Positions 1 to 64,000 of a stretch of 64,000 bases of DNA are shown here, one piece after another (position 1 is the first letter of the stretch; every line of letters starts with the position of its first letter). Source of the DNA: Cellulosimicrobium cellulans (GTDB lineage Bacteria; Actinomycetota; Actinomycetes; Actinomycetales; Cellulomonadaceae); contig NZ_JAFGYF010000001.1 in the NCBI RefSeq assembly GCF_016921195.1, positions 806,001-870,000 of the forward strand. Direction: 5' to 3'. The position numbers were made by a program, and so were the translations under genes. The notes below the pieces were generated by a model. That model made no database searches. It had not been told where the DNA came from and worked only from the letters and a program-made list of their open reading frames with translations.

Positions 1-1995
1 GGTACGGGGGAACACGCCGTCGTCGAGGCCCAGGAGGCACACCACCCGGTGCGGCACCGAGCGCATCGGTTCGAGCGAGCACACGGTGAGCGCACCCGTC
101 CGGAAGCCCGCGCGCGTCGGGCGACCCGCGAGGCGGTCGTCGAGCAGCGCGCGCACGTCCGCGAGCCGCAGCGCGACCCCGCCGTGCGAGGCGCCCGCCG
201 CGCGCACGTCGCCCAGCACGCGGCGTGCGGAGCCGATCTGCCACGCCTCCGTCGGAGGCGCCTCGGCGAGCAGCGTGAGCGCGCGGTCGAGCGCGTCGAG
301 CCAGTGCGCGAGCGGGTGCACCCCGTCGAGCGCGCGCAGCGTCTCCGTGAGCCGCGCGACGAGCTCCGCGAGGCGGCCCGCGAGGTCCACGTCCGTCGAG
401 CCGACGTCGTCGAGCGGCAGCGCCGGCCCGACGAACCGTGCGTCCTCGTCGGCCATCGCCGCACCGAGCAGGAGGCGGTCGAGCGCCGCGTCCCACGTGC
501 CCTGGCGCACGTGCCCGTCGATCCCGAACCGGGTGCGGCGCTCGCCGTCCTCGCCCCAGTGCACCCCCGCCTCGACGGCCCACTGCCGCAGGCGGTCCAC
601 GTCGTCGTCCGAGAACCGGAACCGGCGACGGACCGGGGCGCTCGCCGCGAGGTCGAGCACCTCCGACGCCGTGACGCGACCGTCCGCGAGGCGCAGCAGC
701 GTGGCGACCAGCGCGAGCACGGGGTTGGTCGTCCCGGCGCCGCGGTCGGCGAGGCTGACCCGCAGCCGCTGGCCCGGGTGGGCCTCGTCCCCGAGCTCCG
801 GGACCGCGCCGAAGGTCGCGGTGACGAGGGGCGCGAACGTCTCGACGTCCGGGCACAGCACGATGACGTCGCGCGCCTGGAGCGTCGGGTCGGCGGAGAA
901 CAGCCCGACGAGCGTCTCCCGCAGGACCTCGACCTGGCGGGCTCGGCCGTGGCAGGAGAGCACCTGGACGGACCGGTCCGCCGGGTCCAGCACGTGCGCG
1001 CCGTCGGGGTCGTCGGCCCACAGCGCGGACTGGAGCGCGCCGAGCAGCGTCGACGGGGTCGGTGCGGCCGCGTGGTGGGCCTCGTGGACGTCGCCGCGCC
1101 CGGCCAGGCGCAGCTGCAGCTCGACCGCGTCGCGACCGGTGGAGGCGAGGAACGGGTGGCGGGCGAGCGTCGGCAGGTCCGCGCGTCGCCGGGCGACGTC
1201 GCCGCCCGCGGCCGGGCCGCCGTCGTACGCCGCGACCTTCTCCCAGAGCGCGGGAGACGGGTGCACGAGCCACAGGTGGACGTCGCGGTGCTCGGCGAGC
1301 GCTCGCAGGACCCGCAGCTCGTCCTCCGGCAGCCGCGTCGGGCCGAAGACGGACAGCCGCGGCGGGAGGCCGACGCCGGCCGGGTCGGCGCGCAGCGCGG
1401 CGACCGCCTCCTCGACGCGGCGTGCCGGGTCCGTGGCCGGGACGCGGTCGACGAGGCGGCGCCAGAGCTCGGGCTGCCAGCCGAGGTCGTCCGGGGTGTC
1501 ACCGGTCTCCGGCGACGTGGCCGACCACGCGAGCACGACCTCGGGCCGCTGTCGCGCGTAGTCGACGAGCAGGTCCGCGAGCCGGCGCGCGAGCGTGAGG
1601 CGCCGGCCCCGGCGCACCTCGTCGCCCGGGTCGCCGACGTACCGCGCGAGCGGCGCCGCCCACGGCTCGGCGAGGTGCGCGTCGAGCACCTCGAGCACGG
1701 ACCAGGCGAGGCGCTCGGGCCGCCAGGGGTCGTCGTCGGGATCGAGGTCGGTGAGGTCCGCGACGACCTGCTCCACGAGCCGGCGCGGCCCGCGGAAGTC
1801 CACGTTCGCGCAGACGCCCGACGTCTCGCCCGCGCCCAGGTGGTGCGAGAGCCGCTGCGCGAGCCACCGCTCCACCCCGCGCGTCGGGACGGCCACGACG
1901 TCCGGCGTGAACGGGTCCTCCGGGACCTCCGCGAGCACGGCGGCGAGCGGCGCCACGAGCGCCTCGGCACGCTCGGAGCGGTGCACGTGCAGCAA
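1..1995 (-). CDS. recC: Exodeoxyribonuclease V gamma subunit (RecC), N-terminal part
   Basis: The reading frame stays open for 665 codons and runs off the left edge of the window, so roughly 60 percent of a RecC of about 1,100 residues is present. RecC is the subunit of the RecBCD helicase-nuclease that recognises Chi and holds the complex together during double-strand break repair. The protein begins LHVHRSERAEAL, has VLSCHGRARQVEVLRE near the middle and ends at GLDDGVFPR, which matches a conserved RecC segment (GMNDGVYPR in E. coli). The TTG at 1993-1995 is chosen as start because the conserved N-terminus begins there and an AGGGG lies just upstream. A GTG three codons on is possible. recB and recD would be expected further left. 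Confidence 0.88.
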   Translation of the reverse strand, partial: MLHVHRSERAEALVAPLAAVLAEVPEDPFTPDVVAVPTRGVERWLAQRLSHHLGAGETSGVCANVDFRGPRRLVEQVVADLTDLDPDDDPWRPERLAWSVLEVLDAHLAEPWAAPLARYVGDPGDEVRRGRRLTLARRLADLLVDYARQRPEVVLAWSATSPETGDTPDDLGWQPELWRRLVDRVPATDPARRVEEAVAALRADPAGVGLPPRLSVFGPTRLPEDELRVLRALAEHRDVHLWLVHPSPALWEKVAAYDGGPAAGGDVARRRADLPTLARHPFLASTGRDAVELQLRLAGRGDVHEAHHAAAPTPSTLLGALQSALWADDPDGAHVLDPADRSVQVLSCHGRARQVEVLRETLVGLFSADPTLQARDVIVLCPDVETFAPLVTATFGAVPELGDEAHPGQRLRVSLADRGAGTTNPVLALVATLLRLADGRVTASEVLDLAASAPVRRRFRFSDDDVDRLRQWAVEAGVHWGEDGERRTRFGIDGHVRQGTWDAALDRLLLGAAMADEDARFVGPALPLDDVGSTDVDLAGRLAELVARLTETLRALDGVHPLAHWLDALDRALTLLAEAPPTEAWQIGSARRVLGDVRAAGASHGGVALRLADVRALLDDRLAGRPTRAGFRTGALTVCSLEPMRSVPHRVVCLLGLDDGVFPRT

Positions 1996-2060
1996 GGGGA
2001 CCCCTGTCGGTGGTGGCGGACCGGTCGTCGCGCCCCGCCGGCCGGCCGGGCGCTACGAGG

Positions 2061-2090
2061 AATCTACGAGGTGCGTCCCACACCGTCGAA
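2061..2090 (-). promoter_or_regulatory. Candidate sigma-70-type promoter for recC
   Basis: Read on the minus strand there is TTCGAC (2085-2090), an 18-bp spacer and TAGATT (2061-2066), about 65 bp before the recC start. It is the only promoter-like pair in the gap between recC and the methyltransferase. The assignment rests on consensus matching only. Confidence 0.4.
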
Positions 2091-2118
2091 CCACCGTCCA
2101 GAGTGGTCGCCGGGGGCG

Positions 2119-2853
2119 TCACTCGGCCGGGTCAGCGCGCCGCGCGACGAACACCCACTCGCGACCCGGGCGGTCGGGCGCGTCCCGGACGTCCACGACC
2201 TCGAACCCGCACGCGGCGAGCGACGCCTCGACCTCGTCGCGCTCCCGGAAGCGCAGCGTCGAGTCGGAGGGCAGCACCGTGCCGTCGGGCAGCACGGTGG
2301 TGTGACGGAACGACACGAACGGGAGCGACACGTCGGTGAGGTCGGTCCAGGACTCGACCGGCCCGACGTCGGGCACGTCCACGCGGACGGTCGTCGCCTC
2401 GCGGACCCAGCGCTCCCACGCACGGCGCGCGGGATCGCGCGTCTCGAAGACCAGCCATCCTCCCGGCACCAGCGCGGAGCGGACACCGCGCAGCGTCGTC
2501 GTCCACGCGTCGTCGGTGAGGAACACCTGCGCGACGTTCGCGGTCATCGTCGCGAGGTCGACCTGGAGCGGCGGGAGCGTCGTCGCGTCGCCGTGCAGCC
2601 AGCGCACGCGGTCGGCACCCGGCTTGGCGCGCGCGACGTCGAGCGACGCGCTCGCCGGGTCCACGCCGACCACGTCGATCCCGCGCTCCGCCAGGAGGCA
2701 CGCGAACGTCCCGGTGCCGCACCCGACGTCGAGCACGCGCCGCGCGCCGAGCTCGTCGACGATCGCGACATAGGCGTCGAGATCGCTGCGGTCGGGGTCG
2801 AGCGGGTCGTAGAGCGCGGCGAGGCGGGGGTCGTCGAAGATCGCGTCGGGCAC
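2119..2853 (-). CDS. Class I SAM-dependent methyltransferase
   Basis: This 244-residue protein has a Rossmann methyltransferase core. Motif I, VLDVGCGTGTFACLL (residues about 40-54), binds SAM, followed by VVGVDPASASL with the acidic ribose-binding residue and then HGDATTLP. The C-terminal half has LVPGGWLVFETRD, typical of UbiE/Methyltransf_11 proteins that methylate small molecules. The natural substrate cannot be told from the sequence. It lies about 120 bp upstream of recC on the same strand, but the gap contains a promoter candidate, so co-transcription is uncertain. The ATG start follows a purine-rich stretch. Confidence 0.85.
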   Translation of the reverse strand: MPDAIFDDPRLAALYDPLDPDRSDLDAYVAIVDELGARRVLDVGCGTGTFACLLAERGIDVVGVDPASASLDVARAKPGADRVRWLHGDATTLPPLQVDLATMTANVAQVFLTDDAWTTTLRGVRSALVPGGWLVFETRDPARRAWERWVREATTVRVDVPDVGPVESWTDLTDVSLPFVSFRHTTVLPDGTVLPSDSTLRFRERDEVEASLAACGFEVVDVRDAPDRPGREWVFVARRADPAE

Positions 2854-2936
2854 CCCCCGACGCTAAGGAGGCATGACGGGACCGGTCCACCCGATTCTGG
2901 GAAGCCCCGCCGCCGACCATGCCCCTGCTGCCCGCC

Positions 2937-2990
2937 GACCATGCTGTTGTGGCCCGTCCCGACGCCGGGACGGGCCACAACCACATGGTC
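2937..2990. terminator. Long hairpin downstream of metZ; also resembles the palindromic repeat family
   Basis: Bases 2946-2961 pair perfectly with 2966-2981 (16 bp, loop ACGC). Beyond a two-base internal loop on each side, GACCATG (2937-2943) pairs with CATGGTC (2984-2990). It begins 13 bp after the metZ stop, so it probably ends metZ transcription, although there is no T-run. The GTTGTGG/CCACAAC arms and 54-bp length resemble the roughly 60-bp palindromes found at 17948, 22821 and 29962. Confidence 0.6.
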
Positions 2991-3002
2991 GCGGGAGGGG
3001 GG

Positions 3003-4253
3003 TCAGGAGTTCAGGGCCTGTTGCACGTCCTCGATGACGTCGAGTGGGTCTTCCAGGCCCACCGACAGGCGCACGGTCGTCTCTGCGATCCCGACGGCGG
3101 CGCGGCCCTCGGGGCCGAGCTTGCGGTGCGTCGTCGTGGCCGGGTGCGTGATCAGCGACTTCGCGTCGCCGAGGTTGTTCGAGATGTCGACGACCTGGAG
3201 CGCGTCGAGGAACGTGAACGCGCGCTTCTTCGCCGTCTCGGGGTCGGTGCCCTCGGGGACGGCGAGGTCGAACGTCACGACCGTGCCGCCGCCGCTCTGC
3301 TGCGACCGCGCGAGCTCACGCTGCGGGTGCGACGCGAGGAACGGGTACCGCACGCGGCCGATCCCCGGGAGCTGCTCGAGCGCCTCCGCGACCTGCGCCG
3401 CGGCGGCGTTCTGCGCGGCGACGCGCACGGGCAGCGTCTCGAGGCCCTTGAGCAGCACCCACGCGTTGAACGCCGAGAGCGACGGCCCGGTGTTCCGGAT
3501 GAACGTCTGCACGGGCCCGTTGACGTACTCCTCGGTCCCGAGGATCGCGCCGCCGAGCACGCGGCCCTGCCCGTCGATGTGCTTGGTCGCCGAGTACACG
3601 ACGACGTCCGCCCCGAGCTCGAGCGGCTTCTGCAGCAGCGGCGTCGCGAACACGTTGTCGAGCACGACGACCGCTCCCGCGGCGTGCGCGAGCTCGCTCA
3701 CGCGCCGCGCGTCGACGATGTCCTGCATCGGGTTGGACGGCGTCTCGAAGAACACGACGTCCGCGGGCGTGGACAGCGCCTCCTCCCACTGGGAGAGCAC
3801 GTGGCCGTCGACGTAGTCCGTCCGCACGCCCCACTTGGCGAAGATCTCGTCGAAGATGACCAGGCTCGACCCGAACAGCGCGCGCGCCGCGACGATGCGC
3901 GACCCGGATCCCACGAGCGCGGCGAGCGACGTGAACACCGCGGACATGCCGGACGCCGTCGCGTAGCAGGCCTCCGCGCCCTCCAGCAGACGCAGGCGCT
4001 CCTCGAAGGCGTGCACCGTCGGGTTGCCGTACCGCGAGTAGACGAACCGGTCGAGCTCGCCCTTGAACGCGGCCTCGGCGTCGGCGGCGCGGTCGTACGT
4101 GTAGCCCTGCGTGAGGAACAGCGCCTCGGAGGTCTCCTGGAACTCCGTGCGGTGGTGCCCGCCGCGCACGGCGAGCGTCGCGGGGCGCGCGCTCGCGGGC
4201 AGGGGCTTGCGTCCGGAGCCACCGGGCACGTTCCCGGGCTGCGCGGCGGTCAC
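3003..4253 (-). CDS. metZ: O-succinylhomoserine sulfhydrylase (MetZ)
   Basis: A 416-residue PLP enzyme of the Cys/Met metabolism family. It replaces the activated hydroxyl of O-succinyl- (or O-acetyl-) homoserine with sulfide to make homocysteine, the direct-sulfhydrylation route to methionine. The PLP lysine is K224 in YSATKHIDGQGR. YSRYGNPTVHAFEERL near the N-terminus and the C-terminal VRLSVGLEDPLDVIED are family hallmarks, and the length matches MetZ. The start is the GTG at 4251-4253, whose GTGA overlaps the stop of the upstream rhodanese, so the two are translationally coupled. The N-terminal extension seen in the longer open frame is Arg-rich and is not real. Which acyl-homoserine is used cannot be decided here. 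Confidence 0.92.
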   Translation of the reverse strand: MTAAQPGNVPGGSGRKPLPASARPATLAVRGGHHRTEFQETSEALFLTQGYTYDRAADAEAAFKGELDRFVYSRYGNPTVHAFEERLRLLEGAEACYATASGMSAVFTSLAALVGSGSRIVAARALFGSSLVIFDEIFAKWGVRTDYVDGHVLSQWEEALSTPADVVFFETPSNPMQDIVDARRVSELAHAAGAVVVLDNVFATPLLQKPLELGADVVVYSATKHIDGQGRVLGGAILGTEEYVNGPVQTFIRNTGPSLSAFNAWVLLKGLETLPVRVAAQNAAAAQVAEALEQLPGIGRVRYPFLASHPQRELARSQQSGGGTVVTFDLAVPEGTDPETAKKRAFTFLDALQVVDISNNLGDAKSLITHPATTTHRKLGPEGRAAVGIAETTVRLSVGLEDPLDVIEDVQQALNS

Positions 4254-4738
4254 CGCGCCGCCTCGTCGTACGTCGTCGTCGGCAGGCCGCGGACCTTCCA
4301 GCCCTCGACGTCGCGCAGGCCCGAGAGGCCCTGGGCGCCCTCGAAGCCCTCGAGCACGTTGTACGACGGCCCGAGCCCGGCAGCCGTGGCCGCGCGCGCG
4401 GCGCCGATCGAGCGCTGGCCCGACCGGCACAGGAACACGACGGGACGCTCGTCGCCGGGGGTGAGGCCGGCCTCGACGAGCTGGTCCACGAAGCGCGGGT
4501 TGGGCCCGGCCGGGGTCACCCACTCGTCGAACACGACGTCGCGGCCGAGGGGTGTGGCGTCAGGCACGCCGATGGTGCGCCACTCGCCCTCGGTGCGGAC
4601 GTCGACGAGCACCGCGCGCTCGTCGTGCGCGAGCAGGTCCCACGCCTGCTGGGGGGTGATGTCGCCGGCGTAGCCGACGGCGGGTCGCGCGTCGGGCAGC
4701 GCCGCACTGGGTGCCGACTGCTGGGACTGGTCGCTCAT
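4250..4738 (-). CDS. Rhodanese-like sulfurtransferase coupled to metZ
   Basis: A 162-residue single-domain rhodanese. TPQQAWDLLAHDERAVLVDVRTEGEW opens the fold, and the active-site loop CRSGQRS carries the sulfur-accepting cysteine C104. The protein is somewhat longer than a minimal rhodanese domain because of an extended, disordered N-terminus. The ATG has a strong GGAGG ribosome site 6-8 bp upstream. Its stop overlaps the metZ start (GTGA), and pairing of a rhodanese with metZ suggests it delivers or handles sulfane sulfur for homocysteine synthesis. That role is inferred from context. Confidence 0.88.
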   Translation of the reverse strand: MSDQSQQSAPSAALPDARPAVGYAGDITPQQAWDLLAHDERAVLVDVRTEGEWRTIGVPDATPLGRDVVFDEWVTPAGPNPRFVDQLVEAGLTPGDERPVVFLCRSGQRSIGAARAATAAGLGPSYNVLEGFEGAQGLSGLRDVEGWKVRGLPTTTYDEAAR

Positions 4739-4756
4739 GAGTCCTCCTCCATCGAT

Positions 4757-4828
4757 CGTGGCAGTAGCACCCTGCGCCCGGCCGCCTCGCGACGGACCGG
4801 GGGGTTGCTGCGGCGTCGACGTGCCACG
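4757..4828 (-). ncRNA. Possible structured leader of the rhodanese-metZ operon
   Basis: Just upstream of the rhodanese ribosome site, CGTGGCA and TGCCACG form a 7-bp stem closing about 58 nt. On the minus strand this interior contains GCAACC followed by a CCGG-rich stem and then GGTGCTAC, in the same order as the core of S-box-type SAM riboswitches. The usual 5' half of SAM-I and the SAM-IV pseudoknot arm are not recognisable. It is a candidate cis-regulatory RNA only, made more plausible because the operon is methionine-biosynthetic. Confidence 0.3.
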
Positions 4829-4990
4829 TCACTCGGCCGCTCCGGATGGTTGCTCGGGATCGTACGCCACGTGTCCGACGCGCGGAACGCCCGTCTCGGG
4901 GAACGGCCCGCAGGCCGGGGTGCCCGACGTCGGACGGTCGCGCTAGCGTGGCGCGCGGCCGGGCGGGGGTCCCGGCGGGCAGGGGGATCG

Positions 4991-5569
4991 ATGCGGATCG
5001 CGCGAGGACGTGCGGTGGGGGCGGCCGTGGCCGCCGGAGTGGTCGCAGCGGGTGTCGTGCTGCTGTGGACGGCGCCTCAGGACGAGCAGACCCCGCGGGC
5101 GGTGGCCGAGGTGCACGTCGTGGGGGACGCGCCCGGGCTGCCCGCCGAGCGGCCTCGGGTCGTCCAGGTCGAACCCGACGAGGACCTCGTCCCGCGCTTC
5201 CCCTCCCGCGCGGCCCTCGACGCGGAGACGGGGGAGCCGATCGATCTCGCGGACCTCGTCGTCGGGGGGTACGAGGGCTGGTGGAGCTCGGACGGCGACG
5301 GCGAGGCGTGCGACGCCTACGCCGACGCGCACCCGGAGGTCGTGCTGGTGAGCACGCGCACCGGTGAGGTCGTCGAGGCCCACACGAACGGCGTACGGCT
5401 GCAGCGTCCTCCCCAGACGGCACCTGGAGACCCGGCCGAGTGGCCGCCCGAGTCGGTCGTCGTGCTCGACGCGCGCACCGGGGCGGTGCTCGACGCGTTC
5501 GAGGTCGACGAGTCCGGGTGGCGCCTCGACCCGCCCGTGGAGTGCGTCCCGCCATCCGAGACGCCCTGA
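4991..5569 (+). CDS. Hypothetical secreted or membrane-anchored protein
   Basis: A 192-residue protein that I do not recognise. Residues about 7-27 form a hydrophobic Ala/Val segment after two arginines, fitting an uncleaved signal anchor. There is no lipobox cysteine. The remainder is acidic and proline-rich, with two similar segments, LVSTRTGEVVEAH and VVLDARTGAVLDAF, that look like a short internal repeat. There are two cysteines, one central and one near the C-terminus, that could pair outside the cell. The ATG follows an AGGGGG. It is divergent from the rhodanese-metZ operon and is followed by the promoter of the riboswitch gene. Confidence 0.7.
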   Translation: MRIARGRAVGAAVAAGVVAAGVVLLWTAPQDEQTPRAVAEVHVVGDAPGLPAERPRVVQVEPDEDLVPRFPSRAALDAETGEPIDLADLVVGGYEGWWSSDGDGEACDAYADAHPEVVLVSTRTGEVVEAHTNGVRLQRPPQTAPGDPAEWPPESVVVLDARTGAVLDAFEVDESGWRLDPPVECVPPSETP

Positions 5570-5576
5570 CCACCGG

Positions 5577-5606
5577 TTGACACGGCGCGTCCCGCGCGCA
5601 CATCCT
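5577..5606 (+). promoter_or_regulatory. Promoter for the first SAM riboswitch transcript
   Basis: TTGACA at 5577-5582 is a perfect -35 hexamer. CATCCT at 5601-5606, 18 bp downstream, is a weak -10. Transcription would then start almost exactly at the 5' end of the riboswitch at 5615, which supports the assignment. Confidence 0.5.
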
Positions 5607-5614
5607 GGGACGCA

Positions 5615-5731
5615 GGTCATGAGTGCCAGCGTGAAACCCCGGTTTGCTGGCCGGCAACCCTCCTCTCGCGGCGGGGTGCCCCGGGTGACGACCAGGCCGC
5701 ACGCCGACCGGCGCGTGGCAAGCGCGGGGAT
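5615..5731 (+). ncRNA. SAM-IV riboswitch 1
   Basis: The P1 stem is GGTC (5615-5618) with GACC (5690-5693). The P2 stem is GCCAGC (5625-5630) with GCTGGC (5646-5651). Next come the conserved GGCAACCC (5653-5660), the GGGGTGCCCCGGGTGA core, and a 3' arm ending GGCAAGCGCGGG that forms the pseudoknot of the class. From memory the sequence is nearly identical to the well-studied mycobacterial SAM-IV RNA. The element ends about 20 nt before the ribosome site of the desulfurase-like gene, so SAM binding probably blocks its translation or transcription. Confidence 0.93.
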
Positions 5732-5765
5732 CACCGTCCCCGGACCGCCCTCGGAGGACTGTGCC

Positions 5766-7199
5766 ATGACTGCTCTCGCCGACGTCTCGTGTCCGACGGA
5801 CGTCCCGGCCCCTGACCTCGCGGCGATCGCCGACGCGCCCGCCCTCCTGCCCGTCGTGGGCGCGGACACGCTCGTGCCGCTCGTCGACGGCCGCAGCGTC
5901 CCGTACGCGAACCTCGACGTCGCGGCCTCCGCCCCCGCGCTGCGCTCGGTCGCGGACCGCGTGACCGAGGTGCTCCCGCTCTACGCGAGCGTGCACCGCG
6001 GCGCGGGCTACCTGTCGCAGGTCTCGACCGCGCTCTACGAGGCGTCGCGCCGCACGATCGGTGCGTTCGTCGGCGCGCGCGAGGACGATGTCACGGTCGT
6101 CACGCGCAACACGACCGACTCGCTCAACCTGCTCGCGGGCTGCGTCCCGGCGAACCCGGACGGGACGCCCGGGCGCGTGCTCGTCCTCGACGTCGAGCAC
6201 CACGCGAACCTGCTGCCGTGGCAGCGCACGGGCGGTGCGACGGTCCTCGCGGGCGGCGCGTCCGTCGCGGAGACGTTGTCCGGCCTGCGCACCGAGCTCG
6301 CGCGCTTCCCGTACGCCCTGGTCGCCGTGACCGGCGCGTCGAACGTCACGGGCGAGTCGCTGCCCGTCGCCGACGTGGTCCGCGTCGCCCACGACGCCGG
6401 CGCCCGGGTCGTGCTCGACGGCGCCCAGCTCGTCCCGCACCGCGGGTTCTCGCTCGCGGACTCGGACGTCGACTACGTCGCGTTCTCCGGCCACAAGACG
6501 TACGCGCCGTTCGGCGCGGGCGCGCTCGTCGGCCGCCGCGACTGGCTCGACGCGGGCACGCCGTACCTCGCCGGTGGCGGTGCGGTGCGCCAGGTCGCCG
6601 TCACGGGGACGCAGTGGCAGACGGCGCCCGCGCGCCACGAGGCCGGGTCGCCCAACGTCGTCGGTGCCGTGGCGCTCGCGGCGGCGTGCGACGCGCTCGC
6701 GGCGCTGGACCCGGCCGACCTCCACGCGCACGAGGCGACGCTGCGCGCGGCGCTCGTCGCCGGGCTGGAGGCGGTCCCGGGCGTGCGGGTCGTGCGCGTG
6801 TGGGAGGACGCCGTCGACCTGGTCGGCGTCGTGACGTTCTCCGTCGAGGGTCACGACCCGGGCCTCGTCGCCGCCTACCTCTCCGCCGAGCACGGCATCG
6901 GCGTGCGCGACGGCCGCTTCTGCGCCCACCCGCTGCTCGCGCGCCTCGGGTACGACGCGGGCGCGATCCGCGCGTCGGTCGGTGTCGGCACGACGGGCGC
7001 GGACGTCGTCCGGCTCGTCGAGGCCGTGCGGTCGTACGTGGAGCAGGGCCCCGCGACGCGCTACGAGGTCGTCGACGGCTGCTGGGCCGTGGCCGACGAC
7101 CCACGCCCCGTGCCCGTGGGTTCCGGTCTCGAGGGTCTCTTCGCGACCGCCGCGGCGGGCTTCCTCGCCGACGCAGCGGGGTGCGGTCCCGCCGTCTGA
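5766..7199 (+). CDS. Class V aminotransferase / cysteine desulfurase-like enzyme
   Basis: A 477-residue PLP enzyme of fold type I, class V, the family of SufS, CsdA and Isd11-type desulfurases. The Schiff-base lysine is K244 in FSGHKTYAPFG. SVHRGAGYLSQ near residue 80 and VVTRNTTDSLNLLA match SufS-like proteins. The motif GVRDGRFCAHPLL places C386 where SufS has its catalytic cysteine (RxGHHCA), so sulfur mobilisation from cysteine or a related thiol compound is plausible. It is about 70 residues longer than SufS, the extra being at both ends, and no suf genes adjoin it. The ATG at 5766 has GGAGG 8 bp upstream. The SAM-IV riboswitch in front ties it to methionine/SAM status rather than Fe-S demand. 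Confidence 0.85.
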   Translation: MTALADVSCPTDVPAPDLAAIADAPALLPVVGADTLVPLVDGRSVPYANLDVAASAPALRSVADRVTEVLPLYASVHRGAGYLSQVSTALYEASRRTIGAFVGAREDDVTVVTRNTTDSLNLLAGCVPANPDGTPGRVLVLDVEHHANLLPWQRTGGATVLAGGASVAETLSGLRTELARFPYALVAVTGASNVTGESLPVADVVRVAHDAGARVVLDGAQLVPHRGFSLADSDVDYVAFSGHKTYAPFGAGALVGRRDWLDAGTPYLAGGGAVRQVAVTGTQWQTAPARHEAGSPNVVGAVALAAACDALAALDPADLHAHEATLRAALVAGLEAVPGVRVVRVWEDAVDLVGVVTFSVEGHDPGLVAAYLSAEHGIGVRDGRFCAHPLLARLGYDAGAIRASVGVGTTGADVVRLVEAVRSYVEQGPATRYEVVDGCWAVADDPRPVPVGSGLEGLFATAAAGFLADAAGCGPAV

Positions 7200-7312
7200 C
7201 CCGGCGCGCCGGGACGGCCCCCGTGCCCGTTCACCGGGCCGTCGACGAGCGTTGTCCACCGCGTCGCCGAACCCTCTTGGCGGCGTCGTCCGCGTGTGCT
7301 CTGATATGCGCT

Positions 7313-7960
7313 GTGCTGCACGACGTCGTCCTCTCGGGGCACGGGTTCCGCCTGGAACCGCTGGCCCTGGAGCACGCTGAGACGCTGGCCGGCCTCGTCG
7401 ACGAGGCGATGTGGTCAGGCATGAGCGTCCCCATGCCCTTCGGGGTCGCGGGGATGGCCGAGCTGGTGGCCGCGACGCGCGCCGCGCCCGACCTGACGGG
7501 CTTCGTCGTGCGCGCCGTCGAGGCCGACGGGACCTCGGGCGACGTGCTCGGCAGCACGGCGTTCCGCGACCTGTCGCTCGTCGACCGCCGGGTCGAGGTC
7601 GGCCGGACGTTCTACACCCGCTCGACCTGGGGCGGCCTCGTCAACCCTGTGACCAAGTGGCTGCTGCTGCGGCACGCGTTCGAGACGTGGGACGTGCACC
7701 GCGTCGGCTTTCGCGTCGACACGCGCAACACGCGCTCGCTCGGAGCCATGCGCCGGCTCGGCGCGTACGAGGAGGGCGTCATGCGCGGGCATCGCACCGC
7801 CCCCGACGGGACGCGCGCGGACTCCGTGATGTTCTCGATCCTCGCGCCCGAGTGGCCCACCGTCGAGGTCGGCCTCCTGGAGCGGATCAACGCCCCGCGC
7901 GTCGTGCCCGTGCTGGCGCCGCCGGCGCCGCCGGTGGTCCTGCCGCTCGCCGCGTCCTGA
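7313..7960 (+). CDS. GNAT acetyltransferase (RimJ/RimL type), copy A
   Basis: A 215-residue GNAT protein of the Acetyltransf_3 (RimJ/RimL-like) subgroup. FRLEPLALEHAETL opens the fold, GGLVNPVTKWLLLRHAFE matches the acetyl-CoA-binding helix region, and VGFRVDTRNTRSLGAMRRLGAYEEGVMRGH is the typical C-terminal signature. The acceptor is unknown. The last 25 residues are a Pro/Ala-rich tail. The GTG start at 7313 is preferred because the paralogue at 8308 aligns from the same point (VLHD versus VQHD). The ribosome site is weak. Confidence 0.83.
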   Translation: MLHDVVLSGHGFRLEPLALEHAETLAGLVDEAMWSGMSVPMPFGVAGMAELVAATRAAPDLTGFVVRAVEADGTSGDVLGSTAFRDLSLVDRRVEVGRTFYTRSTWGGLVNPVTKWLLLRHAFETWDVHRVGFRVDTRNTRSLGAMRRLGAYEEGVMRGHRTAPDGTRADSVMFSILAPEWPTVEVGLLERINAPRVVPVLAPPAPPVVLPLAAS

Positions 7961-7990
7961 CCTCCCGCTCGCGGGCATCCCCGGACACGC

Positions 7991-8022
7991 CGCGAGGGCC
8001 CCGCCGCAGCGGAGCCCTCGCG
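7991..8022. terminator. Bidirectional hairpin between convergent GNAT-A and csbD
   Basis: CGCGAGGGC (7991-7999) pairs with GCCCTCGCG (8014-8022), and an inner CCGC/GCGG pair extends the stem. It sits between convergent genes, 31 bp after the GNAT stop and 20 bp after the csbD stop, so it can serve both. Confidence 0.65.
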
Positions 8023-8041
8023 AGCAGATCAGGGGCGGTGA

Positions 8042-8215
8042 CTAGCGGTCGAACGCGTCCTTGACGTCGTCGCCCGCCTGCTTCACGTCGGCCTTGGCCT
8101 GGTCCTTCTTGCCCTCGGCCTCGAGCCGCTCGTTGTCGGTGAGCTTGCCCGCACCTTCCTTGAGCTTGCCACCCGCCTCCTCGGCGGCGTGCTTGGCCTT
8201 GTCTCCGAGTCCCAT
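8042..8215 (-). CDS. CsbD family stress-response protein
   Basis: A 57-residue, highly charged protein beginning MGLGDKAKHAAEEAGGKLKE, which is the CsbD family pattern (Lys/Glu/Ala-rich repeats with K-x-E-x-G-K). CsbD proteins are general-stress proteins of unknown biochemical role, sigma-B controlled in Bacillus. The ATG has GAGGAG upstream. It is transcribed against the two flanking GNAT paralogues. Confidence 0.85.
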   Translation of the reverse strand: MGLGDKAKHAAEEAGGKLKEGAGKLTDNERLEAEGKKDQAKADVKQAGDDVKDAFDR

Positions 8216-8307
8216 GAGTGCTCCTCTCGTCGGTACGTGCTCGACCGTAGGCAGGGGCCGGGCCGCTCGCACGCGGTCGGGCACCCGGCGTGTGGTGGGA
8301 TGTGCGG

Positions 8308-8898
8308 GTGCAGCACGACACCACCCTCGAAGGCTTCGGCGTCCGCCTCGTCCCGCTCGACGAGAGCCACGCCCCTGCGCTCGGCGCGCTCGTCGACGAC
8401 GGCATCTGGGCCGGCATGTCGAGTCCCCTGCCCGCCGGGACGGACGCGATGGCCGGCTACGTGCGCGACGCCGTCGCGGCCCCCGGCCGGCTGGCGTTCG
8501 CCGTGCTCGGCGCGGGGCCGGACGGCGCGTCCGACGGCGCCGACGTCGTCCGCGGGTCGACGTCCCTCTACGAGTGGGTGCCCTCGCAGGGTCGCGTCGA
8601 GCTCGGCTCGACGTTCTACGCGCGCGAGTGGTGGGGCGGCGTGACGAACCCGGCGTGCAAGTACCTGCTGCTGCGTCACGCGTTCGAGGACCTGGGGGTC
8701 GCGCGCGTCGCGCTGCGCGCCGACGCCCGCAACAGCCGGTCCATCGGCGCGATCCGGCGCCTGGGCGCCGTGCCCGAGGGCGTGCTCCGCAGCCACCGCG
8801 TCGCGCCCGACGGGTCCCGACAGGACACCGCCTACTTCTCGATCCTGCTCGACGAGTGGCCGGCCGTCCGCGACGGCCTGCTGGCCCGCCTGGCCTGA
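8308..8898 (+). CDS. GNAT acetyltransferase (RimJ/RimL type), copy B
   Basis: A 196-residue paralogue of the GNAT at 7313. Both share the opening HDxxLxGxGxRL, GGVTNPACKYLLLRHAFE, LRADARNSRSIGAIRRLGAVPEGVLRSHR and a SILxxEWP ending. The acetyl-CoA fold is clear but the acceptor is unknown. An in-frame GTG at 8290 would add six residues, but alignment with the paralogue favours 8308. The pair probably arose by tandem duplication, later separated by the csbD gene. Confidence 0.83.
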   Translation: MQHDTTLEGFGVRLVPLDESHAPALGALVDDGIWAGMSSPLPAGTDAMAGYVRDAVAAPGRLAFAVLGAGPDGASDGADVVRGSTSLYEWVPSQGRVELGSTFYAREWWGGVTNPACKYLLLRHAFEDLGVARVALRADARNSRSIGAIRRLGAVPEGVLRSHRVAPDGSRQDTAYFSILLDEWPAVRDGLLARLA

Positions 8899-8997
8899 TC
8901 GGCCGGCTCGTCGCGAACGAGCCTGCGCGGCGTCGAGCACGGGGTTGGCGTCGCTCTCGGCTGGATGGCGGCACCGACCCCGTGCTCGGCAGCGCCG

Positions 8998-10092
8998 TCA
9001 GGCGCGCGGCGTGATGCGGCCCGCGAGGTGGAGGCGGCCCTTGCCGTCCCACGCCTGGTAGACGACGCCAGCCGACGGCTGGCCCGCGCCGTCGGTCACC
9101 GCGGGCGGGACGTGCCCGACGGCGTCCCGCACCGCGGCGGGCACGTCGGCCGCAGGACGCAGTGCCACGTCGACCGTGCTCGGCAGCAGGACCGGCTTCG
9201 CGAACGTGACCGTCCAGTCGTAGGTGTCGCCGCGGCGCGGGCCCGCCTCGGCGAGCGCCCGCGCGGCGGTGTACATACCGTGCGCGATGGCCCGCGGGAA
9301 CCCGAACGCCTTGGCGCCGAGCGCCGACGTGTGGATGGGGTTCCGGTCTCCGGAGACCGCGGCGTACGCCCGGCCCGTCGTCGCGCCCAACGTCCAGCGC
9401 CCCGTCGGGAGCGGGGGGACGAACCAGTCCGTGCTGGAGGTCGGCGCCTCGTCGGTCTCCGACGCCCCGGGGAGCGTGACGCCCTTCGCGAGGTAGGTCG
9501 ACACGCCCCGGTAGGCGAGGGTCGTCGCCGAGAGGCCGCTCCCGGACGCGCGCTCCTCGTCGGTGCGCTCGACCGAGACCTCCGTGACGAGGTCCACCTG
9601 GACCCCGCGACGGTGCGGACGCAGCCGCTCGGCCCAGGCACGCACCTCGAGCGTGTCCCCGAGCCGCACCGGACGCAGCACGGACACCGAGTTCGCGAGG
9701 TGCACCATGCCGAGCAGCGGCAGCGGGAAGTCGGTCCGGACCATGACGGCCGTCGCGAGCGGGAAGCCGAGCACGTGCAGGTACCCGGCGGGCAGCACCT
9801 CGGACGGGGCCTCGCCCACGAGTCCCGCGTACCGCGCGAGGTGCACGGCGCTGCCCACGTGGTCGGGCGCGGCGGCGTCGCCCGTGGGCACGCCCGCGAC
9901 GCGGTACGTGACGTCGGGCAGCGCGAGGTCGCGTCGGCCGCCCCCGGGGAGGCGGTGCGCCGCCGCGATCCGGCCCGATGCCGCGAGCCCGCGTACGTAG
10001 AGCCCGCCCAGCCCGGGGATCGCGGGCAGGGTCTCGACCCGCTCGGGCGCGCTCGACCGGGGCGCCGGCCCGACGCCGTCGGGCGCCGTCAC
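8998..10092 (-). CDS. MaoC-like (R)-hydratase, HtdX type
   Basis: A 364-residue protein with a C-terminal MaoC hotdog domain. The hydratase-2 motif is intact in SGDRNPIHTSALGAKAFGF followed by AIAHGMY, with the catalytic Asp and His. The N-terminal half is a degenerate hotdog, so the single chain mimics a dimer, as in mycobacterial HtdX (Rv0241c). It probably hydrates trans-2-enoyl thioesters to (R)-3-hydroxyacyl thioesters. The GTG start at 10090-10092 overlaps the fabG stop by four bases (GTGA). It is the last gene of the thiolase-reductase-hydratase operon, the same order of functions as Rv0243-Rv0242c-Rv0241c. Confidence 0.87.
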   Translation of the reverse strand: MTAPDGVGPAPRSSAPERVETLPAIPGLGGLYVRGLAASGRIAAAHRLPGGGRRDLALPDVTYRVAGVPTGDAAAPDHVGSAVHLARYAGLVGEAPSEVLPAGYLHVLGFPLATAVMVRTDFPLPLLGMVHLANSVSVLRPVRLGDTLEVRAWAERLRPHRRGVQVDLVTEVSVERTDEERASGSGLSATTLAYRGVSTYLAKGVTLPGASETDEAPTSSTDWFVPPLPTGRWTLGATTGRAYAAVSGDRNPIHTSALGAKAFGFPRAIAHGMYTAARALAEAGPRRGDTYDWTVTFAKPVLLPSTVDVALRPAADVPAAVRDAVGHVPPAVTDGAGQPSAGVVYQAWDGKGRLHLAGRITPRA

Positions 10093-11501
10093 CGGCCCAC
10101 CACGTTCTGCCCGCACACGCGCAGCACCTGCCCGTTCACGCCCGCGGCCGCGGGCGACGCGAGGAACGCGATCGCCTCGGCGACGTCCACGGGCTGGCCG
10201 CCCTGCTGGAGCGACGCGACGCGGCGCGCGACCTCGCGCTGGACGAACGGGATCGACGCCGTCATGTCGGTCTCGATGAACCCCGGCGCGACGGCGTTCG
10301 CCGTCCCGCCCGGCCCGCCGGGCGACGCGAGCAGGCGGGCGAACGCGCGCGTGTGCCCGATGACGCCGGCCTTCGAGAACGCGTAGTTCGCCTGGCCACG
10401 GTTGCCCGCGATGCCGCTCGTCGACGCGAGCGACACGATGCGCGGTGCGGAGGAGAACCCGTTCGCGCCGAGCAGGTACTCGGTGATCCGCAGCTGCGCC
10501 GCGAGGTTCACTGCGACCACCGCGTCCCACTTGTCCGCGGACATGTTGGCGAGCAGCTTGTCGCGCAGGATGCCCGCGTTGTGCACGAGGACGTCCAGCC
10601 CGCCGTGCCGCGCGCGGGCGTGCTCGAGGATGCGCGCGCCCGCGTCGTCGGCGGTCACGTCGAGCTGGAGCGCCGTTCCCTTGATCTCGTTCGCGACCGT
10701 GGCCAGCGCCTCGCCCGCCGCGGGCACGTCGACCACGACGACCTTCGCGCCGTCGCGCGCGAGCGTCCGCGCGACCTGCGCCCCGATCCCGCGCGCCGCC
10801 CCCGTGACGACTGCGACCTTGCCGGCGAGCGGCTTCTCGCCTGCCGAGGTAGAACCCCGGTCCGGCGAGGTAGAACCCTGGTCCGCCGAGGTGGAGCCCT
10901 GGTCGGTCGGTGCGCCGGCATTGACCTGGAGGAGCTGGCCGTCGACGAACGCCGACTTCGCCGAGAGGAAGAAGCGGAGGGTCGCGAGGACGCTCGGGCT
11001 GTCGACGGGGGCGTCGTCGGTCACCTGGATGCCGTTGCCGGTCGCGCCGTAGCGCAGCTCCTTGGCGACGGAGCGCAGGAACCCGTCGACGCCCTCGCGG
11101 GCGGCGGCGAGCTCGGGCGAGTCGGTGTCGGCGGGGGCGCGCGAGATCGTCACGACGCGGCCGTTCGGCGCGAGGCGGCGCAGCGTGGCGGAGAGCGCCA
11201 TGACCGGCGCGGACGCGTCCTGCGGACGCTCGATCCCGCTGAGCACGACGACGACCGCGCCCCAGCGGGTCGTGTCGTCCGGGGTCTGGCGGACGTCGAG
11301 GTCCCAGGCGAGCAGGGCCTCGGCGACGAGGTCGGCGTCGTCGCGCACGCCCGGCGTGCCGCCGAGCACGAGCACGGGCCCGACGGTGAGCGGCTCGCCG
11401 GCGCGGAAGCGGCGCAGGACCGCGGGGCGCGGGAGGCCGAGCTTCTTGGCGAGCGTCTTCGTGAAGCCGGAGTTGACGGCCTGGACGTAGGAGTCGGTCA
11501 C
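10089..11501 (-). CDS. FabG4-like high-molecular-weight 3-oxoacyl thioester reductase
   Basis: A 470-residue short-chain dehydrogenase with two domains. The C-terminal domain has the NAD(P)-binding TGAARGIG, the serine in LASTSG and the YAFSK catalytic Tyr/Lys. The N-terminal 190 residues are a flavodoxin-like domain without these motifs, which is the architecture of mycobacterial FabG4 (Rv0242c, about 454 residues, NADH-dependent). The two domains are joined by three copies of a seven-residue repeat close to DQGSTSA (residues about 199-219), encoded by a 21-bp DNA repeat. The GTG start follows an AGAGGA ribosome site. It is second in the operon after the thiolase. Confidence 0.88.
   Translation of the reverse strand: MTDSYVQAVNSGFTKTLAKKLGLPRPAVLRRFRAGEPLTVGPVLVLGGTPGVRDDADLVAEALLAWDLDVRQTPDDTTRWGAVVVVLSGIERPQDASAPVMALSATLRRLAPNGRVVTISRAPADTDSPELAAAREGVDGFLRSVAKELRYGATGNGIQVTDDAPVDSPSVLATLRFFLSAKSAFVDGQLLQVNAGAPTDQGSTSADQGSTSPDRGSTSAGEKPLAGKVAVVTGAARGIGAQVARTLARDGAKVVVVDVPAAGEALATVANEIKGTALQLDVTADDAGARILEHARARHGGLDVLVHNAGILRDKLLANMSADKWDAVVAVNLAAQLRITEYLLGANGFSSAPRIVSLASTSGIAGNRGQANYAFSKAGVIGHTRAFARLLASPGGPGGTANAVAPGFIETDMTASIPFVQREVARRVASLQQGGQPVDVAEAIAFLASPAAAGVNGQVLRVCGQNVVGR
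10843..10905. repeat. Three tandem 21-bp repeats inside fabG
   Basis: Units lie at 10843-10863, 10864-10884 and 10885-10905, each around the core GAGGTAGAACCCTGGTC. As 21 bp is seven codons the frame is kept, adding a Gly/Ser/Thr/Gln linker to the protein. The same unit, in the same strand and frame, recurs six times in the EamA gene at 23272-23397. Confidence 0.85.
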
Positions 11502-11527
11502 GGGGGTTCCTCTCGGTCGTCGGGGCG

Positions 11528-12925
11528 TCAGGCGGGGGCGTCGGTCGCGGGGACGGACTCGAGGATCGCGGCGACGCCGAGGCCGCCCGCGGCGCACACG
11601 GAGATCAGCGCGCGCGCGGGTGCCCCCGTCTCGGCGGTGCGCTGCGCCAGGAGCTTGGCCGCCGTCGCGACGATGCGCCCGCCGGTCGCGGCGAACGGGT
11701 GGCCCGCGGCGAGCGAGGAGCCGTTGACGTTGAGCCGCGAGCGGTCGATCGAGCCGAGCGCGCCGTCGAGCCCGAGCTCGGTGCGGCAGTACTCGTCGTC
11801 CTCCCAGGCCTTGAGCGTCGTGAGCACGGTGGACGCGAACGCCTCGTGGATCTCGTAGAGGTCGAAGTCGCCGAGCGCGAGGCCGTTGCGCGCGAGCAGG
11901 CGCGGGACGGCGTGGGCCGGGGCCATGAGCAGGCCCTCGTGCCCGTGCACGAAGTCCACCGCTGCGGTCTCGGCGTCGACGACGCGTGCGAGCAGCGGGA
12001 GGTCGCGCTCGCGCGCCCACTCGGCGGACGCGAGCAGGACCGTGGACGCGCCGTCGGTCAGCGGGGTCGAGTTGCCCGCCGTCATGGTCGGCTCGGCACC
12101 CTCGGGCGTGCCCGCGAGGCGCTTGCCGTACACCGGCTTCAGCGCGGCGAGCTTCTCGAGCGACGTGTCGGTGCGCAGGTTGTCGTCGCGCACGAGCCCG
12201 CGGAACGGGGTGACGAGGTCGTCGAAGAAGCCGGCGTCCCACGCGGCCGCGAGGTGCTCGTGGCTCGCGAGCGCGAGCTCGTCCTGCGCCTCGCGCGTGA
12301 TGCCCCAGCGCGCCGTCGTGATCGCCTGGTGCTCGCCCATGGACAGGCCCGTGCGCGGCTCGTCCGTCGCGGGGGTCAGGGGAGCGAGGTCGGAGGGGCG
12401 CACCTTGGTGAACGCCTTGACGCGCTGGCCGAAGGTCTTCGCGTGGCTCGCCTCGAGCAGCGCCCGGCGCAGACCCTCGCTCACGGCGATCGGGGCGTCG
12501 GACACGGTGTCCGAGCCGCCCGCGACGCCCGACTCGACCTGGCCGAGGCGGATCTTGTTCGCGACGGTGATCGTCGCCTCGAGACCGGTCGCGCACGCCT
12601 GCTGGAGGTCGTAGGCCGGGGTCTCGGGGGAGAGCGACGAGCCGAGCACGGACTCGCGGACCAGGTTGAAGTCGCGCGAGTGCTTGAGCACCGCGCCGCC
12701 GACGACCTCGCCGAGCCGCTCGCCCTGGAGGCCGAAGCGCGCGACCAGGCCCTCGAGCGCGGCCGTGAACATCTCCTGGTTGCTCGCCGAGGAGTACTTC
12801 TTGCCCGCGCGGGCGAACGGGATGCGGTTCCCGCCCACGACCCAGGCGTCGCGTGGGGTGCTGTTCGCCGAGGGCCGCTCGGGGGACTGCTCGGGGGTCT
12901 GGCGGGGGCTGGTGCGGTTGGCCAC
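11528..12925 (-). CDS. Acetyl-CoA C-acyltransferase (thiolase), FadA2-like
   Basis: A 465-residue thiolase. The acylated cysteine is C111 in QQACATGLEA. The second-domain motifs are LYEIHEAFAS (catalytic His) and ISVCAAGGLG (second Cys), and NVNGSSLAAGHPFAATGGR is also typical. It is related to FadI and mycobacterial FadA2 (Rv0243). It cleaves or forms 3-oxoacyl-CoA in beta-oxidation or its reverse. About 25 poorly conserved residues precede the fold. GTG start with a GAGG-like site. First gene of the minus-strand operon, divergent from the TetR gene. Confidence 0.9.
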   Translation of the reverse strand: MANRTSPRQTPEQSPERPSANSTPRDAWVVGGNRIPFARAGKKYSSASNQEMFTAALEGLVARFGLQGERLGEVVGGAVLKHSRDFNLVRESVLGSSLSPETPAYDLQQACATGLEATITVANKIRLGQVESGVAGGSDTVSDAPIAVSEGLRRALLEASHAKTFGQRVKAFTKVRPSDLAPLTPATDEPRTGLSMGEHQAITTARWGITREAQDELALASHEHLAAAWDAGFFDDLVTPFRGLVRDDNLRTDTSLEKLAALKPVYGKRLAGTPEGAEPTMTAGNSTPLTDGASTVLLASAEWARERDLPLLARVVDAETAAVDFVHGHEGLLMAPAHAVPRLLARNGLALGDFDLYEIHEAFASTVLTTLKAWEDDEYCRTELGLDGALGSIDRSRLNVNGSSLAAGHPFAATGGRIVATAAKLLAQRTAETGAPARALISVCAAGGLGVAAILESVPATDAPA

Positions 12926-13040
12926 TGTGCCTCACTTCCTGTCCGTGCTCGCTGCGCTGCGTCGGTCCGGCCCCGGGGGAGCGCCCCGGCACGAGGTTGC
13001 GCGGTGGCGGGGGAAGAGGGCCGGCTGGTGTCCAATACCA

Positions 13041-13057
13041 AGAGTACCTGATACTCT
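13041..13057. promoter_or_regulatory. Inverted repeat, probable operator of the TetR regulator
   Basis: AGAGTA (13041-13046) and TACTCT (13052-13057) flank a 5-bp spacer in the 231-bp gap between the divergent thiolase and TetR genes. The element is AT-rich compared with everything around it, as expected for a promoter/operator. One protein bound here could control both directions. Confidence 0.5.
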
Positions 13058-13156
13058 CGGTTTCGTGAGTCGGGTCACAGGGCCGTGCCCTGCCCCGACG
13101 CGGTGCCGGAGGACCGGGCACCGACGACATCGAGGTCGGGCGCAACGGAGGGCGAC

Positions 13157-14011
13157 GTGAACACAGGTGCCGACGCGCGAGCGGCCACCCGAGGACGGGT
13201 GCAGCCGGGCGCGGCGGTGGACGGCCGGTCGACCCGCTGGGACGAGCACCGGGCGGCGCGCCGCGCGGAGCTCATCCGGGCGGCGAGCAAGGCCGTGCAT
13301 CGGGGAGGCCCCGGGGTCTCCATGGACGAGATCGCGGCGGCGTCGGGGACGTCGAAGTCGATCATCTACCGCTACTTCGACGACAAGACCGGCCTCCAGG
13401 TGGCCCTGGGCGCCGCCGTCGTGGGGCAGATGCACGACGCGCTGACCCAGGCGGCTGAGTCGGCCGAGACGCCCCGGCGCGCGCTGCGCGCAATGGTCGG
13501 CGTCTACCTCGAGATGATCGAGAGCTCGCCCAACGTCTACTACTTCGTGACCCGGACGAGCGCGGTCGCGGGCACGGAGGAGCCGGCGGCCCAGCTCGCG
13601 GCGAGCGGCCTCACGACGAACGGCACGAGCGGCGCCGACCGTGCGCCCCTCGCGGCGTTCCTCGACTCCGTGATCGAGCTCGTCGCCGAGCCGTTCGCGC
13701 GCGTCACCGACGTCTCGCCCGCCGACGCCGCGGCCTGGGCGGCCGGGGCCGTCGGCTTCGTGCGCGGCGCGGGGGAGTGGTGGCTCGGCCATCGTGACCG
13801 GGCCGACGTCCCCGACCGCGAGCAGCTCACCGAGCGCGTCGCGGCCTGGCTCTGGGCCGGGCCCGTCGGCGTCCTCTCCCACAACCCGGGCGCCGCCCGC
13901 CCCCACGACGACCGACGCACGTCGCCCGCGACCCGTCGCGACGGCGTCCGTCCCCCGACCGCCCGCCCTGAGCACCCGGCGACCGCCTCAGACCTCAAGG
14001 AGAAGCCATGA
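13157..14011 (+). CDS. TetR family regulator of the fatty-acid cluster
   Basis: A 284-residue TetR protein. The DNA-binding helix-turn-helix is MDEIAAASGTSKSIIYRYF (residues about 56-74), preceded by an unusually long 35-residue N-terminal arm, and the C-terminal 50 residues are disordered. The central helical region is the ligand domain. Given its neighbours, an acyl-CoA ligand is likely. The GTG follows GGAGG. Its stop overlaps the ATG of the acyl-CoA oxidase gene (ATGA), so the two are co-expressed, and it is divergent from the thiolase operon, which it probably also controls. Confidence 0.88.
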   Translation: MNTGADARAATRGRVQPGAAVDGRSTRWDEHRAARRAELIRAASKAVHRGGPGVSMDEIAAASGTSKSIIYRYFDDKTGLQVALGAAVVGQMHDALTQAAESAETPRRALRAMVGVYLEMIESSPNVYYFVTRTSAVAGTEEPAAQLAASGLTTNGTSGADRAPLAAFLDSVIELVAEPFARVTDVSPADAAAWAAGAVGFVRGAGEWWLGHRDRADVPDREQLTERVAAWLWAGPVGVLSHNPGAARPHDDRRTSPATRRDGVRPPTARPEHPATASDLKEKP

Positions 14012-16140
14012 CCGCCACGTCCGACCGTCCCGCCCTCGCGCAGCGCGCGACGCCCACCGGTGACGCGAGCGCGACGCCGCAGGGCGAGGCGCGCGTCGAC
14101 GTCGCCGCCCTCGAGAAGCACCTGCTCGGCCGCTGGGCCGACCTGCGCGCGACGGCGCGCGCCACCGCGGGCGAGGAGGCGTTCCAGCGCATCGAGGGCC
14201 AGAGCCTGCGGGAGCACCGCGAGCGCGTCCTCGAGCAGATGCGCCTGCTCGTCGGCAAGGGCCAGGTGTGGCGCGCCTACCCCGAGCGCCTCGGCGGCGC
14301 CGACGACCCGGGCGGCAACCTCGCCGGGTTCGAGGAGCTCGTCGCCGCCGACCCGTCGCTCCAGATCAAGGCCGGCGTGCAGTGGGGGCTCTTCGGTGCG
14401 GCGATCCTGCACCTGGGCACCCCGGAGCAGCAGGACCGCCTCCTGCCGGGCGCGATGGACCTGTCGGTGCCGGGCGCGTTCGCGATGACCGAGATCGGCC
14501 ACGGGTCCGACGTCGCGAGCATCGCCACCACGGCGACCTACGACCCGGAGACCGAGGAGTTCGTCATCCACACCCCGTTCCGCGGGGCGTGGAAGGAGTT
14601 TCTCGGTAACGCGGGCGTCCACGGCGTCGCCGCGGTCGTGTTCGCGCAGCTCGTCACGAAGAACGTCAACCACGGCGTGCACGCGTTCTACGTGCCGATC
14701 CGCGACGTCGCGGGCGAGCGCGACGAGCTCGGCCGGCTGCCGTTCCTGCCGGGCGTGGGCGGCGAGGACGACGGGCAGAAGGGCGGGCTCAACGGCATCG
14801 ACAACGGCCGCCTGCACTTCGACCACGTGCGGATCCCCCGGACGGACCTGCTCGCGCGCTATGGTTCCGTCGCGCCCGACGGCACGTACTCGAGCCCGAT
14901 CGAGAGCCCGGGTCGCCGGTTCTTCACGATGCTCGGCTCGCTGGTCCAGGGTCGCGTGTCGCTCGACGGCGCTGCGGTCACGGCCGCGAAGCTCGGCCTC
15001 GCGATCGCCGTGCGCTACGGGAACGAGCGCCGCCAGTTCACGGGCGCGAGCGCCACGGAGGAGGTCGTGCTCCTCGACTACGGCACGCACAAGCGACGCC
15101 TCATCGTGCCCATCGCCGAGACGTACGCGGCGCACTTCGCGCACGACCGCCTGCTCGACCTGTTCCACTCCGTGTTCTCCGGCGAGGAGGACACCCCGGA
15201 GCAGCGCGAGGACCTCGAGACGACGGCCGCCGCGCTCAAGGCCACGAGCACGCGGTTCGCGCTCGACGTGCTCCAGGAGACGCGTGAGGCGTGCGGCGGC
15301 GCCGGCTTCATCACCGCCAACCGGATCACGAGCCTGCGCGCGGACCTCGACGTCTACGCGACGTTCGAGGGCGACAACACGGTCCTGCTCCAGCTGGTCG
15401 CCAAGCGCCTGCTCGCCGACTACGGCAAGCAGTTCAAGGGCATCACCCCGGGGCAGATGGCGCGCGTCGTCGTCGAGCGCGCGGGCGACATGGCCCTGCA
15501 CCGCACGCCGCTCAAGCGGGCGGCGCAGGCGCTGGCCGACGTCGGCGACCCGCGCCGCGCCGCCGGCCACCTGCGCGACCCCGAGACGCAGCGCGCGCTG
15601 CTCACCGACCGGGTCGAGACGATGGTGGCGGACGTCGCGCAGGCGCTGCGTCCCGCGCAGAAGGCCGACCCCGAGACGGCGACGAACCTGTTCAACGCCC
15701 ACCAGGTCGAGCTCGTCGAGGCCGCCCGCGCCCACGCCGAGCTGCTGCGGTGGGAGGCCTTCACGCAGGCGCTCGAGACGATCGAGGACGCGGGCACGCG
15801 CGAGGTCCTCACCACGGTCCGCGACCTGTTCGGCCTCAGCCTCGTCGAGCGGCACCTCGCCTGGTACCTCCTCAACGGCCGCCTCTCGGCGCAGCGCGCC
15901 CGGACGGTGACGAGCTACCTCGACCGCCTCATCGACCGGCTGCGCCCCCACGCGCAGGACCTCGTCGACGCGTGGGGCTACGGCCCCGAGCACCTGCGCG
16001 CGACGATCGCGACCGGCATCGAGAAGGAGCGCCAGGACGAGGCGCGCGACTACTACCGGCGCCTGCGCGCGAGCGGCGACGAGCCGCGGAGCGAGAAGTC
16101 GCTGCGCAAGGCCGCGAAGGGCGGCCCGCAGGCCCGCTGA
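14008..16140 (+). CDS. Acyl-CoA oxidase (ACOX-type acyl-CoA dehydrogenase family)
   Basis: A 710-residue flavoprotein. Its length and C-terminal ACOX domain set it apart from ordinary acyl-CoA dehydrogenases of about 400 or 600 residues. FAMTEIGHGSDVASIATTATYD is the FAD/substrate region, GNAGVHGVAAVVFAQL matches peroxisomal oxidases, and the probable catalytic base is E454 in TFEGDNTVLLQ, equivalent to the ACOX1 glutamate. It would oxidise acyl-CoA to trans-2-enoyl-CoA with transfer of electrons to O2, feeding the MaoC hydratase, FabG-like reductase and thiolase encoded divergently. Its ATG overlaps the TetR stop. An alternative is an unusual long dehydrogenase using another electron acceptor. 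Confidence 0.87.
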   Translation: MTATSDRPALAQRATPTGDASATPQGEARVDVAALEKHLLGRWADLRATARATAGEEAFQRIEGQSLREHRERVLEQMRLLVGKGQVWRAYPERLGGADDPGGNLAGFEELVAADPSLQIKAGVQWGLFGAAILHLGTPEQQDRLLPGAMDLSVPGAFAMTEIGHGSDVASIATTATYDPETEEFVIHTPFRGAWKEFLGNAGVHGVAAVVFAQLVTKNVNHGVHAFYVPIRDVAGERDELGRLPFLPGVGGEDDGQKGGLNGIDNGRLHFDHVRIPRTDLLARYGSVAPDGTYSSPIESPGRRFFTMLGSLVQGRVSLDGAAVTAAKLGLAIAVRYGNERRQFTGASATEEVVLLDYGTHKRRLIVPIAETYAAHFAHDRLLDLFHSVFSGEEDTPEQREDLETTAAALKATSTRFALDVLQETREACGGAGFITANRITSLRADLDVYATFEGDNTVLLQLVAKRLLADYGKQFKGITPGQMARVVVERAGDMALHRTPLKRAAQALADVGDPRRAAGHLRDPETQRALLTDRVETMVADVAQALRPAQKADPETATNLFNAHQVELVEAARAHAELLRWEAFTQALETIEDAGTREVLTTVRDLFGLSLVERHLAWYLLNGRLSAQRARTVTSYLDRLIDRLRPHAQDLVDAWGYGPEHLRATIATGIEKERQDEARDYYRRLRASGDEPRSEKSLRKAAKGGPQAR

Positions 16141-16204
16141 CCGGCCCGTCCCCGGAACGTCCTCGGCACAGCAGCGGAGCGGTACCGCCGCCGAGGTCAG
16201 GCCT

Positions 16205-16239
16205 GGGCGGCACGACGTCCACCAGCCGTCGTGCCGCCC
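16205..16239. terminator. Hairpin after the acyl-CoA oxidase gene
   Basis: A perfect 13-bp stem (16205-16217 with 16227-16239) has a 9-nt loop and starts 65 bp after the oxidase stop. It has no T-run. It is the first of two hairpins in the 222-bp convergent gap. Confidence 0.55.
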
Positions 16240-16265
16240 GGGCCGTTGCCGTCCCCGCTCCCACC

Positions 16266-16318
16266 GAGCACGGCGTCAGGGTCGTCCTGAGTCTCGGGAC
16301 GACCCTCACGGCGTGCTC
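16266..16318. terminator. Long hairpin before the DUF2599 lipoprotein stop
   Basis: A 22-bp stem with two mismatches (16266-16287 with 16297-16318) and a 9-nt loop. It lies 45 bp beyond the stop of the minus-strand lipoprotein gene and probably ends that transcript. Confidence 0.55.
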
Positions 16319-16362
16319 GACCGCGAGCGGCGTCGTCCTCGTCGTGGCCCGGGCCGTCGCGC

Positions 16363-17463
16363 TCAGGCGGGGTTGCAGCGCGCCGCCATCGTGGCGAGCA
16401 GCCCGACGTCGGGCCGCCACGGCTCGAGGTTCCACGTCGCCTTGTCCGGGGCGCCGACGGCGTGGCACACGAGCTGGTCGTGCATCGTCGGGGTGTCGGC
16501 CTCCGGCTCGGCGGCGACGACCTGCGCCCACACGAGCTCCCGGCCCGCCTGGCCCGCGGCGCGCGCCCACGCGGTCGGGTCGACGGCGAGCGACCGCCCA
16601 CCCTCGCGCTCGCCCCAGTCGGTGCTCCGCACCGCCTGCGTGCCGAGCGCGACGACGACGTCCCACGCCGCGGTGGGTCCGTCGCCCTCCGCTCCCGTCC
16701 CGCCCGAGCCCGCGCCGTCCGTCGTGGCGCCCGGCGCGCTGCTCGTCGCGTCGGCGGCTGACGAGGTGCCCGACGACGTCCCCGCCGCGGGCACGAGAGC
16801 CACCTCCGCGCGGCGCGCGTCGACGAGCGCGACCCGGACGCCCGGGGTCCCCGCCGCGAGGGTGCCCGCCGTGGCGCGGTCGTCCGTCCCGCCCGCGTCG
16901 TCCGTGCCGGTCCCGTCGTCCGTGCCGGCACGGCGAGGCTCGCCGTGCGGGCCCACGACGCGCGGGGCGCCGAACCCGCCGGCGGGCGCGCCGCCGTCGT
17001 CCAGGACGGTCAGGGTGCCGTCGGCGTGCCGCACGAGCGACCCGCCCTCGACGGAGACGAGAGCCGGGGCGTCCGCGAGGGCGAGCATGACGTCGGACGC
17101 GCCCTCGTCGTCGGTCGAGACCCGCGACGGCGCCGCCTCGCCCGGCGCGGCCGAGGGGAGCGGGGAGACGGCGATCTCGACGGTCGTCGTCCCCACGGGC
17201 ACTCTGACGACCTCGGGCTCCGCGGCGCTGCCGCCCCGGTCCTCCGCGGCTCCCGCGCCACCGTCCTCCGCGGTGGTGCCGTCACCGGGACCGGGGGACA
17301 GGACGTCCGCGGCTGCCGACGGGGCCGCGTCCGGGCTCGGTGACCGGCCGTCGTCGGGCGTGCACGCGGCGAGCGCGACCGGGACCAGGACGCCGACCGC
17401 GAGCGCGCCCAGCGCCGTCACCCCCGCGCGCCCGCGCGCCCGGGCCCGCCCCGGCCATGTCAC
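16363..17463 (-). CDS. DUF2599 domain lipoprotein
   Basis: A 366-residue exported protein. An Arg-rich N-terminus and a hydrophobic stretch end in the lipobox VALAACT, with C34 as the acylated cysteine. A long low-complexity Ser/Gly/Thr/Asp-rich middle spans two moderately conserved stretches. The last 60 residues, ending [23 protein letters not shown], match the DUF2599 domain seen in secreted proteins of Actinobacteria and Firmicutes. Function is unknown. The GTG at 17463 overlaps the Nudix stop (GTGA). Confidence 0.75.
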
Positions 17464-17900
17464 GACGGCACGGGGAGCAGGCCGGCCCAGCGGCGGGCCA
17501 CGTCGACGAGGCCGACGCGGGCGAGCGCGTCCACCTCGTCCGGGGTGAACCACCCGACGTCGTCGGTCGACTCGTCCTCCTCGACGCGCAGCTCGCCGCC
17601 CACGACATGGGCCTGGTAGACGATGCGGATCGCGTGCAGCGACCGGTCGCGGTCCTCGGGCCGGATCCGGTCGGCGGCGTCGACCACGATGCTGTCGACG
17701 CCGAGCAGGCCGTCGAGCTCGACGTCGTAGCCGGTCTCCTCGCGCACCTCCCGGACGGCCGCGGCGGCCGGGTGCTCACCGGGGCCGATGCCGCCGCCGG
17801 GCAGCGTCCAGCCGCCGCGGCCCCCCTCGCTCCAGTGCGGGAGGAGCATCCTCCCGTCCTCGCGGACGATCACGGCGTAGGCGGCGACGCGGGTCTGCAT
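17460..17900 (-). CDS. Nudix hydrolase
   Basis: A 146-residue protein with a complete Nudix box, from [10 protein letters not shown] through [10 protein letters not shown], carrying the metal-binding REUxEE glutamates. The family cleaves nucleoside diphosphates linked to other groups. [14 protein letters not shown] at the N-terminus resembles ADP-ribose and NUDT1-like members, but the substrate cannot be assigned. The ATG at 17900 is chosen because conservation begins there, and the longer frame extends into the palindromic intergenic repeat. It is coupled to the lipoprotein gene downstream. Confidence 0.87.
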
Positions 17901-17947
17901 GGACCCATCATGCGCGACGGCCGTCGTCGAACATGCGGTCCCGGCAC

Positions 17948-18007
17948 GCCGAGCATGGGGATACCGACCGTCCCGGCTCCCGGACGGTCGACAACCCCAT
18001 GTTCGGC
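17948..18007. repeat. 60-bp palindromic repeat element, copy 1
   Basis: The outer arms are GCCGAGCATGGGG (17948-17960) and CCCCATGTTCGGC (17995-18007), and the inner arms GACCGTCC and GGACGGTC flank a short loop. It lies between divergent Nudix and PadR genes, where a terminator makes no sense. The outer arms resemble those of the elements at 22821 and 29962, of 60 and 61 bp. Confidence 0.7.
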
Positions 18008-18043
18008 GCTGCCGACGGCACTCTTGTGCGAGCAATCGGCGTC

Positions 18044-18065
18044 GAGTACTCTGGGTCGAGTATTC
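18044..18065. promoter_or_regulatory. Probable PadR operator (repeated GAGTAYTC)
   Basis: GAGTACTC (18044-18051) and GAGTATTC (18058-18065) are near-palindromes spaced 14 bp apart, just before the PadR ribosome site. This arrangement fits autoregulation by a PadR dimer, and the region is the most AT-rich part of the gap. Confidence 0.45.
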
Positions 18066-18076
18066 GGAGGTGAGTC

Positions 18077-18742
18077 ATGTCCCGTCGTCCTGTGTCCAAC
18101 CCGCTCGCGCTCGCGGTCCTCGCGAGCCTCGCCGAGCGACCCATGTACCCGTACGAGATCACGACGACCCTGCGTGAGCGGGGCAAGGACGACAGCATCC
18201 GGCTCAACTTCGGCTCGCTGTACTCCGTCATCAAGTCGCTCGAGAAGCACGGCTTCATCACGCCGTCGCACTCGGAGCGCGAGGGCAACCGGCCCGAGCG
18301 CGTCGTCTACGAGATCACGGAGGCGGGCAAGGTCGAGGCGGCCGCGTGGCTGCGCGAGCTGCTGGCCGTGCCGTCCAAGGAGTACCCGGACGTCGAGGCG
18401 GGGCTGTCGCTCATCGCGATGCTCTCGCCCGAGGAGGTCGCGGCGCTCCTGCGTGCACGCCTCGCGTCGCTCGACAACGAGATCCGCACGCGCGACGCCG
18501 GGCTCACCGGCGCTGCCGCGGCCGGGCTGCCGGAGATCTTCCTCGTCGAGGCCGACTACCGGCTGGCCATGCTGCGCGCGGAGCGCGGGTGGATCGACCG
18601 GTTCGCCGCACGCCTGGAGGCGGGCGAGGTCGGCGGCCAGGACGGCTGGGCCGAGATGGCGCGTCTGCGCGCCGCGGGCGCGTCGCCCGAGGAGATCGAG
18701 GAGGTCGTGCGCCGCCACCTGCCCGCCGACCCCACCCCCTGA
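18077..18742 (+). CDS. PadR family transcriptional regulator
   Basis: A 221-residue protein with the PadR winged helix: LALAVLASLAERPMYPYEIT, then LNFGSLYSVIKSLEKHGFI and YEITEAGK. The C-terminal half is the Vir_act_alpha_C-like dimerisation region, longer than in minimal PadR proteins. It starts at an ATG with an optimal GGAGGTGA site. Such regulators commonly repress a neighbouring drug exporter and release it on drug binding, which matches the DrrA/DrrB-like genes that follow. Confidence 0.9.
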   Translation: MSRRPVSNPLALAVLASLAERPMYPYEITTTLRERGKDDSIRLNFGSLYSVIKSLEKHGFITPSHSEREGNRPERVVYEITEAGKVEAAAWLRELLAVPSKEYPDVEAGLSLIAMLSPEEVAALLRARLASLDNEIRTRDAGLTGAAAAGLPEIFLVEADYRLAMLRAERGWIDRFAARLEAGEVGGQDGWAEMARLRAAGASPEEIEEVVRRHLPADPTP

Positions 18743-18790
18743 GACCACCGGCGCACGCTCGACCGAGCGCGCGCCGGACGGAGAAAGAGT

Positions 18791-18822
18791 GGTGGCCCGG
18801 ATGCGCCAACATCCGGGCCACC
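18791..18822. terminator. Hairpin between padR and the ABC exporter
   Basis: A perfect 13-bp stem (18791-18803 with 18810-18822) with a 6-nt loop lies 48 bp after the padR stop. It may end or attenuate the padR transcript before the transporter genes. Confidence 0.5.
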
Positions 18823-18945
18823 GAGCCCGAGTCGTCCCGCCGGAACCGACGGAACCGCTGCGTCAACAGTCACCAGGGCTCTCCCATGCTATCCGCGCGG
18901 GAGGGGCCACCCGGCGAGACGGCTCCCGAGAGAAGGAGCCTCATC

Positions 18946-20031
18946 GTGCCCTCCACCACCCGGACGCAGGCGACGGCGATCGACGCCGTCGACCTGCGCA
19001 AGACCTACCCGGGCGGCCGTGGCCGCCCGCCCGTGGCCGCGCTCGACGGCCTGTCGTTCGCCGTCCCCGCGGGCACCGTGTTCGCGCTCCTCGGCCCCAA
19101 CGGGGCGGGCAAGTCGACGACGGCCAAGATCCTCACGACGCTCAGCCGCGCGGACTCCGGCACGGCGAGCGTCGCGGGGATCGACGTCGCGCGCCACCCC
19201 GAGCGCGTGCGACGCGCGATCGGGTACGTCGCGCAGAAGCCCGTGACCGACCCGATGGACAGCGGTCGCGAGAACCTCGTCCTCGCGGGCCGGCTCCAGG
19301 GCCTCGGCGCGCGCGACGCCCGCGCCCGCGCGACCGAGCTGCTCGACCGGTTCTCGCTCACGGACGCGGCCGACCGCCTCGTGCGGACGTACAGCGGCGG
19401 CATGGCGCGCAAGCTGGACGTCGCGATGGGGATCGTCCACCGTCCCCGGGTCCTGTTCCTCGACGAGCCGACGACCGGGCTCGACCCCGAGGCGCGCGCC
19501 GAGATGTGGGCCGAGATCGAGCGCATGACCGCGCGCGAGAGCATGACGATCCTCCTCACCACGCACTACCTCGAGGAGGCCGACCGCCTCGCGGCGAACC
19601 TCGCGATCGTCGACCACGGCCGCGTGGCGGTCGCGGGGACGCCCGACGCGCTGAAGGACGAGCTGCGCGGCGACGGGATCGTCGTCGAGCTCGCCCCCGG
19701 GGTCGGGTTGCCCGACGGCGGCGCCGCCGTCGCCGACCGCGTCACCGCCGCGGTCGGCACGTGCGCAGGCGTCCGCGACGTGCACGTCGAGGGCCGCACC
19801 CTGCGCGCCCGTGCCGACTCGGGCGCCGTCGCGCTGCCCGCCGTCCTCACCGCGCTCGACGCCGCGGGCCTCCCCGTCGCGTCGGCGACGCTCGCGCGCC
19901 CGAGCCTCGACGACGTGTACCTGCGCCACACCGGCCGGACGTTCACGGCCGCGCAGTCCTCCGCGGGCGCGACGCCGGGGGGCGGCTCGGGGGCCGATGC
20001 CGGCGCGACCGTCGAGGGGGTGGCCGCATGA
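18946..20031 (+). CDS. DrrA-like ABC exporter ATP-binding protein
   Basis: A 361-residue ATPase. Walker A is GPNGAGKS, the signature YSGGMARK, Walker B VLFLDEPTTGLDPEARA and the H-loop TTHYLEEADRLA. The C-terminal 110 residues carry the DrrA extension (ASATLARPSLDDVYLRHTGR), typical of daunorubicin-type multidrug exporters. It powers the permease encoded next. The GTG start follows AAGGAG. Its stop overlaps the permease start (ATGA). Confidence 0.92.
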   Translation: MPSTTRTQATAIDAVDLRKTYPGGRGRPPVAALDGLSFAVPAGTVFALLGPNGAGKSTTAKILTTLSRADSGTASVAGIDVARHPERVRRAIGYVAQKPVTDPMDSGRENLVLAGRLQGLGARDARARATELLDRFSLTDAADRLVRTYSGGMARKLDVAMGIVHRPRVLFLDEPTTGLDPEARAEMWAEIERMTARESMTILLTTHYLEEADRLAANLAIVDHGRVAVAGTPDALKDELRGDGIVVELAPGVGLPDGGAAVADRVTAAVGTCAGVRDVHVEGRTLRARADSGAVALPAVLTALDAAGLPVASATLARPSLDDVYLRHTGRTFTAAQSSAGATPGGGSGADAGATVEGVAA

Positions 20032-20816
20032 CCGCCGTCGTGCACACCGGGCTGCTCACCGCTCGGGCGCTGCGCCAGGGTGTGCGCATCCCCGTGTTCA
20101 TGGTCATGAACCTCGTCCAGCCCATGATCTGGCTGCTGCTGTTCGGCCAGCTCTTCCGGTCTGTCGTGGAGATCCCCGGGTTCGCCGCGGGCGGGACGTA
20201 CCTCGAGTTCATCACGCCCGGCGTCGTCATGATGACGGCGATGTTCGGGGCCGCGTGGGCCGGCACGTCGTACGTCCAGGACATGGACCGTGGCGTCATG
20301 GACCGCTTCCTCACGTCGCCGGCGTCGCGCGGTGCGCTCATGGCATCGACGATGATCTACCAGGCCGTCATCGCGGTCGGGCAGGCGCTCGTCGTGCTCG
20401 CGGTCGCGTGGCTGTGCGGGGCGCGGTTCGGCAGCACGCCGGGCGAGACGACGCTCGGCGTCCTCGCCCTCCTGCTCGCGGTCGTCCTGCTCACGGCGCT
20501 GTTCTCGGCGCTGAGCAACGCGACGGCCCTGCTCACCGGTCAGCAGGAGGCGCTCATCGGCATCTCGCAGCTCATCACGCTGCCGCTCATGTTCCTGTCG
20601 TCGGCCGTGATGGACACGCGGCTGTCCGCGGGCTGGGTGGCGGACGTCGCGCGGTACAACCCGTTCGACTGGGCCGTCGTCGCCGGGCGCGCGGCGCTCG
20701 CTGCGTCGCCCGACTGGGGCGTGGTGTGGGGACGGCTCGGGCTCCTCGCGCTCGCGGCGGTCGTCATGGGCTGGCTCGCGACGCAGGCGTTCCGCACGCG
20801 GCAGCGCTCGGCCTGA
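20028..20816 (+). CDS. ABC-2 type exporter permease (DrrB-like)
   Basis: A 262-residue integral membrane protein with about six transmembrane segments. VMNLVQPMIWLLLFGQLFRS and the central QDMDRGVMDRFLTSPASRGAL are typical of ABC-2 permeases of DrrB type, and the NPFDWAVVAGRAA segment is also shared. It forms the exporter with the ATPase upstream, probably under PadR control. The substrate is unknown. Confidence 0.9.
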   Translation: MTAVVHTGLLTARALRQGVRIPVFMVMNLVQPMIWLLLFGQLFRSVVEIPGFAAGGTYLEFITPGVVMMTAMFGAAWAGTSYVQDMDRGVMDRFLTSPASRGALMASTMIYQAVIAVGQALVVLAVAWLCGARFGSTPGETTLGVLALLLAVVLLTALFSALSNATALLTGQQEALIGISQLITLPLMFLSSAVMDTRLSAGWVADVARYNPFDWAVVAGRAALAASPDWGVVWGRLGLLALAAVVMGWLATQAFRTRQRSA

Positions 20817-20849
20817 CGACCGGGCACGACGGCGGTCGCCCCGCCCGGG

Positions 20850-21233
20850 TCAGCGGTCCCGGGTGAGCGCGAACGCCGTCGTGCCGACGAGCGCGAGGCC
20901 CACGCCCCACCAGACGAGACCGACGCCCGCGGCCGCGAGGCCTGCGGCGACGAACAGCGCGACCTGCGCATCGAGCCGCCAGGGCTGTGCGAGGCGCCGG
21001 GTCGCGGTCCGCGCGAACCAGCGCCCCCACACGACCACGACGAGGGCGGGCAGAGCGACGGCGAGGACGAGCGAGAGTGCGACGCCGCCCGGGCCGGACG
21101 CGCCGCCGAGACGCCAGCCCACGAGGGCGACCAGCGCGAGGAGCGCGAGCTCGCAGAGGAACGCGACGACGTCGGCGGCGCCGACGCGCGGGACGTCACG
21201 ACGGGGACGGTCGTCGGTGGACGGGCTGCTCAT
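20850..21233 (-). CDS. YrdB-like (DUF2568) membrane protein
   Basis: A 127-residue protein with about four transmembrane helices. AADVVAFLCELALLALVALVGW, a Gly-rich turn and ALPALVVVVWGRWFARTATRRL resemble the DUF2568/YrdB family. Function is unknown. Its ATG overlaps the stop of the amino-acid permease gene (ATGA), so it is translated with it and could be a partner or simply a passenger. Confidence 0.65.
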   Translation of the reverse strand: MSSPSTDDRPRRDVPRVGAADVVAFLCELALLALVALVGWRLGGASGPGGVALSLVLAVALPALVVVVWGRWFARTATRRLAQPWRLDAQVALFVAAGLAAAGVGLVWWGVGLALVGTTAFALTRDR

Positions 21234-22693
21234 CGCTCCTCGACGTCGTCCTCGAGGTGGGACACGTCCGAGAACGCGGTCTGGCGGTGGCGCACCGCAC
21301 GGTTGTACAGCCACGTGACGAACGAGAGCAAGATCCCGAGGCCGACGAGCGCGCCCGCGATGACGTACTGCTCCTGCTGCTCGGCGCTGCGTGCCCACGG
21401 CCCCGCGAGGTACGCGCACGTGAGCGCCCCGAGGACGGCGAGCCACGTGCGGGTGCGGAAGTGCTCGTGGTCGACACGGTCGCGGCGCAGCACGAGGAGC
21501 GCGACGTTGACGATCGTGAACACGACGAGCAGGAGCAGCGACGTCGTGCCGCCGAGCAGCGCGATCGCGGTGGTGCCCGCCTCGGTCCCCGACTGCCGCA
21601 CGACGTACGCGATGAGCGCGAACGCGATGGCCGTCGTGACGAGGATCGACACCCACGGCGTCCGCCGGAACGGGTGGACCTGGCCGAACGCTCGCGGCAG
21701 CACGCCCTGGTTCGCCATGCCGTAGAGCAGGCGGGACGCCATGAGCATGTTGATGAGCGCCGAGTTCGCGACGGCGAACATGCCGATGAACGGGAAGATC
21801 GTGTCGAACGGCAGGTTCGGCGCCCCCGCCGCCACGACCTGCGTGAGCGCCGAGCCCTTGGAATCGTCCACGAGGTCGCCGACGGGGACGAGCGCGACGG
21901 CGGTGATCGCGACGAGCACGTAGATCGCACCCGTGATCGACAGCCCGGTGAGCATCATGCGCGGGAAGTCGCGCACGGGGTCCTTGCACTCCTCGGCCAT
22001 GTTCACCGAGTCCTCGAACCCGACCATCGCGAAGAACGCGAGCGTCGTCGCAGCCGTCACGGCGAGGAACACGCTCTTGTCGTCCGCGCTCTCGAACACG
22101 ACGACGCGCGAGAAGTCGGCGCGGCCCTGCGTCGCCGCCCACAGCCCCACGAAGATCACCAGCAGCAGGCCGGAGAGCTCGACGAGCGACAGCACGACGT
22201 TCGTCCGGACGCTCTCGCCGACGCCCCGCAGGTTCACCAGCGCGACGAGGGCCATGAAGCCGAGCGCGATGAGGAGCCTGCCGTTGCCGCCCGTCGGGAG
22301 CCCGAGGCCGAACCCGTCCGAGACGAACCCCGCGAACGCGTTGGACGCCGTCGACGCCGACGTGATGCCCGAGCTCATGACCATGAACGCGACGACGAAC
22401 GTCAGCAGGTGGATGCCGAACGCCTTGTGCGTGTAGAGCGCCGCGCCGGCGGCGCTCGGGTACTTGGTGACGAGCTCGAGGTAGGAGAACGCGGTGATCG
22501 TCGCGACCACGAACGCGAGCAGGAACGGCAGCCACGCCGCCCCGCCGACCTCGCCCGCGACCTGGCCCGTGAGCGCGTAGACGCCCGTGCCGAGGATGTC
22601 CCCGACGATGAACAGGAGCAGGAGCTTGGGCCCCATGACGCGCTTGAGCTCCGGCTGCTGCCGTTCCTGCGTGCGACCCGCGGTCTGGCTCAT
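21230..22693 (-). CDS. APC superfamily amino acid permease
   Basis: A 487-residue transporter with about twelve transmembrane helices. GDILGTGVYALTGQVAGEVGG is the unwound TM1 substrate-binding segment of APC transporters, FFAMVGFEDSVNMAEECKDP is the conserved TM6-7 region, and the C-terminus is cytoplasmic and acidic. It probably imports an amino acid by proton symport. The substrate is unknown. ATG with GGAG. Followed by the coupled DUF2568 gene. Confidence 0.88.
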   Translation of the reverse strand: MSQTAGRTQERQQPELKRVMGPKLLLLFIVGDILGTGVYALTGQVAGEVGGAAWLPFLLAFVVATITAFSYLELVTKYPSAAGAALYTHKAFGIHLLTFVVAFMVMSSGITSASTASNAFAGFVSDGFGLGLPTGGNGRLLIALGFMALVALVNLRGVGESVRTNVVLSLVELSGLLLVIFVGLWAATQGRADFSRVVVFESADDKSVFLAVTAATTLAFFAMVGFEDSVNMAEECKDPVRDFPRMMLTGLSITGAIYVLVAITAVALVPVGDLVDDSKGSALTQVVAAGAPNLPFDTIFPFIGMFAVANSALINMLMASRLLYGMANQGVLPRAFGQVHPFRRTPWVSILVTTAIAFALIAYVVRQSGTEAGTTAIALLGGTTSLLLLVVFTIVNVALLVLRRDRVDHEHFRTRTWLAVLGALTCAYLAGPWARSAEQQEQYVIAGALVGLGILLSFVTWLYNRAVRHRQTAFSDVSHLEDDVEER

Positions 22694-22757
22694 GAGAGGC
22701 TCCCTCGCGTCTCGGACGTCCCCGGACCTCCATGAAACCCCCGGCCACAGCCTCCTG

Positions 22758-23897
22758 TCAGCGCGACCGGACGCGTGTCGCCCCCAGGCTGCCGAACCCG
22801 GGCCTGTCGTCAGGAACCTCGCCGAACCCGGGGTTGTCGCCGGGTTCGGCCGCGTGGGGTGCGACAACCCCGGGTTCGGCGGCCGGGCGGGCGGCACGCG
22901 GTCGCCGGTGCAGGACGCCGGTCGTCGTCGCGACGCCCAGCAGGAGGACGGCGCCGCCCGACAGCTCCGCCGCGTTCGGCACCTCGTCGAGCACGAGCCA
23001 CGCGGCGAGCATGCCCACCGGCGGCACGAGCATCGTGAACGGCACGACCGCCGACGCGGGGTACCGCGCGAGCAACGTGTTCCAGATCCCGTAGCCCACG
23101 AGGCTCGCGAGCCACGCCGTGTACAGGGTCGACAAGACCGGCGCGAGCGTGAGGTGCGTGAGCGCGTGCCCGACGGCGTCCGGCCCGTCGAGCGCGAGGG
23201 ACAGCCCGAGCATGGGGACGGGCACGACGACGGCCGACCACACGGTCATCGACAACCCGTCCAGCCCGGGCCGCGAGGTAGAACCCTGGTTGCGCGAGGT
23301 AGAGCGCTGGTTGCGCGAGGTAGAGCGCTGGTCGCGCGAGGTAGAACCCTGGTCGCGCGGGGTAGAGCCCTGGTCGCGCGAGGTAGAGCCGTGGTCGCGG
23401 CGGCTCCCGGCGCGTCGCGCGACGACGTTGCCCACCGCCCACGACGCCGCGGCGGCGAGCGTCACGACGAACGCGAGGGCGGGCGTCGACGCGCTGCGTC
23501 CCACGCCGACCACCACGAGCCCTGCGGCGCCGACGAGCACCCCGACGAGCTGCGAGCGCGTCGGGACCTCGCGCAGCGCCGCGGCGGCGAACAGCACGGT
23601 CAGGCCGACCTGGGCCTGGAGCACGAGGGACGCGAGCCCGGCGGGCATGCCGAGCGAGAGGGCGGTGTAGAGGAGGCCGAACTGGCCGAGGCTCATGAAC
23701 GCGCCGACGAGCAGCACGTCCCGCCACCGCGCGCGGGGCCGCGGGACGAGGAACACCGCCGGGACCAGGACGACGAGGAAGCGCAGGGCGACGAACAGCG
23801 TCGGCGGCATGTCGCCGAGCCCGAGGTCGATGACGACGAAGTTCACGCCCCAGACGACGGCGACGAGGACGGCGAGGAGCGACGGGCGCAGCGGCAT
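22758..23897 (-). CDS. EamA/DMT family transporter with repeat-derived insertion and tail
   Basis: A 379-residue drug/metabolite transporter with ten predicted helices in two EamA domains (starting VWGVNFVVIDLGLGDMPP and, after the insertion, MTVWSAVVVPVPMLGLSL). Two parts look recently acquired. About 42 residues between the halves are six tandem copies of a seven-residue unit like RDQGSTS (from the 21-bp DNA repeat), and the last 40 residues read through the palindromic repeat at 22821. Both should sit in the cytoplasm and may be tolerated. The ATG at 23897 is divergent from the LysR gene, which probably regulates it. Confidence 0.85.
   Translation of the reverse strand: MPLRPSLLAVLVAVVWGVNFVVIDLGLGDMPPTLFVALRFLVVLVPAVFLVPRPRARWRDVLLVGAFMSLGQFGLLYTALSLGMPAGLASLVLQAQVGLTVLFAAAALREVPTRSQLVGVLVGAAGLVVVGVGRSASTPALAFVVTLAAAASWAVGNVVARRAGSRRDHGSTSRDQGSTPRDQGSTSRDQRSTSRNQRSTSRNQGSTSRPGLDGLSMTVWSAVVVPVPMLGLSLALDGPDAVGHALTHLTLAPVLSTLYTAWLASLVGYGIWNTLLARYPASAVVPFTMLVPPVGMLAAWLVLDEVPNAAELSGGAVLLLGVATTTGVLHRRPRAARPAAEPGVVAPHAAEPGDNPGFGEVPDDRPGFGSLGATRVRSR
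22821..22880. repeat. 60-bp palindromic repeat element, copy 2
   Basis: Bases 22821-22840 and 22861-22880 form a perfect 20-bp inverted repeat beginning GCCGAACCCGGGGTTGTC, with a 20-nt loop. A further half-copy (GCCGAACCCGGG) lies at 22791. The element overlaps the 3' end of the EamA coding region and supplies its C-terminal residues. Confidence 0.8.
23272..23397. repeat. Six tandem 21-bp repeats inside the EamA gene
   Basis: Six units of 21 bp run from 23272 to 23397, all close to CGCGAGGTAGAACCCTGGTC with a few substitutions (AGAACCC or AGAGCGC variants). On the minus strand they encode a Ser/Thr/Arg/Gln-rich insert between the two transporter halves. It is the same unit as at 10843-10905. 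Confidence 0.9.
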
Positions 23898-23920
23898 GGC
23901 ATCGAGGGTGCGCCCGCGGC

Positions 23921-23953
23921 ATCGTGCACGTCCAGCGCACAGTCGTGCACGAT
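23921..23953. promoter_or_regulatory. Inverted repeat, probable LysR operator
   Basis: ATCGTGCAC (23921-23929) and GTGCACGAT (23945-23953) are perfect 9-bp arms separated by 15 bp, in the 91-bp gap between the divergent EamA and LysR genes. Position and form suit a LysR-type recognition site acting on both promoters. Confidence 0.6.
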
Positions 23954-23988
23954 TCCCGGTAGCTACGCTTCTGGATAGCATCGGTCGC

Positions 23989-24954
23989 ATGATCGACCTC
24001 GCCGCCGTGGACGCCCTGCTCGCCGTCGAGCGCACCGGGACCGTGCACGCCGCCGCGCGTGACCTCGGCTACACGCCGTCCGCCGTCTCGCAGCAGGTCA
24101 AGCGCCTCGAGCGCGACCTCGGCGCGCGGCTGCTCGACCGGGAGGGCCGCGGCGTCGTGCTCACGGCCGCGGGGCGGCGCGTGGTCGAGGAGGGCCGCGT
24201 GCTGCGCGAGCAGGTCGAGTCGCTGCGCGCCCGCCTGCATGACGCCGGCGCCCGCCCGACCGGGACCGTGCGGCTGGGGTCGTTCTCGACGGCGGTGCGC
24301 GGCGTCGTCGCACCGCTCGTCGCGCGCGTGCGCGAGGACGTCCCCGACCTGCGGCTCGTCGTCGAGGAGGCCGAGCCGTGGGACGCGGTCGCGGCCGTCG
24401 CGGCGGGCACCCTGGACCTCGCGCTCGTGCACCACTGGGAGGGCGTCGGCCTCGCGCTGCCGCCGAGCCTGCGCGCCGAGGAGCTCTTCCGCGACGAGGC
24501 CGACGTGCTCGTGCACGCGTCGAGCCCGCTCGCGGCCAGGCCCGCGCTCACCCCGCCCGACCTGCTCGACGAGACCTGGGTCTGCACGCCCGACGGCACC
24601 ATCTGCTACGAGTGGTTCTGCCACATGTTCGCGCGGGAGCCGCGCGTCCCGCGCATCGACTTCCGGTGCCTCGAGTTCGCGTCGCAGGTCGAGGTCGTGG
24701 CGCAGGGACTCGCCGTCGCGCTCGTGCCGCGCCTCGGGCGCGGTCCGCTGCCCGCCGACGTCGTCGCCGTGCCCGTGCGCGAGCCCGTCCCGACCCGCCC
24801 GGTCACCGTCGTGTGGCGCGCGACCATGACCGACGCCCCGGCGGTCCGCTACCTGCGCGAGAGGCTGCGCGACGCAGGAACTCGACGCGGGCCCGAGCCG
24901 TTGGGTACCGCGAGCCCACCTGCCACCGCACCGTCCGACGAAGGGGCACGATGA
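23989..24954 (+). CDS. LysR family transcriptional regulator
   Basis: A 321-residue LysR protein. The N-terminal helix-turn-helix is VHAAARDLGYTPSAVSQQVKRLE followed by LLDREGRGVVLTAAG, and the remainder is the periplasmic-binding-like effector domain (TVRLGSFSTAVRGVVAPLV). It resembles regulators paired with EamA amino-acid exporters, but the effector is unknown. The ATG is 91 bp from the divergent EamA gene, with a clear inverted repeat between. Its stop overlaps the next start (ATGA). Confidence 0.9.
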   Translation: MIDLAAVDALLAVERTGTVHAAARDLGYTPSAVSQQVKRLERDLGARLLDREGRGVVLTAAGRRVVEEGRVLREQVESLRARLHDAGARPTGTVRLGSFSTAVRGVVAPLVARVREDVPDLRLVVEEAEPWDAVAAVAAGTLDLALVHHWEGVGLALPPSLRAEELFRDEADVLVHASSPLAARPALTPPDLLDETWVCTPDGTICYEWFCHMFAREPRVPRIDFRCLEFASQVEVVAQGLAVALVPRLGRGPLPADVVAVPVREPVPTRPVTVVWRATMTDAPAVRYLRERLRDAGTRRGPEPLGTASPPATAPSDEGAR

Positions 24955-25511
24955 CCGAGCACGAGCCGACCCGGAGGTCCGCCGACCCGCGCACCGTGGC
25001 GATCGCGGGCCTGATGACCGTCGCCTGGTACGCCGTGCCCGACGTCGTGCGGCCGCGCTGGGCCCGCGCGCTCGCCAAGACGGCGGTCGGGACCGCGGGC
25101 GTCGTGCTCACCCTGACCTCGACGGCGGAGGGGATCGAGGCGCGCGAGGGCGTGCGGGCGCTGCGGGACGCGGCCCGGGAAGCGGGTGCGACCGGTGCCG
25201 ACCCCGACGCCTCGCCCGACCGTCCGGCCGACGGAGCGCCCGGCGCCGCGCGCGAGGACAACACGTACGTCCCCGACCACGACGAGGCGACGCCCGCCCC
25301 GCCCGCGGTGGTCGTCGGGGGCGCCGTCGCCGGTGTCGCGCTCGCGACGACGCTCATCGTGGTGGGGGAGAAGTGGGTCTACCGCCGCGGCGAGCGGCTG
25401 CGCGCCCGGGGCGTGCGCCTGCCGCACACGCGCGTCGGGCTCGTGCTCGGCGCGCTCGCCGTGGCGCTCGCGGCGGCGGAGCCGCTGCTGTGGAACGCTG
25501 AGGACCGCTGA
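24951..25511 (+). CDS. Hypothetical membrane protein
   Basis: A 186-residue protein that I do not assign to a family. It has two hydrophobic regions near the N-terminus (around VAIAGLMTVAWYAVPDVV and GTAGVVLTL), a charged, Pro/Asp-rich segment of about 45 residues, then two more (PAVVVGGAVAGVALATTLIVV and VGLVLGALAVALAAAEPLL). This suggests four membrane helices with a long loop. The ATG overlaps the LysR stop and has AAGGGG upstream. Confidence 0.7.
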   Translation: MTEHEPTRRSADPRTVAIAGLMTVAWYAVPDVVRPRWARALAKTAVGTAGVVLTLTSTAEGIEAREGVRALRDAAREAGATGADPDASPDRPADGAPGAAREDNTYVPDHDEATPAPPAVVVGGAVAGVALATTLIVVGEKWVYRRGERLRARGVRLPHTRVGLVLGALAVALAAAEPLLWNAEDR

Positions 25512-25584
25512 GGCAACGACCCGGGCCGGCCCGCCGGCGTGAGGTCGTGCACCGTGCGGCCTCGCGGACCGGGAGGAGCCGACC

Positions 25585-25971
25585 GTGATCGGGTTCGGGC
25601 TGGCGCTCGCGGGGGTCGCCGCGGCGATCCACGTGTACATCTTCGTCATGGAGTCGCTCACGTGGACGAGCGCACGCACGCGTGCGACGTTCGGCACGTC
25701 GCGCGAGGAGGCCGAAGCCACCAGGGAGCTCGCGTTCAACCAGGGCTTCTACAACCTGTTCCTCGCGGTCCTCGTCGTGCTCGGCGTCGTCCTCTACGCG
25801 GCGGACCGGCAGGACGTGGGCCTCACGCTCGTCGTCGCCGGGGCGGGGTCGATGGTCGCGGCCGGGCTCGTGCTGATCCTCTCGTCGCCGTCGAAGGCGC
25901 GCGCGGCCCTGGTCCAGCTGGTGCCGCCCGCGCTCGGCGTGCTGGGCGTCGTGCTGGGGCTGACGCTCTGA
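25585..25971 (+). CDS. DUF1304 family membrane protein
   Basis: A 128-residue protein with four membrane helices. AAIHVYIFVMESLTW, FG-TSREEAEATRELAFNQGFYNLFLA and the spacing between them match the DUF1304 family. Function is unknown. The GTG has a GGGAGGAG site. It stands about 70 bp after the preceding gene, so co-transcription is possible. Confidence 0.83.
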   Translation: MIGFGLALAGVAAAIHVYIFVMESLTWTSARTRATFGTSREEAEATRELAFNQGFYNLFLAVLVVLGVVLYAADRQDVGLTLVVAGAGSMVAAGLVLILSSPSKARAALVQLVPPALGVLGVVLGLTL

Positions 25972-26005
25972 GCCGGCCCGCGCTCCGGGTCGCCCGCGGC
26001 GACGG

Positions 26006-26281
26006 TCAGGAGGAGGCGGCGACGCGCATCGCGCTGAGCATCTCGATCCGCGACAGGATGCGCTCGCGCTCCGCCTCGAGCTCCTCCCGGTAGCGCCCCT
26101 CCGCCGGCTCGACGATCTCGACGGCGCCGTGGCCCACGTAGGAGCCCGTGCGCCGGGAGTAGCCGCGGAGCTGGCGCTCGACGAGCGTGAGCTCGTGGCC
26201 GAGCCGCTCGAGGTGCGGGTCGAGGAGGTCGCTGATCGTGGTGCGGGCGGTGCCGGACGTCGGTTCGAGAAGGGTGGTCAC
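26006..26281 (-). CDS. Small coiled-coil hypothetical protein
   Basis: A 91-residue protein, mostly helical. [24 protein letters not shown] and the Glu/Arg-rich [19 protein letters not shown] look like two amphipathic helices that could pair as a coiled coil. I recognise no family. GTG start with GGAGA 4 bp upstream. It converges with the DUF1304 gene and is divergent from purL. Confidence 0.6.
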
Positions 26282-26444
26282 GTCTCCATCCGAACCCGGA
26301 AGTCGGGTTTCCGCACGGCGAGACGCTCGTCTCGCTCCTCGGTCGACCGCGCCGCGAGACGCGCGGACGGCCTCGCCCCGGGCGCCGGTAGACTGGCCGC
26401 GCGCCGTCGTGCGCTCCCCGCTCAGCGCCCACCCGAGGGAAACG

Positions 26445-28811
26445 ATGACCGCCCCCGCACCCCAGGCTTCCGCACGCTCCGAGGCTCGTCCCGCCGCACC
26501 GACGCTCGACACCGTCGAGCGCGCCGCCGCCACCCCCGACGAGGTCCAGCCGTACGCCGAGCTCGGCCTCAAGCCCGACGAGTACCAGCGCATCCGCGAC
26601 ATCCTGGGGCGCCGCCCCACGGCCGCGGAGCTCGCGATGTACTCGGTCATGTGGTCCGAGCACTGCTCGTACAAGTCGTCCAAGGTGCACCTGTCGAAGT
26701 TCGGCAAGGCCACGACGGACGAGATGAGGAAGCACCTGCTCGTCGGCATCGGCGAGAACGCGGGCGTCGTCGACATCGGCGACGGCTGGGCCGTGACGTT
26801 CAAGGTCGAGTCGCACAACCACCCGTCGTTCGTCGAGCCCTACCAGGGCGCCGCGACGGGCGTCGGCGGCATCGTGCGCGACATCATCTCCATGGGCGCG
26901 CGTCCCGTCGCCGTCATGGACCAGCTTCGCTTCGGCGCGGTCGACCACCCGGACACGGCGCGCGTCGTGCACGGCGTCGTGAGCGGCGTCGGCGGGTACG
27001 GCAACAGCCTCGGCCTGCCGAACATCGGCGGCGAGCTCGTGTTCGACGCCTCGTACCAGGGCAACCCGCTCGTCAACGCGCTGTGCCTCGGCGTGCTCCG
27101 CCACGAGGACATCCACCTCGCCAACGCCTCGGGCGTCGGCAACAAGGTCGTGCTGTTCGGCGCCCGCACGGGCGGCGACGGGATCGGCGGCGCCTCGATC
27201 CTCGCCTCGGAGACGTTCGAGGACGGCGTGCCCGCCAAGCGCCCGAGCGTCCAGGTGGGCGACCCCTTCATGGAGAAGGTCCTCATCGAGTGCTGCCTCG
27301 AGCTCTACGCGGCCAAGGTCGTCGAGGGCATCCAGGACCTCGGCGCCGCCGGCATCTCCTGCGCGACGTCGGAGCTCGCCTCGAACGGCGACGGCGGCAT
27401 GCACGTGTGGCTCGACGACGTCCTGCTGCGCGACCCCACGCTCAACGCGGGCGAGATCCTCATGTCGGAGTCGCAGGAGCGCATGATGGCGGTCGTCGCG
27501 CCGGACAAGCTCGACGAGTTCCTCGCGATCACGAGCAAGTGGGACGTCGAGACCGCCGTGATCGGCGAGGTCAACGACTCGGGCCGCCTGACGATCGACC
27601 ACCACGGCGAGCGCATCGTCGACGTCGACCCGCGGACGGTCGCGCACGAGGGCCCGGTGTACCACCGCCCGTACGCGCGCCCGTCGTGGCAGGACGGGCT
27701 CAACGCGGACACCGCCGCGGGTCTTGCCCGCCCCGAGACCGGCGACGAGCTGCGCGCGACGGCCCTGCGCCTCCTCGCGTCGCCCAACCTCGCGTCGAAG
27801 GAGTGGGTGACGGACCAGTACGACCGGTTCGTCCAGGGCAACACCGCGCTCGCGCAGCCCGACGACTCGGGCGTGATCCGCGTCGACGAGAGCACGGGCC
27901 TCGGCGTCGCGCTCGCGACCGACGCCAACGGCCGTTACGCCAAGCTCGACCCGCGCACGGGCGCGCGCCTCGCGCTCGCCGAGGCGTACCGCAACGTCGC
28001 GACGACGGGCGCCCGCCCGCTCGCGGTGACCGACTGCCTGAACTTCGGCTCGCCCGAGGACCCCGACTCGATGTGGCAGCTCGTCGAGGCGATCGAGGGC
28101 CTCGCGGACGCGTGCCGCGAGCTCGGCGTCCCCGTGACGGGCGGCAACGTCTCGCTCTACAACGGCACGGGGGAGCCGGGGCAGATCGACTCGTCGATCC
28201 ACCCGACCCCGGTCGTGGGCGTGCTCGGCGTGCTGGACGACGTCGCGCACGCGACCCCGTCGGGCTGGCGCGAGACGGGCGAGAGCATCTACCTCCTCGG
28301 GACCACGCGCCCCGAGCTCGACGGCTCGGCGTGGGCCGACGTCGAGCACGGCCACCTCGGCGGCCTCCCGCCCCAGGTGGACCTCGCGGCGGAGAAGGCG
28401 CTCGCCGGCGTGCTCGTCAACGCGAGCCGCGACGACCTCGTGTCCGCCGCGCACGACCTCTCCGAGGGCGGACTCGCGCAGGCGCTCCTCGAGTCGTCGC
28501 TCCGCTTCGGCGTCGGGGCGACCGTGTCGCTCGACGCGCTCACCGAGCGCGACGGCGTCACCCCGTTCGAGGCGCTGTTCTCCGAGTCGACGGCCCGCGC
28601 GCTCGTCGCCGTGCCGCGTGGTGAGGAGTCCAAGCTCGTCGACGCGTGCGTCGCGCGCGGCGTCCCCGTGCTGAAGATCGGCGAGACGGGCACGGAGCCC
28701 GGCGCCGCCGCCGAGTCGGGCGAGGCGCTCGAGGTCACGGGCCTGTTCACCGTCCCGCTCAGCGAGGCGGACGCGGCCTTCCGCGGCACGCTCCCGGCCA
28801 TCTTCGGCTGA
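26445..28811 (+). CDS. purL: Phosphoribosylformylglycinamidine synthase subunit PurL
   Basis: A 788-residue protein, the small (bacterial) form of FGAM synthase. It uses ATP and ammonia delivered by PurQ/PurS to convert FGAR to FGAM in purine synthesis. The active-site segment [16 protein letters not shown] includes H73. [19 protein letters not shown] and [14 protein letters not shown] are further AIRS-type signatures. The first 30 residues are a variable extension. GGTAGACT at 26387-26394 provides a good -10 for its promoter. ATG after GAGGGA. A strong terminator follows, so it appears to be a single-gene unit here, without purQ/purS adjacent. Confidence 0.96.
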
Positions 28812-28825
28812 CACCCGCTCTGCCG

Positions 28826-28858
28826 ACGCCCCGGTCACCGCACAGGTGACCGGGGCGT
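28826..28858 (+). terminator. purL terminator
   Basis: A perfect 14-bp stem (28826-28839 with 28845-28858) with loop GCACA lies 14 bp after the purL stop. It is very GC-rich and followed by a weakly T-containing stretch. Confidence 0.75.
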
Positions 28859-28952
28859 CGTCGTGCTCGGTCGTGGGCGGGTTCGGTGGAGATCGGCGCC
28901 GGGGCGGTGGGGCGGGTCGCGGCGCGCGCCCCGACGCTGGGAGAGTCCGGGC

Positions 28953-29960
28953 ATGACCTCGGCGGCCACGAGCCTCCCGCCCGCGCGCGTCACGGCCCGA
29001 CGGCGCCCGGGCGGTCCCGTGCTCACGGTGCTGCTCTCGCTGGCCACCGTCGCCGTCGTCCTGCTCACCCTCGTGCGCGCGGTCCCGTACGACGCCGTGA
29101 CGCCGCTCGCGCAGGTCGTCGGGTTCACGCCGTTCGTCGCGGCGGCGGCCGTCGTCGGCCTGGCGGTCACGCTCGTCGCGGGCCGACGGGTCCTCGCGGC
29201 GCTGCTCACCGTCTGTGTCGCCGCGCAGGCGGTGTGGCTCGTGCCGGCGTTCGTGCCGGGCCCGGCGCCGCCCGACGACGGGGCGTCGCTGCGCGTGATG
29301 GGCGCCAACGCGTGGCTCGGGTCGGCGGACGCGGACGCGTTGGTCGACCTCGTGCGCGAGCAGGACGTCCAGGTGCTCGCGGTGCTGGAGCTGACGACCG
29401 GCCTGCGCGAGCGCCTCGTCGCCGCGGGCATCGAGGACGTGCTCCCGTACAGCGCCGACGCGAAGGTGGGATCCGGGGCGCTCGGCAGCGGGCTGTGGAG
29501 CGCGCTGCCGCTCGACGACGTCGACCTCGAGCCCTTCTCCAACGACGCGATGCCGTCCGCGACCGTCGAGGTCGACGGCGTGCCGGTACGGGTCACCGCC
29601 GTGCACCCGATCCCGCCGATCCCGGAGTACGTGCGGGTCTGGGGCGAGGAGACGGCCGCGCTCGCCGAGCGCGCGCACGGCGACCCGTTGCCCCAGGTGC
29701 TCGTCGGCGACTTCAACGCGACCCACGACCACGCGACGTTCCGGCGGCTGCTCGGCGACCGGTTCCACGACGCGTCGCGCGCGTCGGGCGGCGGGCTCGA
29801 CCTGTCGTGGTCGCCGCGGCCAGGCACGGTGCCGCCGGTCCTCAACCTCGACCATGTGGTGACGGACCGCGAGAACGTCGTGACCGACGTCGCCTCCCTG
29901 CACGTTCCCGGCAGCGACCACCGCGCGATCCTCGCGACGGTCCACGTGCCTCGCCCCTGA
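28953..29960 (+). CDS. Endonuclease/exonuclease/phosphatase-fold membrane protein
   Basis: A 335-residue protein. Three N-terminal helices (residues about 23-95) anchor it, and the rest is an EEP-superfamily catalytic domain facing outside. RVMGANAWLGSADAD holds the metal-binding Asn, DVQVLAVLELT the Glu, QVLVGDFNATHDH the catalytic Asp/Asn, and NLDHVVT with PGSDHRAILATV the final Asp-His. This architecture occurs in secreted phosphodiesterases of Actinobacteria. The substrate is unknown. ATG with a weak site. The stop is followed directly by a palindromic repeat. Confidence 0.85.
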   Translation: MTSAATSLPPARVTARRRPGGPVLTVLLSLATVAVVLLTLVRAVPYDAVTPLAQVVGFTPFVAAAAVVGLAVTLVAGRRVLAALLTVCVAAQAVWLVPAFVPGPAPPDDGASLRVMGANAWLGSADADALVDLVREQDVQVLAVLELTTGLRERLVAAGIEDVLPYSADAKVGSGALGSGLWSALPLDDVDLEPFSNDAMPSATVEVDGVPVRVTAVHPIPPIPEYVRVWGEETAALAERAHGDPLPQVLVGDFNATHDHATFRRLLGDRFHDASRASGGGLDLSWSPRPGTVPPVLNLDHVVTDRENVVTDVASLHVPGSDHRAILATVHVPRP

Positions 29961-29961
29961 C

Positions 29962-30022
29962 GCCGAACCCGGGGTTGTCCCCGGGCTCGGGTGCCGAACC
30001 CGGCGGCAACCCCGGGTTCGGC
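29962..30022. repeat. 60-bp palindromic repeat element, copy 3 (also a bidirectional terminator)
   Basis: Bases 29962-29977 (GCCGAACCCGGGGTTG) and 30007-30022 form a perfect 16-bp inverted repeat, with a nested GCCGAACCCGG at 29993. It fills the gap between the convergent EEP and MMPL genes, where it can end both transcripts. Confidence 0.78.
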
Positions 30023-30033
30023 ACCGGGCGGGG

Positions 30034-32673
30034 TCAGCCGCGTGCGGGCTCCGAGGACTCGGAGGAGGCTTCGGGGGTGGCCTCGTGATGGTGCGGGTGG
30101 CGGCGCTCCAGGGCGGCGCCCTCGACGTCGACGTCGGGCAGGACCTTGTCCAGCCAGCGGGGGAGCCACCACGCCTTGTCGCCCACGAGGTGCATGAGGG
30201 CAGGGACGAGCAGCATCCGGACGACGAACGCGTCGACGAGCACGCCGAACGCGAGCGCGAACCCGATGGGCCGGATCATCGCGCTGTGCGAGAAGACGAA
30301 CCCGCCGAACACCGAGATCATGATGATCGCCGCGGCGGTCACGACGGCCCGGCCCGCGCGCACGCCCTGGACGATCGCGACGCGCGCCGGGGCGCCGTGC
30401 GCGTACGCCTCGCGCATCCCCGAGCCGAGGAAGAGCTGGTAGTCCATCGCGAGGCCGAACAGGATGCCGACGAGGATCGTGGGCAGGAAGTTGAGGATCG
30501 GGCCCGGCGTCTCGACGCCGAACACCCCCGAGAGCCAGCCCCACTGGTAGATCGCGACGACACCGCCGAGCGCGGCGAAGTAGGACAGGATGAAGCCGAG
30601 CGTCGCGACGACCGGCACGAAGATCGACCGGAACACCAGCACGAGGATGACGAGCGACAGCCCGACGACGACCGCGAGGTAGATCGGCAGCGCCTGCGCG
30701 AGCTTGTCGGAGATGTCGATGTTGCCGCTGGCCGAGCCGGCGACGCCCAGCGTCACGTCCCCGTCGAGGGGCTCGAGCGCGCGCAGGTCGTGCACGAGCT
30801 CCTCGGTCGACGCGCTCGTGGGCCCCTCGGCGGGGATCACCTGGAACGCGGCGACCGTGCGGTCCTCGGACGTCCCGATCGGGGCGACCGCGACGACGTC
30901 GTCGAGTGCGAAGAGCTCCTCGGCGACGTTCACCTGGTACTCCAGCGCCTCCGCCTCGGTGGGCTCGCCCGGAAGGTCGGCGACGACGAGCAGCGGGCCG
31001 TTCGTGCCCTCGCCGAACTGCTCGGCGATCGTCGAGTAGGCGCGGTACTGCGTGGAGTCGTGCGCCTCCGACGACCCGTCGGGCAGGTTGGTCCGCAGGT
31101 CGAGCGCGGGGAGCGCGATCACCCCGAGCGCCGCGACGGCGAGGATCGCCGTGCCCACCGCGCGCAGCGTCGACATGGTGCGGAGGGGCTTCGTCCCGGC
31201 CGGGGCGGTCGTGCCCGACGGCGCGGTGTCGGCGGTGGCGCCCGGCTCGCCCGAGGCGTCACTCCCGGCGAGCGCGGCGCGCTCGCGGCGGCTGAGGATC
31301 CGCGGGCCGATCATGCCCAGCAGGGCCGGCGTGAGCGTGACGGCGATGAGGACGGCGATCGCGACGCACAGCGCGCCGACCGTCCCCATGAGGCCGAGGA
31401 ACGGGATGCCGGTGACGTTCAGGGCGAGCAGGGCGATGAGCACCGTGGTCCCGGCGAACACGACGGCGTTGCCCGACGTGCCGTTCGCGAGCGCGATCGA
31501 CTCCTGCACGTCGTCGCCCTGCTTGAGCTGGCGGCGGTGCCGGTTGACGATGAACAGCGAGTAGTCGATCCCGACCGCGAGCCCCAGCATGAGGCCGAGC
31601 ACGGGGGTCACCGACGACATCTCGACGACGCCGGACAGCGACATCGCGGCGAGCGCGCCGATCCCGACCCCGATGAGCGCGGTGAGGATCGGCAGCCCGG
31701 CGCCGACGAGCGTCCCGAGCATGATCACGAGCACGACGGCCGCGACGACGAGGCCGATCGCCTCGCCCACGCCGAAGACCTGGGGGACGCCCTGGGCGAT
31801 GTCGGACGAGAAGTCCGTCTGAACGCCCTCGACCGGGTCGTCGGTGAAGACCGCGACGAGGTCGTCCTTGGTCTGCTGCTCGATGCTCATGTTGGGCTCG
31901 GTGAACGTGACGCTCGCGACGGCGGCGCTCCCGTCCTCGGAGACCATGCGGATCTCCGACGCCATGTCGAGCAGGGGCGCGGAGAGCTCGAGCTGCGCGG
32001 ACTGCTCCTCGAGCGCCGTGCTCTGGTCCTCCAGGGCGGTGACCTGCTCGTCCAGCGTGGCGGCCTGGGTGTCGAGCTCGGCGCGCCCGGCGTCGAGCTC
32101 CGCCTGCTGGGCGTCGAGCTGCGGTGCGGCCTGGTCGAGCGCGCCCGCGGCCTCGGCCTGCGCGCGCGCCGCGTCGAGCTGGGACTGGCCCTCGTCGAGC
32201 CGGGCCCGTGCGGCGTCGAGCTGCTCCTGGCCTGCGGCGAGCTGCGTGCGCCCGTCCTCGATCTGCGCGCGCCCGGCCTCGATCTGGGTCCGGCCGTCCT
32301 CGATCTGCCGGCGCTGGTCGGCGAGCTCGGCCTGCGTGGTGAACGGGTCGACGGCCGCCTCGACGCCGTCGACGTCCTCGGCCGCGGCGAGGCGGTCGGA
32401 GATCTCGGCCTCCTGCTCGGGCGTGAACGCGGAGCCGTCGTCCGTGGCGAAGACGACGGTGCCGCTCCCTCCCGCGGCCTCCGGGAGCGCCGTCTGGAGA
32501 CGCTCGGTGACCTCGGCGGTCGGGGTGCCGGGGATGGAGAAGCTGCTCGCGAGCGTGCCGCCGAACGCGACGAACGCCGCCCCGGCCAGCACGAGCACCG
32601 CGAGCCACGCGGCGAGGACGGTCCGCGCGCGGCGCGCGCACGCGCGTCCGAGGCGGTAGAGGAGTTCAGCCAT
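30034..32673 (-). CDS. MMPL/RND family exporter with periplasmic coiled coil
   Basis: An 879-residue transporter in two halves of about six helices each (LGLMLGLAVGIDYSLFIVNRHR and, in the second half, FGLAMDYQLFLGSGMREAY carry the conserved GxxxDYxxF/L motifs used for proton transfer). The first extracellular domain contains about a dozen heptad-like units such as QIEDGRT, QIEAGRA and QLDAARA (residues about 125-230), predicting a long coiled-coil spike. MMPL proteins export lipids or drugs. The substrate is unknown. ATG after AAGGA. It follows the TetR gene with a 77-bp gap and is probably repressed by it. Confidence 0.9.
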   Translation of the reverse strand: MAELLYRLGRACARRARTVLAAWLAVLVLAGAAFVAFGGTLASSFSIPGTPTAEVTERLQTALPEAAGGSGTVVFATDDGSAFTPEQEAEISDRLAAAEDVDGVEAAVDPFTTQAELADQRRQIEDGRTQIEAGRAQIEDGRTQLAAGQEQLDAARARLDEGQSQLDAARAQAEAAGALDQAAPQLDAQQAELDAGRAELDTQAATLDEQVTALEDQSTALEEQSAQLELSAPLLDMASEIRMVSEDGSAAVASVTFTEPNMSIEQQTKDDLVAVFTDDPVEGVQTDFSSDIAQGVPQVFGVGEAIGLVVAAVVLVIMLGTLVGAGLPILTALIGVGIGALAAMSLSGVVEMSSVTPVLGLMLGLAVGIDYSLFIVNRHRRQLKQGDDVQESIALANGTSGNAVVFAGTTVLIALLALNVTGIPFLGLMGTVGALCVAIAVLIAVTLTPALLGMIGPRILSRRERAALAGSDASGEPGATADTAPSGTTAPAGTKPLRTMSTLRAVGTAILAVAALGVIALPALDLRTNLPDGSSEAHDSTQYRAYSTIAEQFGEGTNGPLLVVADLPGEPTEAEALEYQVNVAEELFALDDVVAVAPIGTSEDRTVAAFQVIPAEGPTSASTEELVHDLRALEPLDGDVTLGVAGSASGNIDISDKLAQALPIYLAVVVGLSLVILVLVFRSIFVPVVATLGFILSYFAALGGVVAIYQWGWLSGVFGVETPGPILNFLPTILVGILFGLAMDYQLFLGSGMREAYAHGAPARVAIVQGVRAGRAVVTAAAIIMISVFGGFVFSHSAMIRPIGFALAFGVLVDAFVVRMLLVPALMHLVGDKAWWLPRWLDKVLPDVDVEGAALERRHPHHHEATPEASSESSEPARG

Positions 32674-32750
32674 GCGGGGATCCTTCGGGTGGGAGTCCGG
32701 GGTGGTCCGGGAGGCGGTCCGGTGGGCGGTCGAACGGGGAGGCGGAGAGG

Positions 32751-33473
32751 TCAGGCGGGGCTCGCCCAGCCCGCGCGCACGCGGTCGACGAGGCGGTCGA
32801 GGAGGTCGGCCCACACGCGGCGCGAGGCGTCGTCGTCCGCAGCCCCGGTAGCCGCCCACCAGCGGCGCTGGATCACCAGGACGCCGGCCATGAGCGCGCC
32901 GACGAGCATCTCGATCTCGAGCGGGTCGACGTCGGGGTGCCGCCGCGTGGTCTCGGCGACCAGGCGCTCGGCGAGGTGGGTGAACGTGCGCACGACCATC
33001 GTCGTGACGCGCGGTGTGGGCTCGGTCGCGGTGCCACCGAGGGCGCGCGTGAGGTAGGCCATCGGGCCGACGAGGTCCGTGCCGCGGAGCGCCGTGGTGA
33101 CGTCGTCGAGCGGGGTCGCGCGGTCGGTGCCGGGGTCGGCCGCGCTCGCCCCGAGCGCGTCGACCACCGTACCGAGCACGTCCTCGCACACCTCGACGAC
33201 GACGTCGTCCAGGGAGGCGAAGTGGTTGAAGATCGTGCGCCGCGCGACGTCGGCGCGGGCCGCGAGGTCGTCGACCGTGAACCGGGCGCCGCCGTTCTCC
33301 TCCATGAGCGACGCCGCGGCGTCGACGATCCGACGGCGGTGCCGCGCGCGCAGCGCGGCGCGGCGGTCGGTCGCGGGACCGGCCGCGGGGTCGCTCACGG
33401 AGTCGGCCGCGGGGTCGGTCGCCCGGTCGGGCACGGGGGCGCCCGACGGCTCGGTCGTGGAGGAGAGGGGCAC
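32751..33473 (-). CDS. TetR family regulator of the MMPL exporter
   Basis: A 240-residue TetR protein. FTVDDLAARADVARRTIFNHF (residues about 65-85) is the helix-turn-helix. The first 35 residues are a disordered Asp/Pro/Ala-rich arm. Its GTG start has GGAG and lies only 7 bp from a perfect palindrome, so it surely represses itself, and with it the MMPL gene downstream on the same strand. Confidence 0.9.
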   Translation of the reverse strand: MPLSSTTEPSGAPVPDRATDPAADSVSDPAAGPATDRRAALRARHRRRIVDAAASLMEENGGARFTVDDLAARADVARRTIFNHFASLDDVVVEVCEDVLGTVVDALGASAADPGTDRATPLDDVTTALRGTDLVGPMAYLTRALGGTATEPTPRVTTMVVRTFTHLAERLVAETTRRHPDVDPLEIEMLVGALMAGVLVIQRRWWAATGAADDDASRRVWADLLDRLVDRVRAGWASPA

Positions 33474-33480
33474 CCTTTGA

Positions 33481-33506
33481 CACTAAGTGCATCGATGCAC
33501 TCAGTG
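33481..33506. promoter_or_regulatory. TetR operator palindrome
   Basis: AGTGCATCGATGCACT (33486-33501) is a perfect 16-bp palindrome flanked by CACT (33481-33484) and AGTG (33503-33506), giving 26 bp with only the central flanking base unmatched. It lies directly upstream of the TetR start codon. Confidence 0.78.
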
Positions 33507-33576
33507 CAAACAGTGGCCCCTCGCGGCTCAAAGTTGACCAAACAAGTCCAGTATGTGGGAAGGTCTCCCCGGTGCG

Positions 33577-33605
33577 TTGACACCCCCGGCGGCCGCTCGT
33601 AAGTT
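33577..33605 (+). promoter_or_regulatory. Promoter of the main sulfur operon
   Basis: TTGACA (33577-33582), a 17-bp spacer and TAAGTT (33600-33605) make one of the best sigma-70-type promoters in the window. Transcription would start near 33612, about 32 nt before the riboswitch. Confidence 0.7.
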
Positions 33606-33643
33606 CCCGCGCAACCGAGGTCGACGTACCCCGGTCACAGGAC

Positions 33644-33760
33644 ATGGTCATGAGCTCCGACGCCAAGCCCCGGCTCGTCGGACGGCAACCCTCCCGCGCG
33701 GTGGGGTGCCCCGGGTGAGGACCAGGTCCCGCGTCGCGCGGACCGCGCGCGGCACGGGAC
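33644..33760 (+). ncRNA. SAM-IV riboswitch 2
   Basis: P1 is GGTC (33646-33649) with GACC (33720-33723). P2 has changed to TCCGACG paired with CGTCGGA, a compensated variant of the stem in riboswitch 1. The core CGGCAACCCTCC and GGTGGGGTGCCCCGGGTGA are intact, and a GTCCCG/CGGGAC stem closes the 3' domain. It precedes the leader peptide and the LLM/ABC operon. Confidence 0.92.
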
Positions 33761-33801
33761 AACGACGCGGAGCCCGGAGACGGGCACGAAGGAGACGGAC
33801 G

Positions 33802-33933
33802 ATGGACCGGCGAGAGTCGAGCACCGCGGTGAGCACCCCGCACGCGTCGACGTGCCCCTGTCCGCTCGCGGGCGCCCCGGTCGCCCGCGCCCTCGGGGCC
33901 GCCGGACCCGTGCGCATCGCCTGTTGTCGCTGA
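33802..33933 (+). CDS. Cysteine-rich leader peptide (candidate attenuator)
   Basis: A 43-codon frame with an excellent AAGGAGA site 7 bp before its ATG, lying between the riboswitch and the first operon gene. It has four cysteines and ends ACCR-stop. Three of the four use TGT, a rare codon in DNA this GC-rich. The peptide resembles the cysteine leader peptides known upstream of actinobacterial sulfur genes, where stalling at Cys codons opens expression when cysteine is short. It has no other recognisable domain. Tandem hairpins follow at once. Confidence 0.7.
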   Translation: MDRRESSTAVSTPHASTCPCPLAGAPVARALGAAGPVRIACCR

Positions 33934-33955
33934 CGACGACCCGTCCCTGACACCC

Positions 33956-33992
33956 CGCGCGCCCCGGCGCGCGAGCCGGGTCCCTCCCGGCT
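33956..33992 (+). promoter_or_regulatory. Tandem hairpins after the leader peptide
   Basis: CGCGCGC (33956-33962) pairs with GCGCGCG (33967-33973), and AGCCGGG (33974-33980) with CCCGGCT (33986-33992). They begin 23 nt after the leader stop and could act as attenuator or terminator structures. No T-run follows. Confidence 0.45.
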
Positions 33993-34100
33993 CTCCAGCC
34001 TCGTCCTGCCGCCGCGCGGCCGGACCGCCCTGCCCACCCTCCGGCACCCCGCCGCGCCCCGAGCGCGCTGTCGGCACCCCACTGAGAACGGATCCTCGCG

Positions 34101-35255
34101 ATGTCCGACCCCCGCCCCGCCCGCACCCTCCACCTCGGCGTCGACCTCACCGACGCCGGCGCGCACCCCGCCGCCTGGCGGACCGTGGGCTCCCAGGCGC
34201 AGCGGCTCTTCGACGCCAAGCGCCTCGTCGAGCTCGTCGCCACCGCCCAGCGCGGCCTGCTCGACCTCGTGACGCTCGACGACGCGTTCACGCTCCAGCC
34301 GGGCCGCAACGGGTCCGTGCGCGGCCGGCTCGACGCCGCGCTCGTCGCGTCCCGGCTCGCGCCGCGCAGCGCCGGCATCGGCCTCGTCCCGACCGTGACG
34401 ACCACGCACACCGAGCCGTTCCACGTGTCCAAGGCGATCGCGACGATCGACCACGTGAGCTCCGGGCGCGCGGGGTGGCAGGTCGGGTGGTCGACGACCC
34501 CCGCCGAGGCCGCGGCCTTCGGCCGCAAGGGTGCGCAGGACGAGCCCGACGCCGTCGCCGAGGCCGACGAGGCCGTCGAGGTCGTCACGCGCCTGTGGGA
34601 CTCGTGGGAGGACGACGCGGAGATCCGTGACGTCGCGACGGGCCGGTTCGTGGACCGCGAGAAGCTCCACTACGTCGACCACGAGGGCATCCGGTTCGCG
34701 GTCAAGGGACCGTCCATCACGCCGCGGCCCCCGCAGGGCCAGCCGCCCGTCGTCGTGCGGGCGGACACGCCCGCGTCGCTCGACCTCGCGGCCCGCCGGG
34801 CCGACGTCGTGCGGGTCCGCGCCGCGACGCGCGACGAGGCGGTCGCGCTGCGGACGCAGGTGCGCGACGCCGCCGCCGACGCGGGGCGCGACCCCGGCAC
34901 GCTCCGGGTCCTCGTGGACGCCTACGTCGTCATCGGCGACACCCGCGCGAGCGCCCAGGCCCGCCTCGACCTGCTCGAGGACCTCGAGGGGGTCTCGTGG
35001 GACACGGACTCGCTCACGCACGTCGGCACGGCGCGCGACCTCGCCGTCACGGTCGAGGAGTGGCTGCACGCCGGCGCGGCCGACGGCTTCCTCCTGCGCC
35101 CGTCGTCCCTGAGCACCGACCTCGACGCGGTCGTCGACGGCGTCGTGCCGCTCCTGCAGGGCGCGGGCCTGTTCCGCACGGCGTACCCCGGGACGACGCT
35201 GCGCGACACCCTCGGCCTCCCGCACCCCGCGAACCGCTACGCGGCGATCGCCTGA
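34101..35255 (+). CDS. LLM-class flavin-dependent monooxygenase 1
   Basis: A 384-residue luciferase-like protein, first structural gene of the operon. VATAQRGLLDLVTLDDAF near the N-terminus, IATIDHVSSGRAGWQVGWS in the middle and ADGFLLRPSSLSTDLDAVVDGVVPLLQ near the end match the NtaA/SnaA/DszA type, which uses FMNH2 from a separate reductase to oxidise C-S or C-N bonds. It lacks part of the usual middle insertion, so it is shorter than the next gene product. The substrate is unknown. The ATG has only a weak ribosome site, as expected for a controlled start. Confidence 0.87.
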   Translation: MSDPRPARTLHLGVDLTDAGAHPAAWRTVGSQAQRLFDAKRLVELVATAQRGLLDLVTLDDAFTLQPGRNGSVRGRLDAALVASRLAPRSAGIGLVPTVTTTHTEPFHVSKAIATIDHVSSGRAGWQVGWSTTPAEAAAFGRKGAQDEPDAVAEADEAVEVVTRLWDSWEDDAEIRDVATGRFVDREKLHYVDHEGIRFAVKGPSITPRPPQGQPPVVVRADTPASLDLAARRADVVRVRAATRDEAVALRTQVRDAAADAGRDPGTLRVLVDAYVVIGDTRASAQARLDLLEDLEGVSWDTDSLTHVGTARDLAVTVEEWLHAGAADGFLLRPSSLSTDLDAVVDGVVPLLQGAGLFRTAYPGTTLRDTLGLPHPANRYAAIA

Positions 35256-35273
35256 GCCCGGACGGATCCCGAC

Positions 35274-36674
35274 ATGAGCACCCGACCCCGCAAGCAGATC
35301 CACCTCGGCGCCCACTTCCCGGGCGTCAACAACACGACCGTCTGGAGCGACCCGCGCTCGGGCAGCCAGATCGACTTCTCCTCGTTCGAGCACCTCGCCC
35401 GCCGCGCCGAGGAGGCCAAGCTCGACTTCTTCTTCCTCGCGGAGGGCCTGCGCCTGCGCGAGCACAAGGGCCGCATCCACGACCTCGACGTCGTCGGCCG
35501 CCCCGACACGCTGCCCGTCCTCGCCGCGCTGGCCGCCGTCACGGAGCGGCTCGGCCTCGCGGGCACGATCAACACGACGTTCAACGAGCCGTGGGAGCTC
35601 GCGAAGCAGTTCGCGACGCTCGACCTGCTCTCCGAGGGCCGCGCGGCGTGGAACCTCGTGACGAGCCCCGACGCCTTCACGGGCGCCAACTTCCGCCGCG
35701 GCGGCTACCTCCCGTACCCCGAGCGCTACGCGCGGGCGGCCGAGGTCGTCGAGGTCGCGCGCGCCCTGTGGGACTCGTGGGAGGACGACGCCGTCCTGGC
35801 CGACCGGATCGCGGGCGAGTTCCTGCGGCCCAGGTCGGTGCGGCCGGTCGCGCACCACGGGACGTACGCGGACGTCGTCGGGCTGTTCGAGACGCCGCGC
35901 GGTCCGCAGGGCCACCCGGTCCTGTTCCAGGCGGGCGACTCGGCCGACGGGCGCGACTTCGCCGCCGCGACCGCGGACGTCGTGTTCTCCGCGCACTCGA
36001 CGTTCGACGCCGGCCGCGCGTTCTACGCGGACGTCAAGGGACGGCTCGCCGCCCACGGGCGCGAGCGCGACTCCCTGAAGATCCTGCCCGCGACCGTCGT
36101 CGTGCTGGGCGGCACGCCCGCCGAGGCGGAGGAGCGCGCGCGAGAGATCCGGCTCCAGCAGGTCTCGGGCCCGACGGCGATCGCGTTCCTCGAGCAGGTC
36201 TGGGGCCGCGACCTCGAGGCGTACGACCCCGACGGACCGCTGCCCGACGTCGACCCCGACACCGAGAACCTGTCGATCACGCGCGGCCGCGTGCGGCACG
36301 CGAAGGACCCGGCGGCGGTCGCCGCGGAGTGGCGCGAGCAGGCCGAGGCGAACGGGTGGTCGATCCGCGAGCTCGTCATCCAGGTGACGTCGCGCGGCGG
36401 GTTCGTCGGCACGCCGCAGCAGGTCGCGGACGACATCGACCGGCACGTCCAGGAGGACGCGTCCGACGGCTTCATCCTCGTGCCCCACCTCACGCCGGGC
36501 GGGCTCGACGACGTCTTCGACCAGGTCGTCCCGCTGCTCCAGGAGCGCGGCTCGTTCCGCACGGAGTACGCGGGCACGACCCTGCGCGAGCACCTCGGCC
36601 TCGCCCGCCCCGGCGCGCAGCCGCGCGCCGACGACCCCGAGCCGGCCACGGCCTCCGCCGAGCTCGTCGGCTGA
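35274..36674 (+). CDS. NtaA/SnaA/DszA-type FMN monooxygenase 2
   Basis: A 466-residue monooxygenase with the full NtaA-family layout. IHLGAHFPGVNNTTVWSDP starts the barrel, FATLDLLSEGRAAWNLVTSPDAFTGANF is the flavin-binding region, and GHPVLFQAGDSADGRDFAA and ASDGFILVPHLTPGGLDDVFDQVVP are typical late motifs. This is the family of Bacillus YxeK and CmoJ/SnaA-type enzymes, which break C-S bonds of N-acetylated S-substituted cysteines, and of DszA. It lies 18 bp after monooxygenase 1 and upstream of the GNAT and ABC genes, as in yxe-type operons. Confidence 0.9.
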   Translation: MSTRPRKQIHLGAHFPGVNNTTVWSDPRSGSQIDFSSFEHLARRAEEAKLDFFFLAEGLRLREHKGRIHDLDVVGRPDTLPVLAALAAVTERLGLAGTINTTFNEPWELAKQFATLDLLSEGRAAWNLVTSPDAFTGANFRRGGYLPYPERYARAAEVVEVARALWDSWEDDAVLADRIAGEFLRPRSVRPVAHHGTYADVVGLFETPRGPQGHPVLFQAGDSADGRDFAAATADVVFSAHSTFDAGRAFYADVKGRLAAHGRERDSLKILPATVVVLGGTPAEAEERAREIRLQQVSGPTAIAFLEQVWGRDLEAYDPDGPLPDVDPDTENLSITRGRVRHAKDPAAVAAEWREQAEANGWSIRELVIQVTSRGGFVGTPQQVADDIDRHVQEDASDGFILVPHLTPGGLDDVFDQVVPLLQERGSFRTEYAGTTLREHLGLARPGAQPRADDPEPATASAELVG

Positions 36675-36733
36675 CCCCCCGCCCGCCCGCACCCGTCCCG
36701 CAGACCCTGCACCGCACCGACCTCGGAGGACCC

Positions 36734-37669
36734 ATGAGCCAGAGCACGCTGCCCGCCACGGGCGCCACGGGCGCCACGGGCGCCGCGGCCGCGAGCACCG
36801 ACGCACCGGACGTCGTCCCGCACCCGGCGGCCGACGCCGCCGCGTGGGAGGCGTGGCACGCCGAGCGCGAGGAGGCGCTGCGCCCGCCGCACGGCTGGCT
36901 GAGCCTCGTCGCGTACCACTGGCTCGCCGCCGAGCCCACCGCGCTGCCCGGCGTGCCCGGGCTCTGGTGGGCCGACGCCGACGGCGCGCACCACCGCGCG
37001 GGCGAGGGCGGCGCCGTCCGGGCGACGACGGGCGACTCCGTCGAGACCGCCGTCGGGACCGTCGTCGTCACGGAGGGCGGCTCGACGATCGCGGGCACGT
37101 TCCTGCCGGACGGCCGGGACGCGCTCGACGTGTCGAACGGGGGTGAGACGCGCGAGGTCGCGGTCGAGGTCGTGCGCCGCACGGGCCGGTACGCGGTCCG
37201 GCTGCGCGACCCGCTCGCACCGCCCCGGCTCGCGTTCGACGGCGTCCCGGCGTTCGCGTACGACCCCGCCTGGGTCGTGGACGCGCCGGTGCGCTGGTAC
37301 GACGCGCCGCGGCCCGTCGTCGTCGGCGCAGCGCGCCCCGGCCTGGTGCACCACGTGAGCACGGTCGGCGAGGTCGACCTCGTGGTCGAGCGTGACGGGG
37401 TCTCCCGCCGCGCGACGCTCGTCCTCACCGGCAAGGCCGGCGGCGCGGTGACGCTGCTGTTCAGCGACGAGGCCGACGGCGTCGCCCCCTGGCGCGTGCT
37501 GGGGGTGGACGCCGACGTGGCGCCCGGCACCGCGGGGCGCGTGCGGTTCGACCTGAACCGGACGGTCAACCTCCCGTACGCGTTCAGCAACTTCGGGACG
37601 TGCCCGGCGCCGGTCGAGGGCAACCACGTGCCGTTCGCCGTCACCGCGGGCGAGAGGGCACCCCGATGA
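36734..37669 (+). CDS. DUF1684 domain protein
   Basis: A 311-residue soluble protein. WEAWHAEREEALRPPHGWLSLVAYHWL opens the DUF1684 domain, and the C-terminal signature region is DLNRTVNLPYAFSNFGTCPAPVEGNH, where Asn, Tyr and Cys positions follow the family pattern. Function is unknown. The first 30 residues are a Gly/Ala/Thr-rich tail that is not conserved. The ATG has GGAGG. Its stop overlaps the GNAT start (ATGA). Its presence here suggests a role in organosulfur breakdown, which I infer only from the neighbourhood. Confidence 0.85.
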   Translation: MSQSTLPATGATGATGAAAASTDAPDVVPHPAADAAAWEAWHAEREEALRPPHGWLSLVAYHWLAAEPTALPGVPGLWWADADGAHHRAGEGGAVRATTGDSVETAVGTVVVTEGGSTIAGTFLPDGRDALDVSNGGETREVAVEVVRRTGRYAVRLRDPLAPPRLAFDGVPAFAYDPAWVVDAPVRWYDAPRPVVVGAARPGLVHHVSTVGEVDLVVERDGVSRRATLVLTGKAGGAVTLLFSDEADGVAPWRVLGVDADVAPGTAGRVRFDLNRTVNLPYAFSNFGTCPAPVEGNHVPFAVTAGERAPR

Positions 37670-38304
37670 CCGCGCTCGCGGCGGGACCGGCCACGGCGGG
37701 ACCGGCCAGCACGGGATCGACCGGAGGGACACGGCCGAGCGCAGCAGCGCGTGAGGTCCGCTCCGTCGCCATGCACGACCCGCTCGTGCGACCGCTGCTC
37801 GACGAGCTGTCCCACGAGTACTGGACGCGGTACCAGCGCGTGCTCACCGCGGAGGAGCTCCGCGCCGAGATGGAGCACTATCCCGCGCAGGACTTCGCGG
37901 CGCCGCACGGCGAGCTCGTGCTCGTGCTCGAGGACGGCGAGCCCGTCGCGGGCGGTGCGTTCCGGCGTCGGGCCGAGCCGGAGCTCGGTGACCCCGCGCG
38001 CCTCGCCCGGCCCTCCGCGCGCCGCGCCGACGGGACGCCCGCCGTGCGCACCGCCGAGCTCAAGCGGATCTGGACGCACTCGGCGCACCGGCGCCGCGGG
38101 CTGGCGCGCGTCGTGCTCGCCGAGCTCGAGCGCCGGGCCGTCGAGCGCGGCTACCGGCGCGTGTACCTCACGACGGGCCCGCGCCAGCCCGAGGCCGCCG
38201 GCCTCTACCTCGCGACGGGCTACACGCCCCTGTTCGACACCGGGACCGATCCCGAGGAGATCGGCCCGCTCGCCTTCGAGAAGTGGTTGGAGGTCGCGCC
38301 ATGA
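37666..38304 (+). CDS. GNAT N-acetyltransferase in the sulfur operon
   Basis: A 212-residue GNAT protein. [25 protein letters not shown] is the acetyl-CoA-binding motif A (R-x-x-G-x-A) and [24 protein letters not shown] is motif B. The first 30 residues are a disordered extension. In the yxe and ytm operons of Bacillus a GNAT acetylates S-substituted cysteine before the LLM monooxygenase acts, and this protein sits in the equivalent place between monooxygenases and transporter. The start and stop both overlap their neighbours by four bases. Confidence 0.87.
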
Positions 38305-39392
38305 GCACCGTGTCGCTCCCGCAGGACGAGTCCCGGCAGCTCGCGCCGCCGTCGGGCCGGCACCCCGCCGACCCGCGCGCCGGCTCGCCCGACGCGCTGC
38401 CGCTCGAGAGCCTGCGCATCGTCCCCGCCCGGCACCCGGGCCGCTGGGTCGCGACGGCCGGCGTGGCCGTGCTGCTCGCCATGGTGGTCAGCTCGCTCGT
38501 GACGAACGACCGCTGGGAGTGGGACGTCGTCGCGCAGTACCTCACGTGGCCCTCGATCCTCGAGGGCGCGTGGGCGACGATCCGGCTCACGCTCGTCGCG
38601 TCGGTGGTCGGGTTCGCGCTCGGCACCGTGCTCGCGCTCATGCGGCTGTCGCGCTCGCCGCTCCTGCAGTCGGTCTCGTGGACGTACACGTGGGTGTTCC
38701 GGTCGGTGCCGCTGCTGCTGCAGCTCCTGCTCTGGTACAACCTCGCCTACCTGTACCCGTACCTGAGCGTCGGCATCCCGTTCGGGCCCGAGTTCCTGTA
38801 CTTCGACACGCTGTCCGTGATCGACAAGTTCTGGGCCGCGATCCTCGGGCTCGGGCTCTCGCAGGCCGCGTACTCGGCCGAGATCGTGCGGGCCGGGATC
38901 CTCTCCGTCGACCAGGGGCAGCAGGAGGCCGCCGCGTCGCTCGGCATCCCCAAGCGGCGCCAGGTGAGCCGCATCATCCTGCCGCAGGCGATGCGCTCCA
39001 TCATCCCGACGGCCGTCAACGAGGTGATCGGGCTGCTCAAGGGCACGTCGATCGTCTACGTGCTGGCGTACGGCGAGCTGTTCTACATCGTCAGCGTCAT
39101 CTACGGCCGCAACGGCCGCGTCGTGCCGCTGCTCATCGTCGCGTCGATCTGGTACCTCGTGCTGACGACCCTCATCACGGTCGTCCAGTACTACGTCGAG
39201 CGGCACTACGCGAAGGGCGCGGTCCGCACGCTGCCGCCGACGCCGCTCCAGAAGGCCCGCTGGACCGTCCTCGTCTGGGCGTCGCGGCTCTCCGGCCGGC
39301 CCGTGCCCGACTCCGTCCCGCCCGCGTACGCGGCCCGCGCCCGGGTGGGCGTGCTGACCCGCACCGCCCGCACCTCGGGAGGTGCGGCATGA
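38301..39392 (+). CDS. Polar amino acid-type ABC transporter permease
   Basis: A 363-residue HisM/GlnP-type permease. About five helices follow a 50-residue cytoplasmic N-terminus. [37 protein letters not shown] and the EAA loop [24 protein letters not shown] are characteristic. A long loop between the third and fourth helices and a Pro-rich C-terminus make it longer than most. It works with the ATPase and binding protein encoded next. Likely cargo is an S-containing amino acid, by context. Confidence 0.92.
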
Positions 39393-40183
39393 CCGCCGAG
39401 ACCACAGCCGCGGGCGTCGCGACCGCCGGGCTCGTCGAGATCCACGGCGTCCACAAGAGCTTCGGCACGCTCGAGGTGCTGCGCGACGTGTCGCTCACGG
39501 TGCCGCCCGGGTCCGTGACCGTGGTGCTCGGGCCGTCCGGCTCCGGGAAGTCGACGCTCCTGCGCGCGATCAACCACCTCGAAAAGGTGGACAAGGGTTT
39601 CATCTCGCTCGACGGCGAGCTCATCGGCTACCGCCGCAAGGGCAACACCCTGCGCGAGCTCAAGGAGCGCGAGATCCTCGGTCAGCGCACCCAGATCGGG
39701 TTCGTCTTCCAGAGCTTCAACCTCTTCCCGCACCTCACGGCGCTCGAGAACGTCGTCGAGGCGCCCGTCTCCGCGCAGCGCCGCCGTCGCGAGGACGTCG
39801 AGCCCGAGGCCCGCGCGCTGCTCGAGCGCGTGGGGCTCGCCGACAAGGCGGACGCCCGGCCGCGCCAGCTCTCCGGTGGGCAGCAGCAGCGCGTCGCCAT
39901 CGCCCGTGCGCTCGCGCTGCGGCCCAAGGTGCTCCTGTTCGACGAGCCCACCTCGGCGCTCGACCCCGAGCTCGTCGGGGAGGTGCTCGAGGTCATCAAG
40001 GACGTCGCGAGCACCGGCACGACGCTCGTCGTCGTCACGCACGAGATCGGCTTCGCCCGCGAGGTCGCCGACACCGTCGTGTTCATGGACGACGGCGTCG
40101 TCGTGGAACAGGGCACGCCCGCCGAGGTGCTCGACCACCCACGCCACGACCGCACCCGGGCCTTCCTCCAGAAGGTCCTCTGA
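39389..40183 (+). CDS. Polar amino acid-type ABC transporter ATPase
   Basis: A 264-residue ATPase of the GlnQ/HisP type. Walker [10 protein letters not shown]-loop [18 protein letters not shown], signature LSGGQQQR, Walker [15 protein letters not shown] and switch THEIGFA are all intact. It has a small family insertion, [17 protein letters not shown]. The ATG overlaps the permease stop. Confidence 0.94.
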
Positions 40184-40284
40184 ACCACCGATTCCCGACG
40201 TCGTCACGCGACCGGCCGTCCGGCCGTCCCGCACACCCGCACTCCCTGCGTCGCCCGACGCACCACCCGAGAGGTAGGACACCC

Positions 40285-41307
40285 GTGACCGCAACGACCA
40301 CCCGCGCCCGCGCCCCCCGCGCGCTCGCCGCCCTCGCCGTCGTGCCCCTGCTGGCGCTCGCGGCCTGCTCCGGGGTGAGCACCGAGGCCCCGGCCGCGGC
40401 GGAGGAGGGCGCGGCCACCGAGGAGAGCACGACCTCCGTGTCGGACGCCCTCGACGTGAGCACGAGCCCCGACCAGGACCGCATCCGCACCACCGAGTCG
40501 GCCGAGGCGATCGCGCTCCTCCCGGACGCCTGGAAGGACAAGGACGAGCTCGTCGTCGCGATCTCCGCCGGCGCGGCGCCGCCGCTCGGGTTCCTCGCCG
40601 ACGACGACGAGACGCCCATCGGCAACGAGACCGACATCGCGCAGCTCGTCGCCGACGCGCTGGGCAAGGACCTGCGCCTCGAGGTCAAGGCCTGGGCCGA
40701 CTGGCCGCTCGCGCTGGGCTCGGGCGACGTCGACGCCGTGATCTCCAACGTCACCGTGACCGAGGAGCGCAAGGAGACCATCGACTTCTCCACCTACCGC
40801 AACGACGAGCTCGGCTGGCTCGTGGGCGCCGACTCCGACATCACGTCGATCACGAAGCGCGAGGACATCGCGGGCAAGGTCGTCGCCGTCGGCTCCGGGA
40901 CGAACCAGGAGAAGATCGTGCTCGAGTGGGACCGCCTCAACCAGGAGGACGGCCTCGAGCCCATCCAGGGCCCCGAGTACTACGAGCAGTTCTCCGACGT
41001 CCTGCTCGCGCTCCAGTCCGGGCGCATCGAGACGTACGTCGGCCCCAACGCGTCGCTCGCGTACCAGGCGGCGATCTCCCCGCAGGACTTCACGGTCGTC
41101 GGCACGCTCAACGGGGGCTGGCCCGACACGGCGCAGATCGCCGTGGCCACGAAGAAGGGCAACGAGCTCGCCCCGGCCGTCACCGCCGCGATCAACCACG
41201 CCATCGAGGACGGCACGTACCTCGAGGTGCTCCAGCGGTGGGGCCTGGAGTCCGAGGCCGTCGAGCAGTCGCAGACCAACCCGCCCGGCCTGCCGAAGAC
41301 GGAGTGA
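40285..41307 (+). CDS. Amino acid ABC transporter substrate-binding lipoprotein
   Basis: A 340-residue family 3 binding protein. The lipobox ALAACSG places the lipid on C28. The mature part has PPLGFLADDDETPIGNETDIAQLVADALG and DAVISNVTVTEERKETIDFSTY, the usual ligand-domain signatures with the Arg/Asp pair that binds an amino acid alpha-group only partly visible. GTG start with a GAGG/AGGA site. It completes the transporter with the permease and ATPase just upstream. The acidic linker after the lipobox is about 35 residues. Confidence 0.92.
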   Translation: MTATTTRARAPRALAALAVVPLLALAACSGVSTEAPAAAEEGAATEESTTSVSDALDVSTSPDQDRIRTTESAEAIALLPDAWKDKDELVVAISAGAAPPLGFLADDDETPIGNETDIAQLVADALGKDLRLEVKAWADWPLALGSGDVDAVISNVTVTEERKETIDFSTYRNDELGWLVGADSDITSITKREDIAGKVVAVGSGTNQEKIVLEWDRLNQEDGLEPIQGPEYYEQFSDVLLALQSGRIETYVGPNASLAYQAAISPQDFTVVGTLNGGWPDTAQIAVATKKGNELAPAVTAAINHAIEDGTYLEVLQRWGLESEAVEQSQTNPPGLPKTE

Positions 41308-41314
41308 CCCGAGC

Positions 41315-42508
41315 ATGACCACCAGCACCCAGCACGTCGACCACCTCGTGGTCGGGGGCGGCGTCATGGGCTCGGCCGCGGCGTGGCAGCTCGCCCGGCG
41401 AGGGCGCGACGTCGTGCTGCTCGAGCGCTTCGCGCCCGGGCACGCGCACGGCGCCTCCCACGGGACGTCGCGCATCTACCGCACGACCTACGCCGAGCCC
41501 GAGTACCTCGACCTCGCGCAGGAGGCGCTCCGCCTGTGGCGCGAGGTCGAGGACGAGGCCGGCACCGAGCTCCTCGCCGTCACCGGTGGCGTGAGCCACG
41601 GGCGGCGCGACGGCGCCGCCGAGCGCCGCGCGGACGCGATCGGCGCGGCGTTCGCGGCCCGCGGGATCGAGCACGAGTGGCTCGACCCCGCGGCCGCGGC
41701 CGAGCGGTGGCCCGGCCTGCGGTTCGAGGGCCGGGTGCTGCACGAGGTCGCGACGGCCGGGCGGCTCCACGCCGACCGCGCCGTCGCGGCCCTCCAGGGG
41801 GCCGCGGCCGCCCGGGGCGCCGACGTCCGGCACGAGGTCGCCGTCCGCCACGTCGAGCGCGTGCCCGCGGGCGTGCGGGTCGTCACCGACGGCGGCGACG
41901 TCGTCGCGCGGGTCGTCGTCGTGACCGTCGGGGCGTGGAGCGCCGGCCTGCTCGGCGGCCCGACCGGCGGGCTGCTGGGGCAGGAGCTCCCGCTCGTCGT
42001 CACGCAGGAGCAGCCCGCGCACTTCGCGCTCGTCCCGGGCGCGTCCCCGCAGGGGTGGCCCGCGTTCACGCACGACGTCGGTCCCGGTACCGCCTGGCCG
42101 AGCGGTGTCTACGGCCTCGCGACCCCGGGCGAGGGAGTCAAGGTCGGCTTCCACGGGGTCGGCCCCGTCGTCGACCCCGACCGGCGCTCCTACCGGCCGG
42201 AGCCGGGCCAGCTCGCCGCGCTGCGCGACTACGTGCGCACCTGGCTGCCCGGCCTCGACCCCGACGCCTACGTCCCCGTGAGCTGCACCTACACCACGAC
42301 GCCGGACCACGACTTCGTGCTCGACCGGCGCGGCCCGGTCGTCGTCGGCGCGGGGTTCTCCGGACACGGCTTCAAGTTCGCCCCGGCGGTCGGGCGCGTG
42401 CTCGCCGACTTCGCGACCGCCCCCGGCTCGCTGCCCGACGGCCGCACCGCCGCCGAGCGGTTCGCGCTCGCTCGCCTCGCCGCACTCCCCGAGAGGACCG
42501 CCTCATGA
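41315..42508 (+). CDS. FAD-dependent amine oxidase of the SoxA/SolA type
   Basis: A 397-residue flavoprotein of the monomeric sarcosine oxidase / N-methyltryptophan oxidase family. The Rossmann motif VVGGGVMGSAAAWQLARRG binds ADP, HGASHGTSRIYRTTYAEPEY is a family signature, and C324 in SCTYTTTPDHDF is where MSOX-type enzymes attach FAD covalently. It would oxidise a secondary amine or a ring imine to an aldehyde and H2O2. Its link to sulfur metabolism is unclear. It may clean up an N-alkyl product of the pathway. Only 7 bp separate it from the binding-protein gene. Confidence 0.87.
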   Translation: MTTSTQHVDHLVVGGGVMGSAAAWQLARRGRDVVLLERFAPGHAHGASHGTSRIYRTTYAEPEYLDLAQEALRLWREVEDEAGTELLAVTGGVSHGRRDGAAERRADAIGAAFAARGIEHEWLDPAAAAERWPGLRFEGRVLHEVATAGRLHADRAVAALQGAAAARGADVRHEVAVRHVERVPAGVRVVTDGGDVVARVVVVTVGAWSAGLLGGPTGGLLGQELPLVVTQEQPAHFALVPGASPQGWPAFTHDVGPGTAWPSGVYGLATPGEGVKVGFHGVGPVVDPDRRSYRPEPGQLAALRDYVRTWLPGLDPDAYVPVSCTYTTTPDHDFVLDRRGPVVVGAGFSGHGFKFAPAVGRVLADFATAPGSLPDGRTAAERFALARLAALPERTAS

Positions 42509-43443
42509 CGATCGCTCCCGCACCCATCGCCGGGGAGGCTCCGGCTCCGTCCGCGGACCCGAGGACGCCCCCTACGCTGCCCCACGACACCGACGGCCCC
42601 CACGCCGCGCTCGCGGCGCGGTACGGCGTCGACCCCGCCTCGGTCGAGGACGTCGCGCCCGGCGCGACCGCGGGCCTGGCACCCGCGGCGGACCGTCCCG
42701 GCACCGTCCTCGCGACGCAGCTTGGCCACCGGACGGTGCGCCGCTACCTCACCCACCCGCTGGCCCACCACGTCGTGCCGACGCTCGTCGCGGCCGCGCA
42801 GTCCGCCCCGACGTCGTCGAACCTCCAGCTCTGGAGCGTCGTCGCCGTCACCGACCCCGCGCGCAAGGACCGGCTCGCGGCGCTCGCGGGCGACCAGGAC
42901 CACGTACGCACGGCCCCGCTGCTGCTCGTCTGGCTCGCCGACGTCGCGCGGGCGCGCGCCCTCGGCGAGCGCGAGGGCGTCCGGCTCGAGGCGACCGACT
43001 ACCTCGAGACGACGGTCGTCGCGTTCCTCGACGCCGCGCTCGCCGCGCAGAACGCCGTCGTCGCGGCCGAGTCCCTCGGCCTCGGCACCGTCTACATCGG
43101 CGCGCTGCGCAACCACCCGGCCCAGGTCGCCGCCGAGCTCGGCCTGCCCGAGGGGGTCGTGGCGGTCGTCGGGCTCGTCGTCGGCCACCCCGACCCCGCG
43201 GGCGGCGAGCGCGTCAAGCCGCGCCTGCCGCAGGCCGCAGTGCTGCACGCCGAGCGCTACCACGGCGACCAGGCGGAGCACGTCGCGGCGTACGAGGAGC
43301 GCATCGCGCCCTTCTACCGCGAGGAAGGGCTCGACGGCGGCTGGCACGACCGCGTCGTCGACCGCCTGCGCGTCCCGGGTGCCCTCCGCGGGCGCGCCCA
43401 CCTACGACCCACGCTCGCCGCGCTCGGGTTCCCGTCCAAGTGA
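42505..43443 (+). CDS. NfrA/NfsA-like nitroreductase (possible FMN reductase)
   Basis: A 312-residue nitroreductase-fold protein. TVRRYLTHPLAHHVVPTLVAAAQSAPTSSNLQLW binds FMN, and LGLGTVYIGALRNHPAQVAAEL and RVKPRLPQAAVLHAERY match the NfrA group. NfrA-type proteins reduce FMN or nitro compounds with NADPH, so it could provide FMNH2 for the monooxygenases in the same operon. Sixty residues at the N-terminus are not part of the fold. The ATG overlaps the oxidase stop (ATGA). Confidence 0.86.
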   Translation: MTIAPAPIAGEAPAPSADPRTPPTLPHDTDGPHAALAARYGVDPASVEDVAPGATAGLAPAADRPGTVLATQLGHRTVRRYLTHPLAHHVVPTLVAAAQSAPTSSNLQLWSVVAVTDPARKDRLAALAGDQDHVRTAPLLLVWLADVARARALGEREGVRLEATDYLETTVVAFLDAALAAQNAVVAAESLGLGTVYIGALRNHPAQVAAELGLPEGVVAVVGLVVGHPDPAGGERVKPRLPQAAVLHAERYHGDQAEHVAAYEERIAPFYREEGLDGGWHDRVVDRLRVPGALRGRAHLRPTLAALGFPSK

Positions 43444-43517
43444 CCCGGCGCGCCGCACGCGACCACGCCGGGAGCCACCGCACCACCACGAGCCCCCCGC
43501 CACCACTGAAGGAAGCC

Positions 43518-44786
43518 ATGTCGTCCCACCAGCACCCCGACCCGACCGCCATCCCCGGCTGGCCGCGACCGGCGTCCGGCCGTGTCCCGCTGTCCGTGCT
43601 CGACCTCGCGATCGTCCCCGAGGGGGCGACGGGCCAGGACGCGGTGCGCCGCGCCGTCGGGCTCGCGCGCGACCTCGACCGGCTCGGCTACCACCGCGTC
43701 TGGTACGCCGAGCACCACCTGTCGCCCGGCGTCGGCTCCGCGTCGCCCGCCGTGCTCGCCGCGGCCGTCGCGGCCCGGACCGAACGGATCCGCGTGGGCA
43801 GCGGTGCCGTGCTGCTCAGCACGACGAGCCCGCTCGTCGCCGCCGAGCAGTTCGGGACGATCGCCGCGCTGCACCCGGGTCGCGTCGACCTCGGGCTCGG
43901 CCGGGCGTTCACGCCGCCGACGGGGGAGAAGGGAGCCGGGGCGCCGCCGCGGCGGGCCCGGCCCGCCACCGCGCCGCGGGTCGTCGACGGGCTGTACGTG
44001 CCCGGCGCGCCGCCGGCGGACGTCGACGACTCCGTGCTGCGCGAGCGGATCCTCGCGCAGAAGCGGATCGTCGGGGCGTCGCGCACCCCGGCGAGCTTCC
44101 GCGACGAGCTCGACCTCGTGCTCGGCCTGCGCGCGGGGACGTACCGCGACGAGCACGGGACGCCGTACGTGAGCCCGCCCGTCGAGGGCGCCGACTGGGA
44201 CCTGTGGGTCCTCGCGTCGAGCGCCGGCGAGAGCGCGCGCGTCGCGGGCGAGCTCGGGCTGCCGCTCGCCGCGAACTACCACGTGGCACCGTCGGCCACG
44301 CTCGACACGGTCGCCGCCTACCGCGAGGCGTTCCGGCCGGGCGTGCTGGACGAGCCGTACGTCGTCGTGTCCGCCGACGTGCTCGTCGCCGACACGATCG
44401 AGCGGGCGCGCGAGCTCGCGACGCCGTTCGCCGACTGGGTGCTCTCCATCCGTAGCGGCACCGACGGCGCGATCGCCTACCCCGCGCCGGGCACGTCGCC
44501 CGCGTGGGAGGACCGCCCGGAGGCCGAGCGCGCGCTCGTCGCGGACCGCGTCGACACACGCATCGTCGGCGACCCGGAGACGGTCGTGCAGCGGCTCGAG
44601 ACCTTGCGTCGCGCGACCGGAGCGGACGAGCTGCTCGTCACCACCGCGACCCACGACGCCGACGACGCGCGCCGCTCGTTCGAGCTGCTCGCCGAGCACT
44701 GGTTCGCGGCGGACCCCGTGCCCGACGCCTCCGCGGCACCCGCCGCCACCGCCGGCGCCGCTCCCGCGCTCGCCATCGCCCCCTGA
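43518..44786 (+). CDS. LLM-class monooxygenase 3 (MsnO8-like)
   Basis: A 422-residue luciferase-like protein of the subgroup with VPLSVLDLAIVPEG at the start, YHRVWYAEHH in the first beta-alpha unit, LLSTTSPLVAAEQFGTIAALHPGRVDLGLGRA and LPLAANYHVAPSATLDTV. It probably uses FMNH2 and O2. The substrate is unknown. The C-terminus is an Ala/Pro-rich tail. ATG with GGAAG. It follows the nitroreductase after 74 bp. Confidence 0.87.
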   Translation: MSSHQHPDPTAIPGWPRPASGRVPLSVLDLAIVPEGATGQDAVRRAVGLARDLDRLGYHRVWYAEHHLSPGVGSASPAVLAAAVAARTERIRVGSGAVLLSTTSPLVAAEQFGTIAALHPGRVDLGLGRAFTPPTGEKGAGAPPRRARPATAPRVVDGLYVPGAPPADVDDSVLRERILAQKRIVGASRTPASFRDELDLVLGLRAGTYRDEHGTPYVSPPVEGADWDLWVLASSAGESARVAGELGLPLAANYHVAPSATLDTVAAYREAFRPGVLDEPYVVVSADVLVADTIERARELATPFADWVLSIRSGTDGAIAYPAPGTSPAWEDRPEAERALVADRVDTRIVGDPETVVQRLETLRRATGADELLVTTATHDADDARRSFELLAEHWFAADPVPDASAAPAATAGAAPALAIAP

Positions 44787-44810
44787 CGCGACATCGACCC
44801 GTGCGTCACC

Positions 44811-44835
44811 AGATCGACCTCCGGAAGGTCGATCT
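44811..44835. repeat. Hairpin with GATC arms between LLM 3 and the rhodanese
   Basis: AGATCGACCT (44811-44820) pairs perfectly with AGGTCGATCT (44826-44835), loop CCGGA. A related GCCGATCTCG follows. It may be an intra-operon processing or pausing site, or a copy of the GATCGG-type palindrome at 46533. Confidence 0.5.
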
Positions 44836-44880
44836 CGGACGTGCGGGCCGATCTCGCGACCTCACCCGAAGGAGAGACCC

Positions 44881-45267
44881 ATGACCACGACCCCGCGCCT
44901 CCAGACCGCGGCCGACGCCGCGGCCAAGGTCGCCGACGGCGCCCTGCTGATCGACGTGCGCTCGGCCGGCGGCCGCGCCGCGCACGGCGAGATCCCGGGC
45001 GCGACGCTCGCGGACCGCCACGACCTCGACGCGCTCTTCGGCCCCGCTGACAACCCGGCGATCTCGCTCGACACGCCCGTGGTCGTCGTGTGCGGGTCGC
45101 CGAACGGCTCCGGCCCCGTCGCCGAGGCGCTCGCCCGGCGCGGGTACACGAACGTGTCCCACGTCGACGGCGGATTCCCCGCGTGGAAGGAGGCCGGTCT
45201 CCCGGCGTCCGACCCGGTCGGGGCGCCCGCTACGTCCCCGGAGCCGACGGCGTCCGCCCGGCCCTGA
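44881..45267 (+). CDS. Rhodanese-like sulfurtransferase in the sulfur operon
   Basis: A 128-residue single rhodanese domain. LLIDVRSAGGRAAHGEIPGAT and VSHVDGGFPAWKEAGLP frame the fold, and the active-site loop VVVCGSPNGSGP has C71 as the sulfur carrier. The loop is less basic than in classical rhodaneses, so the acceptor may not be thiosulfate. It probably takes up sulfane sulfur or sulfite-derived sulfur set free by the monooxygenases. ATG after AAGGAGA. Confidence 0.88.
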   Translation: MTTTPRLQTAADAAAKVADGALLIDVRSAGGRAAHGEIPGATLADRHDLDALFGPADNPAISLDTPVVVVCGSPNGSGPVAEALARRGYTNVSHVDGGFPAWKEAGLPASDPVGAPATSPEPTASARP

Positions 45268-45383
45268 GCCGGCGTCCGACCGCATCGCGACTGCCCGGAG
45301 CGCGCCCCGCCCGCACCCGGCCGGTCCGGCCCACGCACCACCCGCACGCCGCACCACCCGCACCGACACCCACGGAGACCCTC

Positions 45384-46499
45384 ATGCCCGTCGAGTTCCT
45401 CGGCATCGCCACGACCAACGACGCCTCGGAGACCACCGAGCGCACGACCGCCGCGTTCGACCCCGCCTACCTCGAGCGCATCGTCCGCGCCCACGAGGAC
45501 AACGGCTGGACGCGCGTGCTCTTCGCCTACGGCTCCTCCGGCCCCGAGCCCGCCGCGCTCGCCGCCTACACCGCCGCGCGACTCGACTCGATCGAGCTGC
45601 TGCTCGCGCACCGGCCGAACGTGTCCTACCCGACGTACGCCGCCAAGACGTTCGCGACGCTCGACCAGCTCTCCGGCGGGCGGCTCTCCGTGCACTTCAT
45701 CACCGGTGGCAACGACCACGAGCAGGGCCGCGAGGGCGACACGCTGACCAAGGACGAGCGGTACGCGCGCACCCACGAGTACATCCAGATCGTCAAGCAG
45801 GCCTGGTCGAGCGCCGAGCCGTTCGACCACCACGGGCCGTTCTACGACTTCGACGACTTCGTGCTCGACGCCAAGCCGTTCGAGGGCCGGACCCCGACCA
45901 TCTCGTTCGGCGGATCGTCCGACGCCGCGTTCCGCGTCGGCGCGGCCGAGGCCGACATCTACGCCGTCTGGGGCGAGCCGCTCGACCGCACCGCCGAGCA
46001 GATCGCGCGCGTGCACGCCGAGGCCGCCGCGGCGGGCCGCGCGACGCCGCCACGCATCCACGCCGCGTTCCGGCCGATCGTCGCGCCGACCGAGGAGCTC
46101 GCCTGGGAGAAGGCGCACCGCGTCCTCGACCGGATCGAGGCCCGCAAGGCCGCCGCCGGAGGACAGCTCAGCCGCCGGCACCCGATCGACAAGCCCGAGA
46201 ACGCGGGCTCGCAGCGGCTGCTCGAGATCGCCGCCCAGGGCGAGCGCTTCGACACCGCGCTGTGGACCGCGACGGCGAAGGCCACCGGCGGCGCCGGCAA
46301 CTCCAACGCGCTCGTCGGGACGCCCGAGCAGGTCGCCGAGGCGCTCCTCGCGTACTACGACCTCGGCGTCCGCGTCATCTCCGCCCGCGGCTACGACCTG
46401 CTCGACGACGCGATCGACTTCGGCCGGTACGTCATCCCGATCGTCCGCGAGGAGGTCGCGAAGCGCGACGCTGCGACCGCGGAGGCCGCCGCGGCCTGA
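45384..46499 (+). CDS. SsuD-like LLM monooxygenase 4
   Basis: A 371-residue protein related to alkanesulfonate monooxygenase. LAHRPNVSYPTYAAKTFATLDQLSGGRLSVHFITGG and TISFGGSSDAAFRVGAAEADIYAVWGEP are close to SsuD signatures, but the SsuD start (FLPTxGD) is replaced by VEFLGIATTNDASETT and the active-site Cys of the CEDAW motif is absent, so the substrate probably differs from simple alkanesulfonates. GGAG site 9 bp before the ATG. Confidence 0.88.
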   Translation: MPVEFLGIATTNDASETTERTTAAFDPAYLERIVRAHEDNGWTRVLFAYGSSGPEPAALAAYTAARLDSIELLLAHRPNVSYPTYAAKTFATLDQLSGGRLSVHFITGGNDHEQGREGDTLTKDERYARTHEYIQIVKQAWSSAEPFDHHGPFYDFDDFVLDAKPFEGRTPTISFGGSSDAAFRVGAAEADIYAVWGEPLDRTAEQIARVHAEAAAAGRATPPRIHAAFRPIVAPTEELAWEKAHRVLDRIEARKAAAGGQLSRRHPIDKPENAGSQRLLEIAAQGERFDTALWTATAKATGGAGNSNALVGTPEQVAEALLAYYDLGVRVISARGYDLLDDAIDFGRYVIPIVREEVAKRDAATAEAAAA

Positions 46500-46532
46500 C
46501 GGGCCCGGGACCGAGATCGGCAGAGAAGGACG

Positions 46533-46596
46533 AGATCGGCAGCCCCGGCCGAGATCGGCGCGTGCACGTGCCGACCTCGACCGGTGCTGCCGATCT
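46533..46596. repeat. Imperfect long palindrome with GATCGG arms
   Basis: AGATCGGCAGC (46533-46543) pairs perfectly with GCTGCCGATCT (46586-46596). The interior has further complementary segments (CGAGATCGGC with GCCGACCTCG), giving a 64-bp cruciform-like element. Another GAGATCGGCAG lies at 46513. It stands between two operon genes. Confidence 0.65.
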
Positions 46597-46650
46597 GGCT
46601 GGCGGGCCCGCCCGGCCCGACCACGAACGACGACAGCAAGGAGAACGACC

Positions 46651-47748
46651 GTGCGGTTCCAGGTACTCGACATCGTGTTCAACCCGCCCCACCCCGTGAC
46701 CGGGGAGGCGGTCGCGCCGTCCGACCGGTTGAACCGGGTCGTGGAGACGGCGGTGCTGGCGGAGGAGCTCGGGTTCGACTCGTTCGCGGTGGGGGAGCGG
46801 CACGCGGGGGAGGTGCTGTCGTCGGCACCGACGGTGATCCTCGGCGCGGTCGCGGCGCGGACGTCGCGGATCCTCCTGAGCACCGGCGTGACGGTGCTGT
46901 CGCTGCTCGACCCGATCCGCGTCGCCGAGGACCTCGCGACGGTGGACCAGCTGAGCCGGGGGCGGCTGGAGATCGTCATCGGCAAGGGCAACGAGGTGCT
47001 CCAGTACCCGTTGCTGGGGCTGGACATCGACAAGCAGTACGAGTACCTCCAGGAGAACTACGAGCTCCTGCGGCTGCTGTTGTCCGAGGAGGACGTGAGC
47101 TGGACCGGGAGGCACCGGCACGCGCTGGAGCACGCGACGACGCTGCCGCGTCCGTTCGCGGGGCCGTTCCGCATCTGGCACGGGTCGGCGACGTCGCGCT
47201 TCGCGGTGGACCTCGCGGCCCGGTACGGGGACCCGATCGTCAGCGCCAACGCGCTGCAGCCGCGCGAGAACTACCAGGTGCTCATCGACCGCTACCGTGA
47301 GCGGTACGCGGCGCACGGGCACGACCCGGCGTACGGGTTCGTCGGGTCGGGCTCGGGCGGGCTGTTCCTCGCCGACACGACGGAGGAGGCGGTCGAGCAG
47401 TACCGGCCGATCTACGAGGGCCAGGTCGCGGCCGCCGCACGCCGGGGATACGGGCCGGACGCCGTCGGGAAGGCGCCGAGCTTCCGGACGGTCGAGGACG
47501 CCGTCGAGCGGGGACCCGCGCTCGTGGGGTCGCCGGAGCGCGTGGCGGAGAAGATCCTCGACTACCACGCCTCGTACCGGCACGACCTGCAGTCCGTCTC
47601 GGTGAACCACCTCATCCCCGCGACGCAGCAGGAGGACGTGCTGCGCCGGTTCGCGGAGGAGGTCATCCCCGTCGTGAAGGCCGAGGTGAAGACGGACCTG
47701 TGGAGCGCGGCCGACGCCCGTCGCGCGGCGGGCTTCACCGCCGCCTGA
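46651..47748 (+). CDS. LLM-class monooxygenase 5
   Basis: A 365-residue luciferase-like protein. AEELGFDSFAVGERHAGE, LSTGVTVLSLLDPIRVAEDLATVDQLSRGRLEIVIGKGNE and PRENYQVLIDRYRERYAAHGHDP are typical of the large bacterial-luciferase alpha-like group of Actinobacteria. GTG start after AAGGAGA. Its first half uses G-ending codons far more than its neighbours, which prefer C, suggesting separate ancestry. It is the last gene before the third riboswitch and probably the end of the operon. Confidence 0.87.
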   Translation: MRFQVLDIVFNPPHPVTGEAVAPSDRLNRVVETAVLAEELGFDSFAVGERHAGEVLSSAPTVILGAVAARTSRILLSTGVTVLSLLDPIRVAEDLATVDQLSRGRLEIVIGKGNEVLQYPLLGLDIDKQYEYLQENYELLRLLLSEEDVSWTGRHRHALEHATTLPRPFAGPFRIWHGSATSRFAVDLAARYGDPIVSANALQPRENYQVLIDRYRERYAAHGHDPAYGFVGSGSGGLFLADTTEEAVEQYRPIYEGQVAAAARRGYGPDAVGKAPSFRTVEDAVERGPALVGSPERVAEKILDYHASYRHDLQSVSVNHLIPATQQEDVLRRFAEEVIPVVKAEVKTDLWSAADARRAAGFTAA

Positions 47749-47915
47749 CCCGTCCCCGCTGAGTGCCGGATATTCGTCGTGGAGTACGCCCGTGGACGAC
47801 GGATGCCCAGCCCTCAGCCGCTGATCGGCGACGGTGCGCGCGAAACATCCGTCCAGCAGGCGGGACGGCCGTCTCGATACTTGACTTAACCGGTCGAGAT
47901 TGTCTTTCCTGCTCC

Positions 47916-48032
47916 CAGGTGACGAGCGTCAGCACACAGGCCCGGCTCGCTGACCAGCAACCCTTCGACGTGACGGGGTGCTCCGGGAACGACCTGACCG
48001 CGTGGCTCCCGCCGCGCGGTAAGCACGGCACC
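47916..48032 (+). ncRNA. SAM-IV (or SAM-I/IV variant) riboswitch 3
   Basis: P1 is CAGGT (47916-47920) with ACCTG (47992-47996). P2 is GTCAGC with GCTGAC, again changed on both sides. The core reads CAGCAACCC and then GGGGTGCTCCGGGA. The 3' arm is ACCGCG/CGCGGT followed by TAAGCACGG, equivalent to CAAGCGCGG in riboswitch 1. It is the most divergent of the four. A TTGACT -35 lies at 47881-47886 with only a weak -10. It precedes the peptide-transport operon. I see nothing else in the rest of the 385-bp gap except a weak hairpin at 47775-47801 (CGTCGT with ACGACG) that may end the upstream operon. Confidence 0.85.
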
Positions 48033-48133
48033 CCGGTGGGTTCCCCGCCGCGCCGGCCCTCGGCCCGGTGCGGACGACCACCGGCGCCGGACGACCGCCG
48101 GTCCCGGCCGGCACACGAGGAGAGCAGCACGAC

Positions 48134-49762
48134 ATGATCCCCACACCTCACCGACGCCGGTCCCTGACCGCCGCCGCGGCGGTCGCCGCGACGGGCCTCC
48201 TGCTCAGCGCGTGCGCGGGCGGCGGCTCCGGCGCGTCCGACGGCGACGGGTCGCCCAGCCCGTCCGGCGAGCCCGTGGCGGGCGGCGACCTGACCTTCGC
48301 GATCACGGTCGACTCGCACTGCATCGACCCGCAGCAGGTCGGCAACAACGACGCCATCGCGGCGGCCCGCCAGACCGTCGCGTCGCTCACGGCGCAGGAC
48401 CCGGAGACGGGCGAGATCCTGCCGTGGCTCGCGGAGAGCTGGGAGGTGAACGACGACGCGTCGAGCTACACCTTCCACCTGCGCGACGACGCGACCTACG
48501 CCGACGGCACGCCGATCGACGCCGAGTCGGTCAAGACGAACTTCGACGCGATCGTCGCGCTCGGCGCGACGGCGTCGCTCGGGTCGCAGTACCTCGTCGG
48601 CTACGAGGGCACGACCGTCACGGACCCGCAGACCCTCACGGTCGACTTCACGGAGCCGAGCGCCCAGTTCCTCCAGGCGACGTCCACGTTCTCGCTCGGC
48701 CTGCTCGCGCCGTCGTCGGCCGACCTGAGCGTCGAGGACCGCTGCGCGGGCAAGTTCGTCGGTTCCGGCCCGTTCTCCGTGAAGTCGTACACGCAGGATC
48801 AGGAGATCGTGCTCGAGAAGGTCACGGGCTACGCGTGGGGCTCCGAGGCGAACGACCACCAGGGCGAGGCCTACCTCGACACGGTGACGTTCAAGGTCAT
48901 CCCCGAGGCGAGCGTGCGCAGCGGCGCCCTGCGGTCCGGCCAGATCGACGCGACGGCCGCGATCTCGACCGTCGACCTCCCGCAGTTCGACGGCAACGGG
49001 TTCTGGCTCGAGTACCGCGCGAACCCGGGCGTCGTGTTCAACCTGTTCCCCAACGAGTCGAGCCCGCTCGCGGGCGACGAGGCCGTGCGGACGGCGATCC
49101 TCAAGGGCATCGACCGCGAGCAGATCGCGGACACCGTGCTCAGCGAGCAGGACGAGCCAGCCACTGGCGTCCTGTCCCACTCGACGCCCCTGTACGAGAG
49201 CATCGCGGACGAGCTCGCCTACGACCCTGAGGGCGCGAAGAAGATCCTCGACGACGCGGGCTGGGTCGAGGGCGCCGACGGCGTCCGTGAGAAGGACGGC
49301 CAGAAGCTCTCGACGACCGTGACGTTCTGGCAGGTGCCGGAGCCGCTCGAGCTGGTCCAGCAGCAGCTCGCGCAGATCGGCGTCGACCTCCAGCTCCAGC
49401 ACGTGACCGTCGCGGAGTCGCAGGCCATCAAGGAGAGCGGCGACTTCGACTTCGACTACTACAACCTCACGCGCTCCGACCCGGACGTGCTGCGCACGAT
49501 CTTCTCGGCGAACGCGCGCGACATCAACCAGCGCGACGCGGAGGAGGTCGACGACCTGCTCGACGCGTCGGCCGCGGCGACCGACCCGGCCGAGCGGCAG
49601 GAGCTCGTCACGGAGGCGTCGCGCCTCCTGGTCCGGAAGGGCCACGCGATCCCGGTCTACGAGCTGTCGACGACCATCGCGGCGGCCGACACGGTCCACG
49701 GCCTGACGTTCGAGGCGTCGTCGCGGCTCGACTTCTACGACGCCTGGGTCACCCAGGGCTGA
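48134..49762 (+). CDS. Dipeptide/oligopeptide-type ABC substrate-binding lipoprotein
   Basis: A 542-residue family 5 binding protein. The lipobox LLLSACAGG puts the lipid on C27. LTFAITVDSHCIDPQQ, LAESWEVNDDASSYTFHLRDDATYADGTPIDAESVKTNFD and FKVIPEASVRSGALRSGQIDAT are family landmarks. Family members bind peptides, but also glutathione and nickel, so glutathione or another S-peptide is a reasonable guess here given the SAM riboswitch. ATG with GAGGAG about 11 bp upstream. Confidence 0.93.
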   Translation: MIPTPHRRRSLTAAAAVAATGLLLSACAGGGSGASDGDGSPSPSGEPVAGGDLTFAITVDSHCIDPQQVGNNDAIAAARQTVASLTAQDPETGEILPWLAESWEVNDDASSYTFHLRDDATYADGTPIDAESVKTNFDAIVALGATASLGSQYLVGYEGTTVTDPQTLTVDFTEPSAQFLQATSTFSLGLLAPSSADLSVEDRCAGKFVGSGPFSVKSYTQDQEIVLEKVTGYAWGSEANDHQGEAYLDTVTFKVIPEASVRSGALRSGQIDATAAISTVDLPQFDGNGFWLEYRANPGVVFNLFPNESSPLAGDEAVRTAILKGIDREQIADTVLSEQDEPATGVLSHSTPLYESIADELAYDPEGAKKILDDAGWVEGADGVREKDGQKLSTTVTFWQVPEPLELVQQQLAQIGVDLQLQHVTVAESQAIKESGDFDFDYYNLTRSDPDVLRTIFSANARDINQRDAEEVDDLLDASAAATDPAERQELVTEASRLLVRKGHAIPVYELSTTIAAADTVHGLTFEASSRLDFYDAWVTQG

Positions 49763-49832
49763 CCCGCCGGGCCCGCCTGCCCGACGCCGCGGCGTCGGGC
49801 AGGCGGGCATCCCCCACGGAAGGAGGCCGACC

Positions 49833-50786
49833 ATGGGCCGGTACGTCCTGCGTCGCGCCGGGCAGGGCCTGTTCGTGCTCTGGGCGGCGTTCACCATCTC
49901 GTTCTTCGTCCTCTACCTGCTGCCCAGCGACCCGGCCGCGCTCATGGCGAGCGGCGGGGGCGAGGCGGACCAGGTGGACCCCGCGCTGCTCGACGCGCTG
50001 CGCGCGCAGTACGGCCTCGACCGGCCCGTGCTCGTGCAGTACGCCGACGCGCTGTGGCACGCGCTGCGGCTCGACTTCGGGACGTCGTACGCGTCCGGGG
50101 CGCCCGCGACGCAGCTCGTGCTCCAGGCGCTCCCGGAGACGCTCCGGCTCACGGCCGCGGCACTCGTCCTCGCCGTCGTGGCGGGCGCCGGCATCGCGAT
50201 CGCGAGCACGTTCCCGCGCGCGACCTGGCTGCGCCACGCGCTCGCCTCGCTGCCGCCCCTCGGCGTCGCCCTGCCGCCGTTCTGGCTGGGCCTCCTCCTC
50301 CTGCAGTGGTTCTCGTTCCAGCTCCCGGTGTTCCCGGCGATCGGCAACGAGGGCGCGATCAGCCTCGTGCTGCCGGCGATCACGCTCGCCGTGCCGGCGA
50401 GCGCCGCGCTCGCCCAGGTGCTCGCGCGGAGCCTGCGCGGGACGCTCGGCGAGCCGTACGTCGAGACGGCGCGCGCCAAGGGCGCGAGCCGGGCGCGCGT
50501 GCACTTCGGCCACGCGCTGCGCAACGCCGCGATCCCCGCGCTCACCGTGCTGGGGGTCCTCGTCGGTGGGCTGCTCGGCGGCACGGTCGTCACGGAGACG
50601 GTGTTCTCGCGCGCGGGCCTCGGACGGCTCACCGTCACGTCCGTGGACGCGCAGGACATCCCCGTGGTGCAGGCCGTCGTCGTCCTCTCGGCGCTCGTGT
50701 TCGTGGTCGTCACGCTCGTGGTCGACCTGCTCTACCCCCTGCTCGACCCCCGGATCGACGCACGACAGAAGGCGGTGGCCGCATGA
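49833..50786 (+). CDS. Peptide-type ABC transporter permease (DppB-like)
   Basis: A 317-residue permease with six helices. MGRYVLRRAGQGLFVLWAAFTISFF is the DppB/OppB start, PSDPAALMASGG with the short extracytoplasmic loop follows, and the EAA-type segment ETARAKGASRARVHFGHALRNA is present. It pairs with the next permease. Strong AAGGAGG site. The stop overlaps the next ATG by four bases. Confidence 0.93.
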   Translation: MGRYVLRRAGQGLFVLWAAFTISFFVLYLLPSDPAALMASGGGEADQVDPALLDALRAQYGLDRPVLVQYADALWHALRLDFGTSYASGAPATQLVLQALPETLRLTAAALVLAVVAGAGIAIASTFPRATWLRHALASLPPLGVALPPFWLGLLLLQWFSFQLPVFPAIGNEGAISLVLPAITLAVPASAALAQVLARSLRGTLGEPYVETARAKGASRARVHFGHALRNAAIPALTVLGVLVGGLLGGTVVTETVFSRAGLGRLTVTSVDAQDIPVVQAVVVLSALVFVVVTLVVDLLYPLLDPRIDARQKAVAA

Positions 50787-51829
50787 GCACCAGGCCGGGA
50801 GTGCGCATCGTGCTCCGGGACGAGGTCCGGGTCGCGGACCGTGCCGCGGTGGCCGACGCACCGCCGTCGGGCCCGCTCGTCCCCGACGCCCCGCCCGCCG
50901 GCGCGCCGGAGGTGCGCACGCCCGAGGAGATCGAGGTCGCGGACCGCGAGGACGCGCGCGCGATCATCCGGTACGGCCGGGTCCGTGGCGCGGGCCCCGC
51001 GGGCCGGTGGCGCCGCGGGGTGCGGTACGCCGCGCGGCGTCCCGGGCTGGTCGTCGCCGTGCTCGTCGTCCTGCTCGTCACGGCGTGGGCGGTCGTCCCG
51101 CAGCTCTTCACGGCATACGACCCCCTGACGGGCGTGCCGGCGGACCGGCTCCAGCCCCCGTCGGGCCACCACCTGTTCGGCACCGATCACCTGGGGCGCG
51201 ACGTGTACGCGCGCGTCGTGCACGGCGCGGCGGCGTCGCTCAGCGCGACCGTCATCGCGGTGGCGGTCGGGCTCGTGGCCGGGTCGCTGCTCGGCCTGCT
51301 CGCGGGGTTCGTGCGCGGGTGGGTGGACGACGTCGTCGGCCGCCTCGTCGACGTGCTGCTCGCGATCCCCAGCATCCTGCTCTCGCTCGCGATCATCACG
51401 GCGCTCGGCTTCGGGACGGTCAAGGTCGCGATCGCCGTGGGCATCACGAGCGTCGCGACGTTCGCGCGCGTCATGCGGGCCGAGGTCCTGCGGACCTCGA
51501 CGTCGGTGTACGTCGAGGCGGCCCGCGCGTCGGGCGTGCGCTGGTACGGCGTGCTCGGGCGCCACGTGCTGCCCAACTCGACGGGACCGGTGCTCGCGCT
51601 CGTCGCGCTCGAGCTCGGCACGGCCGTGCTCGCGATCTCGGCCCTGAGCTTCCTCGGCTACGGGACGCCGCCGCCCGCGCCCGAGTGGGGGTCGCTCGTC
51701 TCGGGCGGGCGCGACTACCTGGCCACCGCGTGGTGGCTCACGACCATGCCGGGCCTCGTGATCGTCGCCGTCGTGCTGTCGGCGAACCGCATCGCGCGGG
51801 CCCTGGAACGGACCGGAGGGGACGCATGA
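50783..51829 (+). CDS. Peptide-type ABC transporter permease (DppC-like)
   Basis: A 348-residue DppC-type permease. A cytoplasmic, acidic N-terminus of about 85 residues, longer than usual, precedes the first helix. HHLFGTDHLGRDVYARVVHGAAASL is the family hallmark, and VEAARASGVRWYGVLGRHVLPN the EAA loop. It overlaps both neighbours by ATGA junctions. Confidence 0.93.
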   Translation: MSTRPGVRIVLRDEVRVADRAAVADAPPSGPLVPDAPPAGAPEVRTPEEIEVADREDARAIIRYGRVRGAGPAGRWRRGVRYAARRPGLVVAVLVVLLVTAWAVVPQLFTAYDPLTGVPADRLQPPSGHHLFGTDHLGRDVYARVVHGAAASLSATVIAVAVGLVAGSLLGLLAGFVRGWVDDVVGRLVDVLLAIPSILLSLAIITALGFGTVKVAIAVGITSVATFARVMRAEVLRTSTSVYVEAARASGVRWYGVLGRHVLPNSTGPVLALVALELGTAVLAISALSFLGYGTPPPAPEWGSLVSGGRDYLATAWWLTTMPGLVIVAVVLSANRIARALERTGGDA

Positions 51830-53643
51830 CCGCCACGACGCCGACCACCCAGGAGCGTCCCGGCCCGACGTCGGGCGAGGCGCCCGCGCTCGAGATCCGC
51901 GGGCTCGAGGTCGCCTACCGCACGCGCGACGGCGGCTCGTACGCGGCCGTCCGCGGCGTCGACCTCACGGTCGGGGCGGGCGAGGTCGTGGCGCTCGTCG
52001 GCGAGTCCGGGTCGGGCAAGAGCACGACGGCGCACGCGGCCCTGCACCTGCTGTCGCGCGGGGGAGCGGTGACGGGCGGGACCATCCGGCTCGGCGGACG
52101 CGACGTCGGCGACCTCTCCGAGAAGGAGTGGCAGCAGGTGCGTGGCCGCGACGTCGGCCTCGTGCCGCAGGACCCGACGGTCTCGCTCAACCCCGTCACG
52201 CGCGTGGGCGACCAGGTCGCGGAGGTGCTCGTCATCCACGGGCTCGCGCGGCGCAAGGAGGCGCGCGAGCGCGCGGTCGAGCTGCTGCGCCAGGCCGGGA
52301 TCGACGACCCGGAGGCGCGTGCGCGGCAGTACCCGTCGCAGCTCTCGGGCGGCATGCGCCAGCGCGTGCTCATCGCGATCGCCGTCGCGGCCCGGCCGCG
52401 CCTCGTCGTCGCGGACGAGCCGACGAGCGCGCTCGACGTGACCGTCCAGCGCCGCATCCTCGACCACCTCGACGGCCTCGTGCGCGACCTCGGCACCGCC
52501 GTCCTGCTCATCACGCACGACCTCGGCGTCGCGGCGGACCGCGCCGACCGGATCGTCGTCCTGGAGCGCGGGGTCGTCGTCGAGGAGGGCACGGCCGACC
52601 AGGTGCTGCACGACCCGCGCCACCCCTACACCCAGCAGCTCATCGCGGCGGCGCCGAGCCTCGCGAGCTCGCGCCTCGTCGCGGGCGGCACCCCGGAGAC
52701 GGCGCCGGGCGACGGCGTCGTCCCGCGCGCCGACGCGAGCCGCGCCGCGGTCGCGAGCCGCGCCGACGGTCAGGGGACCGCGGTGCCCGACGGCGCCGGC
52801 CCGGACACCGCGGGCGCGCCCGTCCTCGCGGTGCGGGACCTGCGCAAGGAGTTCACGCTGCCGCGCGGGTCGGCGCACCGGACGCTCGTCGCGGTGGACG
52901 GCGTGAGCCTCGCGGTCGGGCGCGGCGAGACCTACGCGCTCGTGGGGGAGTCCGGGTCGGGCAAGAGCACGACGGCGCGCCTCGCCCTCCGGCTCGAGCG
53001 GCCCACCGCGGGAACGGTGGAGTTCGCCGGCGAGGACATCACGACGGCGCGCGGCGAGCGGCTGCGGTCGCTGCGTCGCGGCTTCCAGGTGGTCTACCAG
53101 TCCCCGTACGCGTCGCTCGACCCGCGGTTCACCGTCGAGCAGATCGTCACCGAACCGCTCCGGGCGTACCGGGTCGGGTCGCCGTCCGAGCGGGCTGACC
53201 GGGCGCGTGCGCTCGTCGAGGACGTCGCGCTCCCGCCCGACGTGCTCCGACGGGGACCGCGCGAGCTCTCGGGCGGGCAGCGGCAGCGCGTCGCCATCGC
53301 GCGGGCGCTCGCCCTGAACCCGGCGCTCGTCGTGCTCGACGAGCCCGTCTCGGCGCTCGACGTGTCCGTGCAGGCGCAGATCCTCGAGCTGCTCGTGCGG
53401 CTCCAGGCCGAGCACGGGCTCGCGTACCTGTTCATCTCGCACGACCTCGCCGTCGTGCGGCAGGTGTCCGACCACGTCGGCGTCATGCACCGCGGGCGCG
53501 TCGTCGAGCAGGGGGCGGCCGAGCAGATCCTGCTCGACCCGCAGGAGGAGTACACGCGTGAGCTCGTCGCGGCCATCCCCGGCCGCCGCGCGCTCCAGGA
53601 CGCGCCCCGGGCGTCGTCCACGACCGCAGGGAGCGCACGATGA
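51826..53643 (+). CDS. Fused peptide ABC transporter ATPase (DppD-DppF type)
   Basis: A 605-residue protein holding two complete ABC ATPase domains. The first has GESGSGKS, YPSQLSGGMRQR and [14 protein letters not shown]. The second has GESGSGKS, LSGGQRQR and LVVLDEPVSALDVS. Each is followed by the oligopeptide-specific C-terminal extension (HPYTQQLIAAAPSL and EEYTRELVAAIPG). A 60-residue Ala/Gly/Asp-rich linker joins them. One fused chain replaces the usual DppD/DppF pair. Confidence 0.95.
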   Translation: MTATTPTTQERPGPTSGEAPALEIRGLEVAYRTRDGGSYAAVRGVDLTVGAGEVVALVGESGSGKSTTAHAALHLLSRGGAVTGGTIRLGGRDVGDLSEKEWQQVRGRDVGLVPQDPTVSLNPVTRVGDQVAEVLVIHGLARRKEARERAVELLRQAGIDDPEARARQYPSQLSGGMRQRVLIAIAVAARPRLVVADEPTSALDVTVQRRILDHLDGLVRDLGTAVLLITHDLGVAADRADRIVVLERGVVVEEGTADQVLHDPRHPYTQQLIAAAPSLASSRLVAGGTPETAPGDGVVPRADASRAAVASRADGQGTAVPDGAGPDTAGAPVLAVRDLRKEFTLPRGSAHRTLVAVDGVSLAVGRGETYALVGESGSGKSTTARLALRLERPTAGTVEFAGEDITTARGERLRSLRRGFQVVYQSPYASLDPRFTVEQIVTEPLRAYRVGSPSERADRARALVEDVALPPDVLRRGPRELSGGQRQRVAIARALALNPALVVLDEPVSALDVSVQAQILELLVRLQAEHGLAYLFISHDLAVVRQVSDHVGVMHRGRVVEQGAAEQILLDPQEEYTRELVAAIPGRRALQDAPRASSTTAGSAR

Positions 53644-55058
53644 CCGTCGACGCACGACCGGCCGCACCCGGCGCCCGGCCCGGGACCAGGGCGACGCCCG
53701 GGCCGCGCGTGCTCGCGGAGCCCGCCCCCGCGCCGTCGCGCACCGAGCTCGCGGGCCGCACCACCGAGCTGCTCCAGGCGATGATCCGCAACGCGTGCGT
53801 CAACGACGGCACCGTCGGCTCGGGGCACGAGGCGCGCAACGCGCGCGCCGTCGCGGACGTGCTCGACGGTCTGGGCCTCGAGGTCGAGTGGGTCGAGCCG
53901 CAGCCCGGTCGCACGTCGCTCGTCGCTCGCCTGCGCGGCACCGACCCCGACGCCCCGTCGCTCGCGCTCGTCGGGCACACCGACGTGGTCCCCGTCGAGC
54001 CGTCGGGGTGGACGCGCGACCCGTTCGGCGGCGAGCTCGTCGACGGCTGGGTCTGGGGTCGTGGCGCCATCGACATGCTGGGACTCACGTCCGCGTTCAC
54101 GGTCGTCACGCGCGCGCTCGCGGAGAGCGGGCGGCGGCTGCGCGGCGACCTCGTGCTCGCCGCCGTCGCCGACGAGGAGCACGGCAGCACGTGGGGCGTC
54201 GACTGGATCACGCAGCACCGCTACGACCTCGTGGACGTCGACGCGGTGCTCACGGAGTCGGGCGGGGTCCCGCTGGGGTCCCGGGGGAGCCGCACGGTCG
54301 CGGTCGGGGAGAAGGGCGGCGCCGGGCGCCGGCTGCGCGTCGTCGGGCGGCCCGGGCACGGGTCGGGTCCGTACGGGTCGCTCAACGCGATCGTGCTCGC
54401 GGCCGAGGCCGTGCGGCGAATCACCGCGCACCGCGGGCCGGTCGTCATCGGCGACCTGTGGCGCCGCTACGTCGACGCGCTCGACCTCGCGCCCGACGTG
54501 CGGGCCGCGCTGCTCGACCCCGCCCGGATCGACGACGCGCTGCCCGCGCTCGGCGCGCTCGCGTCCGTCGCGCACGCCACGACGCACACGACCGTCGCAC
54601 CGACCGTGCTGCACGCCGGGTCGAAGCCCAACGTCATCCCCGGGCTCGCCGAGGTCACGCTCGACATCCGCGTCCTGCCGGGCGCGACCCCGCAGGACGT
54701 GGCCGACCTGCTCGACGACGCGCTCGGCGACCTGCGCGAGCACGTGCACGTCGAGGGGGACTGGTTCGGCGAGGCCTCGCAGTCGCCCACCGACGGCGCG
54801 GCGTACGCGGCGATCGAGCGTGCCGTGCGCGCGCACGCGGGCGCCGACGTCGTGCCGGTCCTCGGGACCGGCGGCACGGACGGGCGCTTCTTCCGCCGCC
54901 GCGGCGTGCCGGCCTACGGGTTCGGCCTGCTCAGCGAGCGGTGGGACCCGGGGGTGTTCCGTTCCCTGTTCCACGGGAACGACGAACGCGTCGACGTCGA
55001 GTCGCTGGGGCTCACCGCGACAGCGCTGCACGACGTCGTGACGAGCTACCTCGGGTGA
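53640..55058 (+). CDS. M20 family metallopeptidase (ArgE/DapE/CPG2 type)
   Basis: A 472-residue di-zinc amidohydrolase. The metal ligands are H113 in GHTDVVP, D145 in GRGAIDML, E180 (with general base E179) in ADEEHGS, and further residues in GGTDGRFF and FHGNDERVD. The family removes acyl groups from amino acids or cleaves small peptides. In the riboswitch-3 operon it could deacetylate N-acetyl-S-cysteine compounds, the role of M20D enzymes in the Bacillus yxe system (this one is of the ArgE/DapE branch), or hydrolyse imported peptides. ATGA overlap with the ATPase gene. Confidence 0.92.
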   Translation: MTVDARPAAPGARPGTRATPGPRVLAEPAPAPSRTELAGRTTELLQAMIRNACVNDGTVGSGHEARNARAVADVLDGLGLEVEWVEPQPGRTSLVARLRGTDPDAPSLALVGHTDVVPVEPSGWTRDPFGGELVDGWVWGRGAIDMLGLTSAFTVVTRALAESGRRLRGDLVLAAVADEEHGSTWGVDWITQHRYDLVDVDAVLTESGGVPLGSRGSRTVAVGEKGGAGRRLRVVGRPGHGSGPYGSLNAIVLAAEAVRRITAHRGPVVIGDLWRRYVDALDLAPDVRAALLDPARIDDALPALGALASVAHATTHTTVAPTVLHAGSKPNVIPGLAEVTLDIRVLPGATPQDVADLLDDALGDLREHVHVEGDWFGEASQSPTDGAAYAAIERAVRAHAGADVVPVLGTGGTDGRFFRRRGVPAYGFGLLSERWDPGVFRSLFHGNDERVDVESLGLTATALHDVVTSYLG

Positions 55059-55083
55059 GCGGTCGTCCGGGTGACGGCCTGCC

Positions 55084-56580
55084 GTGGCGGTGACGACGGA
55101 CGGTCGGGCGTCGCGGGCCGTGCTGCGGGTCTGCCTCGCGACCGGGTTCGTCACGCTGCTCGACTCCGCGATCCTCACCGTCGCGGCGCCGGCGCTGCGG
55201 GTCGAGCTCGGCGCGACGACCGCCCAGCTCCAGTGGATCCTCGCCGGGTACTCGCTGACGTTCGGGCTCGCGCTCGTCCCGGCGGGCCGCCTCGGCGACC
55301 GGCTCGGTCGCGGCGGACCGCTCGCCGTCGGGCTCGGGCTGTTCGCCGTGGGGAGCCTCGTCGGCGCGACGGCCTCCGACGCCGACGTGCTCGTCGCCGC
55401 GCGCCTGCTCCAAGGAGCCGGCGCCGGGACCGCGAACCCGCAGGTCATCGGGCTGCTCCAGGACCACTACGCCGGACCGGCCCGCGCGCGTGCGCTCGGC
55501 GCCTACGCCTCGACGGGGGCGTTCGCCATGGTCCTGTCCCCGCTCGTCGGCGGCGGCATCCTGGCCGCGCTCGGACCGGCGGCGGGGTGGCGCGCCGCGG
55601 TCGGGCTCGCCGCGCCGCTCGGGCTGACGGTCATGGTGGTCGCCCTGCGAGCGCTGCGGCCGGGGGACGCCGGACCTGGCGTCGCGGGAGGGGGTCCTGC
55701 CGGTGCGAGCACGGACGGCGGCCGCGGGGGCCGGTCGCGCGGCAGTCGGGTCGGGGCGGGCTTCGACGTCGTGGGCCTCGTGCTCGTCACCCTCGTGACC
55801 CTGGGCCTGCTCGTCCCGTTCGTCGCCGAAGGACCGCGCGCCGCCGTGCTGCCGGTCTCGCTCGGGGTGCTCGTGGCCGCCGCCGGGGCGCTCGTCGTGT
55901 GGGAGCCGCGCTACGCGCGGCGTGGCCGGGCACCGGTGCTCGCGCCGGCGCTCCTGCGTTCTCCCACGTACGTGCTGGGGTGCGTCGTCGCGGCGTTCAG
56001 CTTCGGTGCCGCGCTCGGATACTCGGCCGTCCTCATGCTCTTCCTCCAGGACGGCGCGGGCCTCGGCCCGGTCCAGGCAGGCCTGGTCACGACGCCGGGC
56101 GCGATCGCCTCGGTCGTGGTGGCGAACCTCTCGTGGCGGCTGTTCCGCCGGTTCGGCCGCCGCGGCGTGACCGTGGCCGTCGGCGCGAAGGCGCTCGTGG
56201 CCGCGGCCACGGCCCTCGCGGTGGCGGTCGCACCCACGTCGACGGTGGTCGCCGTGCTCGTCCTGTCGCAGGTGCTGACGGGCGTCGTCGCGGGGCTGAC
56301 GATCTCACCCAACCAGACGCTCACGCTCGAGGGTGCCCCCGGCACGGAGCGCGGCGTCGCCGGCGCGGCGCTCCAGCTCGTGCAGCGCGTCGCCGCGACG
56401 GTCTGCATCGCCGCGATGACGGGCACGTTCGTGGCCCGGACCGACGGCGCGGCCACCGGTCTCCTCGACGCGCACCGCGACGGCCTCGTCGCCGTCAGCG
56501 CCGCCGTCGCGGCCCTCGCCCTCGTCGCCTGGGCGGCGTCGTGGCTCGACGAGCGCCTCGCCCGCCCCGCCACGAGATAG
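55084..56580 (+). CDS. MFS transporter (DHA2-like, 14 helices)
   Basis: A 498-residue major facilitator. LLDSAILTVAAPAL is motif D1 of the DHA2 family and GRLGDRLGRGGPLAVG is motif A. A long Gly/Ser-rich cytoplasmic loop stands near the centre. It is probably a drug or metabolite exporter. In this operon it could remove by-products such as acyl groups or thiols. GTG start 25 bp after the M20 gene and a terminator immediately after its stop. Confidence 0.88.
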   Translation: MAVTTDGRASRAVLRVCLATGFVTLLDSAILTVAAPALRVELGATTAQLQWILAGYSLTFGLALVPAGRLGDRLGRGGPLAVGLGLFAVGSLVGATASDADVLVAARLLQGAGAGTANPQVIGLLQDHYAGPARARALGAYASTGAFAMVLSPLVGGGILAALGPAAGWRAAVGLAAPLGLTVMVVALRALRPGDAGPGVAGGGPAGASTDGGRGGRSRGSRVGAGFDVVGLVLVTLVTLGLLVPFVAEGPRAAVLPVSLGVLVAAAGALVVWEPRYARRGRAPVLAPALLRSPTYVLGCVVAAFSFGAALGYSAVLMLFLQDGAGLGPVQAGLVTTPGAIASVVVANLSWRLFRRFGRRGVTVAVGAKALVAAATALAVAVAPTSTVVAVLVLSQVLTGVVAGLTISPNQTLTLEGAPGTERGVAGAALQLVQRVAATVCIAAMTGTFVARTDGAATGLLDAHRDGLVAVSAAVAALALVAWAASWLDERLARPATR

Positions 56581-56633
56581 AGCCGCAGGCCGTGGGGGAG
56601 GACACCCGGTGTCGTCCCCCACGGCCTGCGGCT
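56581..56633. terminator. Large bidirectional terminator
   Basis: A perfect 19-bp stem (56581-56599 with 56615-56633) is topped by GACAC/GTGTC after one mismatch. It starts directly at the MFS stop codon and ends 22 bp from the stop of the convergent dps gene. It closes the riboswitch-3 operon. Confidence 0.82.
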
Positions 56634-56655
56634 CGCCGTCGCGGTGCCGGACGGA

Positions 56656-57141
56656 TCAGGCCTCGCGGTTCTCCGAGGAGAGGAACCAGGCCTGCTTCTC
56701 CAGGTCCGCGATGATCTCGTGCAGGATGTCGGCGCTCGTCGGGTCCTCGGCGTCGACGTCGTCGTGCACCTCGCGCACGACCTCGACCGTCTGGGCGAGG
56801 CGCTCGACGATGGCGTCGACCGTGTCGCCGACGGAGACGAGGCCGGCCGGGTACGGCGAGAGGTCGGTCGTCGTGGCGACCGTCTCGGTGCGGCCGTCGG
56901 GCACGACCTGGAGCGCGCGCATGCGTTCGGCGACGGTGTCGCTGTGCTCGCGCGCGGCGTCCACGACGTCGTCGAGCTGGAGGTGCAGGTCGCGGAACCC
57001 GCGGCCCGTGACGTTCCAGTGGGCCTGCTTGCCCTGGACGTGCAGGTCGACGAGCGCGACGAGCACGCGCTGCAGGTGGGCGCGGAGCTTCTCCGACGCC
57101 TCGAAGCGTGCCGTGGCTCGGTGGATGGTGGGTGCGGACAT
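56656..57141 (-). CDS. dps: Dps family DNA-binding ferritin
   Basis: A 161-residue miniferritin. The ferroxidase residues of Dps are in [18 protein letters not shown] (H41, H53, D57/D58) and the following EHSDTVAER. It oxidises and stores Fe(II) using H2O2 and protects DNA. The short N-terminal tail ([13 protein letters not shown]) has few lysines, so DNA binding may be weak. The ATG at 57141 has AGGAG. A longer frame upstream is Arg-rich and unlikely. Confidence 0.93.
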
Positions 57142-57309
57142 GGTGCTCCTCGCTCTCTCGGGGGTCGCCCGGGTCGTGCGGCGGTCACCCGGCTTCCGTC
57201 GGTGCCGTCCTCGTGTCTCGTTCACTTGAACGATTCCAGACTAGGCAGGATTCCCCGGCCCCGCCAGCAAGGACAGGCGTGCCTGACCTGGGCGGACGCG
57301 ACCTCGGAG

Positions 57310-57330
57310 CGCGCGCGGTGACCGCGCGCG
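57310..57330. promoter_or_regulatory. Perfect palindrome upstream of the AKR-ssuD pair
   Basis: CGCGCGCGGT (57310-57319) and ACCGCGCGCG (57321-57330) are perfect 10-bp arms around one base, 75 bp before the AKR start. It may be an operator. No SAM riboswitch core (GGCAACC with GGTGC) is present in this gap. Confidence 0.35.
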
Positions 57331-57404
57331 TCACGTTCTCTCGGCAGGTGAGAGGACCCGCCGCGCCCCTTGTCCGACGGCGCTCGGAGTGGTCCGCTGG
57401 CGTC

Positions 57405-58420
<1,016 letters not shown>

Positions 58421-58424
<4 letters not shown>

Positions 58425-59653
58425 GCACCGACGCAGCGGCCGTGCCCGCGACACCCGCGCCCCCGCCCGACGAGGAGGGCGTTCGCCGCCCGCTCGCGGT
58501 GCACTGGTTCCTGCCGACCTCAGGCGACGCGCGCGGCATCGTCGACGGCGCGCACGCGAAGGACACGCCCGGCCGGGCGACCGGGTTCCGCGCGCCGTCG
58601 CTCGACTACCTGGAGCAGGTCGCGGTCGCTGCCGACCGCCTCGGCTACGAGGGCGTGCTCACGCCGACGGGCACGTGGTGCGAGGACGCGTGGCTCGTCA
58701 CCTCCGCGCTGATCCGCAGCACGGAGCGGCTGAAGTTCCTCGTCGCGTTCCGCCCGGGCCTCGTCTCGCCGACGCTCGCGGCGCAGATGACCGCGACGTT
58801 CCAGCGCCTGTCCGGGGGGCGGCTGCTCCTCAACGTCGTCACGGGCGGCGACGAGAACGAGATGCGCCGGTTCGGCGACTGGCTCCAGCACGACGAGCGG
58901 TACGACCGTACGCGCGAGTTCCTCGAGGTCGTGCGCGGCGTGTGGGACGAGGCGCCGCTCGCGTACGAGGGCACGCACTACCGGGTCGCCGACGCCCGGA
59001 CGTCCGCGCCGCCGGACCCGCGCCCCGAGATCTTCTTCGGCGGATCGTCGGAGGTCGCGCTGCCCGTCGCGGCGGCCCAGGCCGACGTCTACCTCACGTG
59101 GGGCGAGCCGCCCGCGCAGGCGCGCGAGAAGATCGAGCGCGTGCGCGAGCTCGCCGCCGCGCAGGGGCGCACGATCCGCTTCGGGGTGCGCCTCCACGTC
59201 ATCACGCGCGACCGGTCGGCCGACGCGTGGGACGTCGCGCAGCGGTTCCTCGACGACCTCACGCCCGAGCAGATCGCGGGAGCCCAGCGGCTCCTCGGCT
59301 CGTCCGGGTCGGTCGGTCAGCAACGCATGGTCGCGCTCCACGGCGGCGGCGACCTCGCGGCCACCCGGCGCGCGCGGGACCTCGAGATCCACCCCGGGCT
59401 GTGGGCAGGCGTCGGGCTCGTGCGCGGCGGCGCCGGGACCGCGCTCGTCGGCAGCCACGAGGAGGTCGCCGACCTGATCGAGGAGTACCGCGCGGCCGGT
59501 TTCGACGAGCTCGTGCTCTCGGGCTACCCGCATCTCGAGGAGGCGTACTGGTTCGCGGAGGGCGTCCGACCGCTCCTCGACGCGCGCGGCCTCACCGCTC
59601 CCGTCGCGCGTGCCGGCGGCGGCGCATCGCGCACCCACGCCGTGCCGTTCTGA
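58421..59653 (+). CDS. ssuD: FMNH2-dependent alkanesulfonate monooxygenase SsuD
   Basis: A 410-residue protein with close similarity to E. coli SsuD throughout. [25 protein letters not shown] with active-site C87 (E. coli C54), [34 protein letters not shown] with H259 (E. coli H228), SVGQQRM and [18 protein letters not shown] are all present. It splits C1-C14 alkanesulfonates into sulfite and aldehyde, with FMNH2 from a separate reductase such as those at 60274-61430. About 30 extra residues precede the fold. No ssuABC transporter genes are in the window. Confidence 0.96.
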
Positions 59654-59784
59654 CCCGCTTCCCGACCCCGCCCGCGCTCCCGGTGCGCCGGACCCGCGGG
59701 ACGGGATCGAGCCATGGCTCGCTGCGGTGCGCGGACCTAGACTGGAGGAGTCCTGTGGGTCTCCCCGCGCAGAGGTCGGCTCCG

Positions 59785-60177
59785 ATGTCGTGGCTGCTCA
59801 TGATCTGGTGCGCGACGGCGTGCACGGTCGCCGCCGCGTGGTGGGTGCTGCGCCGCGCCGGAAGACCCCCGAGCCACCGGCCGCGCCGGCTCCGGCGTCG
59901 CCTGCCGGCGCCCGACCCGCTGGCCACGCTCGCGCTCCAGGTGCGGCTGAGCGAGCTCGCGGCAGAGATGCGGCGCCTCGAGGCCGACCCGGGCGTCTTC
60001 GCCCGTGCCCACCACTACCTCGCGGTCCAGGGCGCGTACGACGCCCTGCTGCGGGAAGCCTGCCGGCTCACCGGCCTCTCGGTCGAGGACGCGCCGCTGC
60101 GGGCCGGGTTCCGCACGGGCGACGACGAGCGGTTCCGCGAGGAGCTCGAGCTGAGCGCGCGCGGCTGGAGCTGGTGA
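59785..60177 (+). CDS. Hypothetical single-pass membrane protein
   Basis: A 130-residue protein. Residues 2-19 (SWLLMIWCATACTVAAAW) form a membrane helix or signal anchor, followed by an Arg/Pro-rich stretch, then a soluble helical domain (LALQVRLSELAAEMRRLE and YLAVQGAYDALLREACRL). I do not recognise a family. The ATG has AGAGG 9 bp upstream. It converges with the flavin reductase genes. Confidence 0.72.
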   Translation: MSWLLMIWCATACTVAAAWWVLRRAGRPPSHRPRRLRRRLPAPDPLATLALQVRLSELAAEMRRLEADPGVFARAHHYLAVQGAYDALLREACRLTGLSVEDAPLRAGFRTGDDERFREELELSARGWSW

Positions 60178-60207
60178 CCGGTCCACCCGTGAGGGGCGGC
60201 GCGGGAC

Positions 60208-60254
60208 GGGCGAGGGGCCCGACGACGGTGCGTCCGCCGTCGGGCCCCTCGCCC
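60208..60254. terminator. Bidirectional terminator before the flavin reductases
   Basis: A perfect 17-bp stem (60208-60224 with 60238-60254), extended by CGG/CCG after one mismatch, lies between the convergent hypothetical and flavin reductase genes. Confidence 0.82.
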
Positions 60255-60273
60255 GTGGTCCCGTCGCGTGCGC

Positions 60274-60843
60274 TCAGAGCGCCGAGTGGTCTCCGATCCG
60301 GTGGTAGGTGCGGTCGTGGTAGACGAGGGGCGACGGCGCGCCGGCCGCCTCGCCCGACGAGCCGGTGCGGGCGCCGACGCTCGACGAGAGCGCCCGCAGC
60401 GAGACGAGGTAGGAGTCGCCCACGGGCGTGCGCTGGACGACGCGGCCCCGGACCCACGAGAGGGCGCCGTCGATGACGGGTTCCCCGGTGTCGAGGCGTG
60501 TCCAGCCGCCGTCGGCGAACCGGTCGATCCCGCTCGTGGCGAAGCGCGCCGAGACGTCGTCCTGGTGGTCGGCGAGGAAGCTCACCGTGAGCGTCCGCGC
60601 TGCCGAGACCGCGGGCCACGACGACGAGGTCGACGCGAGCGAGAACGCGAGCAGCGGGGGCGCGGCCGAGACGGAGATGACCGACGTCGCGGTGAACCCG
60701 ACGAGGCGGCCGTCGTGCTCGAGCGCGATCACGGCGACCCCGGCGGGGTGGCCGCGGAACACGGACTTGTACTCGTCGGGGGAGAGCTGCGGCTCGTCCT
60801 GCTCCGCCAGGAGGGCCTCCAGGTGGGTGAGCTCAGCGGTCAT
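60274..60843 (-). CDS. Flavin reductase (HpaC-like) domain protein
   Basis: A 189-residue protein with the flavin-reductase-like split barrel: FRGHPAGVAVIALEHDGRLVGFTATSVISVSAAPPLLAFSLA binds FMN, and SWVRGRVVQRTPVGDSYLVSLRAL is the later conserved region. These enzymes reduce free FMN or FAD with NAD(P)H for partner monooxygenases. It should serve the LLM enzymes of this region. The ATG overlaps the stop of the FMN reductase gene, so both are under riboswitch 4. Confidence 0.9.
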   Translation of the reverse strand: MTAELTHLEALLAEQDEPQLSPDEYKSVFRGHPAGVAVIALEHDGRLVGFTATSVISVSAAPPLLAFSLASTSSSWPAVSAARTLTVSFLADHQDDVSARFATSGIDRFADGGWTRLDTGEPVIDGALSWVRGRVVQRTPVGDSYLVSLRALSSSVGARTGSSGEAAGAPSPLVYHDRTYHRIGDHSAL

Positions 60844-61430
60844 CGGGCCACCCCCGCGAACGCGTCGGCGACGGCCTGGTCGGCGGGCGCCGGGCCGTCC
60901 GCGGGGAGGGGCGTCGCGGCGCGACGGAGGGCGTCGCCCTCGCGGTCGAGCCACGCGTCCACGACCGGGCCCAGGTCCGCGAGCTGCGGCTCGGTGACCG
61001 TGAGGGAGCGGGTCGGCACGACGGCGCCGAGCTCGACGAGCACGGGCCGCAGGTGCACCTCGCCGACGAGCGCGTGGGCAGGGTTGCCCGACACGACGAG
61101 CGGCACCACGACGACGCCCGCGAGCCCGTCCGGGCCGTAGAGGTCGAGGAACGCCTTGAGGAGCCCGGTGTACGACGCCTTGTAGACCGGCGTCGCCACG
61201 ACGGCGACGGTCGCCGCGGCGAGCCGGTCGCGCGCGGCGTCCGCCGCGGGGCGCTCGGGGGCGAGGACCTCGGCGGCGAACGCCGCGAGGTCGATGGTCG
61301 AGACGTCGGCCGCGCCGAGGAGGGCGGCGACGCGCTGCGCCACGGTCTCGGCGGCGCCGAGCGTCCGCGAGCCGGGGCGCGGGTTGCCGGAGACGGCGAG
61401 GACCGTCGGGGAGTGGGAGCGGTGGGTCAT
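60840..61430 (-). CDS. NADPH-dependent FMN reductase (SsuE-like)
   Basis: A 196-residue flavodoxin-fold protein. VLAVSGNPRPGSRTLGAAETVAQRV is the phosphate-binding loop, ATPVYKASYTGLLKAFLDLYG matches SsuE/MsuE, and VVPLVVSGNPAHALVGEVHLRPVLVELGAVVP is also typical. SsuE makes FMNH2 for SsuD. The ATG at 61430 has GAGG 6 bp upstream, and the riboswitch ends about 22 nt before it, which allows direct control of ribosome access. An in-frame upstream GTG overlapping the riboswitch is less likely as a start. Confidence 0.92.
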   Translation of the reverse strand: MTHRSHSPTVLAVSGNPRPGSRTLGAAETVAQRVAALLGAADVSTIDLAAFAAEVLAPERPAADAARDRLAAATVAVVATPVYKASYTGLLKAFLDLYGPDGLAGVVVVPLVVSGNPAHALVGEVHLRPVLVELGAVVPTRSLTVTEPQLADLGPVVDAWLDREGDALRRAATPLPADGPAPADQAVADAFAGVAR

Positions 61431-61451
61431 GTGCACCTCGCAGTAGTCGTC

Positions 61452-63147
<1,696 letters not shown>

Positions 63148-63226
63148 CCGTCGTCTACCCTGGCCGACGGCCGTCGTCGTGCACGCCGCACGCGACGGCC
63201 GCCGGACCGGACGACGGGAGAGCGCA

Positions 63227-64000
63227 GTGACGACCACCGATCCCGAGGGCCCTGCCGCGCGTGCGGTCCGCGACGTCGTGCTCGAGCTCGCGGTCCAGGA
63301 CCCGGAGGGGGTCCGGGTCGCCGCCGCCGTGGGTGCAGGGCGGGTCGAGCTGTGCGTCGGCCTGGGCGCCACGGGCGGGCTCACGCCGAGCGCCGGCCTC
63401 GTGGAGGCCGCCGTCGCGGCGGCCCCGCAGGCGGTCGGCGAGGGCCCGCGCGTCGAGGTGCACGTCCTCGTGCGCTCGCGCCCCGGTGGGTTCGTCCTCT
63501 CGGCCGACGATCTCGACGTGCAGGTCCGCGACGTCCGGGCCGCGGTCGCGGCGGGGGCGGCGGGCGTCGTGGTCGGCGCGCTCACCCCGGACGGCCTCGT
63601 GGACGCGGTCGCGGCCCGCGCCCTCGTCGAGGCGGCGGACGGCCGGGAGGTGACGTTCCACCGTGCGGTCGACGTCGTCGCCGACCCGCTCGCGGCGCTC
63701 GACGTGCTCGCCGGGGTGGGAGCGGCGCGCGTGCTCACGTCCGGCGGCGCGGCACGCAGCATCGACGGGGTCGAGCGTCTGCGCGCCATGGCGTCGCACG
63801 CCCACGGCCCTCTGGGCGGCCGCGTCCAGGTGATGGCGGGCGGGGGAGTCCGCCCGCAGGACGTCGCCGCGCTCGTCGCCGCCGGCGTGGACGCCGTGCA
63901 CCTCTCCGCGAAGCGCGTCGTCGCCGACGACGCCGGGCCCGGGGGCGGTGGCGACGCCGGCTACGAGGTCACGGACCCCGACGTCGCCGCGGCGGCGCGT
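63227..64000 (+). CDS. cutC: Copper homeostasis protein CutC, 3' end outside window
   Basis: 258 codons are present and the frame is still open at the right edge. LELAVQDPEGVRVAAAVGAGRVELC, GGLTPSAGLVEAA, GVVVGALTPDGLVD, VTFHRAVDVVADPLAAL, RVLTSGGAARSIDGVERL and VQVMAGGGVRPQDV follow the CutC TIM barrel in order, so only the last few residues are missing. The role in copper handling is traditional, and the biochemical function is not settled. The GTG at 63227 has GGGAGAG upstream. Confidence 0.92.
   Translation, partial: MTTTDPEGPAARAVRDVVLELAVQDPEGVRVAAAVGAGRVELCVGLGATGGLTPSAGLVEAAVAAAPQAVGEGPRVEVHVLVRSRPGGFVLSADDLDVQVRDVRAAVAAGAAGVVVGALTPDGLVDAVAARALVEAADGREVTFHRAVDVVADPLAALDVLAGVGAARVLTSGGAARSIDGVERLRAMASHAHGPLGGRVQVMAGGGVRPQDVAALVAAGVDAVHLSAKRVVADDAGPGGGGDAGYEVTDPDVAAAAR

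Follow-up and report, generated by a model that had tools for sequence, protein, structure and literature searches.

The window analysed here, a stretch of 64,000 nucleotides from Cellulosimicrobium cellulans, carries on its plus strand a probable sulfur-scavenging operon, preceded by a leader in which a SAM-IV riboswitch aptamer is followed by a short open reading frame (ORF) with four cysteine codons. A divergent TetR-type gene (32751-33473, minus strand) lies 5' of the leader, and 167 nt separate the stop of the leader peptide from the first enzyme gene (34101). The features are as follows.

33546..33561, plus strand: operator-like dyad GTCCAGTATGTGGGAA, immediately 5' of the promoter (loose dyad pattern)
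33577..33605, plus strand: promoter read from the sequence, with -35 TTGACA (33577-33582), a 17-nt spacer and -10 TAAGTT (33600-33605)
33646..33744, plus strand: SAM-IV riboswitch aptamer (RF00634; 77.8 bits, E 4.1e-12)
33760..33770, plus strand: CAACGACGCGG, probable true 3' pseudoknot strand of the aptamer, by likeness to the consensus CAAGcGcgg
33772..33785, plus strand: hairpin GCCCG-gaga-CGGGC, five pairs, which separates the aptamer from the peptide Shine–Dalgarno sequence (SD)
33788..33794, plus strand: SD of the leader peptide, GAAGGAG, from the sequence
33802..33933, plus strand: Cys leader peptide MDRRESSTAVSTPHASTCPCPLAGAPVARALGAAGPVRIACCR, 43 codons, ending ACCR and then stop
33853 (TGC) and 33859, 33922 and 33925 (TGT), plus strand: Cys codons of the leader peptide
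33934..34083, plus strand: C-rich, G-poor spacer, candidate Rho-loading region, with C-over-G skew and without a T-run terminator
34086..34092, plus strand: GAACGGA, weak SD-like motif of the first enzyme gene
34101..35255, plus strand: first structural gene, NtaA/DmoA-family FMN-dependent luciferase-like monooxygenase (PF00296; TIGR03860 above cut-off)
35274..36674, plus strand: second NtaA/DmoA-family luciferase-like monooxygenase
36671..42508, plus strand: remainder of the probable operon (internal start codons approximate)

The last of these intervals encodes a DUF1684 protein, a GNAT acetyltransferase, an amino-acid ABC transporter (permease, ATPase and family-3 binding protein) and an FAD-dependent (DAO) oxidase. 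The best names for the permease and the ATPase are cystine-type and that for the binding protein is lysine/arginine/ornithine, each of them below its cut-off. We take this gene set to resemble the Bacillus ytmI operon for S-substituted cysteines; the probable role of the operon in sulfur scavenging is read from the names of the gene products together with the riboswitch. The first enzyme is 98% identical to its ortholog in Cellulosimicrobium funkei. It also contains hardly any cysteine (2 Cys in 11,780 codons over 31 orthologs), as if spared of sulfur.

Aptamer and leader peptide

An earlier note on this DNA had read a SAM-IV riboswitch in the leader, and the Rfam covariance model bears this out: the match to RF00634 on the plus strand covers the full length of the model (1-116) and scores 77.8 bits against a curated cut-off of 38. 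SAM-IV was also returned by cmscan at all ten of the closest orthologous loci. The Rfam match seems to end early owing to a longer hairpin, which would place the true 3' strand at 33760..33770. This strand is presumably the pseudoknot partner of the aptamer, and by eye a similar strand is present in most of the 24 loci compared.

The peptide of 43 residues that the note had singled out for its ACCR end and its three rare TGT codons is indeed present at 33802-33933, with one further Cys codon (TGC) and the SD GAAGGAG. Across 43 leader peptides, Cys takes 157 of 1466 codons and 128 of these are TGT, and 18 of the 43 peptides share the identical terminal 12 nt TGTTGTCGCTGA (TGT TGT CGC TGA). Elsewhere TGT is scarce: the 31 first-enzyme orthologs have none (and two TGC) in their 11,780 codons, five genes of the window have none (and two TGC) in 1856 codons, and ten window frames, one of which was read out of frame and contains stops, have 4 TGT and 12 TGC in 3290 codons. 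If the sole Cys tRNA has the usual GCA anticodon, TGT is read by wobble, and stalling on it would then be more sensitive.

The frame of the peptide is open far upstream (126 codons from 33553), and because the genome is high in GC, the length of the ORF is by itself uninformative; a chance ORF was ruled out by the SD, Cys-codon and conservation controls. The -35 box lies 225 nt ahead of the start codon, which is preceded by an SD of its own, so that the ORF does not look leaderless, unlike the mycobacterial polycysteine upstream ORFs (uORFs). Neither NCBIfam NF042934 (cis_reg_atten) nor any other NCBIfam model matches the window peptide. The marks of a putative attenuator were nevertheless found: a short ORF, an SD, Cys codons near the stop and conservation upstream of predicted sulfur genes.

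Conservation and natural variants of the leader

Orthologs of the first enzyme (E <= 1e-120) are present in 46 of the 221 genomes of the family. Upstream regions (L085-L096 and L115-L148, plus L006 and L007) were oriented by tblastn; L006 and L007 duplicate the sequences of L121 and L124, so that the 48 regions represent 46 loci and two repeats. Among the ten closest loci, the window locus included, the peptide SD is kept, and the ORF spans 34 to 47 codons. Its start, SD and Cys end stay in frame, and the internal length changes preserve the frame to the same end.

The test applied to each region asked for an ORF of 10-75 codons that is preceded by an SD and contains two or more Cys, one of them among the last five residues. 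Such an ORF was found in 44 of 48 regions, compared with 2.4% of shuffles and 3 of 48 reverse complements; when at least two TGT were demanded, the counts became 43 of 48, 0.5% and 1 of 48. The four failures are L096, L122, L139 and L143, and L122 fails solely because its Cys codons sit slightly further from the peptide end. The loci are related, and these counts and those that follow are therefore not counts of independent events.

SAM-IV was found by cmscan at 35 of the 46 loci, and since the match at L147 is on the opposite strand, 34 loci carry it on the same strand as the gene. Of these same-strand loci, 32 also have an SD-led ORF in which Cys is encoded at least twice; the two others, L139 and L143, have one Cys codon each. 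The earlier note had named lack of conservation in related genomes as a result that would speak against it, and the leader came through this test. The full arrangement (promoter, aptamer, hairpin, SD, Cys ORF, C-rich spacer and operon) is kept at 32 of the 46 orthologous loci of the family.

The note had also described the promoter as good. TTGACA and TAAGTT are readable, and a looser pattern (TTGAC, 15-19 nt, then TA or CA), applied without a shuffle control, occurs upstream in 47 of 48 loci; a strict sigma-70 scan of the leader, on the other hand, scored no promoter. Dyads of a loose pattern (GTCC, TTCC or GTTC, 5-10 nt, GGAC or GGAA; again without a shuffle control) lie upstream in 32 of the 47 loci with a promoter call, and the dyad ahead of the promoter is possibly a third, protein-based layer of control.

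The variants of the leader are informative. A Cys ORF is present in 11 of the 12 loci without a same-strand SAM-IV: six in Oerskovia (g15, in which L121 is identical to L006), three in Sanguibacter (g22, in which L124 is identical to L007), and L147 and L095. The twelfth, L096 (G016), has neither aptamer nor Cys ORF. The promoter lies 81 to 108 nt from the peptide in 10 of the 11 peptide-only loci; for the tandem loci most distances are 170 to 226 nt, with the peptide start set by default for L095, L096 and L139. The leader of L095 (G015) retains the promoter and the opening bases of the aptamer but has lost the aptamer body to a natural deletion (in a region about 400-150 nt upstream of the gene), and a Cys ORF then follows. 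The peptide-only loci and this one deletion mark the riboswitch as a movable part; from these sequences it looks as if the Cys leader is the older fixture of the operon and the aptamer a part gained or lost.

The Cys leader as a general companion of SAM-IV was ruled out, since only 1 of 29 class-wide SAM-IV loci passes the ORF test (with a 63-codon ORF), and no comparable SD-led short ORF was seen by eye in the ORF list at the other three SAM-IV sites of the window. The class-wide sample consists of the 30 best-scoring loci from 296 genomes, of which 29 could be placed by the core pattern. In Streptomyces, Cys leaders of the HIDLxRVAGALC type precede the same enzyme family at 30 of 31 loci examined (L067 and 30 kept from the 116 genomes with a match); here the search for the leader relied in part on its known motif and did not require an SD, and SAM-IV was sought by the core pattern. 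With cmscan run on L067 and six of the other 30, the only loci with a SAM-IV upstream on the same strand as the gene are L067 and L198. The L067 peptide belongs to NF042934, a putative leader peptide family (39 bits against 27). These two Streptomyces loci are perhaps a second origin of the tandem. In Ornithinimicrobium, L036 combines SAM-IV with a peptide ending CRCCCSPCCL; the same test returned no Cys leader among 25 further Ornithinimicrobium-type relatives, which makes the L036 tandem a single case. At four of these 25 distant loci (L211, L215, L221 and L223), SAM-IV lies close to the monooxygenase gene and a Cys leader is absent by the same test.

The start codon beside the aptamer

From the aptamer core to the peptide start we measured 65 to 89 nt (median 82) in 32 of 33 loci, the outlier of 19 nt being L146, where the peptide start is uncertain. 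The distance from the core to the enzyme gene is 236 to 555 nt (median 350), with gene starts aligned to the window protein and the true start up to about 100 nt away in some relatives. At the other SAM-IV sites of the window the next gene starts 80, 83 and 146 nt from the core. For the 29 class-wide loci we took the first SD-led start that opens a frame of at least 60 codons: it lies at 61-113 nt in 15 and at 167-268 nt in 11, and was not found in 3. These distances put the peptide at the near, common spacing and the enzyme gene mostly beyond the far one, although the 146-nt site and the 167-268-nt loci mean that the argument from spacing is not absolute. Judged by position, SAM-IV most likely gates translation of the Cys sensor peptide.

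A hairpin ahead of the peptide SD accompanies the aptamer. A stem score of at least 10 is reached in 30 of 34 loci (20 distinct hairpins), compared with 16% of mononucleotide shuffles; this sample of related loci wrongly includes L147 and omits L139, which has no set peptide start. Comparable scores occur in 3 of 9 peptide-only loci, and in 7 of 15 class-wide direct SAM-IV loci and 25% of their shuffles. Both arms have changed between genera, as in GCCCG/CGGGC, GCAGGC/GCCTGC, GGCGTC/GACGCC and GACCGGCA/TGCCGGTC. The succession of aptamer, hairpin and peptide SD is thus, by its predicted structure, the geometry of a translational switch on the peptide. No anti-SD partner for the peptide SD stood out in 27 loci (true aptamer–SD duplexes -21.36, exchanged ones -21.00, sd 0.45), and this absence of a cognate pairing signal counts against the series reading given below; the adjoining pseudoknot and hairpin may be enough to close the SD.

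Behind the peptide, the spacer of the window reaches a (C-G)/length of up to 0.267 over 150 nt, a value reached by 0.12% of the window background, and all 43 spacers fall within the top 2.1% of that background for C-over-G skew. This is a soft pointer to Rho, since the background consists largely of coding DNA, not every spacer fills the 150-nt window, and the Oerskovia-type spacers as cut include coding sequence; the skew hints at Rho-dependent termination in the C-rich spacer.

A predicted switch in series and its alternatives

We hold the arrangement of the parts with high confidence and the mechanism with moderate confidence. Our preferred reading of the sequence, and in our judgement a somewhat probable one, is a two-input switch for sulfur starvation in which the SAM-IV and Cys-leader sensors are wired in series. 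At high SAM, the aptamer would fold and, together with its 3' hairpin, keep ribosomes from translating the leader peptide; the C-rich RNA behind the empty leader would then be exposed and transcription would stop early, probably via Rho, which is the least certain step of the model. When SAM is low, the peptide would be translated, and if charged Cys-tRNA is plentiful the ribosome would finish at TGT-TGT-CGC-TGA and leave, so that the spacer would be exposed again and the operon would be off. If Cys-tRNA is also short, the ribosome would stall on the Cys codons by the stop and shield the start of the spacer, and RNA polymerase would proceed. Because an OFF-switch riboswitch would control ribosome entry and a stalled ribosome would be the ON signal, the operon would be on only when both SAM and Cys are low. 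This AND logic would follow from the order of the parts, whether the last step is Rho, a terminator or SD release; should the aptamer additionally influence the operon beyond the peptide, control would become additive and the AND would be weaker.

The observation that a riboswitch and a Cys ORF together precede the operon is confirmed. The note's further reading, that the operon senses both SAM and charged Cys-tRNA, is supported by the conserved tandem, and its AND/OR gate gives way to an AND in series because the spacing sets the riboswitch beside the peptide start. In a more ambitious form, to which we would give about an even chance, the gene that the riboswitch directly controls would be the sensor itself, so that SAM would decide whether Cys-tRNA is read out at all. 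Such a circuit would nest the sensor of one metabolite inside that of another to form an AND gate, built from RNA and a single stalled ribosome. It would be conserved among genera of one family and seemingly was assembled again in Streptomyces (two loci) and Ornithinimicrobium (one locus), where the aptamer stands before a different-looking Cys leader.

The two sensors could instead be independent controls on one transcript, with SAM-IV acting on transcription or on the whole operon and the Cys leader as a separate attenuator, in which case either starvation could raise expression. Each part does occur alone: 11 of 46 related loci have the Cys ORF but no same-strand SAM-IV, and 4 of 25 more distant ones have SAM-IV but no Cys leader. 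We nonetheless think this arrangement unlikely, because the spacing from the aptamer suits the start of the peptide and not that of the gene, the hairpin ahead of the peptide SD accompanies the aptamer, and a T-run terminator is absent from 33480-34130. Translational attenuation, in which the leader would pair with the ribosome-binding site (RBS) of the enzyme gene and a stalled ribosome would free it, seems to us improbable to a similar degree. It has been described for the cysteine genes of Mycobacterium smegmatis in PMC13236596, which cites Canestrari 2020. At our loci, where [AG]ACGGA lies near the gene start in 27 of 43, the peptide end pairs slightly better with its true gene RBS than with exchanged ones (-15.05 against -14.36, sd 0.39, 27 of 43 loci). 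Sequestration of the gene SD by the leader was not accepted, as cognate and exchanged partners lie only 1.8 sd apart with kinship uncontrolled. The gene SD is unpaired with a mean probability of 0.47 when the peptide region is included and of 0.53 when it is not (27 loci), and a covarying helix past the peptide is absent in the ten closest loci.

Attenuation of the trp type, through the tandem hairpins that the earlier note placed after the peptide and an intrinsic terminator, we consider very unlikely. Stable GC hairpins can be drawn by eye behind the peptide in the window sequence, but they are the weakest part of the note's observation and this part of its reading is not supported: they found no covariation support over ten close relatives (covariation term +0.53, double-sided changes in 2 of 34 pairs), and no intrinsic terminator with a T-run was found in 33480-34130. 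A hairpin between the Cys codons and bases past the stop was also considered and rejected, as by eye it is not kept in several other genera. A hairpin terminator is accordingly unlikely as the downstream step, on what the sequence offers. Least probable of all, and hardly credible to us, is that the product of the ORF is a small Cys protein with a function of its own (metal or redox) and not a sensor: its SD and Cys residues are conserved, yet the sequence between the ends drifts until it is hard to recognize by eye between genera, as expected of a codon sensor and not of a working protein, and the preference for TGT is strong.

To our knowledge, few natural circuits couple a riboswitch for one metabolite to a sensor of another that works by ribosome stalling. 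The Cys uORFs of M. smegmatis are called leaderless in the title of Canestrari 2020; unlike them, the ORF described here is SD-led and lies behind an aptamer, and the window peptide falls outside NF042934. Like the leaders of actinobacterial cys operons, it is a short ORF with Cys codons near its stop before predicted sulfur genes; the mycobacterial cys leaders likewise have no conserved terminator, and Rho was proposed for them on what the authors call a weak prediction (PMC1262725).

Relays from riboswitch to uORF are known from M. tuberculosis. The Mbox riboswitch controls the uORF rv1805A, with Rho-dependent termination (PMC12810186). There an actinobacterial riboswitch targets a small uORF before an operon, as predicted here, and Rho terminates within the leader, as it may here; the riboswitch described here adjoins the ribosome-binding site of its uORF, as in a relay of the Mbox type (core to start, median 82 nt, 33 loci). 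Unlike the switch proposed for our locus, Mbox has one input (Mg2+), and its uORF is a conserved small protein, not known as an amino-acid sensor (PMC12810186). In the B12 riboswitch–uPPE2 relay, a translated leader under riboswitch control passes the signal to the downstream gene, as predicted here, but does so by reinitiation at an overlapping stop and start and without a second metabolite (PMC11260477). Here 108 to 317 nt lie between the peptide stop and the aligned gene start (24 loci), which argues against such an overlapping relay. The Xanthomonas SAM-I riboswitch, which also senses uncharged initiator tRNA, resembles the switch predicted here in integrating SAM and a tRNA signal in one leader; it differs in that its expression platform binds tRNA directly and that it serves the methionine pathway, and a leader peptide does not appear in its abstract (PMC7270179).

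SAM-IV (RF00634) as known shares the aptamer family and the pathway, whereas its target here is most likely a sensor peptide and not an enzyme or transporter gene. The earlier note knew of no described tandem of SAM-IV and a Cys attenuator, and in the open-licence full-text literature we likewise found neither this tandem nor any description of a SAM riboswitch that targets a Cys sensor. Riboswitch–uORF relays, Cys uORFs and a tRNA-reading SAM-I are known, and the new element would be a SAM riboswitch with a Cys sensor as its target. If the series reading is true, it would show how actinobacteria merge methionine/SAM and cysteine signals for sulfur scavenging, and would add a SAM case to the riboswitch-to-uORF relays of M. 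tuberculosis. The leader is compact and conserved, and its natural variants (with the peptide only, with the aptamer deleted, with neither part) make the series logic testable in one reporter.

All four SAM-IV riboswitches found in the genome fall within this 64-kb window, at 5615, 33646 and 47918 on the plus strand and at 61583 on the minus strand. They precede, respectively, a class-V aminotransferase, the Cys-leader operon, a family-5 binding protein and an FMN reductase, and together outline a sulfur island.
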